Positions 1 through 64,000 of a stretch of DNA of 64,000 bases are shown one piece after another. Position 1 is the first letter of the stretch; each line of letters begins with the position of its first letter. Below the pieces are notes generated by a model that was given only the letters and a program-made list of their open reading frames with translations, was not told the origin of the DNA and did no database searches. A program made the translations under genes and the position numbers. The DNA is from Linnemannia hyalina. Lineage: Eukaryota > Mortierellomycota > Mortierellomycetes > Mortierellales > Mortierellaceae. Location: contig JAHRHY010000004.1 in NCBI GenBank assembly GCA_019671135.1, positions 682,001 through 746,000 of the forward strand. The letters run 5' to 3'.

Positions 1-1284
1 TGTCGTGGACCGCCACGTCGTTAGTTTGTGTGGTGTTTCCGTCGAAGATCGTGGTGATGTCGTAGAAGGGTGACGTTGACACTATTGGGGTTTGAGCCAC
101 TCCGTCTACTATGTCCATGGTGAACGATGTGTAATCTTGTCCCTACGTTTTTGTTTCCAAAGCGAAGCAGAAAGCAAGTTATGTTTTAGGTGTAGAAAAA
201 ATACGTAGTACAGTGCAATGAGCGAGCAAATATTTATGCACTAAAAAAAAAAGGAGCTGGTTACCGTAGTAGTTTTGTTGTCTTGTCCAATCCCTCCCAG
301 GAATGTGATCCCGCCTCGAGTTCCCGTAAAGAAATAGCTCGAGAGAAAGTTATCGGGTCCCTTGAAGATTTGGCGATTGGGTGAGGGAGATGCGGTGGGG
401 TCTGTGAACGGATATGACTCGATGACGACGTTTGTGCTTATGTTGTAGTTGTGGTGCATCATGTACAGATGGTTCTCCGCATAGACCACCTTTATACGGC
501 CTTGAGAACGCGTCTTTCGAAAAAATCCGGGTCTTGGCAGATCCGTCCGATTGAACCACGGTTCGGGCAATAGGTCGATTTGGTTTCTGGCAGTGTACTC
601 TCCCAATATCTCATTCTGTAGAAGGTATATACGCACAAATAATTGGAAAAAAGCATACATTCGATAATAAAAGGGAGGTGATTAGGACGGCGCCAAAGGT
701 TCACTTTTCGTTGTTGTTTTTTGACATAGCAAAAGTGGTCGATCACCTACCAAATTCCAGATGCCGGCAAGATGGAGGTACCTTTTCGTCTCACTGAGGA
801 CCCCGAACCGAATAACAGACCCCACGTCATCCGTGAACATATGCACCAGAGTGTCGACTCCATTCCTGTCAACATAAAATGACATATGCGCCACCGAGTC
901 CGTGTCCCATCCGTATAAAGATGACGTCCTGATACTCGTCCACGCTTCCGTTTCGGGATCATATCGGATTCCCACAGGAACATCGGCAGGTTTAGGAGAT
1001 ATGTAATCCTTGTTCCTGAAAAATGCCGTGAAGACGCCTTTGCTGCTAACGGTACAGTCGACAGTGCCAAAGGGCATCTTCCAGTATGAGAATGGCCTAG
1101 ACTGGGAGAACGACACTCTTGACCACATGCCTAAGCTGAGTTGGTCTGGGTTGGGGAGCGATTTGACGAGGAGGAAGCCCTCCTTGCCGTTTATTAACCC
1201 ATTAGTAATGCCGTAAAGTGCTGTTGAAGTTGGATCTGTGGCGATACAATCCAGAAGCACCGTGCTATTTTCATAATACGACAT
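1..1284 (-). CDS. single-pass membrane family protein, member A (3' end outside window)
   Basis: Three exons are visible on the minus strand: 1284-751, 615-265 and 142 to beyond base 1. All junctions are GT-AG and phase 0. The protein starts MSYYENSTVLLDCIATDP and carries the family signatures LDCIA.DP, a DGTF/GVFTAFF strand, and IRYDPETEAW followed by SLYGWDTD, a spacing that suggests repeated beta-strand blades. Exon 2 matches member B (IFKGPDN, FLGG motifs). Exon 3 begins GQDYTSFTMDIVDG, again like B. The transmembrane segment and tail expected from B lie outside the window. There is no N-terminal signal peptide. Closest relative in the window is member B directly downstream on the same strand, so the two probably arose by tandem duplication. 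I do not recognise a named domain and assign no function. Confidence 0.8.
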
Positions 1285-2545
1285 GACACCCGAGGGACGT
1301 TAATATTGGTGTTTTTGTTGGCGGTGTGGGTGTGAGAGTGTTGGTGGGTGATAGTGGGTGTTGAAAGAAGAGGAGAGGTAGGAAGACGAATCAAGAGAGT
1401 ACGAGAGTAAGAGAGCTTGAGAGTGTGACAAGGTGATGGTGTAGCTGTGTGTAAGGAGGTAAGAAGAGGATAAAGAAGGAGGGAAGAGAAGAGTACGAGA
1501 GATAAGAGAAATCGAGTTTAATTGTCTCTTTTGACAGGACTTATGCAAAAAGCGAAAAGGAACAAACTCATTCACCCGCACAACTCGGGGCATGGAAAGA
1601 AAAATAGAGGCGTGTTGTTTTTGCTCACACAAAGGAAATAAGTCTTTGTGCATGCATGCAACAACATCAACAATAACAAAAAAACCACAGCCTAATCATG
1701 TTCTTGTTCTTCTCTTGCACCCTGTTGGGGTAACGCCATCCAGTTGGCGCCACTGCTCCGAATCGTATGCGACTGTTCCTTCCAGTGGCATTCGTAGACG
1801 CACCACCTTTGCCCAAAAAGCAAAGAAAGGTTACCCAGGTCACCGGTAACAAGAAGTCATGATGACATGGTGGTAAACTCAGGTGTAAAGTCCCAACAAA
1901 AAAGAAAAAGAAATAAAGGATGAATGGAGAAAAATTTGCTCTCATTTCCAGCTTGTACAAACGTTGTTAATATGCAAGGCTAAAACCAAGAGCACTTTTG
2001 TGCCAAAATGGCTAAGGATTTCGAAAGATGGAAGGAAGGGAGGAAGGAAGGGAAGGGAACAGCCGTCCCCAGGTCAGGATGGGAAACGTGAACAATGCGC
2101 ACTGCCCTGGGTAAGAGCAATTATTGCATGCTTTCTTTGTGTTTTGTGTTGATATATTTTCTGATAGAAAACAAATGAGATATGGTGGAACAAACGACAG
2201 GGGGAAATGAAGCGCAGTGAGAGATGGATGAGGACAAGCAAAAATTGATGTAGCGCGAACACAAGATGATTGGTCTGATGACGACTTGAATATCACTCCC
2301 CTTCCTTTTCCATGGGAGAGCGAGAGAGTGACAGATAAGATTCGAAATGAAGGTGGCCCAAGGCAGTTCTGAACTCGGAATTCGAAGGTATCATTCTTGT
2401 TGGTGGGTCTTGGAGGTGCGCTGGAAGGTATCCTTTGAAGTGCTCACCATCGTCAATTGCTTCTCAAAGTAGGTGCACGAAATTGACACTGATGGCAGGT
2501 TAGGCTATGTATTGCTTGGTATCAATGTACAAGGAGGAAAATAAA
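1285..2545. other. intergenic: leader of member A and 3' flank of member B
   Basis: About 1.26 kb with no convincing gene. The first 280 bases are purine-rich on the plus strand, that is, a pyrimidine-rich leader for the minus-strand gene A. A GGAAG-type microsatellite lies near 2030-2060. The short open frames here are low-complexity and lack splice or domain support. Confidence 0.6.
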
Positions 2546-4433
2546 CTACGACTGAGCACTACCACCAAGAGAGGTGACAGTGTTGGGGCGAGGGTGTTGT
2601 GAATACTCTGGGGTTTGACTCTCGTCGCGCGCGTATGCGGGGGGTGTGGAATGAGAATAGTCAACAGAGGTAGCGAACTCGGGTGGAAGGTCGGAAGTGA
2701 AATACTGGTTTGCGATCCGCTCCTCGTAGGCGATCATCGCGAGGTTAGTTGTTGTCGGCGGTACTGCAGCACCCATGGTAGACCTCCTTGCGCTCAATTC
2801 TATATCCTGGTCCTGGTGTTGTTGTTGTTGTGCCTCTGCGACTGCACGCTTCTTGGCCTTGCGACGGTTGTTATACTTGACGAGGATGAATAACACGACG
2901 AAACAGGCCACAACGATCCCGAATTTCTGCGAACCCGTCAGCTTAGCCTTGGTATTAGCTTCATCATAATTCCTCTGCCAGATGTAATCCACCAAGTTCT
3001 TGGCATGATGGGTGATACCTGAAAACAAACCGGGTACAATGACATTGACCAAGCCAAGGGTGGTCGTGCCGTTCACTCCAACGATAGAGAACTCATAGAT
3101 CCCCTCCGAGGCCAGTCCGACGACAAAGGGGTTCTGTCCTGGCAATTGTCCACCGACCGTCACAAAGTTCTCGTGGATTGACACGGTTCCGGTTTTTCGA
3201 TCGCTTGAGTGCTCGTCGGTAGTGTGGTTATAGAATGGGGACGTGTGCACGACTGGAGTTTGAGGGATTCCGTCCAGTAAGTCCATGGTAAACGAGCTAT
3301 ACTCCCCGGCCTATCGTTTTTTTTTCCAAGAAAAAAAAAAAAAGACAATGGGTTGTTAATTGCAGGCGGTCAAGGAAAATAACGTGAAGTGTAAATATTC
3401 TAAAGTGTAATGAGAAGTCAACAAGTTATTATCTACCAGCTTGGTTCCATTATAGTTTCCTAGGCCTCCCAGGAAAGTAGTATTGCCTCGAATTCCAGCA
3501 AAAAAATATTTAGGTCTGAAGTTATCGGGTCCTTTAAAAGTTTGGCGGTTTGTGGAAGGAGGGGCGGCTGGGTCTGCGAAGGGAATCGAGTCGATGGTGA
3601 CGTTCTCTGGATGGTTGTAGTACATCATGTAGAGGCGGCCGTTCGCATAGATCATCTTCTTCTGGAGTGAATGATGAGGCTTTCCGAACGCTCCGAGGTT
3701 TATGTATGGTTCTGCATAACCGGCCCTATCCCCGCGCTTCGCGTCGAGCATGCCGCCGGACTCGTACTCTCCTGTCTTCGAATTCTACGAACGATAAGTG
3801 ACAAAAAAAAAGCACGTGAGCGTGCAGCAAGTGAAGTGCGAATAAAAGATGTCACGATTTCACATTCATTATTGGACTACAGCAAAAGCTGCTTACCTGC
3901 TTCCAGACACTGGCCAGCTGAAGGACGTTCTTTGCCTCATTAAGGACCCCGAACCGAATAACAGTACTATCAGCATCCGTCAACAAGTGTACCAGAGACT
4001 CGACTCCATCATTATTGATATAGAAAGACGTGTGCGTCCAATCATCCGTGGCCCAACCATACAAAGGCGACGTCTTGATACTGGTCCACTTTTGCGTCTC
4101 GGGGTCATATCGGACGCCGACAGGGATACTGACAATTCCAGGGGTGAGCAATTGACCATTATTGAAAAATGCGGTAAAGACACCCTTACTGCTGACAGAA
4201 CAATCGGTGCTCCTGAAGGATGGCCGCCAGTAAGAGAAGGGTATAGCCTTCTCCTCTGATACCATAGACCACATGTTGAGGCTGACGTGATCAGGGTTCG
4301 GGGATGACTTGACGAGGAAGAAGCTCTTCACATTGCCGGCGTAGCTCCATCCAGTGGCGATGCCGTAGAGTGTTGTTGAAGTTGGGTCTGAGGCGATACA
4401 GTCCAAAGGGATCTGGCTGTTGTAGGTCGACAT
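2546..4433 (-). CDS. single-pass membrane family protein, member B
   Basis: Exons 4433-3897, 3784-3437 and 3310-2546, all phase 0, give 549 residues. The N-terminal ~430 residues hold the beta-rich region shared with members A, C and D. Around residue 440 is a transmembrane segment (GIVVACFVVLFILV) followed by a basic stop-transfer stretch (KYNNRRKAKKR). The tail is Gln-, Ser- and Pro-rich and cytoplasmic by the positive-inside rule. The start at 4433 was chosen because it aligns with the starts of A and C and lies after a pyrimidine-rich leader; upstream in-frame ATGs would add a long low-complexity extension. No signal peptide precedes the presumed extracytoplasmic domain, which is odd for this topology. 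The overall plan resembles a surface sensor or adhesion protein, but that is inference from topology only. Confidence 0.85.
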
Positions 4434-5345
4434 GGCTGGAGTTTGTTTTGGTGGGTAGATAACTTTGGGCGAGAGGCGGTGTGTGCTACAAGATGGATGG
4501 ATGTGGGTAGGAGCTTGATTGAGAAAAAAGAAAAATGAAGGAAGGGTAAGAGGAGGAAAGAGAAGAGTATAGGAGAGGATGGCAAAAGGCATCGGGGGAA
4601 TGGACGGTTCGTGGCACCTTTTAAAGATAAACGCAAACATGGGCGTACCGAGTTCAGCAATGCTCATCCAATTATCTCTTTTTTTTTGCTCACGATTGAA
4701 GAAACCTTGTGCACAACAGCCCATTTTTATTTCTTTGCATCCTGATGGGACGATCAACTTTTCATGCACGATATAGATGCGTTTTTAACTGGACATCGAC
4801 TGGGGCGCTTTAATCCATCTCCACTCATGATTCACCATCTTCGTCTCAGTTAACAAAGGAGAGTGGTATTTCTAATCATCATCACCAGAATGATCAACTC
4901 CAACCGGCGATATGAATGACATGGGTAACAAAAAACAAAGGAAGCCAACTCATATGTTTTTGTTAACCTTATCAGAGCAAGTGAGACCCAAGAGCTCTAA
5001 CCTTATTTTTCCTCAAAGTCGAACAAAGGTGATGGCAGTGCTTCGGTGCTGGTTGTGCAGACCATGAAAGCCAACGAAGGAGAGGGTTGTCCCGAGGAAT
5101 CGACAGTTGTGAGGGCATCGAATCTCTCTCTACCATGGATTACCGACATCCAACTAAAAAAGGGATCCTTGGGTGTGTGCACAACAAGAAGATACCCCTC
5201 CTCGCCAAGGTTGCCCAACTAAAGGAAGTGTCCAAGCAAAATAGTAACGTAACAACTGCCAATTTATTGTCGCATACGATGGGAGAGTCTAGATATGTAT
5301 AATTAGGTGGTGGACGGTTCTAAAGATTTGTCTGTCAATACACGT
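4434..5345. other. intergenic: leader of member B and 3' flank of member C
   Basis: Pyrimidine-rich leader for member B between 4434 and 4600. A minus-strand open frame of 71 codons at 5003-5218 has fairly normal composition but no recognisable domain and no supporting splice partners, so I leave it unassigned. Confidence 0.5.
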
Positions 5346-7117
5346 CTAAGAGGTGTAATTGGGCAGCCTTGACTCCATCCTCGGTCGTATCGATGCTAAC
5401 GGTGGGCCAATGGTCCGAAAACTTGTGTGATCAGGTATGCACTCGTCCTCGGGGATGATGCCCACACTGTGCACCTCGTGCTTCCCAACAAACGACGGTA
5501 GTTCCATTGACTTCAAATGTCGCTCTCTCTCCTCCATCTCGTTCTTGCGGAATTGCTTCCTGCGCCGTGCACGTCGCCATAAGGAGCATCCAACCACCAA
5601 CACTGCCATTAACACGACCGCTCCTACAACCCCTCCGATAATCTTCCTGCTTTGTTCCTGCTGCTGCTCCAACTCAACTCCATTGTCAAGTGCTTGTATT
5701 TTATTTTTCAGTTTCGAGACAACTCGCGGAGATAAACTGTTGAGGTTGTCCAGGATCCTGACCTTGTAAGGTCCCTCTAATGTTCCTGCAGCTTGTCCAA
5801 AGATAGTGAACTGGTATAGTCCCACAGAGGTCAGGGCTACCACGAATGGCTCCTGTCCCTCGATCAAACCCCCTACGACCTGCCAGTTCTGGTCCACCGA
5901 GAAGCTGGAGGAATTGTCGCTCCGGATTATAGTGTGTTCGAAGTACTTCCTGCCCTCCTGCTTCTCAGTCGTGTATATCTTGAATACCTAATGCACGTAA
6001 AATAATAAGTAAAGTAAGTATCGAAACCATCAATCATAAGCACTATGATAGTCAAAAGCGATCCTCCGGATGTACGACAACTTACATTGTCGACCTCAAA
6101 GACACCACCAAAGAACGCCATCCCATTGCGATCTCCGCCAAATACATAATGCTGAGCCATATATGTCCCACGATTAGACACACCCTGGTATGCACAAGGT
6201 TCGCCAAGTCGAGTACCAACCGAGGCTGTCAAAATGACCGGGCAAGAATCGTTCTGCGGAAAAGTTCCGCTTAGGAAGAACGTCCCTCCGTGGTATGTCA
6301 TGAACCTTGTTGACCGGCCCTTGTTTGTCGAAAAGAAGCCCTGGCGAGAGTAGTCGAACGAGTTGTAGATCCATCCAAAGTCCACTGTTTCCGGCCTGAT
6401 GAACGCGTTGACTTCTTCTCTCTACATGCCGGGTTCAGAAAGAAGCAAGGTTAGTTTTTGTTTTGTTTTTGTTTGCATTTGAATTTAATGTATCTCAGTT
6501 ATGGTACTGTACAACGAACAGGAAATGCGCAACGGAATTGATTTCCCTTTCATTCGTCGACTTACCAGCTCAAAAAAGCTGTTGGGCCAGAGTATGTTGG
6601 TTTCGTACTCCACACCTGCAATTGTGAGCTGGTGACCAACATCGCTGGTCAAGAAGTGTAACGCATTTCCGTATGTAGAGTTTATGTAATATGACCTGTG
6701 GATGAGGCGGTCGGATGTCCATCCGTACATGGACGGACCCCGGATAGCGGTCCATGTGTCACTAACAGGGCTATAGATAAACCCCATTGGTAGCAAGGTC
6801 GCCGGCGATGTAGTTCGATAGGGGCTTCTAAAGAAGGCTGTGACCTCGCCATTGCCGTTCACTGCACAGTCGACAGAAGTGAAGGTCGGGTAGCTGTACG
6901 AGAGACCCTTGCTGTTGTTGGTATGTGCGAATACTTCCCAAGTGAGAGTGGCCAGGTTTGTAGGACTGGCGTTGGATCTGACAAGGATGATGGTCGATTC
7001 TCTGTATCCGTAGTTGTTGGTGGATGAACCATCGTTGGCGCTCGCAACCCCGTAGAGATATCTCGAGTATGGATCTGCGGCAATGCAGTCCAGGTTGAGA
7101 GTCCCTTGCATTGCCAT
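5346..7117 (-). CDS. single-pass membrane family protein, member C
   Basis: Exons 7117-6566, 6421-6086 and 5987-5346, phase 0 at both introns, give 509 residues. The start MAMQGTLNLDCIAADP aligns with A and B (LDCIA.DP). The beta-rich region includes GFIYSPVSDTWTAI and SMYGWTSDR, matching the IRYDPETEAW and SLYGW region of A. Near residue 400 there is a short coiled coil-like segment, then a transmembrane helix (GGVVGAVVLMAVLVVGC) and a strongly basic anchor (RRARRRKQFRK). The cytoplasmic tail is shorter than in B and D and is charged. It is more divergent than A is from B, so it is probably an older duplicate. No signal peptide is visible. Function unknown. Confidence 0.85.
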
Positions 7118-8189
7118 GGTTCTTTCTCGCGGGTTCCTGTGTAATCAGAGCAAAGGAAGGTGGAGATCAATGAGGTTGAAAAGAGATGTTGTGGATTGAA
7201 GAGGTGGTGGCAAAAAAAGAAAGAGGGATGAAGTGCGCAAAAGAAATAAAACGGTGAGAAGTGGACGAAAAGAACAAGGAAAAGAAAAACAAAATCATAC
7301 CAAATCAAAGTGGTCGGAGGTTTAATGCACTAACGGGCAAAAACAACTAACACGCTCTTGAATTGGGGCATGTAAGGAATAGCGACAATGCATATCATGC
7401 ACAAGCGGTCGAAAAAAAAAAATATGGTCCCAGGAGTACCACTATACCATTGAACATATGTGAGCATTTATGTACGTTATGTCAAGAAAAGGGACGGAAA
7501 AATGAAAGGGGAATGAGGAGGCCGAGCCATTGCATGTACAGCGCCGTTGCAAAAAGTAATAGGCAAATTCTTTTTGCAACGGCACTGTACACTATCCCAC
7601 CTTTATGTCCAAGTCTGTTGTCAAGTGCATGTCATCTCTTATTTGAACGAGCTCTGCCATTCACATCCCTCGGTCGAGCGCCTCAACATCCTGTCTGGGA
7701 CCAAAGCGAGTCGTCTTAATCATGAGCCATGCATGCATTAATTAGTCGACGGTTTGCTGAAGGAAAATTCAAGTCACAGCCATGGCAACTTTTCTTTTGG
7801 AGTCGTAACATTGACAAACAGGTCGTTGCAAAACAAAAGGATGGCAGTCTTGTGTCTGTTTGCGTCCGTGTGCTGTATGTACCTTTCATCGACCCCTCTT
7901 CACCTGTCACTGATCAACTGGCATACAGACGCGTCCACAATTATCAAGAACAAGAGACATGTCCAATCATATGCGAGCGTCGTGGGAGCATACTAAGGCA
8001 ATTGGGTTTACCCATGAGTACAATGGACGTTTATTTTATTCATTTTCTTGTGCGCAAAGGCCTTGGTACCTTCTCTCCCTACCCTTTGCTGTGAAAAGAA
8101 CACAAAGAACATAAAAAGGCTGTCATGACCTTCTCTTCCTCTCATCACTTTTCTCCTTCCCCATTCCTCACCCTCATCACCATCCCCCC
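7118..8189. other. divergent intergenic region between member C and the monooxygenase
   Basis: Both flanking genes are transcribed away from this segment. It contains a poly-A tract near 7410, the imperfect 21-bp-stem hairpin described separately, and a pyrimidine-rich leader from about 8130 with an AT-rich TATA-like element near 8110 for the plus-strand gene. No coding sequence is supported. Confidence 0.6.
7536..7590. repeat. short hairpin with 21-bp stem
   Basis: Bases 7536-7556 and 7570-7590 are inverted complements with a single mismatch (C at 7542 against A, i.e. CGC versus TGC in the other arm's complement), separated by a 13-nt loop. The stem ends with GTAC at both sides. It lies in the intergenic space between two divergent genes. 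It could be a miniature inverted-repeat element, a small-RNA precursor or a transcription boundary. Confidence 0.85.
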
Positions 8190-10451
8190 ATGACCACATC
8201 GTCTCTCTCATCACCCCCAGAGGGTACAGCAGCAACAGCAGCACCACCAAAAACAGATGTCCCCGTCCTCATCTCAGGAGCAGGACCAACAGGCCTCCTT
8301 GCCGGCATCCTCCTCGCGAAAATGGGTATCCGCACCCACATCATCGAGCGCGACATGACCGTCTCTCCGCTCTCTAAAGCATTCTCTCTCCACCCGCGGA
8401 CTTTAGAAATCCTTCGACAAACCGGTCAGGACCTCTCGACTCGGTTCGAGAAACAGTCTTTAGAGTGTCATATGGGAAGGATGTATTTTGGAGGCAAGTT
8501 GACGGCAGAGTTACAATGGACGCCCGCAATGGAGTCGCAGTTTCACCATACTTGGGGTCTCCCTCAGACTTCGACTGTGAGGCTGTTGACGGAAGAGTAT
8601 GAGAGGACTGGGATGGGATATATTGATCGCGGGTGGGAGTTGGTCGACACCAAGGTCGTCGAGGACATTGTTGGCAAAAAGACCACGTCGTGGGTTGAGA
8701 CAACCATCCGCAGAGCGGTCGAGGGGACGAACTCGCGGAAGGGCGAGAGCGCGGTTTTGGGAACTGTTGAACAGGCGGGAGAGGATGAAGGGAAGCAATA
8801 CGAGATTAAGGTTGTCAAGTCCGATTTCTTAATTGGTGCCGATGGAGGGCGTTCGACTGTGCGCCATGTCCTCGACATCCCTTTTCCTGGCAGGACCCGC
8901 GATGCAAACATCATCCTCTTTGACGGACATATTGACACTGACATACCCCTGGATGAGATGGCGTAACGTTTTACCGGTGCATAAGATGGTCTCGCGGTTA
9001 CATGGCATTTCCTCGCCCCGTTATCGCATTTTCAATCATTTGTACTCACATGCAAATATATGCCTTCTCCTCCTTTGCAATTTAGATCAATCAATGGTAG
9101 CAACTTGCATGCAGTCGGCATGTTTCCCCTCAACGGCAACCGTGTCCGCTTCCTCCTCAGCGACGGGACATTGACCGAGGAAGAGTTTGCAGCCCGCAAG
9201 GTCAAGACGCCAACCAAAGAGTACTTTGAGAGGCTCCTCGAGGAGACTGTCACTCCGCACAAGGTCAAGATCCTCAGCTACAACTGGTTGACTTACTACC
9301 GAGCCAATGAACGGCGCGCTACGGAATTTGTGTACAAACAACGCATCATTCTTGCGGGCGATGCAGCTCACACCCACTCTCCCATGGGCGGACAAGGTAA
9401 CCTTTTCGATCCTCATTCTCTTCCCCTCATCCCAAACGTATTTGCGCTGACATGTCCAATTTCCCTCGTCCAAATAGGATTGAACACAGGACTGCAAGAC
9501 TCATACAACCTAGCATGGAAAATCGCTATGGTCCTCAAAGGCACAGCACCCCTTTCACTCGTCGACTCCTACAACGAGGAACGCATCCCGATCGCAGACG
9601 AAATCATCCAACTGTCCTCCAAGAATCTGAATTTTTTTGTCTCCGAGAGCTACTGGTTCTTTCAGGCCAGAAAAATCGGTCTGGCTTTATTCTCGTACCT
9701 GGCGCCGTACTTGCCTACAGGCACTGGTGGCCCTACTTTTGCAATGGTATGTCATCGTATCCTTCGTGTTTCCTTTTTCTTTAAAACCTTTCTTCATGTC
9801 GGGCCTGTGCTTCATTTCGCTAACAAGAATTTGTTTCATCTTTGCTCGTAAATTTAGCTGGGTCTTCGATACTACAAGAACTCATTAAACAAGGAGCACG
9901 CCACACATCACTACGCGCCAACGGCACCAGCATCCATCGGTAGACGAGCCCCCGACGATATTGTATACCCACTCGCCGCAGACTCCACTCCAGTTCGCCT
10001 GTACAACCTAATGGACATCCTCGGCGCATTCCAGATTCTGGTCTTCACAGCCGACTGCCAAGTTCAGAAACATGGCCTTGAGGCGACACTCTTTACTGAT
10101 GTTGAACACTACCAAAGATCTTGGCTCGCTCGATGGCCCGGTACCGGAACAGGCGCTGCTACGGGTGTGGCGGCGTCGAAGGCGTCACCTCAGTTCATGG
10201 TCCATATCATTTCTCATCCTGGTCTGGACGCGACCATTGGTGACAACGACCTGAAGAAGGGGTCAGGATATGGCAAGATGTATTTGGATTCCGAGGGTGG
10301 AGATTTGCATCGAAGGTACGGCATCACGGCCAAGGGTGGGATTGTAGTCGTCCGACCAGACACACATATCTCGTACCGCGTCGAGTCTTTTGATAAAGCA
10401 GCCTGGGTTGATGTGGACAAGTACTTTGGATCGATCCTTTGCAGGTCATAG
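8190..10451 (+). CDS. FAD-dependent aromatic-type monooxygenase (phenol hydroxylase-like)
   Basis: Four exons, 8190-8962, 9086-9396, 9478-9746 and 9858-10451, give 648 residues. The class A flavoprotein hydroxylase motifs are all present: the dinucleotide-binding GAGPTG at about residues 30-35, the DG motif (LIGADGGRSTVRH, ~214-226), and the GD motif (LAGDAAHTHSPMGGQG, ~347) that leads into the typical NTG.QD..NLAWK helix. That last motif is split exactly by the second intron. The C-terminal ~170 residues fit the thioredoxin-like domain of phenol 2-monooxygenase relatives and contain VVRPD.HISYRV, a common ending of this family. Such enzymes use NAD(P)H and O2 to hydroxylate aromatic substrates. 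The substrate cannot be read from sequence. No cluster partners are adjacent, so a stand-alone detoxifying or catabolic role is as likely as secondary metabolism. Confidence 0.93.
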
Positions 10452-10540
10452 TTAACTTTATTGTTTGTCAAACAAAGAAAAAAAACGAATAGTAATATGA
10501 TATTGTTGTCGTGAATGAATGAAAGGTTATGTAAGGAAAA

Positions 10541-10542
<2 letters not shown>

Positions 10543-10575
<33 letters not shown>
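10543..10575. repeat. (GT)n microsatellite
   Basis: About 16 uninterrupted GT dinucleotides, just 3' of the monooxygenase gene. Confidence 0.95.
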
Positions 10576-10578
<3 letters not shown>

Positions 10579-12114
10579 AGAAGAAAAGTGATAGGGCAGC
10601 TTCATTTCATATTTGTTTGTAGCTCTTATTGGTTGCGCAGAATGTACCGAGGTGAAAAATATGAAGCATTGCCCTGCTTGCGTGAACACATTCATCCAGA
10701 CATGAAGAAGCAAAAACAGGAAAGTGGGAGAAAATGAAGGAAGGAGACAAGAAGGAAGAAAAGAGCCATGTCTACTGCACATGCGAGTTAGAAGGAAAAG
10801 GTCAATGGGTTGGTGCCTTCTCTAGTCGGTGTTTGTATGAGTGAATGTATCAAGAGGTTCCAACCAAATATAGATCAATTGATTGAAGAAAGGGCTCTCC
10901 CCTCGCAAGGAATAGAGATCGCTGCTTTTTCTTTCCTTTGAGAGCATCCTTCCTATCTAATTCACACACACACACACGCACACACACACAATCTCTCTCT
11001 CTTTGATCTTTATCTTGCTGCTTACTTCGTGTGGCACTCGTGGGAGTGTTCTTTATCTGCTGTTCAACCCTTATAGCGTACTGTGCTTAAGTAAAACGAT
11101 GATCCATCGTCATTTTGCACGAGAGACAAAGAAAGACCAATTCCTTCCATCCCCCAGCGACAAAACGGACCGTGCTCTCCCTCCTCATCTCTTTTTTCGT
11201 CGAGAGGGGAACAAAACAAACGCAAAACAAACAGCCATAGAAAATGGATCACGTTGCAAAAATCGAGGGCCAATGCCACGTTTTGTTGTCATCTCTCCCT
11301 CGTTGATACTTCTATCTTTCAACTTGCTTTTTCATGTTTACCGCTGTACGCAATGCACAATGTTATTTCGCGTCATAAGTCGTGCGCCTCAATGCGTCCT
11401 TGATACCCGGTATCCACCAGTGTCTGCACTCTCCCTTTTTTTTCTCGTTCTTTACGATCCCTCTCTACTCTGCGTTGCACGACTAAATTAACATTTCAAG
11501 TTTCCATGTTCTTACGTCCTAACCAGGAACACATTTTTTCATTACCTGACAACAGGCTGGGTTGAGAGAAGAGTGACCGCACAGCTGGTTGTGTCTGGCG
11601 CCAACCTAAAGGTGGGGAGGAGAGTCAGTTCTTGAAGACTTTGTTCGACAAAAAAAGCCTTGGCGGGTTACGCTGCACCGCCCTGACAAGAATAGATCGG
11701 CCGTCAAGGTTGAAATTTGTCCATGCTGTGCGTATGTCACATCAAACAGGGTGTCCCCCACTTGTTTGTTTTTGAGTGTATGAGCTGACCGAAAGGAGCT
11801 GATAGAGGAAGAGAGAAAAAAAGCAGTTAGGGGAAGAGAGAAAAAAGGCAAATAAAAGTGGTCAGAAAGGGAAGGGGAACAAGAGATCGATGTGGCAGTG
11901 TAAAAACAAAGAGCTCACCATTGCTCAGATTTAGATTTGTTTACTCCGTCTCTGTCTGTCTGCCTGTCTGTCTGGGGATGGGTCAATTGACCACCTACTG
12001 TCCCCCCCCCCCCCCCTCCTTCTTTGCCGCTTTTTGTGAGCAAATGACACATTTGTCCCGGGCGCAATCGCTGCAACTCAAACGAACTGCGGGGTCTCCG
12101 CCACCTTGAACGAA

Positions 12115-12122
12115 TATAAATA
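12115..12122 (+). promoter_or_regulatory. TATA box of the His/Ser-rich gene
   Basis: TATAAATA stands 75 bases upstream of the chosen ATG at 12197 and is followed by a CT-rich leader. This spacing is why the ATG at 12134, only 12 bases after the TATA box, was rejected as the start. Confidence 0.7.
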
Positions 12123-12196
12123 CCTTCCTCACTTTGTCTTTCTTTTCTCTTTCTTTTCTTCAACCATACACACACTCACGCACAACACAACTCACC

Positions 12197-13303
12197 ATGC
12201 ACTACAGAACACACGACAACGAACACTCGACAACAACCACTACTACAACCACAACAGAGACGATGTTGCACAGGACATCACACAAATCTGGATCCCACAT
12301 CCACCACGACCACCAACAAAGTGTCCACATGCACCACATCATTCGCCAGCTCCAGCTCGAAAAAGAGCACCAACACCATCACCGGCAACAACAACAACTT
12401 GCTGTTGGTGCACATACACCCCCTTCTCGTGATACTCCCTACAGGAGGGACTCTCACATGGAGCACTACATGTCCGACATCCTGGCCGCACCCGCACCGG
12501 CTGCTCTTTTGGAGGAGGAAGGAGAGGATGCTCTTATGTCAGAGTCGCATGTAGTTTCGATGAGGGATTTGAACGACAAGCTGGAAGAGATTAAGCACCT
12601 CCACAACAACTTACAGGCACAATCCAACTCCTCGGGCGACCGTCGGTCTTCAAGCGAGTCCACTCATCATCACCGTCACCACCATCGCCACCACAAGAGC
12701 AACAGACATGAACATCATCTATCGGAGCCAGCCCCCGTCTCAGGAACACCCATCTTCCCAGCGTCCAGATCCCCGCGCTCATCCTCCAGATCCTCATCTC
12801 CAATCCCAAGCGCGTCTGCCTACTCCAACTCATATCGTCACTCGCGCTCACCTTCAAGAGCAACATCCCCTCAACGGCCTTTCTACCCTCAATCCTCATA
12901 CTCTCGCCCACACTCAAGATCCCCATCGCCACAACCCATGGCCTCACCTTCATTGGCATACCAATTCCCCTCCCGCCCTCACTCTCGCTCCCCTTCACCT
13001 CAACCTTCCCCTTGCGGAATGTACCAACATTCGAACGGAAGCATCTCCTCCGTTCACACATTCTCCTCTTCCACCACACACCCGCGTATGCCCCAAGAAG
13101 CCCTTCTCCAAGGTCTCCTCGACCGTCTTGACCAACACCACTCTGAACGGGACCAGGACCGACTCCGGGAACTGGAACTCGAGAACGAGATGCTGCGTCG
13201 TCACCAGATACATAGAATTAACCCGGACCTGTTGGCCAGGAACTGGGACCATGCCCATACCTTGTCACAGAAACATGGCAATGCCAATATTAGGCATTCT
13301 TAA
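12197..13303 (+). CDS. low-complexity His- and Ser-rich protein with C-terminal coiled coil
   Basis: Single exon, 368 residues from the ATG at 12197. The frame is open upstream to 12134, but that ATG would sit at the transcription start. The protein has a Thr run, His/Gln-rich blocks, a HHHRHHHRHH segment near residue 160, and then repeated RSPSP/SRSPSPQP motifs of the arginine-serine type at residues ~200-290. The C-terminal 60 residues are highly charged and predicted helical (LLDRLDQHHSERD, ELELENEMLRRH), typical of a short coiled coil. I recognise no catalytic domain. His clusters could bind metal, and the RS-like repeats are common phosphorylation targets; both are inference. Codon-level continuity over 1.1 kb and a clear promoter argue that it is real. 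Confidence 0.75.
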   Translation: MHYRTHDNEHSTTTTTTTTTETMLHRTSHKSGSHIHHDHQQSVHMHHIIRQLQLEKEHQHHHRQQQQLAVGAHTPPSRDTPYRRDSHMEHYMSDILAAPAPAALLEEEGEDALMSESHVVSMRDLNDKLEEIKHLHNNLQAQSNSSGDRRSSSESTHHHRHHHRHHKSNRHEHHLSEPAPVSGTPIFPASRSPRSSSRSSSPIPSASAYSNSYRHSRSPSRATSPQRPFYPQSSYSRPHSRSPSPQPMASPSLAYQFPSRPHSRSPSPQPSPCGMYQHSNGSISSVHTFSSSTTHPRMPQEALLQGLLDRLDQHHSERDQDRLRELELENEMLRRHQIHRINPDLLARNWDHAHTLSQKHGNANIRHS

Positions 13304-14939
13304 GTACCAAGTCATCAAGAAAAAGAACAAAACAAAAACATTCCCTGTACATATGTTCCTACATCCCCCCCCCCCCCTCCTTAGATAAATAAACAACAGT
13401 AAATTAATAGAACATTCGTTAATCGTTCCTTGTTTTCGTTTGACTGAATGGTACGTGCTGAGAGAGAGGCACCATGATCCCATGCATGTCAAAAAATTGA
13501 GCCATCGCTCGTCAAAAGCCCGCTGTGAAAAAGAATCATTGCATCGTCAGCATGAGAGAACAAAAAACAAAGGACTGAATCTTTCTAATGAACCGATCCA
13601 CAAAACTATAAGTTTAGTATGGTTATCCATTTTAAACGCGCAAATGTCATAACTATTGTTACCCTCTCATTCTATGAAAAGAAACCTCGCCCATTATGGT
13701 GTCAACAAAACCTCCCCCTCCCCCTTTCTCCTACTTGCTTGTTGTATTGCACACTTTGCAACCATCGCCCTAGGACGCTGCCAACCCCGCTGCCCCAATG
13801 ACTCCCCAATCTACGAAATCGTTAGCCTTTCGCCCAAAGAGGTCGTTTGCTCCCCTGCAGCGAAAAATTGAATCAACCTCCTATCAGTTCAGTCTGATCA
13901 CCATGGCTCTCTTTCTCACCTCAGTCACCGATCAAAACCACCTCCCTCCTTTCCGTTTTTTTCTCAATCAACAATCATTCGCTCTCCACCAACACATACG
14001 AGAGTGCGTTTTCGGAACATATCCCTGCACATCGCCCGGCTAGGTTCTTGCGACCCAGGGTCAACGGCCTTGTCAGGGTCCTGATCCAATCCTCTCCTGC
14101 AGCGGTAATATTCTGGGCTTCGACTATATCCTTATGCATCCATCTACCACATTCAGGACGAAAGGATATTTTGAATGTCGCTGATATTCAGTTTTGATGT
14201 GCCATAGTCAGATTGAATGTCCTCCTGTCTGGCCCATAGCATGCCCTAAATCCGCTGACCTTGACCGACCTTGATCCTCCTAGACTTTAGTTCCTCCATT
14301 TTTTGGCGAGAGGCAAATACAGGCAGGTAAAGCGATTGTCTGCTCACGACCAGATTCTTGTCCTCCAAGGCAGGAGGGAGGATACTATTGTTTGATGCAG
14401 GGGCGTCGGGTTGATCTTGATGCCCAGGATTATCACACATGGCCGTATTGGTGGCGACTGAAGTGGGGCAGGCCTGCAGTCCCACATAACGCCATCGTGT
14501 TGGCCTCACTGAGGTCAATCAGACATATATTTTCTCGATGGATGAAACGCCAAAATTCGTCCAGGATCGACTGTAGTGCTGGGAATCGGGTTTCGATACG
14601 GAATGGAGACAAAGGCGGTTTTGCTCCGGGTAGGGCTTGGTGGCATGAAAATATGTGGCATGGGGCTCCTTGCCGTTGGTCGAATACAGGTTGTTGAACT
14701 CGAAATTGTTGAGGGTATAGGGTCGGATCCTGTGGGAGGAGAGTTGTCAGCAGAGGAAGGGAACCATTGTACAAGTGAAAGATAGTTGGATCGAAGACGG
14801 TCGGATGATTTTATTGACGAGAGCTTCCAAGGTTGTTGACCGTCTCCGTATGACATCTGCCAGGTCGAAAATGATTCTTGCTATCCTCCGGTTCTCCGTC
14901 GTTTCAACGAGTGTAGATGCCTCCTTGGTAGTCATGAGC
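13304..14939. other. intergenic or unresolved region
   Basis: Contains a C homopolymer near 13364. Several minus-strand open frames lie between 14246 and 14992. They have near-normal composition and might be exons of a degraded or multi-exon gene continuing from 15350, but I could not join them with consistent splice phase and recognise no domain. Confidence 0.4.
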
Positions 14940-15350
14940 TTAACAGCAGTAGCAGCGGATGGGTTGGGGTTCTTCTTTCCCGTCGACCACAAGATAGGTG
15001 CAGAGCACGCTCCTCAAATGTGATAAATGGATCGGTGAACTGATGTTGAAGGCTGAATAAGGTCGTATAGCCGGTGGAAGGCGCCCGGCCTCTGTCCACC
15101 AGTAGGAATCGTCGTCATCCTCGTCCTCATCCTCGTCGTGATCGCTATGGTAATCCCTTTCCTCCTCTGTAGTCTCTTTTTCTCCTCCAACAGTCTGGGA
15201 TCCCGCCTGCTCCGTTAATGATCCAGGATGTACGTTGTGTAAAGAGGTACTTTGATATGACCTTAGTACACACACTGAGGCAAGCTGGACTGCATTTGAC
15301 CCCTTGGACACGAATAAGTGGGACATACGCGTTTTCAGTATCAATGACAT
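14940..15350 (-). CDS. hypothetical protein with an acidic stretch, gene model uncertain
   Basis: An open frame of 136 codons with an Asp/Glu-rich run (DHDEDEDEDDDD) at about residues 70-81, then a less biased C-terminus (WWTEAGRLPPAIRPYSAFN). It could be the first exon of a gene whose later exons are among the frames at 14246-14992. No family is recognised. It lies just left of the giant palindrome, in an area where the local gene order may have been disturbed. A promoter-like TATAAA near 15387 points the other way and does not serve it. Confidence 0.3.
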   Translation of the reverse strand: MSLILKTRMSHLFVSKGSNAVQLASVCVLRSYQSTSLHNVHPGSLTEQAGSQTVGGEKETTEEERDYHSDHDEDEDEDDDDSYWWTEAGRLPPAIRPYSAFNISSPIHLSHLRSVLCTYLVVDGKEEPQPIRCYCC

Positions 15351-15385
15351 GACGGAAAAGCATTGTCACTCACCAGAACAGACAG

Positions 15386-15702
15386 GTATAAACCTCCACT
15401 CTCTCCCCCAACTTGTCTCTTCTTTCTTTTTGTATTTTCTCTCTTAACTTCCTCCATTCCCTCTAACTTTCCTCCTTTCTTTTCTCTCTTTCGTTCTTTC
15501 TTGTTTCTTGTCCTACCCTCTCATGCCTCGATCTTCGAGCGGGTCAAGGCCCTCCACACCCATCTACACATCCAACACTCGACTCATCGTCATGGAACAC
15601 GGCATCCTCAACAACCAACCAACCCCCACAGCACAATCGTGACCAATCCACCCCGCCTATCACTTGTAACGAGTTCGAGACAAGGAAGAGAGAGAAGAAA
15701 TG
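15386..15702 (+). promoter_or_regulatory. orphan promoter and leader cut off by the palindrome
   Basis: A TATAAA element near 15387 is followed by ~150 bases of strongly pyrimidine-rich sequence, the usual leader of genes in this window, and then a short coding-like stretch that ends at the palindrome edge (15703). No intact gene follows, so this looks like the 5' end of a gene separated from its body. Confidence 0.45.
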
Positions 15703-16599
15703 GCGAAGAGATGAGCAGACGAGCACAAACGAGGCCACGAAAAACAAATACTAGAGAGCATGTCTTTTTAATAACGAAAATTAACTATGAAGGAAGGAAG
15801 TTGGTCATGAGTGATGTTTGGTATTTTTAATGTGGTGGTTGCATTCAGCTAGACGCTATGAACAAAAAGAAGTAAAAAAACAGGCAAAAGAAGCAAAGAA
15901 CAAACAAAAAAAGAAGCAAGGAACAAAAAAAAAAAAAAAAAAAAAAAAAAAAAGCAGGGAGCAAACAAAAAAAAGAAGAGAAGAGCAGAGAACAAAAAAA
16001 AAGGGCAAGCTCTCAGTTGCCTACAATGCCTCATAATGCCATAAAAAAAGAAAGTTCGCATTGCGCGGGGGCCTCAGACTTTGTGCTGGTCTTATCATAG
16101 GCATAGCGCCTCAGATTTGGTGCAAGTGCCATTATAGGCATAGCGCCTAAGACTTGCTGCAAGTATCATCATAGGCATATAGCCTCTCCCATCCTAAAAA
16201 AAAGAAGACATGCAATGACACAGAGATTAGCACCCCCATTACGTCTTCCTCCAACAGCATATGTCAGTGCTGGGAGGGCCAGACGCCCCCAAGGCGACCA
16301 CCATGCCGGCGCACCCACTCCCTTGACACGGCCAAGCACACGGCCACCCATGCCAAGTCGGGATTGCGGACACTTAGGTATGAGGGGGAGGGAGGTCGTG
16401 ACTCCTCTTGACCCCTTCCTGATAGCCTCTTGTCACTAAAGTGATACGACGATAAGTTTTGTAATTAGTAAAACGTTCGCGCCACCAAAATTATGTCTCG
16501 AGAAAAATATAACCACACCCACGATCTTTCCAGTTGTCTGAAGGGAAGGGAAGGGAAGGGAATGGAATTGAGGTTTTTATCTTACCAGGTGTCGGTTTA

Positions 16600-17155
16600 C
16601 ACGGCAGGGGCGGGTGCAAGGAGGGCATGACTTCCTCCTAACACCCTTTCATCTTGGCTAGGGCGGGTGCCAGGAGGGTCTCATTTCCTCCTAACACCCC
16701 TTCATCCTAGCAGGGGCGGGTGCCAGGAGGGGCTCAATCCCTCCTAACACCCTTTCATCTCGGCTGGGGCGGGTGCAAGGAGGGCGTTAATTCCTCCTAG
16801 CACCCTTTCATCTTGACTGGGGCGGGTGCAAGGGGGGCCTCAATTCCCCCTAGCACCCTTTCATCTTGACTGGGGAGGGTGCAAGGAGGGGTCTTATTCC
16901 TCCTAACACCTTTCATCCCGCAGGGGGAGGGTGTAAGGAGGAGCAACGCTCGACTCTACTTACACCCCTTCATCTCGGCAGGGGCGGGTGTAAGGAGGAG
17001 CAACGCTCGACTCTACTTACACCCCTTCATCTCGGCAGGGGCGGGTGTAAGGAGGAGCACCGCTCGACTCTACTTACACCCTTTCATCTCGGCAAGGGGA
17101 GGGTGTAAGGAGGAGCACCGCTCGACTCTACTTACAACCTCTCTCCTTGGTGGAC
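16600..17155. repeat. hairpin-unit minisatellite, left arm
   Basis: About ten tandem units of 53-57 bp. Each unit is itself a small inverted repeat (one half reads GGGTGTAAGGAGG-like, the other CCTTACACCC-like) followed by a linker resembling TTTCATCTCGGC-GGGGC. The 57-bp class with the TCGACTCTAC core is present in one more copy here than in the right arm. Confidence 0.9.
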
Positions 17156-18088
17156 CCAGGCATGAGGGTGAGGAAGGGATGAATTCCTCCTTGCACCCTC
17201 TCTTGCCCTAAAGCGAAACGGATGACAATAAATAAATCTCTGACGATTAGTAAATAGTATACACCTAACCATGATAACACAATCACTCAAGGACAAAGGG
17301 GCGGGAGAGCGTGGGAACTGAGAACCGTGGAGTTGTGTAAAGACGTAAGGAAGTAGGAGAGCGTAGGAACTGGAAACCGTCCGTGGAGTTGTGTAAAGAA
17401 CGTAAGGAAGGAGGTAGGAGAGCGTGGGAACTGAAAACCGTCTGTGGAGTTGTGCAAAGAAGGGGAAGAAAGAACTTAAAAGGCAGCACGAACGCAACAC
17501 TCACCCCCACAAACAAACAAAGACAAGGAAGGAACAAACGAAAGCAAGCCAAACGCGCAACCCATACGCGATAACTCAAAAGAGAAAGAAGCCGGAGAGC
17601 GTGGAAACTGGGAAACGACGAGGAGAGCTTAAAGAACGCAAGGAACAAGATAAGCAGCGCGGACGCAAACGCTCACCGCAGAAAAAGGCGAAGAAGGAAC
17701 AAAAAGAAAGCAGGACTTGTGCTGCAGCACAGAAACTCGAAGAAGGAAGGAAGAAGCTAGGACAAAACAACGCACACGCGCACTCAACAACGAGAAACAA
17801 CGAAGAAAGGAAAGTAGGACGGGAAAGAAAGTGTGGGAGAGGAGATACAACGAGAAACAGATACACACACCCTAGTTCGTTTCTGTTTTTTAGAAAGGAA
17901 GGGGAGGGAAGGGGAAGGAAGGGAAAGGAAAGAGAGGAAAGGGAAGGGAGGAAAGGAAGGTGAGTTTCTTACCAGGCCAGCGGCGGTTTCCAGACGGTAG
18001 AGGTGGGTGACAAGAGGAGGGGCCAAAGAGGAGTGAAGAAGAAAAGAGAAGAAAAGAAAAAACAACAGTTTTGGCCGGAGAGATTGCC

Positions 18089-18095
18089 TTTTATA
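18089..18095 (-). promoter_or_regulatory. outward-facing TATA box, left arm of palindrome
   Basis: TATAAAA on the minus strand. It is preceded by two adjacent CACGTG boxes and an ATGAC-GCA-GTCAT bZIP-type site, and followed by a pyrimidine-rich leader in the outward direction. It is the exact mirror of the right-arm element. Confidence 0.6.
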
Positions 18096-18557
18096 CCACG
18101 TGGCACGTGCAAGCAAATATGACTGCGTCATTTTGGGTGGCAAAGAGCAAGGGCGAGTGCGTGTGTAACTAGAGGGGTGGTTGACAGGGCTCTCAAAAAG
18201 GAAGTATACTTAAAGGCTTACCATGCATTATCGGATATTCTCGCCTCTCTAAACGCAGGACCTTCTATCATGGACTCCATTGAGCACCAACCACCCTTTC
18301 TCTGGCTCTTGTTTCATTTGTCATACATTGCCTCTCTCCGCACCTCTTCTTTCCCTATCTTCATGCCTCTTCTGTCCTTCTCCAAGCAAAGGGTGGTTGC
18401 ATGGTCAATGGAGTCCATGATAGAAGGTCCTGCGTTTAGAGAGGCGAGAATATCCGATAATGCATGGTAAGCCTTTAAGTATACTTCCTTTTTGAGAGCC
18501 CTGTCAACCACCCCTCTAGTTACACACGCACTCGCCCTTGCTCTTTGCCACCCAAAA

Positions 18558-18599
18558 TGACGCAGTCATATTTGCTTGCACGTGCCACGTGGTATAAAA
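18558..18599 (+). promoter_or_regulatory. outward-facing promoter core, right arm of palindrome
   Basis: Contains ATGACGCAGTCAT (18558-18570), CACGTG at 18579-18584 and 18586-18591, and TATAAAA at 18593-18599, then a pyrimidine-rich leader and a GTAAGA donor-like site near 18716. Because the left arm has the same set in mirror image, both arms would yield transcripts of the same sequence moving away from the centre. Confidence 0.6.
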
Positions 18600-19484
18600 G
18601 GCAATCTCTCCGGCCAAAACTGTTGTTTTTTCTTTTCTTCTCTTTTCTTCTTCACTCCTCTTTGGCCCCTCCTCTTGTCACCCACCTCTACCGTCTGGAA
18701 ACCGCCGCTGGCCTGGTAAGAAACTCACCTTCCTTTCCTCCCTTCCCTTTCCTCTCTTTCCTTTCCCTTCCTTCCCCTTCCCTCCCCTTCCTTTCTAAAA
18801 AACAGAAACGAACTAGGGTGTGTGTATCTGTTTCTCGTTGTATCTCCTCTCCCACACTTTCTTTCCCGTCCTACTTTCCTTTCTTCGTTGTTTCTCGTTG
18901 TTGAGTGCGCGTGTGCGTTGTTTTGTCCTAGCTTCTTCCTTCCTTCTTCGAGTTTCTGTGCTGCAGCACAAGTCCTGCTTTCTTTTTGTTCCTTCTTCGC
19001 CTTTTTCTGCGGTGAGCGTTTGCGTCCGCGCTGCTTATCTTGTTCCTTGCGTTCTTTAAGCTCTCCTCGTCGTTTCCCAGTTTCCACGCTCTCCGGCTTC
19101 TTTCTCTTTTGAGTTATCGCGTATGGGTTGCGCGTTTGGCTTGCTTTCGTTTGTTCCTTCCTTGTCTTTGTTTGTTTGTGGGGGTGAGTGTTGCGTTCGT
19201 GCTGCCTTTTAAGTTCTTTCTTCCCCTTCTTTGCACAACTCCACAGACGGTTTTCAGTTCCCACGCTCTCCTACCTCCTTCCTTACGTTCTTTACACAAC
19301 TCCACGGACGGTTTCCAGTTCCTACGCTCTCCTACTTCCTTACGTCTTTACACAACTCCACGGTTCTCAGTTCCCACGCTCTCCCGCCCCTTTGTCCTTG
19401 AGTGATTGTGTTATCATGGTTAGGTGTATACTATTTACTAATCGTCAGAGATTTATTTATTGTCATCCGTTTCGCTTTAGGGCA

Positions 19485-20035
19485 AGAGAGGGTGCAAGGA
19501 GGAATTCATCCCTTCCTCACCCTCATGCCTGGGTCCACCAAGGAGAGAGGTTGTAAGTAGAGTCGAGCGGTGCTCCTCCTTACACCCTCCCCTTGCCGAG
19601 ATGAAAGGGTGTAAGTAGAGTCGAGCGGTGCTCCTCCTTACACCCGCCCCTGCCGAGATGAAGGGGTGTAAGTAGAGTCGAGCGTTGCTCCTCCTTACAC
19701 CCTCCCCCTGCGGGATGAAAGGTGTTAGGAGGAATAAGACCCCTCCTTGCACCCTCCCCAGTCAAGATGAAAGGGTGCTAGGGGGAATTGAGGCCCCCCT
19801 TGCACCCGCCCCAGTCAAGATGAAAGGGTGCTAGGAGGAATTAACGCCCTCCTTGCACCCGCCCCAGCCGAGATGAAAGGGTGTTAGGAGGGATTGAGCC
19901 CCTCCTGGCACCCGCCCCTGCTAGGATGAAGGGGTGTTAGGAGGAAATGAGACCCTCCTGGCACCCGCCCTAGCCAAGATGAAAGGGTGTTAGGAGGAAG
20001 TCATGCCCTCCTTGCACCCGCCCCTGCCGTGTAAA
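19485..20035. repeat. hairpin-unit minisatellite, right arm
   Basis: Mirror copy of the left-arm minisatellite, lacking one 57-bp unit. Unit sequence drifts gradually along the array, with GTGTAAG units innermost and GTGCTAGG/GTGTTAGG units outward, as expected from local unit duplication. Confidence 0.9.
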
Positions 20036-20992
20036 CCGACACCTGGTAAGATAAAAACCTCAATTCCATTCCCTTCCCTTCCCTTCCCTTCAGACAACTG
20101 GAAAGATCGTGGGTGTGGTTATATTTTTCTCGAGACATAATTTTGGTGGCGCGAACGTTTTACTAATTACAAAACTTATCGTCGTATCACTTTAGTGACA
20201 AGAGGCTATCAGGAAGGGGTCAAGAGGAGTCACGACCTCCCTCCCCCTCATACCTAAGTGTCCGCAATCCCGACTTGGCATGGGTGGCCGTGTGCTTGGC
20301 CGTGTCAAGGGAGTGGGTGCGCCGGCATGGTGGTCGCCTTGGGGGCGTCTGGCCCTCCCAGCACTGACATATGCTGTTGGAGGAAGACGTAATGGGGGTG
20401 CTAATCTCTGTGTCATTGCATGTCTTCTTTTTTTTAGGATGGGAGAGGCTATATGCCTATGATGATACTTGCAGCAAGTCTTAGGCGCTATGCCTATAAT
20501 GGCACTTGCACCAAATCTGAGGCGCTATGCCTATGATAAGACCAGCACAAAGTCTGAGGCCCCCGCGCAATGCGAACTTTCTTTTTTTATGGCATTATGA
20601 GGCATTGTAGGCAACTGAGAGCTTGCCCTTTTTTTTTGTTCTCTGCTCTTCTCTTCTTTTTTTTGTTTGCTCCCTGCTTTTTTTTTTTTTTTTTTTTTTT
20701 TTTTTTGTTCCTTGCTTCTTTTTTTGTTTGTTCTTTGCTTCTTTTGCCTGTTTTTTTACTTCTTTTTGTTCATAGCGTCTAGCTGAATGCAACCACCACA
20801 TTAAAAATACCAAACATCACTCATGACCAACTTCCTTCCTTCATAGTTAATTTTCGTTATTAAAAAGACATGCTCTCTAGTATTTGTTTTTCGTGGCCTC
20901 GTTTGTGCTCGTCTGCTCATCTCTTCGCAGCTAAAAAAAACCATACGTGTCTTGGGTACCAGAGTTTAAGGACCTCCGATTGAACATACATA

Positions 20993-21567
20993 ATGGATGC
21001 TGTTATTTCGTGGTTGGCCGAATGCAAACGATTTACACTCGTGAGGTTATTGGAGCAAGAGCTCGAAGAGGCAGTCACCGGTAAGATGTTGTTTGTTTCA
21101 TAACATGTTTGTTTTTGCTTTCGTCTTCGCCCTGAATTGATTTTTCGAACCAATGTCTCTTCCCCCCTCTAAATTCATTCTCCTATTCTCTATCGTCACG
21201 CATTCTACCCTACCTAGACCACTACACATTGGCACAGCGCTACACGCCGCAGGTAGGCTGCGCTGGAAGCTATTATAGAACTGGTAGCACCTGTGGGTAT
21301 AGTGTCTTCGTCGTCTGTAATTATGATCCCGCCAGCAATATACTAGGTGAACATCCATACGTCTCATCAAGCCCCGGCTCTCCCTTTTGTAATCAGGCTC
21401 TCCCTGTTAACAAAGCCCAGTCAAAAAAAATGCAAAACATTAGATATCGTCGCCTCCCCTCCTCTCTATTTCTTCAACTTGACCGGTACAGCAAGTTTTT
21501 TACAAGGCTTGTTTCTGAGTATGGCAAGTCCCTCTCTCCTCCCCTCACTCGCCTCAAGCAGCAGTAA
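20993..21567 (+). pseudogene. 3' fragment of a CAP/SCP/PR-1 family gene
   Basis: Two exons, 20993-21080 and 21218-21567, join in phase across a GTAAG-TAG intron. The product contains SWLAE, DHYTLAQRYTPQVGC, and VFVVCNYDP..NILGEHPY. These match the C-terminal half of the CAP (cysteine-rich secretory, antigen 5, PR-1) domain, where the usual motifs are SW..E, H[YF]TQ.VW and CNY.P.GN..G..PY. Missing are the signal peptide and the first half of the domain with its first metal-binding His and Glu. An in-frame stop lies just upstream (about 20978) and the palindrome ends 65 bases away. Full-length CAP proteins are secreted and bind sterols or act as effectors. This copy looks inactivated, perhaps by the rearrangement that placed the palindrome here. 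Confidence 0.7.
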
Positions 21568-22011
21568 TAGTCCTGAAATCCCCGACCCCGATCTCTCTCC
21601 CTTTCCTTCCTCCCTCGCCTTTCCTCTTCCCTCGAGAATACAGAACTTGAACTCAACCTTTCTTCAGTGCCAATTCAATTACAGCTCGCCTTTTCAGTAA
21701 ACCTAGACCTTGTCCATCTGCATCCCCATCTTTTGTTTTTCGTTTTGTACTGTTTGTCGAGTGTTATCTCCTGATCAAATCGTTACGTTTATTAGTTTGG
21801 AAACGAGGATTTTTCACCTTTGTCTATCGATCATTTCATTCAGGAACAGTCAAAGTCGGTGCATGCGAGTGCGCCGAAAGCGTATTGTTGTTGAAATACA
21901 AAGACGTCAACTTGCGCACTTCATCTACAACCAAACACACGTATACAACCAAAAAAAAAGGGGGAAACGTTAGCAAGCCTCATAAAAATCACACGCCATG
22001 CCACCTTATAA
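21568..22011. other. intergenic between CAP fragment and CCZ1
   Basis: A second plus-strand frame overlaps the CAP fragment end (to 21700) with Ser/Pro-rich composition, but it has no independent support. Nothing else is recognisable. It holds the convergent 3' ends of the two flanking genes. Confidence 0.5.
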
Positions 22012-24325
22012 TCAATACCTAAACGCCCCCTTGCAACGCATACCTTCCACTTCAACAAGGGTACTATCCTTGCGGGAGACAATCATATACACCTCCCGAT
22101 CCTCAAACCGTTTCCCAACAATCCAATAATTCGATGGCGACCGTGTCGTAATCTCGGTCGCATCCGGCATCCGATCAAAATCTTGCCTGATATCCAACAA
22201 CGACATTGCAACCTCCGATCCCAACATCAATGCCCCCGAACTACTGCCTATTCCCGAGCCCTTCCCAACTCCCGATATTGTTCCCAACTGCGTCTTGATC
22301 GCCAAGTTCATCCGATTGAAATACAAGAACCGGATCTCCTTGTCGTTGGCGATTGTACCTCCGAGCCCACGTGCTGTCATCGCGTCCTTGACCACCTGGC
22401 GAGCTACATCCTCCAGAAGTGATCGACTCGTCTCGCCGTTGCCGCTCGTTGGGTCCAGTAATGGCGCATCGTGAACAAGACCTGAGACGAATTCTTCCAT
22501 TTCCCGCATGAACGACTCCTGATCCTCTAGTATCATGTTCCCCTCCTTGTCCAACGTTGGTACAAAGAAGCATAGGTTAAGTCCGCTCTTGTGCTAAAAA
22601 GTCGGAAAAAAAAAGGAAACAATAACGCAATGGTCAATAAAAGTGCCGTCATCTCTGGTATGTGCAAAGGTGACGCATGTAATTGAAGCCTACCTTGAGG
22701 GTGATACCGATGTGCTCATCCACATCCTCACTGGCGATAAACTCTCCAAACCACAGTGGATTCGCTTGCGCTTTCACGCCACTGGTCAGTCCTGCCTCTG
22801 ATTCTCCTGAGGCCCGAGGACTGGCTCCAGATCCCAAAGCTCCTGACAATGCGTTTCCAGTATTCACACCGTCAATGCTGCGAATAGAAGGTGCAGGTGA
22901 ACCGACACGAGATGTAGGTCTGAGCGGTGGTGTCGAGGGCGGTGTTGATGCAGACGACGAAGACTTGTAGAATCCGAAAATACTCGTGTTCGACCATGAC
23001 TTGCCAAACTTGAACGTTGAGGTCTATTTTCATCCATGAGCCAAAAAAAAAAACTATAAATAACCAGTATACTCTTCACGATATCCTGGCAAGCAGTCAT
23101 TTCAAGATGAACAGGACCTACCTTGCTCTTGCGTCCAGCTTCACTCCGGTCAAGGGCAGAGTTCTGAGCACTAGCACCATCAAACCCAGAAGTTTGCACA
23201 ACCTGCTTCCACACAGCCCTCAAATCTTCATCCCTCACATCACTCGACACCAACTGGTCCTCAAAAGTCACCATCGAATGTGTCACCACCGGTCCTGCTC
23301 CGTTTGACCGATAATTCTCCTTGACAGCCTGGAGCAACCGATCAACGCTTAAATAACTCGTCCGACTCAATGGCAAGTATTGAATCCCGTCCAGCGCCTT
23401 TTCAAGACTCATCGTCGTCCGGTCAAACTCCCAACCCAGAACCCATGATTCGAAAAACTCTTCCAATCGTCGTTGCAAAGGGCGAGTGTTGCCCTCATGC
23501 GCATGGACAAGGCTCTCCATGGTTCCGTGGGTGACCCTGAACATTGCATAGGCTTGGCGTAAGAGCGCAGAGACGACTGTGTCGTGGACTTCGTGCTCAA
23601 GGTACTCTGTGATCACCCTAGGTTTCCCGTCCGTGCCTTTGACCGTCCTCTTTGCCGTGCCCAATTCGATCGACTACATGCAGCAAGAAAGAAAAAAAAA
23701 AAGACAGAGTAGATGAGTGTTTGTTCTGATGAAGCTCAATAATTACGTCCGCTGTGAAATAGCTTTGTTTTGTCAGGGCCGTTCTTTTACCAAGTTCAGC
23801 CAGTATCCTGGTTCTGCCTCATAAAACACCAACCGGTTCTTTTGAGAGTGCACATTCTCACACGGCACCGTAGGCGAGAATATCCTAAATCCAAAAAAAG
23901 ACAACAAAAGATCAAATCAGTAAGAAAAACCAACGATCCATTCCCAACGAACGTTCGCCTCCAAACCTCACGCCACAAGCGCAACCCGTCACGTCCCCCC
24001 CTCCCTCCCTTCCAACAAAATCGTCTCCTTGCAAAAAACTTTACCGAGCAAAGTTAACAAGCCCCTGGGCCAGTCCAATATTCCGCATCTTGGCGTCAAT
24101 AGAAACCGTCTTTCGGGCAACATAATACAACAGCTGCTCGTGCTGTGTCTCGTCTGTGGGACCAAAGTCTGGGTTGTAGATACAAAAGTAGTTCAGCGAT
24201 GCTGGGGTTATGGTGAGTCCATTTCCTGATGATGTTGAGGAGGGTGATGTAGCTGAAGAGGTTGTTGCTCCTGCGGCGCCGGTGGGCGGTGAGGAGGAGG
24301 CGGCAGCGGCTGATGAGCTGTACAT
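22012..24325 (-). CDS. CCZ1: vacuolar fusion protein CCZ1 (Mon1-Ccz1 Rab7 exchange factor subunit)
   Basis: Five exons, 24325-24045, 23884-23791, 23673-23122, 23023-22694 and 22593-22012, give 612 residues. After a Ser/Ala/Thr-rich leader the protein shows the CCZ1 first longin domain (NYFCIYNPDFGPTDETQHEQLLYYVARK, IGLAQGLVNFAR). Internal homology continues through VPCENVHSQKNRLVFYEAEPGYWLNL. The C-terminal longin region ends with NYWIVGKRFEDREVYMIVSRKDSTLVEVE. A Ser/Pro-rich low-complexity insert sits at about residues 320-400. Ccz1 pairs with Mon1 to exchange GDP for GTP on Ypt7/Rab7 at late endosomes and vacuoles, which drives fusion and autophagosome delivery. The length is within the range of fungal Ccz1. 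All exon phases are consistent, so the model is reliable; the true start could differ by a few residues. Confidence 0.93.
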
Positions 24326-24680
24326 TGTTTTTGTGAATGGAAGAAAAGGAGAAGAGGAAAGAAAAGATGGGATGCCATCCTTCAGCTGAGCTGGCTTGCA
24401 GCTGATACTAAGTTGGAACAAGGGGCGCGTGACGCGTTTTTCATTTCGAGGGTGTTCGTTGCTTTTTATTTTGGCCCTGCTTTGTGCTTCTAAGACGTTG
24501 TAGCAACAGGTTGCGGTTGTGTGCACAGGGCGGAAGGGCAATGAAAGAAAGAAATGGACAGAGAGAGGAAGAGTAGGGAGGGGTGGCTGCCTATAGCTTA
24601 GGTCAGGCAAACGAAGAAAAAGGCAATTCATGATGCTCGCACCACAGATAATCTGATCCAGGAGCAGGGACAGATGATTC

Positions 24681-27600
24681 TATAACGCCCACTGTTGAAT
24701 GTCATCGGCAGTCGTAACGGTCCTAATAAACAGTAGCAAAAACAATTGGTTAGGATCACATTTCAAGTGCATGGATTGATACCATCGACACTAACAGACA
24801 ATAGCAATCAAATGGGTTCCAACGAGAAACGTACTTGACAAAGTCCAGAGGGTATTCCTTGCGAAGGAGGTTGGCCAAGACCTTGCCTGGTCCTAAAGAG
24901 ATATAGTCGTGCACATTCTCCTGGTCCCGCAGGCATTTTATGCTCGTGTGCCACTGAACAGTTCCTGTCACCTGCCGCACCAACAGGTCCGAGATATCCT
25001 CCACCTTCGTAATCTATGAATTCATGCGAGAATAGACAGCCTGGTTAGTTTATCCACTTTGGTCCTTGTGAGCCTGTTGTCGTCCTGTTTGCAGCAACTT
25101 GAATCACACTTACGGGCTTGGCGGTGACATTGGAAATGACATTGATCACTGGCTTTTTGAAGTGCACATTCTTGAGAGCGACCTTCATCTCATCCGCCGC
25201 CGGCTGCATCAGACTACAATGGAAAGGCGCCCTACAAGTACAGTAATAAAAGTGAAGAAACCTGTAAGTAAAGACGCTTCTATCAATTGCGTTCAAAAGG
25301 ACAGCTTTCAGAATGGACTCTTGGCTACTTACGAGACAGGAAGATCCACAGCACGGGCAGCAATCCTCTTTGCCTGAAGCATCCTGGACGCATGGTCAAC
25401 TCCACGGACAGTTCCGCTGATGACCACCTGGAAAGACTATAATATTCGTAAATACGGCCGTTGTTTGAAGTTGTAAAGAAAGTCAGTTACAGAACCTGCA
25501 TTCAGCAGCAACACTCTCCAATTCAAACAACATACTGCATTCCACCAGAACAAAAAAAAAAGGAAACGGTTGGTGGATCTTACGCTATTGATGTTGGCAA
25601 TCTCGGCCAACTCGCCAGCCGGTAGAGACGCCTTGATCTCATCCATTGCTATCACTAGAGATTCCAGCTTGTCGGCACGCACAACTAACGCAGACATGGC
25701 CGTCGTTCCTTTGTTCGTCACCGCCTTTGTCATGGCCTGTCCGCGGAGCCGCTAGAAAGTACGAGGATGACACGCCCAAGATAAACAAACAGAAGAGATG
25801 GTGAGACAAGGAAACTACCACAAGTGTTCCAAACTAAGAACAAAACAAACAAAACAAATGCAAGAAAAACGAGGAAAAAATACGCCTCCTCGCATGCATC
25901 ATCTGAGACAACAATACTTACAACAAGTTTGACAGCGTCATGCAAAGTGACCGCCTTGGTGGCAACAAGGGCAGAATATTCTCCCAATGAGTGACCCAGA
26001 GCATGTTTGCAGCTTTCTTCAATCTTGAATCCACGTTCGCTTTCGAGGACTCTTAGCATTGCAATTGATGTGGTCAGGATGGCTGGTTGCGCATTCTCTG
26101 TCCGTGTGAGATCCTCCTGTGATCCATCAAACATGACGTGTTTCAGTGTGCCTCCCAATGCATCGTCGGCCTCGTCCACGACTTGTCGTGCAACAGAGTA
26201 GGTATCGTACAAGTCCTTGCCCATCCCAACAAACTGAGATCCTTGGCCTATGTGTGAGAATTACGAGAAATGAAAAACAGTAAGGATCAAAAAAGCTCGT
26301 TCTTGAGGTATGTCTATGATTGCCTTGACCTTTTCCATCACTGTTTTTCCGCTCCTAGCCGTATCTGTCCAATCCTTCCTCATTCACCCCTTGCCTCCTT
26401 TTTTACACCTTCGTCCTGACCCTCTTTGCTGTAGAATGAGCGTGGTGTCGTCATGTCGTAAAGGCAATTGAGCACATTCACGGAACATTAGAAGGCATAA
26501 AAGGGTGGGGTAGCACAAGCGAAAAAGACCAAGCACCAGAGGAAAGAGAAAAAAAAACGACACCGGAGTTTGTGGGAGAGAGCGATCGTGAGAATATTTC
26601 GGCACGATATTCCCAGAGGATGGCGACAGAACGCACGAACTATTTGATTTCCAACAGTCCACAGGAGAGGAAGTGCGAATATTTTTGGGGTGGGAATGTG
26701 GAAGAAAATAAACGGCACAAAACAACGACTGCTCCATCGATCGAGATACTGCTCTCGAATGCCGTTGCACCCCGTCCGTCCGTCTGTTCATCGTTTGGTT
26801 ATTATTATTTGGCAGAGTACAGGACCCCGTGGGTAATTGACCGTCATTATTGTGTGCATGTAGTGCCTGTGTGAGGGAAAAGGGCTTGTTGAAGTAAACA
26901 AGGTTCAACTCCCGGTTGGCCTCTTTTAGAAACCACGTTTCCACTCCCCACCCTTCACCTTTACCTCCACCTCCATTCACCCACACCCTTTCGAAATTGT
27001 TCGTTGTTGTCGTTTTGTTGCCGCCGTCGACGACTTTTTTTTGCCGATGAACCCTCTTTTTTTTTTCTTTCTCCTCAAGACAATTCAATGGAAAGGTAAA
27101 GACCTCTTTCTATCTTAAAGTGATATGTTTAGACCAAAGTGAGCATGTCTCTCCTCACCCTTCCCTCGTGTTCGTCACCCAAATAAAATAAAAATTGGCT
27201 CTGGTCTGTTGTTGTGTTTTCTCTGTCTATGATGACTGACAACAGTGTCATCACATTTTTGAGCAGCGTCGGCTAGCTTCTTACCTTCCCCACAATTTTC
27301 TTTTTTTGTCGTTTGGGTTCTCCCTTGTTGTTTATGAGCTATCATCAACATCATCCCTTTTTTCACTCCCTTCACTTGTCTCTCTCTTACAGCAACAATA
27401 ACAACAACAATAAACAGCTACAACCAAAACCATGCATATCATTTGTAATTGCCAGAAATTTCCTTGTGAAAGAACGAAAAGAACGAGAAGTATGAATACA
27501 AAGGAAGCAACGAAGAACAACCAAAGCTATATGCTTAGGCTGGACTTTGGCAACAAAGCAACAAGTCGTACCTGGGAAGAGAATCGCCCAATTGGAACTA

Positions 27601-28126
27601 TCACTACCAGAAGATGTCTATAAATGCGTCCATCCCCACATGGTTACAAAAAAAAAAAGAGTCATTGATTTTTTGATCGATTAGAATACAACTCTTCCAA
27701 GCTTCGCAGCTTACAAAACAAAACAAGTGCATCGAATAAAAAGCCCGAGAGGCTAATTTGCATGTGCGTATGTACCAATGATCTCCTGTTTCTAGGAATA
27801 AACCGTGGCCGAGGAGCAATAGGAGTTGTCTTTGTTGAGGCGTTTGTAGAGATAGGTGTCGTTGTCGTTGTTGTCGTAGTGGCGGCAGTTGTGCCTGGGA
27901 CGCTGCTGAACGCCGGTGGTGCCCTCAGATCGTCCGGCTGTGGAGTTGAAGAGGAAGTGGTGGCGAAGAGCGAATCTGATGAAGAAGAAGTAGCAGTAGG
28001 GATGAGGAGGCGAGGGACGGTAGATGTAGCCTGAGTGGTCTGTTTTGGGATAAGCCTTGAGATGGTGGCAATGGGAGTGACGGCGGCCTTGTCGACCATG
28101 ATGGAGCGGACTGTTGAGCAAGCCAT
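24681..28126 (-). CDS. MCT1: malonyl-CoA:ACP transacylase, probably mitochondrial (type II FAS)
   Basis: Eight exons fit in phase: 28126-27776, 27617-27572, 26247-25922, 25751-25584, 25436-25333, 25231-25114, 25013-24835 and 24723-24681, giving 444 residues. The 46-nt second exon encodes WAILFPG and joins to QGSQFVGMGKDL, restoring the canonical LFPGQGSQ. Catalytic Ser lies in GHSLGEYSAL, the substrate Arg region in LRGQAMTKAV/TAMSALV, and the catalytic His in SAPFHCSLM. The first 117 residues are a Thr/Ser/Pro-rich leader with few acidic residues at its start, consistent with a mitochondrial presequence, though unusually long. The enzyme moves malonyl groups from CoA to mitochondrial ACP for octanoate and lipoate synthesis. 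The intron between exons 2 and 3 is 1324 bp, far longer than the 80-150 bp norm here. Confidence 0.9.
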
Positions 28127-28352
28127 AGTGTTTTGTCTGTTGTATGGTTGTTGTTGGTGGTTGTTGTAGTTGAAAGGTTGTAGTTGAAAGGTTGATTGTT
28201 GTTCGTGTGGTTGTTGGTGAGAAGTAGAGTACAAAGAGTGAGGAGAGATTGTGAGAAAGTAGGGAGCAAAGGAGTGAATGGAACGAAGGAAAAGAAGAGC
28301 AGGCAGAAGTACAAGGAGTCGTAATCGAAAAAGTAAAAAAAGAGAAGGGAGC

Positions 28353-28403
28353 CGCGTGAAAGTTGTGCCCCGCGTGAAAGTTGTGCCCCGCGTGCAACTT
28401 TAC
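28353..28403. repeat. 18-bp tandem repeat upstream of MCT1
   Basis: Copies begin at 28353, 28371 and 28389 (unit CGCGTGAAAGTTGTGCCC). The first two are identical and the third is partial and diverged. It lies 230-280 bases upstream of the MCT1 start and may be a cluster of regulator sites. Confidence 0.85.
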
Positions 28404-29079
28404 TGGACGACTGGCCCGAAATGTCTGTGACTGCGAGTCCCCCGGCCTTGATCGAACGAGATCAATCTCCAAGAGAGGAGAGATACCATGCATATGCATG
28501 GGGAATATTTACTGCTAGAGCATTGCCACAAAGAAATCCAGCGTCGTCATTATCATCATTATCGTCATTGCTGGACTTTCTAAGAGATAAAAAGGTGAGG
28601 GTTAAAAAAGTCCCATAGGAAGGACCTACCCTTTTGTGTGAGACATGTGTGTAGGGTACAAGCCAAGATTCTATCTCACGCGAATGCACATCATATCACT
28701 CCTCGAGGCAAAATAACAGCCATTGCTGCACAACGTGACTTCTTTCTCGCACTGTCAGCTTGGACAGATTAAAAAGCAAAGCACCGCACAGCATCATATC
28801 CAGAATTCAATCACACGAGAATCGTAGAAAAAAGAAAAACGGGGGCTTGCTTTACTTACTAAAAGAATTCGCTAAAGTACAAGTTTCCTTGGAACAAACG
28901 TTGTTTTACTTGAACATGCAGAAACGAAAGAAACACAAACGACTTTTTTTTTGAACCCCCCAAAAGCGCATTCAAATAAGAGGATCTCAACGACCGAGAA
29001 ACAAGCATACAGAAAAAGCAACCTCGCGACTGAATAGGGATGAAAAAACAAAGATCAGAAAAGGTATCCTTTCTCTGGT
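28404..29079. other. intergenic between MCT1 and NHP6
   Basis: About 680 bases. No coding sequence is supported. It includes AT-rich 3' flanking sequence of the minus-strand HMG gene. Confidence 0.6.
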
Positions 29080-29797
29080 TTAGTCGGACTCATCCTCATC
29101 CTCATCTTCATCATCATCCGAGCCGTTGGCCTTCTTGGCGTCATAGGCAGCCTTCTCCTTGGCGTAAGCGGCCTTGGCCTTCTCGTGCTTGGTGTTGTAG
29201 GGCTAAAACAATGAACGTTGACGACAAAGAATGAAGAAAACGTATTAGTGCGTTGAGCAAAAAGAAAAAGAGCGCATAAAAAGCCCAACAAGGAGTTTTC
29301 CGATAAGCAACGAGCGGCTGTTCATTTTTTGCCACCAAAAAACAATGAAATCCGGGGTAAAGTGAAAGAAACAAGGCCAAGAACATACCGCCTTCTGGGC
29401 GTCAGAGTAGCTACGCCACATATCTCCGAGCTTGCGTCCGAGTTCACCTATTAGTCATTTAAAGATGTACACAAAGAGTGAGCAGATCACCCATCAGCAT
29501 ACTTTCAGAACATAGGTAACAAAACATTGGTAGTTTACAGGGATGTTGGGCATAAAGGCACTATTGATCCTCCTGTTTCTTGTCCCTTCCTCGAGGTAGC
29601 TTACCGAAGGATGCATCAGGGTTCTTGGCCTTGATGGCGTCACGGTGGTCATTACAGAACAACAAGTAGGCCGAGAGAGGGTTCTTGGGGGCGTTGGGGT
29701 CCTTCTTAGCTCTCTTCTTCTTCTTCTGCTTGACCTCCACGTTCTTTGCACTGCGCTTTGAGACCTTGGGGGTCTCCTTCTTTGAAACCTTTGGCAT
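29080..29797 (-). CDS. NHP6: NHP6-type HMG-box chromatin protein
   Basis: Exons 29797-29605, 29447-29389 and 29202-29080 give 124 residues. A basic N-terminus (KQKKKKRAKKDPNAPK) leads into a single HMG box: PLSAYLLFCNDHRDAIKAKN, then GELGRKLGDMWRSYSDAQK and PYNTKHEKAKAAYAKEKAAY. This is the Nhp6A/B architecture, extended by an acidic tail (SDDDEDEDEDESD) as in animal HMGB and SSRP1-type proteins and in many filamentous fungi. It binds DNA without sequence preference, bends it, and works with FACT and at Pol II and Pol III promoters. Intron phases agree (1, then 0). The small size, strong basic/acidic polarity and exact motif spacing make the assignment firm. Confidence 0.95.
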
Positions 29798-31127
29798 TCT
29801 GTATGTGTTTTTTTATTTCCTATTTGATCAAAGAGAAGCAAAGCTGTTTGGTTAGATGTACGGTCTGAGAAGGCATAGATTGTGAACAGCCACGAGAGGC
29901 AGGCTGTTTTTGCTCTGTGTAGACGACTTTTATCAGAAAGGTTCTTTAGGCTCGCCACCTTGTTATTTTGCCACCACTTTTGGTTCATTTGGCTTATTGA
30001 ATCAATACACCATCTATCACGCGAGAATCAAAGTATGCGTCTCTCGTTATCGTTCTTCTCCTTCAACAGGGGAACCTGATACGAACGTCTGTCCTCTAGG
30101 GCACCATGGTCCACTGCCGCCACATATAGCACATATAGCATAACGCACACGCAAAAAAAACCATTGAAACTGACGACAATGAAAAAGAACCACTGGAAAA
30201 GAAAAGGGTATTCGTCATTCAAGAAAACAAGAAAACAAGAAAATAGGAAAATAAGAAAAGAGAAAGAAAAGAAAAAAAGGGCAGTGGGAATGAATACAGG
30301 AAAGGGAGGAGGATGGGGATGAAATTCCTCTTGGTGAGAGGAGAGGGGGGGATGGAGGGAAAGGATGGATGATGGGTGTGGGGTCATGAGTATGGACGCG
30401 TAGCCTAGGTTGTCGAGAATAACAAGGGGCTCTTTTTTGGGTTGGGTGGAGGTGGGAAGTGGTGGTGTTTGGTTGTTTCCTTGTTTCCCTCTCTTGTCTC
30501 CAACAGTCAGTCAAAAGTAGCAAGTGGCGGACTTCTGTGTGTATGTGTGCGTTCGAAGTATATGTGCGGGTGTAGTTTGTCAGTTACCTTTGAGGAAGGG
30601 GTGGTGGGGTGGTGGGGGTGGGTGAGTAGTAGTCGGAAGGGAGAAAGAGAGACAAAAAACAGCGCAAAAAAACATCTGCCATATGTATGGTCCTCCGCTC
30701 TTCTTTTGCTCTTTGCTCTTGCTCTGCTGACTGCCTCTCTCTCTGCACAAATCAAAAGGGGCGGTCAGGGCTGACACGACACATATCCCTTCTCACCTCT
30801 TACACATCTTTCGCTTTTTCCACCCCCTGTGGCCATTTTTTTTTTTTTTTTTCGCTGCTGACTCAGGTCGACTATCGCTCTCTCTCTCTTACTCGCACAC
30901 ATACGCACACATACGCACTGCCCACAAAAATCGCACAAAAAAAAGAGCTCCGGCGTGTTTGTGTTATCACCACACACACTGCTACCAGACGTACTTGTCC
31001 TGTACATAGTGCATTTTTGTTTGTTTTGTTTTCTTTTGGTCAAAAAACGCGAACGACAAGACACCTCAGATGAACGATAGGAAAAAAATATATATGAAAA
31101 AGTAACTACCAGAAGAAGCACACTGGT
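29798..31127. other. intergenic between NHP6 and VPS35
   Basis: About 1.3 kb. Purine-rich and A-rich tracts around 30190-30290 and a T run near 30838 are present. CT-rich sequence upstream of 29797 serves the HMG gene. Open frames here are low-complexity and not supported. Confidence 0.6.
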
Positions 31128-34100
31128 TTAAGCAGCATCAAGCTCGGCATACTTCTCGTCACCAGTGTTCTTGCGACGCACGAGGTGGTTGATGGTGTTG
31201 TGGAAGTGTGCCATGACATATTCCGAGATATGCGCAGGGTCATTCTCGAGCAGCGACGACGAGTTGGACGAAGGAGGGTGTTGGTCCGGGTTCTCCATGT
31301 TGCTCAAGTTATTGTTGATCAACTCAATCAATCCGTTCAAGTACTTGACCGTCACCGCCTCATTCTGCTTCTCAAAGTAATAAATGTACCGGTTCAGAAT
31401 CTCAACAAACAGCTCCACGTTTGTCACAGAGTCCATACACGAATCCGCAATCTTGAGCGCCTTCTGCAAACACTCCAAAACACGCTTGCCGTCCCGGTAA
31501 GGCTGTGCCGTCTCTTCTCCATCCTCCTGTTGGCTCACAATCATCGTACCCCACCACAAATGACTGCATGTATACACGGCACGGCACTGGTCGGGCTTCT
31601 TCAACAGCTTGGCTCCGTGAAGCGCGCACTTGGTAATAAGGGTATCATAATGGTCAACGTTGAAGCATGACGTCGTCTGAAGAGTTCCGACCATCAACGT
31701 AATCGCCTGGAACTGAGCCTTGGATTCAGAAATAGACTCTTCGTAGATCGTAAACGCCTAAAGATGAAAAGAATGAAAAGAATGAAAACGAACGCGTTCA
31801 ATTGGTCAGTCTTGAATGTCCCGTGTCAATTCAATCCGAACCGTTTGAACGTTCGAAAAGGATTGGACTGTACCTGGACAAAGAACTCGTAGCAGATATC
31901 CTCAAATCCGCACTCATCAGCACTCTGACCAGCCAACAAGAACAGACGCAAGACCACTTCCGAGTTGTCGACCTTGCTGTGAAGAATGGAGATGACCTGG
32001 TGGATGAATCGGAACAAGGTCGAGCACTTCTTCTCCCAACCTTCATCCTGATCCTGCAACTTCTTGAAGCGGCGAGCCAACTTGACAGCCTGGATCACCA
32101 ATGGTGGGAACATGTAGCGGATACGCTCGCCGCCATCACCAAACTGTTTCCTGGCTGCAGACAGAATAGCAGCCTGTGTATCTGCGTCCTCACTCTTGAA
32201 CAGGTGAATGATGCGAGCCAGCTGACCCTGCTCCTCTGCAAACTCTTCCAGATCAACATTGCCGCTCTCGTTGCGATTGCTGCGCGTGTTACGGAAGGGG
32301 CTCGAGTTGTGGCCGCCGTCTTTCTGGTCGCGAACCATAACCGCGCAAATCTCCAAGATTCCATTCACATCCTCGGGCGAGCTGAGGATGGTCTCGTTCT
32401 TCAAAACAGATCCGACAACAGCGTGGGCGATTGCACGGCGAGTAGGGTAGGGCTGCAAGGCGAGGAGGTGGGTAAAGTTGGTGAGCTCCAAGAGAGTGAG
32501 GATGGTGGGGTAGTGCTGGATGGGTGCCATGAGAAGGCTCTGGAGGTTGTTGATAGTGTCCTTGTGCTGGAGCTCAGGGCTCTCGTTGTATTCGACAGTC
32601 TTCTCCTTGGCGAATCCAAGCACCTGATCGGCATATCCGAGGTTGTCAGGATAGCAGCTCAGTGACAAGTTAATCAACGAGACCAACAAAGCAGTGATAT
32701 CCTGAATCGAAAGGTCAGGGCGGAACTATTCAAGACAACGTCAACGTCAACGCAGCAGTTAAAAAATGGATGTTAGACTCAGGAGCTTGGTTTTGCCTGA
32801 AGCATTTACAGTCTTGACGCCACCAATTGAATAAGCATTGCATACCTTCACAAGCTCGACAATCTTGCCCCAAAAGATCTCAAAGAGCTTGACGTCCTCA
32901 GGGATGCCACGAATCTTGCGGACCTTGGGAGGCTTGGGGGCAGGGGCAGCCTGCTCCTCTGTAGCAGCAGCCTCATCTTCAGCCTCCTTAGCTTCACCTT
33001 CCTCGCCTTCCTCGCCCTCCTCGGTCTCCTTGGCCTCCTCGTTCTCGTTCTCTGCATCACCCTCCTTAGCTTCCTCCTCCTCCTCCTCGCCGTCGGCCTT
33101 GATAGAGGCAGCCTTAGGCGAAGCTGGTGCCTCTGATTCCTCATCGTCATCGTTGCTGTCAGCCTCCCTGGCAGCGTGGGCTGCAAGTCGATCAACCAAA
33201 GCGATAACAATCTGCTTGACGTTGACTTTAGGGTGCAATTGAGCAGTAGCCGAGAGTAATGGTCCCAAAGTGCGCAAGTGGAAGTCGTCGGGGAAAACCT
33301 AGTACGTATTTACAGGCAACAAAGACAAAAGTGAATAACTCTAAAAGCATTATCTTGTATACGCGCACAAAAGTAGCTTCGAAAAAGTCGCCCATACCTG
33401 AATAATGACCTCCATGAGGTACTCTTGGGCGATCACGTCCTTGCAGCTGACAATCTGCTCCAGAACGCTGGGTAAAATTGTCTATTAGGGACGGACGAGA
33501 GTTGCCCACACCGTGAGAGAGTTAGTTTTGAGAACATTGCAGAAAAAAAGTTCATACCTATGCATGTTTGGATTAACATCGCGATTGTTGATCTCCTATA
33601 AATGTAGGAAAACACATACCGACTGATAGACGCGCAAGTCGACGCTGTCTAATTGACTGAGACGAACGAGGTTGGTACCGACAAGAATCCTGAGTTCCTT
33701 GCGCTCCAACTCACGCTTCTCGCGTTCGCGAGAGTGGCCCTGGTGTTGAAGACGAACCCACAGCTTGTTCATCTCGATAAAGTTAGTGAGGATGAATTGG
33801 ATCGAGTCTGTAATGTTTCCTTCGGGTCTATTGTCATGAAAGAAGTTTCTCAGTATTAGTGAATTGCGATCAACTCGGAACACGTCAAAACAAGAGACTT
33901 TTCTTCAGGAAAACAATGACCCTTCAACAAGTAGAAAGCTGCTTACCCGTCCTCAGTGCCCAAAGGGAGACCGTTGCGGGTCTGTCCACTGAGGTAATAT
34001 CTCAAGAATAATCCACGGGTTGGGTGCTGAACTCCGCGTGTCATCTCCATCATATCGCGCATGATCTCCTTGACGGGAGCATCGGGCATTTCCATGTAGA

Positions 34101-34915
34101 CGCTTCCAACAGTGACCATGAGGTAAAGACGGGGGACGATGTTTCCTGCGTATTGAACCAACTCATAGAGATCGGCCAAGTGGTGTCTCCCGCTCTGATG
34201 GGCCTCCTTGAGGTAAGTGGTGACGTGGCGAAGGGCGTCGAAGATGGCCATATCTGCAAAAGCAAAGCCAAAAGAAAAGATAAAATGATACGGTCAGTTG
34301 CTTGGCACCAAAAACTTAACGGATCATATTTTTTTCTGGGGAAGGTTCTGGGGTTGCAGGTTCCTAGATGCGAATTGACGCAACTGACAGCTTGATTGAT
34401 CATGATACCCACTTACAGAGCTCATAGTAGTTCTTGGGCGTCAAGTTGGAGGTTCTCAGCTCCGAGAGCATGGTCGAACAGTGCTTCAAGCCATCCATAA
34501 GCTTGTTGTTGTCCTAGAACCATTGTGAGAAAAAAAGCGGAGGGTGTCAGCAGGTGCATTACGCTGGGGGTCAGACGGGCGAGTCCCCGTCAAGCGTGAA
34601 AAAGGGGGGGTTGTAGGAAATAAAAGGTGAAGTCGGAGGAGGAGGAAGGGGTGAGGGAGAGGTGAGGTAGGTCATGCTTCCTTTGCATGTGCAACGTGGC
34701 CGCCGACTAGACCCACTCTGTATTATTTTCTTTCTGCTTTCCGCTGTACGTGGAACGTCGAGACAAGGGTGTGAATGAGAGTGATATGAGGAGAGAGGAG
34801 AAGAGAAGGTCCTTACGAGACAGCGCTTCATTTGGAAGGACTGGACCTTGACGACGGTCAGGGCATCCTCCAGGAGCTTTGCTTGGTCCTCTGCGGATGG
34901 TGTCGGGGTCGCCAT
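31128..34915 (-). CDS. VPS35: vacuolar protein sorting-associated protein 35 (retromer core)
   Basis: Eight exons, 34915-34817, 34513-34417, 34253-33947, 33827-33620, 33481-33398, 33298-32846, 32725-31874 and 31757-31128, give 909 residues with consistent phases. The N-terminus has the family signature [23 protein letters not shown], and the VPS26-binding PRLYL motif is at residues ~106-110. The alpha-solenoid follows ([50 protein letters not shown]). The C-terminal half holds the VPS29-binding part. VPS35 scaffolds the retromer trimer that recycles receptors from endosomes to Golgi and plasma membrane and is recruited by Rab7, linking it to CCZ1 nearby. An acidic insert of ~70 residues (about 300-380) with long Glu runs lies in the middle of the solenoid, which explains the length above the animal ~800. 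A CACGTG box stands ~140 bases upstream of the start. Confidence 0.97.
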
Positions 34916-35320
34916 TGATGGTGTGTGTGGTGAGAGGGGAGTAGTTGTCGAAAGGGGTTGGAAAAGAGAGGAAAAAAAAGTCGCCCAGCGAGAAAGCGAG
35001 AAAAGAATTCCAGAGTCGAAACTTGGTGACCCGGCCCGTGACGTCTATGACCACGTGACAACTACTCTTGACCATCTTATCCAAGGGTAAATACACACCC
35101 ACAGGAAACAGCATGCAAAGTCGATCACTTTGAGTCTCTTCGATAATTCTCTTTTCGCGCAAAAGCCTTGCCAATAAGTCAAGGAAACACGTCAATGGTG
35201 CAGCTTGCTTTGTCGCGACTCGATAGACAAATCTGTCTGCAAATTAGATATTATTTATTCGACGAGTCCAAACGTCGTTTGTGGTATTTGGCATCCCAGG
35301 GAGAATGGTATCCTGAATTC
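34916..35320. other. promoter of VPS35 and 3' flank of the YbjQ-type gene
   Basis: Contains an E-box in the context ACCACGTGAC near 35053-35062 and a mixed AT-rich region. No gene is seen. Confidence 0.6.
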
Positions 35321-36479
35321 TTAGTTCTTGGGGGGAAGAGCAGGGCTGAACTGCTGGTGCTGGGGCTGACCATAAGGGCTGCTGACAGGGCTGTACATGG
35401 GCTGCTGGAGAGGCTGCTGCATAATGGGCTGCTGCTGTTGCTGCATAATGGGCTGCTGTTGCTGTTGCATAATAGGTTGCTGTTGCTGCTGCATAATAGG
35501 TTGCTGTTGCTGCTGTTGGAGGGGAACCAAGGTAACGGCAGTTCCGTAAGCCATAACCTCAGTCATTCTATGAAGAAAAATTGATTCGAAAATACAGTTA
35601 GCATGCTGTTAATCGCCCTTGAAATGCATCATTGTTCTTTTGGTCTCATCCTGTCGTGCATCCACAGCAATTGTATTTACCCCTATGTTCCAAAAGTGAA
35701 AGGCAAAGCGACGGTTAGACTAAGGTGATGATAACGACAACAATTGAAAACTCATCAAAAAATGCAATGCTCAACAGGAACAAGAAAGGATGGCCAACAT
35801 ACCTGAATAATCTCTTGTCCGGTAAACTCGACACCAATGACGGCTGAAGACACAAAGTGAGTTAGAGTAGAGGTATTTTTCAGTGAGTGACACTCTCGTT
35901 CTTTTTTGGGTCATTGTGAGCAGTCGAAACCTTGTACTGCATAGCATCATAGTGAGAGAAGAACAGAACAGAACATCATACCATTGCCACCGGCAGCAGC
36001 AGCGTGCTCGAGCATTCTCAAGAAAGCTCTCTCACGAGCCTTCTCAGCCATCTCGATGTAGGTCGAGCTCTCTCCTCCGGCAAGCGAGGCCCAGGCGCCG
36101 ACGAACGCTTTGCCGGCCTATTTGTTTGTTAATACGAAAACAGAGCAAATGAAGTATTTGGTAAGGTTGTTGCAATTGAGAGATAAAAGTAGGATGTCCA
36201 CTTGGCCCTTCGTTTCCTTGAGCGAGAGAGAAGAGATACACTTACGTTGGGGTTTCTCACTGTGATACTGTAGTAGTCACCAAAAAGAAAGATGTGAAAA
36301 GAAGGAATGAAGTCGTGATTAGTTTGTGAACCAACGGCGCAGGTTGCCTCTCCTGCATGAGTGTTGAATGTGTTTTTTTACCCGCGGACGACTCCATGAG
36401 CCTGGGCGACGAAGTAGCCGGGGATCTCGAATGCAGTTGTGGTGAAGCGACGGTCGACGGAGCGGACGGGTTGAGCCAT
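35321..36479 (-). CDS. UPF0145/YbjQ-fold protein with Gln-rich tail
   Basis: Exons 36479-36382, 36267-36246, 36117-35982, 35843-35803, a 2-nt exon at 35682-35681 (inferred) and 35567-35321 give 181 residues. The core matches the YbjQ (heavy-metal-binding-like, UPF0145) fold: EIPGYFVAQAHGVVRGITVRNPN, STYIEMAEKARERAFLRMLEHAAAAGGNAVIGVEF, and MTEVMAYGTAV. Joining exon 4 directly to the last exon leaves the frame off by two. The 2-nt exon GG, bounded by CATAG and GTAAAT, restores it and yields QGMTEVMAYGTAV, close to bacterial members. A 38-nt alternative exon at about 35718-35681 would also fix the phase but would insert 12 unrelated residues. The tail repeats PIMQQQQQ four times. Biochemical function of the family is unknown. 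It shares a 465-bp divergent promoter with the IFRD gene. Confidence 0.85.
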
Positions 36480-36944
36480 TGTGAGTGAGTGATGATGGTG
36501 GTCGTTGATGGGTAAAAAAGAAGGAAGAGAAGAAAGAAAAAAATGGCGTAAAGTGCGAGCCGCTCTTTATTTTTAAAGTAGGCACACTTGTCTGTGACAA
36601 ACGTTTTGCCGGTCAACAACACGTTTATGGCTGGCAGCAGACAGTAACGGAGTGAATGAGGGAGGATGGACAAGCAGCAGACCAAAACAAGCTATTGCGC
36701 ACTTTATTACTTGTGTTCCTGCTACCTCTGCATCGATTGGCAAGTCCAGACCGCAGTTCGGTCTTGTCCAGCAAGGCGTGAGTGCATGGTATGAACGTGA
36801 CTGCATCTCAAGTCTCGCATTTTTTTCTTTTCTTTCTTATGAACACACCTCCACACCCTCGGTCTTTTTTCTTTCGTTCTTCATTCCTTTCCATTCATTC
36901 CCACACTCCACCTTCCCACTCAACAAACAACAACAACAACAACC
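36480..36944. promoter_or_regulatory. divergent promoter of the YbjQ-type and IFRD genes
   Basis: 465 bases between two starts pointing apart. Pyrimidine-rich leaders are visible on each side (reverse strand near 36490-36540, forward strand near 36820-36940). No clear TATA box. Confidence 0.6.
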
Positions 36945-39121
36945 ATGTCCACCTACGCAAACAAGACTCCCGGCAACGAGTCGAGAAAGACTGTCTCAAA
37001 GAAGAAGCAACAGAACCTCGACCGTGTCGCCAACACAAACTCACGCCCAAACTCACGCGCCGGCTCTAGAGTCGGATCCCGCGCAAACTCGGACAACGAA
37101 GAAAGCGACAACGAACTCGATAACAACAACGACGACTTTGACGACGATGATGATCACACCAGCCGCAACCAAGCTGAACTCACTTGGGAGGCCCAGTTGA
37201 AGGATACTATTGAAGAGCTCTATGAGAAGCGAAGCAGGTAATTAGTCACACGGAGAATATCAACTCGTTCATTATTCTCTTGTAGTCTTCTCGATATTCA
37301 CACGCTCTTCCTTTTTATGATAGCACGCGCGAGGCTGCGTTGAAGAAGCTGGTCGAACTCACCTCTCAACATTTTACAGCGGATGTGCTGGATTCACAGC
37401 GTGACGACTTGATGGACCTCCTCAAGAAAAGCATCAAGAAGGGTGGCCCCAGAGAGTGTGTCCTTGCCGCAGAAGGTATGTACCATGCCGCAGTCTGATA
37501 ATGGCGATTAGCTACTTCCCTCTTTCTTTTCTAACGCCTGAATTTGGTCTTCCGCGCTGTTAAAACATTGTTAAAACATGGGTCCATGTCTCTCTCTCTG
37601 TCTCGGTAACTCTAACAACTATCTTTTTCTTATATTTTTCTGGGATGATGTCATGTCTTGTTTTTTAGCCATATCGCTCGTCTTCATTACCATTGGTGAA
37701 GATGACGAAAAGATGTTTACAGATCTGGCTCCTTTACTCAAGTACACCATTACCAACCACGAGTCAACCGAGGTCAAGGCTGCTGTAAGTACACCCCCCT
37801 ATCAACTATCGACAGTCGTTACTACTGCAGTATGCATGGCACAGGACACCGATTGATTTCTGAGCAACAAGACACGCTCAGATTTCAACCGCAAGCAGGG
37901 ATATGCGCACAAAAAAAAAAAAAGACTTTTACACGACTATGACATCATATATCTTCGATTTTTAACAAATACTGCGGCCATATTTTTGTTTTTCCCTTCT
38001 TTCAGTGCACCTACGCATTAGGAACAGCATGTTTCATCTCTTCTACCCCTCAACCCTCTCACCTGCCCACGTACGAACTCCTCAGCTTCTTCGCCGACAT
38101 TGCTCTCTCCTCAGGTGCTTCGGCAAACGCTTCGCAGAATGGCGAGACTTTGGCTGCGGCACTGGAATCCTTCAATGTTCTCTACGCCGGTGTCTTCCAA
38201 CGCCTCGGACCCAAGACCATCACAATTCAGGCACGACGAATCTTTAACCAGATGATCCCTGCCGCCAAGGCTTTGCTGGAACACCCCACGGTAGAGGTCC
38301 GTGTCGCTGCGGGCGAGACCATTGCTGTTATGCTCGAGATTCTGGAAGACTACCAGCGCCAGCGTGACGACGGCGATATCTCTGACGAGGAAGAGAGCGA
38401 GACCTACAACGATGACGACCCAGAGGACCTGGAGGACGTGACAGGAGATTTCCGGTATGATGATATGGATGGACTTGTGGCAGCCTTGGGATCCTTATCA
38501 ACAGATTCAAGTCGTCATCGCAGCAAGAAGGAGCGGTCTGCAGGTCGTTCGGCTTTCCGAGATATCCTGAAGAGTGTCGAAGAGCAGGAGCGTCCAACCG
38601 AGTCCCTCAAGTTGAGGGAATACGAGGTCGACTTTGACGGATGGGGTAAGATCCTTTGATTCTTTGCTCCTTTTACGATTGTTGGTATGATTATATATAA
38701 GGAAACATTACTAATACGAAGATGTTGGTTAACTATATTTCGTATAATAGTCGAGATTTTGCAACTGCATTACCTGCGGGACCGCTTGACATCGGGTCTT
38801 CAGACACACTTTGTGCACAACACCATGATTCACACCCTCCTGCCCAGTACAGCCATCTTGTACTCACCAACACAGGCTTCCAGTGGAACCTTTACGTCTG
38901 GATCCCGCCTAGCAGCAACAGTGATTTCGCAATCAGGATCCAAGGCTGGATCACGTGCTGGATCAAGGCCCTCGTCGTCGTTGGGCATTTATGCGGACGC
39001 TGAAGATGCCAAGGCTGAGCAGCTCGATAAGGTCGATCGCAAGTATCTCAATGCTGAGATGGCCAAGATGCGGCAAGTCCAGCGCAAGAAGGAGCGTAAC
39101 CAGACCAAGTACGATGACTAA
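36945..39121 (+). CDS. interferon-related developmental regulator (IFRD) family protein
   Basis: Exons 36945-37237, 37324-37475, 37669-37784, 38006-38645 and 38751-39121 give 523 residues in consistent phase. The N-terminus carries an SR-like stretch (SRPNSRAGSRVGSRANSD) and an acidic run. The alpha-helical IFRD repeat region follows: TWEAQLKDTIEELYEKRSS, STREAALKKLVELTSQHF, CTYALGTACFIS, and the characteristic C-terminal part FRDILKSVEEQERPTESLKLREYEVDFDGW. The end again has GSKAGSRAGSRPSS followed by a basic helix (KMRQVQRKKERNQTKY). Fungal and animal IFRD proteins are linked to transcriptional co-regulation and to ribosome dormancy, where IFRD-type proteins occupy the mRNA channel. Which applies here cannot be read from sequence. 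Single-copy, well-spliced and flanked by housekeeping genes. Confidence 0.92.
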
Positions 39122-39765
39122 AGAGGTAGCCATTGGTGCTTCTTTCTTTGTCTCATTGTCACGTATTGCTGGTACTGGTTCATGATGTTCATTTCTCACT
39201 CTCACTCCACTCTTCATACGTCGATTCTTCACGTTCACGAAATACAATAAAAAAAATAAAAGAACCCTTTTTTGTTCACCACTAGTTTGCTGGAGCAATT
39301 GTGCTCAGTTGATTTTCTTGAGCAAACAAAAAATGAGCAACAAAAAAAAACAAGATTCATTTTTGGTGAAATGAGCACAGGTGGACATTATCTTTTTTTT
39401 TTTTTTTTTTTTTTTTCCCTCCCTCCACCAATCCCGATTTGGGCTTGCGAAGACGTTTCGATTTTCGAGGTTTATCCGTTTGGGTGTTCTCTCTCTTTTG
39501 GACTCGGAGGACAAGTTACTCCTTCTGCAGCAAACTTTCCCTGCACAACTGAACAAATGCAATAATGCACGCGCTATTTTGCTTTTTTTCTTTTTTTTTT
39601 TTTCTTTTTATTATTAGGAGACATGCCTTCTGAACGAAAATCGATCAGAGAGAAAAGGGGAAAAAAAGGGAGAGGATGTGAGAGAAAAGGAAGGAGGGGG
39701 AATATCTCTCATCTCCCTCAAATTGCCCCAATTGCTTCAAAATGAAACCGGTGGGTACTCCCATT
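39122..39765. other. convergent 3' intergenic region
   Basis: Lies between two convergent genes. It contains T-rich tracts at ~39392-39416 and ~39580-39615, and AATAAA-like sequence near 39242. No gene. Confidence 0.65.
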
Positions 39766-40731
39766 TTACAAGCCAACAGTAAAGGCAATGGCAACAGCAG
39801 CAAGGGCACCCAAGACCTCAACGTTCGAAGCGACCAATCCACGAGCAGCACCGCTGGTGCTGTTACCAGCGCTGACTGAAGGCTTGGTGGTCGAGGAACC
39901 GCTGCTGCTGCCGCTGCCGCTGCTGCTTCCGCTGGAACCAGTGCCAGTAGTGCCGGTGGGGACAGCGCCAGCACCGGTACCGGTGGCAACGGGGACAGTG
40001 GCGCCGCCAGCGACGGAGGTGGGGGCGGCGATGGTGGGGCTGACAACTGTGGGGACTGCGGTGACGTTAGAGCCTGCGGGAGGGGCGCAAACGGAGCCGT
40101 CGGCCATCTGGTACAGACCGGGGACGACGTTCCAGCAGCCGTGTGTCGAGATGCCTGTTTAGGGAGGAGGGGGGGGAAGAGATATTGGTGAGTATGGATT
40201 CACTTTATTTTTTACATTGCCCACAGTGAGAATAAAAAATAATAACTTACTGGTGTTGCAATCGATGTTGTTATCCTCGGCACAGCAGCGAATACAGTAA
40301 GTGTTGGAAGCAGGCTCGATCAACGAAACAAACTTCTTCCATCCCTGACAGCTGTAAGGCCACCCATGGGAATCCATCTGACCACCCTCATCAGTGGGGT
40401 TCTGACCCCAAACGGATGAATCGATACATCCCGTCACCTGGACATACGAGTTGTTGGGCGAAACTGCATAGTTGGCAGAGAGGATGTAGCCCTTGGGCAT
40501 GGGGGGTCCGAGCTTGGAGGCGGCGCCGTAACAGTAGACGGAGGCGCAACCTTCGTTGGGGGCGACGGGGTAGACACCGTATCCGGGGAGCATGGTACAG
40601 AAGTCATCGGCGGAGGTGATGGAGGTGATGATGTTCTGGGTGGCGTTCTTTTGGCAAGTGACGGGCTCGTAGGCGCTGACGAGCAGGGGGGCAGCCAGGA
40701 GGGCGATCGAGGCGAGGGCTTTCATGAACAT
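39766..40731 (-). CDS. secreted cysteine-rich protein, probable GPI anchor
   Basis: Exons 40731-40251 and 40154-39766 give 289 residues. A clear signal peptide (KALASIALLAAPLLVSA) precedes a Cys-rich domain of about 160 residues with around ten cysteines, including TCQKN, DDFCTMLPGYG, GCASVYCYG, TGCIDSSVWG, SCQGWKKF, and a vicinal pair in YCIRCCAEDN. Exon 2 adds GCWNVVPGLYQM and then a Ser/Thr/Gly/Pro-rich stalk. The C-terminus (SGAARGLVASNVEVLGALAAVAIAFTVGL) has the small-residue omega site, spacer and hydrophobic tail of a GPI signal. It is likely attached to the plasma membrane or wall. I know similar Cys-rich GPI proteins only as uncharacterised fungal surface proteins. The start could be at the second Met, two residues in. 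Confidence 0.9.
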
Positions 40732-43048
40732 GGTGGGATGAATGAAGAGTGGTAGGGGTACGTGAAGTAGGAAGATGGTGGAGTGAAGAGGGAGGGGAGG
40801 GTCAAGGCGTTGGAGAGAGTTGTGGAGAGAAGGGAAGGAGGAAGGAAGGGCAGGGTTTTGTGGTGTTTACTTGTAGAGGAAAAAAAGTAAGGAAGGGGGT
40901 GCCTGGAGAATAAAAGAGGGTCGGTTGAAGGGAAGGAGGAGTTAAACAAAAAAGGGGGGCGACCCGTTGGATGGTTGCCTCTTTATTTAAACAAAAAACA
41001 AAAGCCCTGGACAACACGAGACGGGACCAAGGATTCTCCTGTTGATTATTGTCGTGGTGTTCGCACCGTCTGGATCCCTGTTCATGGGTATGGGTACAGG
41101 TGTTTAAAAATAACTAGCCTTGTCCCACAGACTGACTAGAACGCCATTAACAGCAGCAACAGCAACAACAACAATAAGAGCACAACGATATGGACACAGA
41201 CTCGCCTCGATGATAGGGGACAAACTAGCTGTCTATTGATTACTGAGCTGCCAGGCTAGACTGTTTTGATCCCTCAGTAATGAAAAACAAGGTTGTCAGG
41301 GCAATCAGTCTCATTCAAACTCTCGCTTGCGCTCACTCACTCTCATTCCGCAAGGTGTCCAGCACACCCGCTGCTATCCTAATCCATCGCTGTTTGCTTG
41401 CTGCTCTCATGTTGATGGCTGAAAATGGAAGACTTGTCTGTCCAGCTGCTCATTTTCTTTTTGTTGTTTACCCCTGACCACTAAAAGCGAGAGAAAAAGG
41501 ATTAGCTGTTCAGTCCGACGCCCACCCAGGTCAGTTTATTTTTGATTTAGCTGATTTGTTTACACGGATAACAAGAGGAAAAGACTAAACTTATTGGCAA
41601 TAAGATAAACATATTGGGGTTTATTTCATTTGGAGAAGCACCTGCTCGTTTTCTCCTTCCTAGCGTCGGGTCAGGACCCCTCACTCCCCGGACTATGTGT
41701 TCTTGGAGGGAAAAAAGGCAGGGAGGAGGATATGGTGAATGAATGGATATGCATGCCCATGTGTGTTGGTAAGTGAATGTGTTTGTCTGTCTGTCTATTT
41801 TCAGGCACAGGAAGAAACAAAAAAGAATGTTTACATGTATCTTTAGTTCGGCGCCAACAAAATCCTTTTTTCCGACAGAGATGAGTGGTGTGAATGTACT
41901 GAGAGAGGAATGGGCAGATGACCCTCCCATTTCCTCTCTTGGATGGATTCTTTCATATTTAGTTATTTTTGATTGTTTACTTTGCTCTCACAGCACTCAA
42001 GGAAAAACAAAGGGAATAATGGAGTTGGGGAGAAGTGGGCGGGGCATGGCCGCTTCGACCTCTGGCGCATGTAGAGGGAAGAGGTGTTGTCTATGAAAGG
42101 ACGCAAGGGAAGATAAAAAGAGAGCCCTCTCTCTCTCTTCTACCTTCATTCTGTCTCATTTCTTATTTTTACACTTTGTGTGTCCAGATGGCTAATCCTC
42201 ATTCCCACTACTTCTCCCTCACGTTTTCTATCATCCACAATCTTCGCCAACGACAACAAGAAGAAAGCACAAAGCGAGAACAAAACATACCCGACAGGGC
42301 GGGACCTGTACATTTTTACACAATGAAAAAGGGGAGCTCAGAGAAAGAGAGTTCGAAGCATTCGACAACGCCCGCCTCTCCCTCGTTAGGTGCGTGCACA
42401 GAAAGGGACATGAAGGATTTCTGGGAGAGAGCATGTAGGTGAAAGGATGAGTGAAGGGGGGAAAAGGTGGACAGAAAGAAGGTCAGATGCAGAGTGACAG
42501 GGGTATGGTATTCCATCGACATGAAAAATCGTTGTAGGTGAAGAGGAAAGTGAAGAAAGTTTAATATTATTGTAGCAAAGGTCTATGTCACACAAATAAA
42601 GCGTCAACCAAGTTCAGCCCAGACCTAATATTTTCTTCGTCGCGATATGAGATCGCACTATCACCGCTGTAGTCAGAATCAATCGAGGTGTTCTTCATGG
42701 GAAGGATACAAGGTGCTGGCACACGCGAGGAAAGAATATGGTTATCTAATTACCACCTACTCTGTTCCGTCTTTGTGCAACGAGAAAAAAAATCAACTAT
42801 GTCTCGTCATGGTAATGGAAAAAGAGAGAGAATATAAAAAAATAGCGAAAGAAGGTCTTTAGGAGATGGTGCCAAGTCTGTGTCAATTTGCAATCTTTTA
42901 TTTCCCAGTTGCTTATCTGCAAAGATGCTACTCCGATTGTGCAAGAGTAAAAGTGAGGGTTGAGGAATGACAGGGAGTGCAGTTCGAAAAGGAGAGAAAA
43001 CGCTATTGAGAGCGCAAAAAAAAAAAAAGTAAGGACGAGAAAAATAAT
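40732..43048. other. 2.3-kb intergenic region
   Basis: Begins with the promoter and leader of the GPI protein (purine-rich on the plus strand to ~40960). The rest has scattered short frames, CA/ACA-rich patches near 41150-41175, and purine-rich stretches. I see no gene, no element ends and no conserved RNA. Confidence 0.6.
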
Positions 43049-44136
43049 TCAGAGCGTATCACCTTCAATAGAGTGACCAAGCTGACCAAAGAGAGGATCA
43101 TGAATATCGCACATCAATTGCGCCAGTACCGTGGGTGTGCCACTGGATGTCGCGTCGCGGAACTCGTCCAACTCAAAAGCGCGTCCCCACTCTTTATCCA
43201 CATCCTGATTCTCATCGTACATGCCCACCTGATCCACCAACATCAGATAGGACTTCTCAAAGACCCTGCAAACATGTCGCAGGCGCCATCCGTTGCAGAA
43301 TAGGGTCACGTTGCGCTCTGGCACAAACGGATCCTGAACCACCAATTTACCCCAGCCTCGATCGTCCGTGTCATGATCACCCCTGGTGGCCGTGGGTTGA
43401 CTGTGGTGCGAGAGCGAGGGCGAGGGCGAGGGAGGGGACGGTCGCTGTCATAATCGTTATCACTGCTGGTGTGGTTGTTGCCATCATCAGACTCCTTGCT
43501 CCATCCCTCCTCGGAGCTGTCGTCCGAATCATGGTGAGGGCGACGGTACTGTTTCCTTCCGCGTGTGTGCTTGCTCAGGTTTCGCGTACTCTGGTCCAGA
43601 AGGTCGATCCTTCAATGCTTCTGCAGGTCCACCAGCCACACAAAGAAAAAAACATCAGTACACAGTTGTCAGACGATGGCTCTGCACAACATCACATTCT
43701 TTTATCATGATCGATATACATACCTCAGTTTGTCTCTCGATGTAGAGTCCCGCAAACGATTTGTACATATCGCCCTCGCCTCCATAACCATCATACCGAG
43801 ACGGCGATGAGACCGAGATCAAAGATCGCCTACCCGTTCAGCTTATGGGCGGACTTGACCGAGGCCTCACGACAGAACCGTGCGACGTCCAAACTGCATG
43901 CACAGAACAAGGGGATGTAATTGTATGGTTGCAGGGGCGGTGGCGGTGTAGTCCTTTTGGTTTTGGTATGACGAGTCAGGAGTAGAGTGGGCGAGTTTTT
44001 GCGCAGTGATGGCGACGTTGCTGTCGTTGTTATTATTACTGTTGTGGTCATTGTATCGGGTGGGGCACCTAAAGTGGGGGCTATCGAGGAGAGTGTCGAC
44101 GAACGCAAAGTTGTCCGATAACGGTTTGTCCTCCAT
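43049..44136 (-). pseudogene. remnant of a terminal-nucleotidyltransferase-like gene (PAP-associated region)
   Basis: The 3' part (43369-43049) encodes DRGWGKLVVQDPFVPERNVTLF, then GWRLRHVCRVFEKS. This matches LIVQDPFVLDRNLATLTTGWRFKSISDVFQR of the intact gene at 57.7-60 kb and the PAP-associated signature of Cid1/TUT enzymes (DPF..DRN). Upstream coding-like pieces at ~43900-43840 (LDVARFCREASVKSAHKLN) and ~43820-43720 (DMYKSFAGLYIERQTE) are in compatible orientation. A possible start is at 44136 (MEDKPLSDNFAFVDTLL). I could not find the catalytic nucleotidyltransferase motifs, and the middle portion needs unlikely splices or contains stops. Best read as a decayed or truncated paralogue of the 57.7-kb gene. 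Confidence 0.55.
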
Positions 44137-44707
44137 CGTGGTTGTTGTTTGTTTCTGGAGGAGAAGCAAGTGAGTGGAACTGAGGGGAGTTTGATGGGCA
44201 GAGGTGGTTATGACATCTGAGCTGACCAAAAGAAAGACTTTGCGACTCGGTCGCGTGACTCTTGATGTACTCTGCGAGGCGCTTGGGCGACCTCGCCTCC
44301 TTCCGCCACTCTCTATTTTGAGATCAATGATGATCATTGATAAAAAAAAATGCAACAAAAGAAACCGCGTCCCTCGTTCTTCTGGTGACAGACGCAAGGT
44401 CAACAAAAGAAAGATGGTGCACATGCATATCATGCAACAACCACAAAAAACAACTACAACCACAAAAAAATGCGCTAGTACAAGGAACGCACAAACAATG
44501 AGTGTCCATGAGCTATCAGGTGGTGGTTTTGGATAATAGAGCAAATGCCACAAAGACGTTGGTGTACGCCCTTTCCTTTACTCTAACTCGCGCTAACAGG
44601 AACTACATACATTGCCGGCCACTAGTCAGTACGTGTACAGTTAATCCACTTCAATTTTTATATCTTTGTATTCGTTCTTATGTTTGCTATATCCTTTCAG
44701 CGCTCTG
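44137..44707. other. intergenic between nucleotidyltransferase remnant and amidohydrolase
   Basis: No supported gene. ACA/ACC-rich patches near 44440-44475. Confidence 0.55.
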
Positions 44708-46615
44708 CTACTTCTTATTCTTCGATAGAATGTTGGGCTCAACATTAACAACGGGAATATTCATAAAATCGCTCTCTTTACTCCCAAACGCCTGCAACGT
44801 CTCAACGCGAAGTCGACCCCAGTCCTTGCCGTACTCCATCAAAATCTTTTGAACCTTACTCGCCGACTTTTTAAACGCGGCCTTGGTCGTCTTCCAGTCC
44901 AAGCCCACCAGTTTGTAATCCCGCTTGACCCATTTGCCATCAACAATGACATGCTCGATATTGCCGACGTGCGAATGTAGGACGACGGTGGCGACGGGAT
45001 CGTAGAACGCTGAGGTGGCAGTGTTGTCGGTGTTGAAGACGACCAGGTCCGCTTTGGCACCCTTCTTGATGACTCCAATGTCCGGGCGACGCAACGCCAG
45101 ACCTCCATTCCTGGTACCGAGTAAGAAGACCTGATCGACAGTCATGGCAGTGTTGTTGGCGAATCGGAAATTGAAGTGTGCGACATTAGCGCCAACACTA
45201 CGGGTCGACTGTAGTTGGAGTCTCATCTGGGTCAGGATATCGGACGAAAAGGTGTAGGAGGTATCAATTCCAAGGGCGGATTGTTCGAGAAGGGCGCTAG
45301 TGAAGAGTTGGCCGTGGGTGTAATGGTGTTCGGATTCGGGGGTGACAGAGATGAAATGGTTGGTGTTTCGGAGGATGTTGAGGTCGGCGCCGTCGGCGAC
45401 TGTTCCGTGAGAGAAAACGACGGGGTAGGACTTGTTGAGGTATCCCCAAGCATTTAGTTGGTAGATGGGTTTTGTCGACACGCCGGCGGCTATTATTGTT
45501 GTGTTGGGTGGAAGTGGGTTGGTTGTTAATAAAATGTGATTGAAAGACCAAAGATAATGAAAATAATGCATGCAGGCTGAGAAGAGCACTCAGGATTAGT
45601 ATTTACCTTGCATAGGGTATCCGACATGGTGCAGCGTCACGACCGATACATTGAGCTCCCTACAAGTGAGAAAATAAAAGAAAAATAGTACCTGTCAGCA
45701 ACTTCAGCTTTCGATTGATGTGCGAACAAACAACAGCAGAAAAAAACGAACGAGGTCAACTTACGAGGCCTTATCAAATCCATATTTGTTTTCATTATCA
45801 TCCCGTCCCATCTCCCAACCAAGACCAAGCTGAACCCTGCCATCAGCCCAAGGCGCCTCCTTTGCCAACTGCTCCAACTGCCTCCACTTCCACCCACCCG
45901 GTTCCTGTCCCGTCCAATCGAAGTGAAACTTGCCTCCCTTGGTCGAGGCGATTGGAACGATACTATACGCATTCCAGACACGGGCGCCGCTGTCTATGTG
46001 GGCCTTCAGCATGGCTTCAGAGTGCTTTGGTGTGAATGTACCGTGGGCGTGGTCCAGGACAGACGTGACACCACAATTCAACGAATCAGCAAGCGACATC
46101 AATGTTGAGATGTACGAGTCATCGGCATTGATCTGGGTCGTGATTTTGGAGACCCCCGAGAACTTGTAGACATATTCACCGAGAAGAACGTTGGGGCCCA
46201 TTGTTTGGTAGAGGTGCTGCCACGAGTGCTTGTGGGTATCGACGAATCCAGGAGTGATGATGCTGTCGGTCAGTTCGACGACTTCGGTTCCCTCAGGGAT
46301 AGGGGTGGTGAGTTTCTTGCCGACGTCGGCGATGCGGTCGTTGATGATCAAAAGGGAACCACCGCGAATGATGTCAAGCTCGTTCTTCTGGTCGTCGTAG
46401 GCAATGATGGTAGCACCCTTGAGGAGGATGGAAGATGACTTCTTGGCCGCTGTTGCTGTTGCCGCCTTGTGTGAGCCAGAGTCGAAATGGTTGGTGGCAT
46501 TGGAGGATTCTACCGGTAGGTCACTGGTCTGCGCAAACACGGAGACTGCAAAGGATAAAGCGAGGAGTGCGCAAGCGACTCTTCGAGCAAGTCGAGACTT
46601 GAGAAGTGGTGACAT
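44708..46615 (-). CDS. secreted amidohydrolase (metal-dependent, TIM-barrel)
   Basis: Exons 46615-45765, 45659-45607 and 45489-44708 give 561 residues. The start at 46615 gives a signal peptide (RRVACALLALSFAVSVFA). The beta-sandwich start ILLKGATIIAYDDQKNELDIIRGGSLLI leads to the metal site GFVDTHKHSWQHL (D.H.H). Later metal or substrate His candidates are DHAHGTFTP, LHHVGYPM, FSHGTVADG and SEHHYTHGQ. The C-terminus returns to the sandwich (KKGAKADLVVFNTDN and HVGNIEHVIVDGKWVKRD). This is the ATZ/TRZ-type (chlorohydrolase, MTA/SAH deaminase-like) arrangement. Substrates in this subgroup range from nucleosides to triazines and cannot be predicted. Secretion is unusual for the family but recurrent in fungi. 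A TATAAAA element on the minus strand (46753-46747) stands ~135 bases upstream. Confidence 0.92.
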
Positions 46616-46746
46616 CAAGAAAGGACTAGGGGGAGTACAATTGATAGGATGTGTGTGTTGATCGAGGAGAGATAGGTTGGTAGAGAGGAGAAAAAAGAAA
46701 GAGACTGAGATGTTGATGAAGGAATGATTAGGGGTGCATGTATGCC

Positions 46747-46753
46747 TTTTATA
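46747..46753 (-). promoter_or_regulatory. TATA box of the amidohydrolase gene
   Basis: TATAAAA reading on the minus strand, ~135 bases before the ATG, followed by a pyrimidine-rich leader. Confidence 0.6.
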
Positions 46754-48507
46754 TTCACGAGAAAAACAAAGAGGAAGCCACAGAAAAGTAGGCAGCATTG
46801 AAGCCGTCATATTCGGAATGCCAATCGCCTACGCGAACTCCAAAAATGAAAGAAGGATTCTATGCATCCATTGATGACCAACCCCAGCTATCCGCACTAC
46901 CACTTTGTTTTGGAGTGCAAGCTGCGCTGTTATGCTTGAAAAAAAAAACAAGGATACTGGTGTGGAAACTGCGAACCCTAAATAATGTTGTCTAGAAACC
47001 ATATGCCGCTCAGAAAGTGAGCTAGGTCGTTGTCAAACCCCACCCCACCCCCTTTTTTGTTTGCAGACGCACGACTCTGTCTGGACTGTGTTGTGTGTCT
47101 TGAACTATATATGATTCTGAATCACGCTAACACATGCATGGGTGCATGCCAATTTTTTTTTCCCTCTTCCTCTTCCACGCCATGGACCTGAAAAAAGTGA
47201 GACACATCCAGTTTTTTGCATGAATGAACTTAATTTGTGGATCGCCAGTTGCTCGGTAACTCCTGGTGACGATGGGAATATGATTGTACCGAGGGTGCCA
47301 CCCAAGCCCCTCTTTTCTAGTAATCATAAAAAAATGCTGATTTATCAGCGTAATTTTGGTGGCGTTGATGTGGCTGTTACCTTTTGTTCCTGAGCCACAG
47401 TAGTAATCAGTTCAGCTTTTGTGTGCTTATACATGCCCTCGGCTGTCGTCGGCTCCATTCCTCAGCAAGTCCCCCTCAACTCATTGAACGCCAACAAATA
47501 AAAAACAGAGAGATAGCAAGAAATATATTATTATGTATTACAACGCCCCGAGGTATCATGTATTAGCGCAGGTGTGTCTGGTTTACTTATCGTGGGCTCA
47601 GAGTTGTAGAGGTTGCTACAGGCTAAGGCTGCCTGAGGTTGAGGTTGCTTGGGGATTGAGGGTGTGAGGAAGATGGTTGAAAGTTTGGAGTGAGATGAGT
47701 GCTGTTGAAGAGTTGGGAGAGGGTGGAGTTTGTGAGACGAGAAGTAAGGAAGCGAAGGAAGCCCAATAACCTGCAAAAAATAAATAAAGAAAGAACGAAA
47801 GGAAAGAAAGGCTCGAAGCAGGAGACCAATCTTTTATCGCGATATGAGAGGGCCAAGCAGACACAACCAGCAAAAAAAAAAAAAAACACACGTTGGTCGC
47901 TGTCCGCAATCTTTCTTTTATGTTCTAGCAAGAACTCCGGATAAAGGATATGATTTTTGTCCACATGCACGCTTGTTTACATTGAAATCATATAGAGATG
48001 GATGGTCCTACCCTCTTTTTTATTTCTCCCTCGCTTTTTCTTCGACTTCGCCATCGACCAGTTTGATTGAATTATTTTCTGATCCCAAAAGGAGGGCGAG
48101 GTCGTGCCTGAGTTTGATTTTTTTTGCCAGGACGAAACGTGAATGTGCACAGTGGATGCGCCTTGACCATTGCCTTCTCCCATTCCTTTTTTGTCTTCGT
48201 ACTCCGGATATCTTTCTTCCTGACTAACCCTTTCAAAGCATGCTACTTTCTCGTCCTGTCAACCATGTTACCCCTTGCAAGCAAGAACTCAGGGTCCATG
48301 TTCTAGGGCATGTTGTAGTAGTAAGAAACGAGATAGCGTTGGTGCATGCCCCAGACTAACATACCCAATTTTTTTCCCGGGGGCAAGTTCTCACACTTTC
48401 TACCCCATAACAATAACAAAAAGCAAGAGTGCTACTTTTTTCATTTTTTTACGAACAACTTCTCTCAGGGTATGCTCGACTTTACTTCATTGATGACGGG
48501 GTATATA
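46754..48507. other. intergenic region, no gene seen
   Basis: About 1.75 kb of mixed composition with A-rich runs (~46940, ~47870) and many GCATGC-like short palindromes. Frames are short and low-complexity. Confidence 0.55.
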
Positions 48508-49114
48508 TTACTCATGTATGTGAATGGTGGGTGGAATGCTTATAGATTCTAGTACAGGCGTGATTCCTGAACTGCTGGCAATGGGTGGTAGTGGCGCTTC
48601 GAAGCGTGCCAGTGGCGGCGTTGAACTGTCTTGCTCAGGTCCACGGATCCTTTGATTCGTCCCAGGCGGAACAAACAGAGTAGGTTGCCATTGCGTTTGA
48701 TGTGTTCCATCAGTTCCTGGATATGGAGTTGTTGAGCTGCGGGTCTTTGGTTCTCTTCCTTGGGCTGTTGTAACAAAGTTGGGATGTAGATGGCTCGAGA
48801 ACTGGATTCCTTGCATCTGGTCCTGCATGGACCGCTGCTGTCGTGGGTTAATGGAGCCATAAGAAGGATCGCTATGGGCGGGTTTTTGCTTCCTACGTGC
48901 TCATGGTAGATAACCACGCCGTTGTGTCTAGGTTGCTGCGTATGAGTGACGATGTTGGTGTTGACGCGCCTTGATTCTTGAATACAGGATGGTTGGGGGT
49001 GATAGGGGCCTGAGATTTGTTCTGTTCCTGCTTGTACAAATAAAACGCGAGGCCTCCGATGATGATTAACGCCCCAAAGACAATAATGATAATGACGGTC
49101 GTAAACGAATCCAT
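48508..49114 (-). pseudogene. decayed C-terminal tail of the single-pass membrane family
   Basis: The segment at 49114-48895 encodes a membrane helix (TVIIIIVFGALIIIGGLAFYLY). A second frame (about 48895-48508) encodes a tail whose MQDQMQGIQFSSH, WQPTLFVPPGTNQRIRGPE and PPTIHIHE align with VQDQMQTLQFSQH, WQPTPFVPPAAAQRTRAPE and PPTVHHPHT of member D. The two frames are offset, with a stop at 48895 in the first. No extracellular domain precedes the helix, though upstream sequence to ~49500 has no other gene. It is therefore a partial, frameshifted copy. An intron could in principle join the two parts, but I found no good donor. Confidence 0.65.
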
Positions 49115-50023
49115 GACCGGAAGGTGAGGTTGGTTGAAATGGAGGACGCTTGGAGTTTGAGGTTCCTCAAGGGTGGTGAAGCAACTGATATTCAGGAGCG
49201 GGCTCAGTGCAGATAATGAGGTGACTAGAGAGGAGTGGATGTGAGCTGAGAGGGGAAATGAAAAGGAGTGCTGGAAACAGAAGGGAAAAAAATAAGAAAT
49301 CTCACTCTCGGTCGCAATTTGAGCTGCACTCATATCACGGTGACGCGTTAAAAGTAGACCAATTAAAGCGCGACAAACAAACCGAAGGATTTGTATAAAT
49401 TTGACAAGTGAACAAAGCATCAACAATACGACCTTGAATTCCTGCTGGAGCAAGGATTGAAAAAGCCGACATCGAAGGATCGAAAAGCAACGTCGCTCTG
49501 AACGCTTGGCTGCCACAAGTCGGTTATCTCTGTTGACAAAGTAGATATTAGAGAAGTGACAGTTATCAAATCAAACAATGGTAAAATGTCAGTAGGCAAA
49601 GCATAGGCAAGCAAACAGGCAAAGCAGTATCACAGCAAAGTGAGAGATGGCGAAAACAAAGGGACAATAGCCAAGCACTTTGTCAGTGATAGGTCGACAG
49701 GTACCCTTGAATTTTTCCTCAGCTCCCTTGAATTTTTTTGTGCAACCATGATCGATATTGACTGACAAATACCAAAGAGTATTTATTGGGCATAAAGGAG
49801 GCATCAGTTCGTTTGAGCCAACAACATGGGGAAGAGACAAAGAAATGGCGAAGCAGAAGAATAGCACACTTTTCAAGTCAAAAGGGTACACTTTGAAATT
49901 GTGTCTCTTTCATTCAAACTCTTCTTCCTATTCACGCATTCTTCCTCGCCTTCCATTTCTCACACATCGTCGCTATTTTCTTCATTCATATATCCCCAAC
50001 CCACAATACATCTAACAAGAGCA
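49115..50023. other. intergenic: 33-bp repeat copy and promoter of the LRR gene
   Basis: Contains the first copy of the 33-bp dispersed repeat (49487-49519) and, from 49900, a pyrimidine-rich leader for the plus-strand LRR gene. Confidence 0.6.
49487..49519 (+). repeat. 33-bp dispersed repeat, copy 1
   Basis: Identical to 53901-53933 except for one base (C versus G at the eleventh position). The two copies are in the same orientation, 4.4 kb apart, and bracket the LRR gene. Flanking bases show only weak further similarity. In the minus-strand reading both encode LWQPSV.SDVAF. Confidence 0.9.
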
Positions 50024-52885
50024 ATGGAGGGTACTCAATCGTTTCGCTTGATCGAAACCATGGATACCATGGAAATCACTCTCAACCATGTGGACGGACA
50101 GAACATCGTTTATTGGGAGGACATTGAGCAAGTCTTTCCTGGAGTTAAGCGGGTTAGCAATGGCTATTCGGTGATCAAGTTTCTTCGGGGTTCCGATCAA
50201 GGGTAATAAGGAAACGTAAAAATGATTTGAGACGAATGGTCTTGACGAGCAAACATCTCATCATACTGTTCTCTTCCTTTCTGAATCATGCCATATAGCA
50301 CCCTGGATGTTGTCTTGTCTACCTCTGTCCAACCTGTTCTTGCCAACCCTGCTAAGTTTGATCCAGTCGGTGGTGAAACTAACACTCCACCCGGAACTCC
50401 AGTTAATAACAAAGTCGCTGTTGCTTTCAAGGCTACCCCACCAATACCAGAGATACCCGTCAGCGACATTGGTCTTCTCGAGACACCACCAAGCCCATCG
50501 TCTACCACCGACGCTGCTTCCAAGGTGACATTGTTCCAGCAGATTGTGACACGCGCATCTAGGAAGGCACGCGAATCTGAGGTCGAGCAGCGATTTATCT
50601 CCCTATTGGCCCCTGAAGTCCAAGAAATAGTTCGAGCCTCGTCGGACATCTACCAGTCGTTTGCCAAGGCTATCAAGTACGACAATGGGGGGCTCAGTCG
50701 AGCAGAGCTTAGGCAAGAACTAGGGGGACACTTTCAGAAGCTGGAGGCTATGGTGGTCAAGAACTTAGAGTTACAGGAAGCATTGAAGCAGCTACAGGAG
50801 TAAGTCCTCAGCAACCAAGAAGAGATGAAGCAACTCCAGCAGCGAGCTCTTGATCAGTTAGCCGTGCTCCAGTCTCGTGTGCAAGCCGTCCTAACTCAGA
50901 CCTACGAACTCCACGAGTACCCGATCCCTCGTCTTTTCGTTGTCCTTCCTCAAGACCCTTCAGGTTGGGATGCCGTAAATCCATTCTCGAACAAGTTCCG
51001 TCTCTACTTTCTATGCGAGTGCGGAGAACACACCAAGTCGATCGACTGCAAGACCGAGATCTCTCATGATATCCACTTTGCTAAACATGAAGGCTACGAG
51101 ATCGCTCGGCCTTCAGAGTTCTTTCAGCAATACGGCCCCTATGTCCTCACTATCCTCAAGATGCTCAAGTTCGGTGTTTCGGTTGCCGGAGTGGCTGTAC
51201 CAGCTATCTCTCATCTGGTCAAATCGGACGCCATCGATCAAGCCACTGCCGGTATACAACAGTTGAGGGACAACATTGAGCCTGGAATGGATCATCTCAT
51301 AGGCTGGATGGACAAGGTCTCTGTGAATGAAGGCGAGGCTGTTGACGAGTTTTCTAAGCAGATGGAGAAGAAGGAGGCATTGGAAGGCGCCGATCTACGC
51401 AAGCTCGACACCTTTCTGAAGGACATGGACGGCAATAAGGTGTTGGGGAACCTGTACAGGACCGTTACGGACGAGGGACATGTCAAATGGGTTTGCATTG
51501 ACCACTACCGCATGAACTATCTAGAAAACTCGGCCAAGGAGTTCCTGCGCGTGTTAGATTCCGTCGGAGGATCGTTTAGTGAAAACGTCGGTAGGGTTGA
51601 CGTGAGACTCCAGTCGAGAGCGTTGGCAGGACATTTCTTTTCAGCACTGGGAAAGGCGAGATCTGTCTACGAGCTCGATATTGGCTTGCACTGGGCCTGT
51701 ACTACAAGTGATCTTGAAGCACTGGAGGATGCGCTCAAGAAATCAAGAGTATCAATTCTTCGACTGGATCTTCAACAATTTCGGACGAGCGTCGTCAGGA
51801 AACTACTATCGACATCCACACCATATGACGTCATTTCCCGCATCAGAGATCTTCCTAATATGAAAGTACTTCATATTCTTCTTTCAAAGGAGCTCGTCAA
51901 CTTCCTTGGATTTCCACCCAAAAAATCAACTCATGTTTGTAAGATGTCCTGCGAACTGGCATCTACATTAATTGGAGGAAGGGAGTTTGGAATACTAGCT
52001 GAGGCACTCAAGACCAACTCGACCCTGACCACTTTGGACTTGGGGGGCAACTCGATCGGATTCGACGGAGCCAAGGCGCTGGCTGAGGCACTCAAGACCA
52101 ACTCGACCCTGGCCACTTTGCACCTGTGGAATAACTCGATCGGATCCGACGGAGCCAAGGCGCTGGCTGAGGCACTCAAGACCAACTCGACCCTGACCAC
52201 TTTGGACTTGGGGAATAACTCGATCGGATCCGACGGAGCCAAGGCGCTGGCTGAGGCACTCAAGACCAACTCGACCCTGACCACTTTGGGCTTGGGGAAT
52301 AACTCGATCGGATCCGACGGAGCCAAGGCGCTGGCTGAGGCACTCAAGACCAACTCGACCCTGACCACTTTGGACTTGGGGGGCAACTCGATCGGATTCG
52401 ACGGAGCCAAGGCGCTGGCTGAGGCACTCAAGACCAACTCGACCCTGGCCACTTTGCACCTGTGGAATAACTCGATCGGATCCGACGGAGCCAAGGCGCT
52501 GGCTGAGGCACTCAAGACCAACTCGACCCTGACCACTTTGGACTTGAAGTACAACTCGATCGGATCCGACGGAGCCAAGGCGCTGGCTGAGGCACTCAAG
52601 ACCAACTCGACCCTGACCACTTTGCACCTGTGGAATAACTCGATCGGATCCGACGGAGCCAAGGCGCTGGCTGAGGCACTCAAGACCAACTCGACCCTGG
52701 CCACTTTGGACTTGAAGTACAACTCGATCGGATCCGACGGAGCCAAGGCGCTGGCTGAGGCACTCAAGACCAACTCGACCCTGGCCACTTTGGACTTGAA
52801 GGACAACTCGATCGGATCCGACGGAGCCAAGGCGCTGGCTGAGGCACGCAAGACCAACTCGACCCTGACCACTTTGGGCTTGTAG
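50024..52885 (+). pseudogene. receptor-like protein with C-terminal RNI-type LRRs, interrupted by an in-frame stop
   Basis: Exon 1 50024-50202 and exon 2 50299-52885 would give ~921 codons. The N-terminus (METITLNH-like: MEITLNHVDGQNIVYWEDIEQVFPGVK) resembles a domain I associate with large receptor-like gene families of Mortierella and Rhizophagus. A Pro/Thr linker and a helical region follow (FQQIVTRASRKARESEVEQRF). At 50801-50803 the frame meets TAA, then resumes in the same frame with a coiled coil (MKQLQQRALDQLAVLQSRV) and a conserved-looking central domain (PIPRLFVVLPQD, YFLCECGEH, HDIHFAKHEGYEI). From 51998 it ends in ten 28-residue leucine-rich repeats of the ribonuclease-inhibitor/NLRC type (GAKALAEALKTNSTLTTLDL) plus a partial eleventh. 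Without the upstream part, 50825-52885 alone could encode 686 residues. No nucleotide-binding domain is seen. Confidence 0.75.
51998..52885 (+). repeat. 84-bp tandem LRR-coding repeats
   Basis: Ten complete units and one partial, in register at 84 bp, nearly identical in DNA including synonymous sites. Variation is concentrated at the two to four codons before NSIG (GG, WN, GN, KY, KD). Units 1-2 and 5-6 share the same variants (GGNSIGFD then HLWNNSIGSD), pointing to a duplication of a four-unit, 336-bp block. Confidence 0.95.
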
Positions 52886-54176
52886 GAAAAACTGCCCATT
52901 TTAATGGTATAGACAGCTTTAGGACACAGTGATTTCAATAGCAGCAATGAGATGGAAAAGTCTTATATTACAGCTGAACAATAACAATGCACACTGTTCG
53001 ACGATACTAAGGACAGGATGACTGGGGTTTTTATTTCTTCAAGTGCTGATGCTGTTAGAATTGACGGGAGTGTTGGACGTTTTAGGAATCCAGAGTGTTC
53101 CAGGGGTCTCGTACGAGTGAGTGTATGCAAAGCCATAAAATGGTGTTGCGTCTGGGTCGGTTGAAGTGCAAAGGGAGGTCGGGGATGTCCATTATCGCAG
53201 GTGTCAGATTATCCACTCTGATATGTGTGAGAGTTTTGAAACCCCGGGTTCGAGGAGAGAGCAGGGGGAGAGTTGCCATGAGATGGGAAGGCGCTAGCTG
53301 GGTCTTCCTCCTCCATTCTGGAGGACCTGGTGTCGGCTCCAGGGGTTTAGGTGTTGATGGCTTGGTTTGACATGCTGTTGCGTTGTTGGTGTTTGCGGGC
53401 GTCTCTTTTTTAATGTGTATATTTTCTGTTTGTGTTGTAGTCGCAGTTATGGTTGTTAGAGTGGTGGTGAAATGAAAAAGGGATAGATATTGTGTGTCGC
53501 TGTCGATAGTTCTGTCTCTGTAGTGGATGTCGCTGTTGTTGTTGTTGTTGTTGTTGTCGTTGCTATCGCTGGTGATAAAAGAAAACGCTGGTGAACCCTT
53601 TATGCCTGCACAAAAGAGGGAAAGAAGGTTGATATTTAATATACATCGCGCTCGTCCTATCGCAACAAGGGTCGCAGGAAACTTTAAAAACGTGCGGCGT
53701 GTGCTCTGTTCATTGTTCACATTTTCGTGGTGTGCCCTGAAAAGCTGATCCAAATGAGGGGGGGGGTTCATTCGTTTTGTCCACATGCCATCTTTACATC
53801 CGGTCTATTGAGAGAAAGATGAAGTATCCTTTCTTCCTCCTGGTTGAGAGATTTTTCGTCTTTGTGATGATAGTCATAGACCACTGCGGATGGTCCGAAG
53901 GCAACGTCGCTGTGAACGCTTGGCTGCCACAAGCTCCCTAGTACCCACGGGTAGGTACGTCCATTGCCCTTTGACAACGTTGTGCTCGGTTCTCTGGCTA
54001 AATCTTTATTTATTTTTGTTTCTCGAGGGCAGTTCCTCACATAGATTCTCTAGCACTAGTCAAAGACATACCAAAAAACCATCGCAATCAATTCGCTTTT
54101 TTGGTTTGTTCTGGTCGAACCACTTCTGTCACTTCCCGCTTATATTCATTATTTGGATGACCATGGTAACTATTAC
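52886..54176. other. intergenic: 33-bp repeat copy 2 and an unassigned open frame
   Basis: Includes a 234-codon minus-strand frame at 53082-53786 with Asn and Thr runs and a plausible but unrecognised C-terminus; a GTT/TTG microsatellite at ~53530-53560 accounts for part of its openness. Copy 2 of the dispersed repeat is at 53901-53933. Confidence 0.5.
53901..53933 (+). repeat. 33-bp dispersed repeat, copy 2
   Basis: One mismatch to 49487-49519, same orientation. Lies 3' of the LRR gene and 3' of membrane family member D. Confidence 0.9.
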
Positions 54177-56112
54177 TTATGTATGCGGATGATGAACAGT
54201 GGGTGGGGTTCCAACAGATTCGATTTCATACCCGGGTTTTGAACCGTGTGGGATGGGTGGAGGTGGCGACGATGCATTTGTCGGAGTAGGATCAGAACTG
54301 GTCACCTCGGGCGCACGGGTCCTCTGAGCTGCTGCGGGTGGAACAAATGGAGTGGGCTGCCAAGCAGAGGAACTGGCGACAGTGATATTGTTGGTGGGCC
54401 GGATGTTTTCGACAGTGGGGCGAGGATGTTGTGAGAACTGGAGTGTCTGCATCTGGTCCTGAACAGACTGATGGTTAGATGTAGAGGGGATGGGAGCCAT
54501 GGGCAGGATGGTTGTTGGAGTTGAGGTGGATGGCAACGACATTGTCGCGGACGGGAGGTGCGAGCCGACGGGAGGAGTCGACATTTCGGGTTGCTGCTGG
54601 GCATTTGATCCCACTGGTGCTGTCGGTTTGTTGTCGATATCGGCAGGGGTGCTCGGAGCAGTACCTACCTCAGTCTGTAAACCTTTCAGATTCGACAGTA
54701 ACCGTCTTCTCCTGCGATAAAAGAATGCAGCCAAGAATCCAACAATAACAAGGGCAGAAATGGACCCAACAACTTCTGCCGTGAAGGACGGGCTTGCTCC
54801 ACTCGATGGATATACAAGGTCGGAACCAGATGTGTCATCGACTGTGATGTTGCCGATATTAACGGTAGCGTGATCCGGCCCATCCAACGGTACGGCAAAA
54901 AACTTTCCATCGACCGTGCGATAAAGTAGAAAGCGTCCCTGCCCTGGTCCTCCGCCCACTGTGGCAAGCCGTTGTCCAGAGGGAATCGTAACACCCTTAT
55001 AGAGAATATCTGGTGTTCCTAGAGTGGTGTTATTATCGGGATCATTGATGGTATAGAGCTCGGGGGAGATCTAGATTCGATAATAGGCATGGAATACGAG
55101 AATCTATTAGTCACTGCAATAAATACCAACGCTGCTCTGATTGTTGCCTGTCAATCATACATACCGGTTGGTCACAAACGAGGTACAGCGTCTTGAGGTT
55201 TGTGAATAGACGAGGCGACACGGAGTTACCGCAGTTACTAGACGCGGGTGACAGGTAAGTCGTATTGGCCGGCAAGGTATCAGAAATGGAGGAGAGCGAG
55301 TAGCTGTTCAAAACACCAAACGACATGCTTGTTCGCAGTAGAACGTAGAGATGGTCATTGCCAATAGTGATGATCGATGGGGATACACTGTTAAGGTTCG
55401 GCTATTATGGCAAGTCAAGAAGGCGAAGATTGTCAACAACAAAATAAAAAGTCAAGAGAGTAGTAAGGGGAAAAAATAGGAAAATAGACAACAGTGACAC
55501 ATAAACAAGAGCTAGCCTTACAAGGGTCCATGTCCCGACTTTGGACAGGGTGAGATCGTTGCTCGTTTCGTCATGACTGGCGATGTAGAGAGTGGACCCA
55601 CCGAGCATGCAATGTACTAGATAAGGTCCTGCGGCAGAGCTGACATACCCAAGTGCTTGGTTAATTTGGTTCGAGTTTGTCGGCCAAGCCGCTGCCACCC
55701 ATTGGTAGTTCGGATCGACTTTGAAGGGCCTCCAAGTTCCTGACCCCTTAGTCCCTATTAAAGTGTCCGAGCCCGGAAGTCCAAATGGGTCGTATCGATA
55801 TCCAGAGGGCACGATTCTGCTGGCGGCACTTGTGTAGTTCCGAAAGAAGAATGTAAAGACCCCGTTCGCATTGACAGCACACGTATGTTCGCCTTGACCA
55901 AAGATGTTCAGGTCGTTGCTGGAGATCCTAGAAACAACAGACCAGGTGAGGTTTGCTGGTGAGGTTGGGTTGGAGTTGGATTTGTAAATGATAACAGAAG
56001 AGCCGCTTCTGTATGAGTTGGGAAGGTTGTCGAAGCTATTGGCGACATCAAGGCCGTAGAATGTGGACGAGTCCGGGGTTGAGGTGAGGCATAAAACGTC
56101 GAGGCGACCCAT
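54177..56112 (-). CDS. single-pass membrane family protein, member D
   Basis: Exons 56112-55522, 55401-55165 and 55070-54177, again three exons with phase-0 introns, give 573 residues. The start MGRLDVLCLTSTPDSSTFYG is a diverged version of the LDCIA.DP..TLYG opening of A-C. The beta-rich region has SGYRYDPFGLPGS and several Gly/Thr-rich strands. Near residue 350 a transmembrane helix (VVGSISALVIVGFLAAFFY) is followed by RRRRRLL. The ~200-residue cytoplasmic tail is Pro/Ser/Thr-rich (QDQMQTLQFSQHPRP, AWQPTPFVPP) and resembles the tail of B (QHPRPNTVTS) and the decayed copy at 48.5 kb. It is located 47 kb from A-C, so the family is dispersed. No signal peptide. Function unknown; topology suggests a cell-surface sensor or anchor. 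Confidence 0.85.
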
Positions 56113-57731
56113 CCTGTCAACGGCCGTTGTGTTTGTTGGACTGACGGGAGTATGGGTTTGGGAGGTATGAGAAAAAGAGTGAGGAGGAGGGGGGGGGAGG
56201 GCAAAGAGGGAAAGAGGCGAAAGGAAGAGAGAGTGAGAAGAGAGGAAAGAGAGGTGGATGACGAAGCAGAAGAGAAATAAGAGCGCCGAAATGCGGATCC
56301 AATAAATGCTTTTTTTGAGTCGACAAGAGCCAACAAAGAAATCTTAGCATGCAAGCAAACAGACAAACAAAGAAAAGCGGCGTTGGACAACTCTAACTCA
56401 ATTTGGGCCGAGGGATGGTTGGGTCATTGCGGCGCTCGAAAGGCAGCATCAATAAGCCACAATTCCAGGTACTGAAGGAGTACTCTTTGTCTTCAATGGA
56501 CAATGGCGGAGAATAAGAAGGACCTGAAAGGACACCCGTATTGATTGATCACCGGCTGAGACCAAGAAGGTTGGTTTTACCGATTGTGACGCACTTTTTG
56601 TTTCCTTCTTCGTTATTCTTTATTCCTGCATGCCCACCTTCCCTGCCTTCAATTCCATTGCTTCACCTAACTGTATGCATGAGAGTCCTTTCTCTGATGT
56701 CAGGCGCTGCTTTACCTCTCTGCCTCTCCGGTTTCGCAAGCGGTCGATCGACTCTCTTTGATTCCTCTTGTTATTCTCATTCCTTCTCTCCTCCTTGACA
56801 CCCTCCTCCGTCCCTTCCCTCATCGCAATGTCCATTCCCCCGTCATCATTCACTTCACTTACAACATGTGCTCACTTGCTTCTTCCTGATTCACCTGGCG
56901 CCACTCATTCCAAGTCACAGTCACCTCCACTCCTTCTCCTTTCTTCCATCTCATCCACTTTTTAGAGAAAGTTAATTCCAACAAACCACATGAATCACCC
57001 ATTGTGTCGCGTATTATGGAATCTACCTTTACCTTCCCCTTCACCTCCCTTTCCGTGTCCTTCGTTTCTCTCTCATTGCCACATTCTCTCTTCTTCCTCT
57101 TTCGCCCTTCTCCCTTCTCCCATCCTTTCCTCATTGTTTGGAGCAGAAAGAAGGAAAACGTCAAAAAAAATACCCAATGTTGTAATATCTCGTCCATCCA
57201 GACGTTCCTGAGGAATAGATGTTTTTTAACAAGACGGATGTGGTTTTTATGAAATTGGTCAAAATGGGTCAACAATGGGGTTCTGGATGGAGAGGTTCTA
57301 CCGTCACCAAAAGGACGACGGCGGCACTGTCATCAACGTTGCCTCCCCTTCCACTAAAAAAGACCTCAAGGCAGACAATGTTAACACTGCCACTAATGGT
57401 TCCTCAATTACATCCATGTTGTTCTCAAACACAATGCGAAGGGTTTATGAGATGTCCCTACCTTTCTCTTCTCCTTCCTTCCATCCATTTCGCCCTACCT
57501 ATGCACGCATGCAGGACACAGGGGGCGAAATTCAAAATCAAGCAAAGACCTTGCACGCCAAACAAAGAGATAAGAAGAGGAAGGGGAAGGATAGAGGGCG
57601 AAGAAAAATAAAGGAGTAAACCAATGCGGTGTGACAAATTGCATCTTGCTATTTTTATTTTTCTTATTGTCTGCTTTGCTCAATGTTACCTGAGCGCAAC
57701 GCCAACGTGATTCACAAAAGAAGAAAAAGGG
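56113..57731. other. intergenic region with unassigned open frame
   Basis: Starts with the leader of member D. CT-rich tracts on the plus strand cover 56620-57130. A plus-strand frame of 114 codons (57275-57619) has ordinary composition but no recognised domain or promoter evidence. Confidence 0.5.
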
Positions 57732-59979
57732 CTACTGTTCATCAGGACTGAGCCGATAAGCATACGCAAGCAAGATCACCTTGGCAAGTTCCTCAGTGGA
57801 CTGGCCTGCGACAGCATCGCCATACTCATCGTAGACATTCAGGAACGACATTAACTGGTCCATGTTACGCTCACTCTGCTTACAGTGCTCCTCTGCGGCC
57901 GCCTCATCTACGCTCACCTCACCCAGCTCATCAGCACCCTCGCTGCCATTCATAGCATGAGCCGACAGGTTGGAAAATGCAGCCGATATCCGTTGGAAGA
58001 CGTCGCTGATGCTCTTGAACCTCCATCCGGTAGTGAGTGTCGCCAGGTTGCGGTCCAACACAAAGGGGTCCTGGACAATTAATCCTGAAAAGAACTTGTT
58101 CCGATCTTTGGCGCCATTCATCATTGCGAGGGGTTCCGCGGGGGGTGGTAGGAGGTCATCCCAGTCCTTGAATTTCTTGGTCGCATAGTCAAAGAAATCG
58201 ACGACAAGGCGGAAAGGCGACTTCTTGGTAGGGCTCTTGTCGAACGACTTGATCTTGGCCATCTCTTCATCAAAGTCGTAGCAGACAATTCGGCAGCCCG
58301 GGGTGGGTTCTGTCAATCGCTTGAAGACCAAGTCTTCCTCAGACTGAAGGGTACCTGGAGCACGCGTGGTTTGGGTGGTTGGCGATGAAGACGTCGACGG
58401 TTTCGACTTTTTGCTTCTACTGCGACCACGGCGCTTCTTTTTCTTGGAACCCCCCACGACCGCCACCACACCTCGATTGTCGATGCCTCGAACCATCTCT
58501 TCCTCCAATGGCAACCTCCCTTCGACCGGTCCCGAGTAAAAGTCAAAGTCAACCCGTCGACCCTGATGTTTCAACAGATTGGGCAGGATCCTCTCCTTCT
58601 GCAGGTAATTAATCGCTATCATGGCGACAGCAAGGTTGCTGAGTGTCTCTTGGGTGCGACCATATCTATTCAGAGTCTCCTGAACAATGAAAACAAAAGG
58701 CTCGACTCGCTCATCGATACTAGCATAGGCTTGAAAGAGCTTGCGTATGGAGGTGCCAGCGGAATGATCGAAAGAGACTTGGCAGGTAAGGTTGGACTTT
58801 GGGTCAAGGAAGCAGACAGACGTCGGGTTGGTTGCGCTCTTGCCCTCAAAGTAGCGTCTGGAGATTTCGATGGTCTCGTACCCGGCTTGGGTGAGACTGG
58901 GCAAGAGATACTTGACGATTTCATCCAACCTCTCCATCTCTGGAGGAAGGTTCCTGGGTTTGTCTATCTTGATCAGCAACTCCAGGTCGTAATCGGAAAA
59001 GCTGATGCCCTTAGATGATGAGCTATTGGTATCGATGGTCGAGCGGTCAACAAAGGAGTTTAGCGAATGCATCCATATGGCGTGTTGTGGATGTGGTAAA
59101 ATCATTATCTTTTTGTTTGCTCACCTGAGCACTGCAACATCAGAATGGGTCATCGCTTTGATGACATGGATGAGTTCTTGCTCTTGGCACTGCCGGTTAG
59201 CACTCGAGGCCACTCTCTACAGTTCCAGAAAAGTTACATGAGGGTAGAAGGGGGAAAAATTAGAGCATGTCAGTTCCAACAGTTCCAAAGAAAGAGCCCA
59301 GAACCAAAAAAAAAAAACAAGCAATAGAAAAATGAACGGAGTTGATTACCTCCCTCTGCCACTGTGCATCACAAATAAAATCCTTCAGGGCATCTCTCGC
59401 CCTGTCCGTCCCAGCATCTCTCAAAAAAGTCTTGCACATTGCAACAAACTCATCCCCCGACGAACAAAATAGTCCATTCCGTTGCAGTAACCCCACCAGG
59501 AACTCCACCTCCCCCCTGTATGGCTCTGGCACTATAGTTGCGAACTTTCTCCTCATGTCGACAATATCCTTCAACTGGAACACTGGGACGCTGATACACT
59601 CTGGCAGCTGGTCACCACCTATAGCTTCATCATCGAGCCATATATCATTGGCGATGTGTTCAGGGATGACTTGGTAGCGATGTCGAAAGCTGACGATGTA
59701 GTTGATGACGCCAGAGAGAGAGTTGAGTTTTAGGCGGTGGAGGATGGTGTCGCCGGTTTGGCGTGAAGTGTCCTTGAGGGTCAGTTGGAGGTAGTAGTGG
59801 GCAATGTAGGCGAACTTGGAGCTGAGGTCCATGGGGATGAAGTTATTTCTGTTCGTTTTTGTTGTCTTTTCTGTTGTGTTTTGATGGAGGAGGGTGATCT
59901 CAAAGACAAGGCGTTCGTAGAGGTAGGCAATGAGGATGTCGTCGACAAATGTTAGTTCTGTCGACGAAGAGGATGTCAT
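57732..59979 (-). CDS. terminal nucleotidyltransferase-like protein (Cid1/TUT fold), probably inactive
   Basis: Exons 59979-59350, 59216-59125 and 59022-57732 give 670 residues with matching phases (0, then 2). Residues 1-210 are an unrecognised helical N-terminal domain. The nucleotidyltransferase core begins with ELIHVIKAMTHSDVAVL and SSSSKGISFSDYDLELLIKI, placing two aspartates in the D.D position; the usual G-S pair is S-S. The third catalytic Asp is expected in the strand TCQVSFDH (usually CDISF), but Gln stands there. The palm-to-central helix region follows (GTSIRKLFQAYASIDERVEPFVFIVQ; LSNLAVAMIAINYLQ). After a Lys/Ser-rich insert comes the PAP-associated signature LIVQDPFVLDRNLATL. 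Family members add U or A to RNA 3' ends. With the third Asp replaced this one may be a pseudo-enzyme or a diverged transferase. A truncated paralogue lies at 43-44 kb. Confidence 0.8.
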
Positions 59980-61277
59980 GGTTGGTGAAAGAGGGTGTGC
60001 TTGAAGGAGTGAGTGAGTTCGTGAGAAGGAATAAAGAAGATAAAAGGGCAAGATGTGAACAGAAACGAAGGGAGAGACAAACAAGGTTGTGAAGAGCTCT
60101 GGGGAGAGAGGGTCTGCGAAACCACAAGAGCTCATTGTTGTGTCCTTTCATCTCGAAATAGTTGTTCGTTCATCTATCTTTTTTAAATGCGCGGGACGAC
60201 CACCTCTCTTCTTTTTGTCCATCACACTGCACAAGTGGAAGCAGAAAATAGCCCAATCTGCGATCAGGTGTTTCATTTTACACTATGAGTGAGCGAACCC
60301 CCTTCTTTCCTCCCTCGCATTGGCCATGTGTCAATGACATTGAGCACAGCAGATGCCCCCTCTCTCTCTCTAGCGCCACCAAGCTGCGACGATTGCTCAC
60401 ACACAGCATCGTCTTTCAGAAAATTACGGGTCGAAATGAAAAAGAGGAGAGTAGGCCTCCCGCCGAATTAACTTTGACGGGACACCGACGCAGTATGGCT
60501 GGCAGCACGCGTTTGATTGACAGAACGCGTTTGACATGAGACAGTGGAAGACTGTCTATGATGTCTTTTTCGCAAACTTCCGAGACAAACGCGTTCTTAC
60601 CAATGATCAATGTTCATTGACATGACAGCAAAGTATTCTGGCGTACCATGAACAGACGGGTTAATTACCCCTCTCCTCTCCCCATTTTCTTTCCTTTTTC
60701 TTCTTTCTTTCCTACCCTCTTTCTTCCTTTCTTTCTTTCTTTCGTTCTTAGATATGCTCGCTTTTTTATTCTCTTGTGCCTATTACGTTGCTGCTGTTGA
60801 GAGGGTAAAGAAAGGCTGGGTTGTTGGGAGGGGCGGATGAAGCATGTGGAAAAGGCGGATCTCTGCAGGGTTAAAAGAGGTTTTATGTCCCCCCCCCCCC
60901 CTCCCTTCCACGATGCAAATAGCGGTTGTAAGGGACCAAAAGGGATCTGTTTGGGACAAGACTATCATGCAGGATGCTGTACAAAAGATTCGAGATCCAA
61001 GCACTCTCAAATAAAAATAAAACTCCCCACGGGGGTTTACTTTATTTCTTGTCACCCTGCTGTTGTTCTTCAGTACTACCTCCAACAGAAAGACTGGGGG
61101 GTTTTCCTGATCTGGCACGTATACATCGTACAACTATAAGACTGTCCCAACCTCTCCATCCAATTGTTTTTTTATTTTATTTTGGAGGCTAACTAAACAG
61201 ATCCCTCTGTTTGTTTCGTTATTCTCCTGTTCACACCCGGTTGATATTTTCCAGCAGGGTTTCCGGTCGTGAGGTGC
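59980..61277. other. intergenic region with MCB-like sites
   Basis: Contains the leader of the nucleotidyltransferase-like gene, three ACGCGT sites (listed separately), CT-rich sequence at 60665-60750, and a C homopolymer near 60889. No gene is supported. Confidence 0.6.
60507..60594. promoter_or_regulatory. cluster of three ACGCGT (MluI cell-cycle box-like) sites
   Basis: ACGCGT at 60507-60512, 60525-60530 and 60589-60594. The first two lie in a short direct repeat (ACGCGTTTGA). The site is palindromic, so orientation is undefined. The nearest start is the nucleotidyltransferase-like gene 530 bases away on the minus strand. Confidence 0.5.
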
Positions 61278-64000
61278 TTATTCCTTGCAGACAAGTCTGA
61301 TGACGTTTTTCGATCGGACCATATCATCCTTGTACTCTGAGATGCCCTCATAGAAAAAGTCGTCCATGTTCAAAAGGTTAATATACACCATCACATCCTC
61401 GTCGCCAGTCACAGGGTTTGCCTTGACTTGGGTAACAGGCATACCAAACTGGACGTCAGGGAGCTCGAGGTGGATTCGGAGGATGCCCTTAAGCTCGGAA
61501 GGAGTGCTTGTATCCACGTAGGCAGATCGAATGCCGGCCAAGTTCTTGTTCTCCGTGACATCGTCCGCTTTCAATAAGCATACGCGAACGTCGCTGGACG
61601 TCTCGTTTTCCTTGTGCTTCCTCTGTGGCATAGAGCTGCTGTAGAACTTAATCGCAAGAGAGCCGGCGTACTTTGTGTCAGAGAAAAACCAAGCTCCATC
61701 CGGATGTGTGCCAAAGTTGGCAATAAGCATCTTGTTCGTAGGGCGTTTGGAGAGAAAGGGGTGATCGGCGGCTACGTTACTGTCGGTATATCCAAATCCA
61801 TTGGCCGTATTGATCTCGTCGATTTGAAGCTTGAGATCGTTACACCATTTAGGCTAGGCGATGCCTTTGAGGAAAGGGAGATCCACGAGACGGAAATCAT
61901 TGGAGCGCTGAAGTGATCGACGGAAAAGTGGTTCCAGTACATCTCCCTTTGACGTTGAACCCACGCCGAAGTTGGTGATAATCTGGTAAAGTTGATCCAG
62001 GTACTCCGAGAATGCACAATCCTTGCCCAACGACTTGAGCACCTCCTCCGCCTCAAGCACCATGGGCTCGTTCATGATCTGGTGAACGCCATCAGGGTGT
62101 TGTCGCAGACTGCACAACACCATGTTCACAAAGTCGAATTGCTGATTGGTCGAGAACGTTATCTTGCCACCCCGGAGACGATTCGCCAAGAGCATTCGAC
62201 AAAGAAAACGAGATACCTCGCCGGTTTTGTCGCTCCGGAGAATAGTGCGCACGTTCTCCCGAAGAACATGCTTCAGATGCTCGATCGTGTCATCGACAGC
62301 AATGTCCAGAATAGCCTGCTTGGAGATCTGGGTCGCGTTGGGTACGATGAGGCGCCTGATAATACCAAGAGAAAATTGAGCTCGCCCTGACAGCTTGCGG
62401 CGCTTGGCAGGCGGGATTTCACAATCCGACAGGTCGACTAGGTCCGATAGCATGTTGTTGACTTCGTTTTCATCCAACTGAGGAAATTCTGTGATCCTTG
62501 TGAGGTTGGTGGGCTTGTCAACACCCGAGTACAGATTGACTACATTCTGCAACGAGAGAGCTGTGCCAAGGATTACCAGAGTTGCCTGAATGCTGCTCAG
62601 TGTGGGAGACAAAGGCTCGAGGAAGCCGCGGAGGTGCTTGAGATGGACTTGGTTCTTGACGTTGAAGATGGCATATGTGTTGTATTTGTTGTCGATCAAA
62701 GCGGATGGCGAGATGAGCCTGTTGGGTAGGATGCCATTCTCCACGATTTTGGCTTCGTCCATAGCAATCACCAGCCCGAGTCGTCGGGGGACAAGAAGTA
62801 AGTGAAGCTTGGTCTGAGTCTTGCGGAGCATAGCTCGAATGGTGTGGATGTCGTACTCCTGCAGGATATGGACCAGCTTGCCGATCGTTGCATCTCCGGT
62901 GGTCGTCTGCTCACGGAAGAACTGGAACTGGTCCAATGCAGGTTTGCTGGCGAGGAGAAATTTCAGGAAAAGCAAACGTGCCAGAATCTCGAGCTCGACG
63001 CGCTCCCCTGCGCGAGCTTTGACCTTGAAAACGATACCGAGCTGATCACCCTGCTCCTCGTCGACAACAGACATATATATGTTCTCGACGTCCCTTGCAA
63101 GCGTCAGGAAGTTGGGATCTTCAAAGTCCGGTGAGTCGGTGGTGCGTGGGATGGAACAGACGCAGTAGATGACAAGTGCTTGGTTGCCAGATGGATGACG
63201 GTGGCGGTCTTTCCTGAGCCAGACGGGGCAACCATGGCACCACACGAAAGGCACGTGACTTGCCGATGTCACCTTCGACAATGGAGCGCTGAGTCTCCCC
63301 GGTGGTCGTCCTGGCCTGCTTGCCCAGCGCAAGTCCCAACATCCTTTGCTGTTTGGTCGTAAGGTAGGGTCGTCTTGAAATAGCACTTTAGCACCTCCTT
63401 GTGGGACATCTCGAGCTCCTTTAGATCGAGGGAGTGGTTGGTATATTGATGATGGACGCCGTTGAGAATGATCGCCAGCTCCTGCTCAAAGCGCTCCTCC
63501 GGAACAGAAATGAGATGTGCGGGTTTATCTACATAATCAAGAGGGATATAGAAGTTAGCAATAAAAAAAAAGATCACATATCCATTTTTTAGGCAAGGTA
63601 AAGATGCCCGTCCGTGACGACATATCAATTTTAACCAATTAAAAGTGGTGATCCTCGTGCACATGGCATCCTAGACCGTACATGAGGATTGTACAGTCCG
63701 TCTTCCCCAGGTCAGGAACGACTCACGCCGGACGAACCCTGTAAAAAGAAAGCATATCCATGAGAATGTGCAAAGTCGGACTCACCAGAATGTGATGCGT
63801 CTTTGCATAGGCCGAGCGAAGAGTGGGCGCAAGGAAGGTACATGGACCACGTCGTTAAGGGGAAGAGAGAATTTAGGTTAGCTCAATGGACAAACTCAAC
63901 GCAAGGGGTGAAGGGGAGCAAAACGCGCATGCAATACCTTGAGGAGGACGCTGGACGATGATGTGGATAGTTTTCTTGCGTGGTACCTGTGGAAACCACT
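61278..64000 (-). pseudogene. Crinkler-like P-loop protein, frameshifted and interrupted, 5' end outside window
   Basis: Upstream exons are visible at 64000-63938 (RKKTIHIIVQRPPQ), ~63738-63727 and from 63528. The frame then changes three times: near 63344, near 63237 and near 63180. The pieces between carry LGLALGKQARTTTGETQRS, the Walker A motif APSGSGKTATVIHLA, and VIYCVCSIPRTTD. From ~63180 to 61854 the frame is open for ~440 codons (LARLLFLKFLL, FSTNQQFDFVNMVLCSLRQHPDG). A TAG at 61854-61856 then interrupts it, after which the same frame continues to 61278 (GFGYTDSNVAADHPFLSKRP). The order of motifs matches Crinkler-type proteins of early-diverging fungi and oomycetes: N-terminal ubiquitin-like/DWL region, P-loop NTPase, variable C-terminus. 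With four lesions this is most likely a pseudogene; sequencing error would have to occur several times. Confidence 0.75.

Follow-up and report, generated by a model that had tools for sequence, protein, structure and literature searches.

Structure of the palindrome and its surroundings

The window, that is the whole 64,000-nucleotide stretch of Linnemannia hyalina DNA that was analysed, contains a near-perfect palindrome of 5.2 kb. Exact alignment of the two arms, which confirmed the structure and the arm positions of the original prediction, gave 2526 matches, one mismatch, G at 18284 versus the complement at 18404, and a gap of 57 bp at 16929-16985. Compared by segment, the arms match at 100% between 15703-17041 and 19590-20928 and at 99% between 16966-18286 and 18402-19722. 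The uninterrupted spacer was found to be 115 bp long instead of the predicted 121 bp, with mirror symmetry extending imperfectly about 25 bp into its edges. The 57-bp unit, predicted to be the single difference between the arms, is indeed there, and the base mismatch has to be added to it. The left arm has two consecutive GCAACG-type units and the right arm has one; the additional unit appears to be a duplicate of the adjacent one. The A/T runs of the two arms are of equal length, as had been predicted, with 29 bases each. Considering the length and identity of the arms, a chance origin is no serious option. The features of the locus are as follows.

14130..15702, no strand: left flank common to the window and the nearest related palindrome (L021), with 12% substitutions
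15276..15830, + strand: dispersed outer repeat spanning the left arm boundary at 15703
15703..18286, - strand (outward reading): left arm, 2584 bp
16929..16985, no strand: 57-bp unit private to the left arm, resembling its neighbour
18087..18102, - strand: left-arm promoter-like motif, read from the sequence as the mirror of 18586..18601
18284 (partner 18404): sole base mismatch between the arms; same left/right difference in L021
18287..18401, no strand: spacer, 115 bp, homologous in four other palindromes and in single-arm copies
18402..20928, + strand (outward reading): right arm, 2527 bp
18586..18601, + strand: CACGTGGTATAAAAGG, outward promoter-like (TATA) motif of the right arm
18716..18721, + strand: first 5' splice-like site, CTG/GTAAGA
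19436..19480, + strand: branch-like TACTAAT with the first 3' splice-like site, whose AG ends at 19480; 7 of 9 arms have the exact motif
19482..20042, + strand: predicted exon 2, a tandem hairpin array with units of 57 and 53 bp
20046..20051, + strand: second 5' splice-like site; 6 of 9 arms have the exact motif
20161..20195, + strand: branch-like site with the second 3' splice-like site, whose AG ends at 20195; 7 of 9 arms have the exact motif
20929..23300, no strand: right flank, whose one match in the genome is itself

The right arm is cut off inside the dispersed outer repeat. A protein gene was considered for this repeat and dropped: read by eye in the alignment, a frame is apparent in some copies and looks broken in others.

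Arm content

Eight ATG open reading frames of at least 40 amino acids occur in the right arm, some of them intact in relatives. Protein-coding arms are nevertheless unlikely, because in the best conserved block a sense and an antisense frame are preserved alike and the more distant copies carry frame-breaking gaps. A Pfam search of 20 chosen open reading frames returned WD40 in two of them, a few with weaker or unremarkable domains, and no transposase. The predicted lack of a protein holds for the window locus as far as tested.

Each arm may perhaps be a non-coding RNA gene, the two forming a twin pair, as judged from the outward TATA motif, the splice-like signals and the hairpin array. The promoter-like motif at 18586-18601 is present as TATAAAAGG in 16 of 16 aligned rows, and the array has a fold z of -9.3, with a similar result in L023, L028 and L024. 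Covariation gave no support for the 53-bp hairpin: a single pair out of 14 shows two-sided change, found in 2 of 20 units, and 182 of 500 shuffles scored equally well by that measure. No Rfam family matched the window at its gathering score, and a bacterial-code scan with ARAGORN found no tRNAs. At a looser Rfam threshold mir-641 appeared at two mirror places, scoring 28.2 bits where the gathering score is 100, and was taken as a chance match on the hairpin units. It is possible, if doubtful, that the two identical copies maintained here are non-coding RNA genes arranged as a divergent pair, each promoter-driven and spliced and each bearing a hairpin array.

Related palindromes in the same genome

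At least four further palindromes in the genome have their centre and spacer in common with that of the window, and the spacer also occurs at four single-arm places, on the same side of the arm. The copies are dispersed over at least three contigs (C33 and C11, with two palindromes each, and C12), with fragments on further contigs. The nearest relative of the window palindrome, L021, lies 98 kb away, and the two have 1.57 kb of flank outside the arms in common. Arm ends vary from copy to copy, and each related palindrome is distinct in arm length and in the differences between its arms; in L022 and L023 the array lengths are unequal between arms, with gaps of up to 130 bp. The arms of L024 are unlike each other, differing at 256 of 2054 sites (12%) with 73 gaps, and this copy is a chimera of two lineages. 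Exchange among these sequences therefore does occur, and the unhomogenised arms of L024 imply that conversion is not acting everywhere, or has not yet acted there. A stretch of 68 bp adjoining the right arm of L022 matches the left flank of L024; this could reflect a flipped spacer, and loss from one L022 arm explains it equally well.

Homogenisation of the arms by locus

In four of the five palindromes, L024 being the exception, arms are far closer within a locus than between loci. Arm identity by substitution is 99.4-99.96% within these four (1 of 2527 sites differing in the window, and 4 of 2639, 15 of 3551 and 21 of 3515 in the others), and arm divergence between them is 4.9-13.3%. The comparison of the window with L021 yielded 161 locus-specific sites, no crossed sites and one side-specific site, which lies at the spacer edge; that of L022 with L023 yielded 312 locus-specific sites and none of either other kind. 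Side-specific gaps are confined to the last 21 alignment columns. In the tree the arms pair by locus, with support of 100/100 for the window and L021, 100/99 for L023 and 99/98 for L022, and a clade of all left arms was rejected (p-AU 2.3e-17 and 1.8e-91). It follows that the palindrome is old and that its arms were homogenised afterwards. The common spacer and the asymmetry at its edge likewise place the structure before the divergence of the copies.

A left/right difference of 9-10 bp beside the spacer is retained in L021 to L024. The window palindrome has lost it, which is the expected effect of a conversion tract reaching further inward. Divergence between the window and L021 is 12% in the common flank, 5.7% in the arms and lowest in the spacer, where 2 of 115 sites differ. 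Such unevenness may be a sign of unequal rates, or of exchange having taken place between loci too.

Origin of the arm identity

The active homogenisation raised as one option in the original prediction is supported by arms that are near-identical within loci diverged by about 5-13% and that pair by locus. The competing option of a recent inverted duplication, its arms identical merely through youth, could account for the equal 29-base runs and for there being a single mismatch among 2527 aligned sites; it is contradicted by the spacer and the spacer-edge asymmetry, both common to palindromes with some 5-13% divergence in their arms, and we give it almost no credence. Scarcely more credible is an assembly or polishing product, made from fold-back reads or from two unlike arms forced into one consensus. 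Fold-back artefacts do arise in long reads (PMC12870357), and the near-perfect arms and equal homopolymers agree with this reading, but the window palindrome has a spacer, an arm-specific 57-bp unit and unlike outer flanks, and its one mismatch recurs in L021. The assembly product envisaged earlier is unlikely because a family of related palindromes exists, each with its own arm lengths and differences, in which the arms of L024 stayed separate at 12%.

A family of non-autonomous transposons of the foldback type, in which transposition creates each copy with identical arms, whose identity would then give the age of the insertion, is improbable, although less so than the two preceding readings. 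The dispersal of the copies and the long inverted arms containing tandem repeats agree with it, and a 9-bp direct repeat lies near, not flush with, the ends of L023. Against it, no direct repeat of at least 5 bp occurs near the ends of the window palindrome or L022, and that of L021 is 5 bp; element ends are not fixed; flank is common to the window and L021; and transposase domains are absent from the chosen reading frames. Moreover, the asymmetry beside the spacer was inherited, and it would not survive if every move copied one arm afresh in full. No flush target-site duplication was found at the ends of the window palindrome, L021, L022 or L023, in keeping, at the window locus and as far as tested, with the prediction that none would be seen. 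The predicted foldback resemblance thus extends to the look of the locus, and membership in foldback transposons is not supported. Tetris, a foldback transposon of Drosophila virilis with complete copies flanked by 8-9-bp target duplications, resembles the window family in long inverted arms, internal tandem repeats, coding capacity not found and an array length varying by copy; it differs in that the window family has neither flush duplications nor fixed ends and has flank common to copies (PMC4079207).

It is very probable that the window palindrome belongs to a small, old family derived from one ancestor, whose arms have since been homogenised per locus in four copies, likely by conversion. 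A common centre, homogenisation locus by locus, residual asymmetry at the spacer edge only and one chimeric copy are demonstrated; gene conversion is the most likely physical process, as judged from sequence. A single ancestral palindrome, with the spacer of the window at its centre, would have been copied elsewhere through segmental duplication or ectopic exchange. Afterwards, each pair of arms in four copies would have been homogenised, most likely by arm-to-arm gene conversion, with damage in one arm mended from the other across the short spacer.

Comparison with known systems

One close likeness is with inverted-repeat gene pairs of Caenorhabditis, described as having arms alike per locus and unlike between orthologues or copies, a short spacer (126 bp in one example) and divergent units; their structure outlasts their sequence, a pair is duplicated as a whole and conversion was proposed (Zhao et al. 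2007; PMC1803023). All of these traits have their parallel in the window family. In contrast to the Caenorhabditis pairs, with protein-coding paralogues in their arms, no coding arm was found in the window, and the test in Caenorhabditis was made between species, ours among copies in one genome.

Human Y palindromes such as P6 also have long inverted arms, with identity above 99.9% attributed to gene conversion, and a pedigree of 378 Y chromosomes demonstrated conversion (PMC3723533). These lie on a sex chromosome and have larger arms and pedigree evidence, whereas the window is part of a fungal contig and conversion is inferred from sequence alone. The centromeres of Candida tropicalis are likewise fungal, homogenised inverted repeats of kilobase size, with one per chromosome and a core of about 3 kb (PMC7292649). 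An inverted-repeat centromere was rejected here, with at least two palindromes on each of two contigs (C33 and C11) and a spacer of 115 bp against a kilobase core.

Large palindromes are usually treated as unstable or as a speciality of sex chromosomes. Among the open-licence papers listed by the literature searches, none describes conversion between the arms of dispersed palindromes in Mortierella or its relatives. The copies in this one fungal genome suggest a mirror structure that outlasts its own sequence, with left/right history wiped to within about 20-30 columns of the spacer and the spacer still recording common descent. A bolder and rather unlikely reading would make the locus a fungal counterpart of Y-chromosome palindromes off the sex chromosome, a self-repairing two-copy locus in which twin spliced non-coding RNA genes are transcribed outward and fold-back gene conversion keeps their hairpin-array exon identical. 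If it is confirmed that the mirror structure outlasts its sequence, the family would offer a compact fungal system in which natural markers next to the spacer allow both palindrome conversion and inversion of the spacer to be measured, and in which to ask why palindromes persist.

Structure of the palindrome and its relatives

The palindrome of the original prediction is present in the window, and alignment located its parts as follows.

15703-18286, left arm, 2584 bp
18287-18401, spacer, 115 bp
18402-20928, right arm, 2527 bp

The 57-bp unit proposed as the single difference between the arms is real (16929-16985) and resembles a copy of the adjoining unit, but one base differs as well (18284/18404). 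Both arms carry arrays of 53-, 57- and 61-bp tandem units and a 29-base A/T run. The window corresponds to C33:682001-746000 in an assembly of 51.5 Mb and 50 contigs. An ORF to the right of the palindrome (22867-23673, minus strand) has 11 protein matches. The only named one is the Modicella reniformis vacuolar fusion protein CCZ1, 65% identical across 69% of the query; on this one gene, the genome probably belongs to the Mortierellaceae, the family of Modicella. Elsewhere in the window, a 686-aa ORF with leucine-rich repeats (50825-52885, plus strand) ends in 10.5 tandem 84-bp units that match at 93% (51998-52882).

The left arm has at least 92 matching pieces in its own genome (35 candidates scored). 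Twenty stretches of the genome were examined, and four contain further palindromes, a minimum count from one assembly.

C33:599654-605056, palindrome L021
C12:317588-325100, palindrome L022
C11:428445-435778, palindrome L023
C11, about 805800-810740, palindrome L024, with much less similar arms

Stretches L025, L026, L027, L028 and L029 hold single or truncated arms, and others hold fragments. The whole or partial spacer occurs in 8 of the 20, and at four single-arm places it always lies on one side of the arm, as in the right arm. Past the spacer, L028 and L029 retain a short remnant resembling a second arm, and so these two, at least, look like decayed palindromes rather than true single copies. 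A second inverted repeat, 99.5% identical over at least 6.3 kb, links L025 1-6334 with L026 3993-9900 and L056 1-421 (C33:441500-447833 and 455393-461721, about 7.6 kb apart); each of its copies includes one palindrome arm, and its outer end is not reached by 441500.

Outer ends

The absence of a target-site duplication noted at first was confirmed for the window palindrome: no direct repeat of at least 5 bp lies within 25 bp of its ends, nor of those of L022. Of the two other palindromes tested, L021 has a 5-bp repeat and L023 a 9-bp one, not flush with the ends. The latter is the one observation in favour of an insertion, but the outer ends vary from copy to copy, the window and L021 have 1.57 kb of flank outside the arms in common, and no transposase domain was found in 20 hand-picked ORFs, mostly around the loci. 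The palindromes do not look like simple transposons. The suggested likeness to foldback elements holds for the long inverted arms with tandem repeats, but membership among these elements is not supported.

A dispersed outer repeat (15276-15830) crosses the left-arm boundary at 15703; at L022, at L023 and on the left of L024 it lies in reverse orientation. Beyond the right arm of the window palindrome, the flank matches only itself in the genome, so this arm ends inside the outer repeat through truncation or rearrangement. Copies of this repeat, found in many other places and mostly 63-86% alike, have a TATA-like start, a CT-rich stretch and an AATAAA-like end; two of them adjoin WD40-repeat ORFs (L035 1-2079 and L036 3370-6000). 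Positions 13400-15702 gave at least 58 matching pieces (40 of 48 candidates scored). The left flank is matched at C5:1611742-1612342, C23:2626097-2626697 and C1:305294-305894 with nearly equal score and extent, suggesting that a repeat has spread recently.

Arm identity within and between loci

Within a locus, the arms differ at 1 of 2527 aligned sites in the window (1 gap), 4 of 2639 in L021 (1 gap), 15 of 3551 in L022 (6 gaps), 21 of 3515 in L023 (8 gaps) and 256 of 2054 in L024 (73 gaps). Between the first four loci, substitutions reach 4.9-13.3%, which are low estimates as many gaps were set aside. Under another scoring, the window and L021 differ by 5.7% in the arms, by 12% in the common flank outside them and at 2 of 115 spacer positions.

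Sites were also classed as locus-specific, side-specific or crossed, leaving out L024 because its arms represent two lineages. Gap-free columns of the window and L021 gave 161 locus-specific sites, one side-specific site, in the third column from the spacer, and no crossed site; L022 and L023 gave 312, 0 and 0, and all 10 of their side-specific gap columns fall within the last 21 columns. Locus-specific sites numbered 458 (window-L022), 617 (window-L023), 472 (L021-L022) and 597 (L021-L023), against two side-specific sites in L021-L022, no more than 30 columns from the spacer, and none in the other three pairs.

A maximum-likelihood tree of 14 arms (13 different; inner 1.05-1.16 kb each) paired the arms by locus in the window and L021 (100/100), L023 (100/99) and L022 (99/98), and placed the two L024 arms in separate clades. 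Forcing left arms together was rejected (p-AU 2.3e-17 for window/L021 and 1.8e-91 for L022/L023), both tests being run once the tree was known.

Age, homogenisation and exchange

Active homogenisation, one of the origins first proposed, is supported by arms that are alike within four loci and 4.9-13.3% apart between them. Recent origin is not: in L021, L022, L023 and L024 the left arm lacks 9-10 spacer-side bases found in the right arm, whereas the window left arm has them. Most simply, all copies would descend from one ancestral palindrome already carrying this asymmetry, which would make the palindrome older than the divergence of its copies and its near-identity a record of repeated homogenisation; in the window, one conversion tract would have reached closer to the centre and erased the asymmetry. 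If conversion and mutation are in balance, the within-locus differences (0.04-0.6%) would put conversion at an estimated 170-2500 times mutation, per site.

Over 2056 sites, the left arm of L024 shows 34 differences from L023; its right arm clusters with L025/L026 in the tree, and the lineage switches inside the right arm, between about 4840 and 5040 of L024. Arms of different lineages indicate that ectopic recombination among family sequences has happened. One of its products is L024, a palindrome with unlike arms that is not, or not yet, homogenised.

Possible content of the arms

Read outward from the spacer, each arm contains the block CACGTGGTATAAAAGG; TATAAAAGG occurs in every one of the 16 arms or arm fragments aligned, and an exact search recovered it in 13 of 14 sequences. 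A donor-like GTAAGA lies downstream of the promoter-like block in all 16. Exact motif search in nine arms recovered the first and second branch-like site with acceptor in seven each and the second donor in six. The right arm of L021 lacks the exact motif at the second donor and at both branch/acceptor sites; its second acceptor is visible in the alignment, with an altered branch site. These elements resemble a TATA box, splice consensus and branch sites. In L029, L030 and L031, the promoter-like inner part occurs without the remainder of the arm, and the downstream reading frame begins identically in all three.

A tandem array lies between the splice-like sites. Its units are inverted repeats, and it folds far better than shuffled sequence (z -9.3, -6.7, -7.3 and -9.9 in four copies). 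The score shows real hairpins but does not distinguish an RNA from a DNA function. Neither predicted intron 1 (z +1.3, 20 shuffles) nor the exon-like block after the array (z +0.4) folds better than shuffled sequence, and the 53-bp units show no significant covariation. As a reasoned guess, somewhat less likely than not, each arm may contain a spliced, hairpin-rich non-coding RNA gene.

Relation to known systems

Gene conversion has been shown on the human Y (PMC3723533), and the inverted-repeat centromeres of the fungus C. tropicalis are described as homogenised (PMC7292649). Inverted-repeat gene pairs of Caenorhabditis are reported to have the same pattern as the palindromes described here, with arms alike within and unlike between pairs, and conversion was proposed (PMC1803023). 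What is new here is that palindromes which are dispersed and apparently non-coding belong to one line of descent in a single fungal genome, and this common descent makes the comparison within and between loci possible inside that genome.
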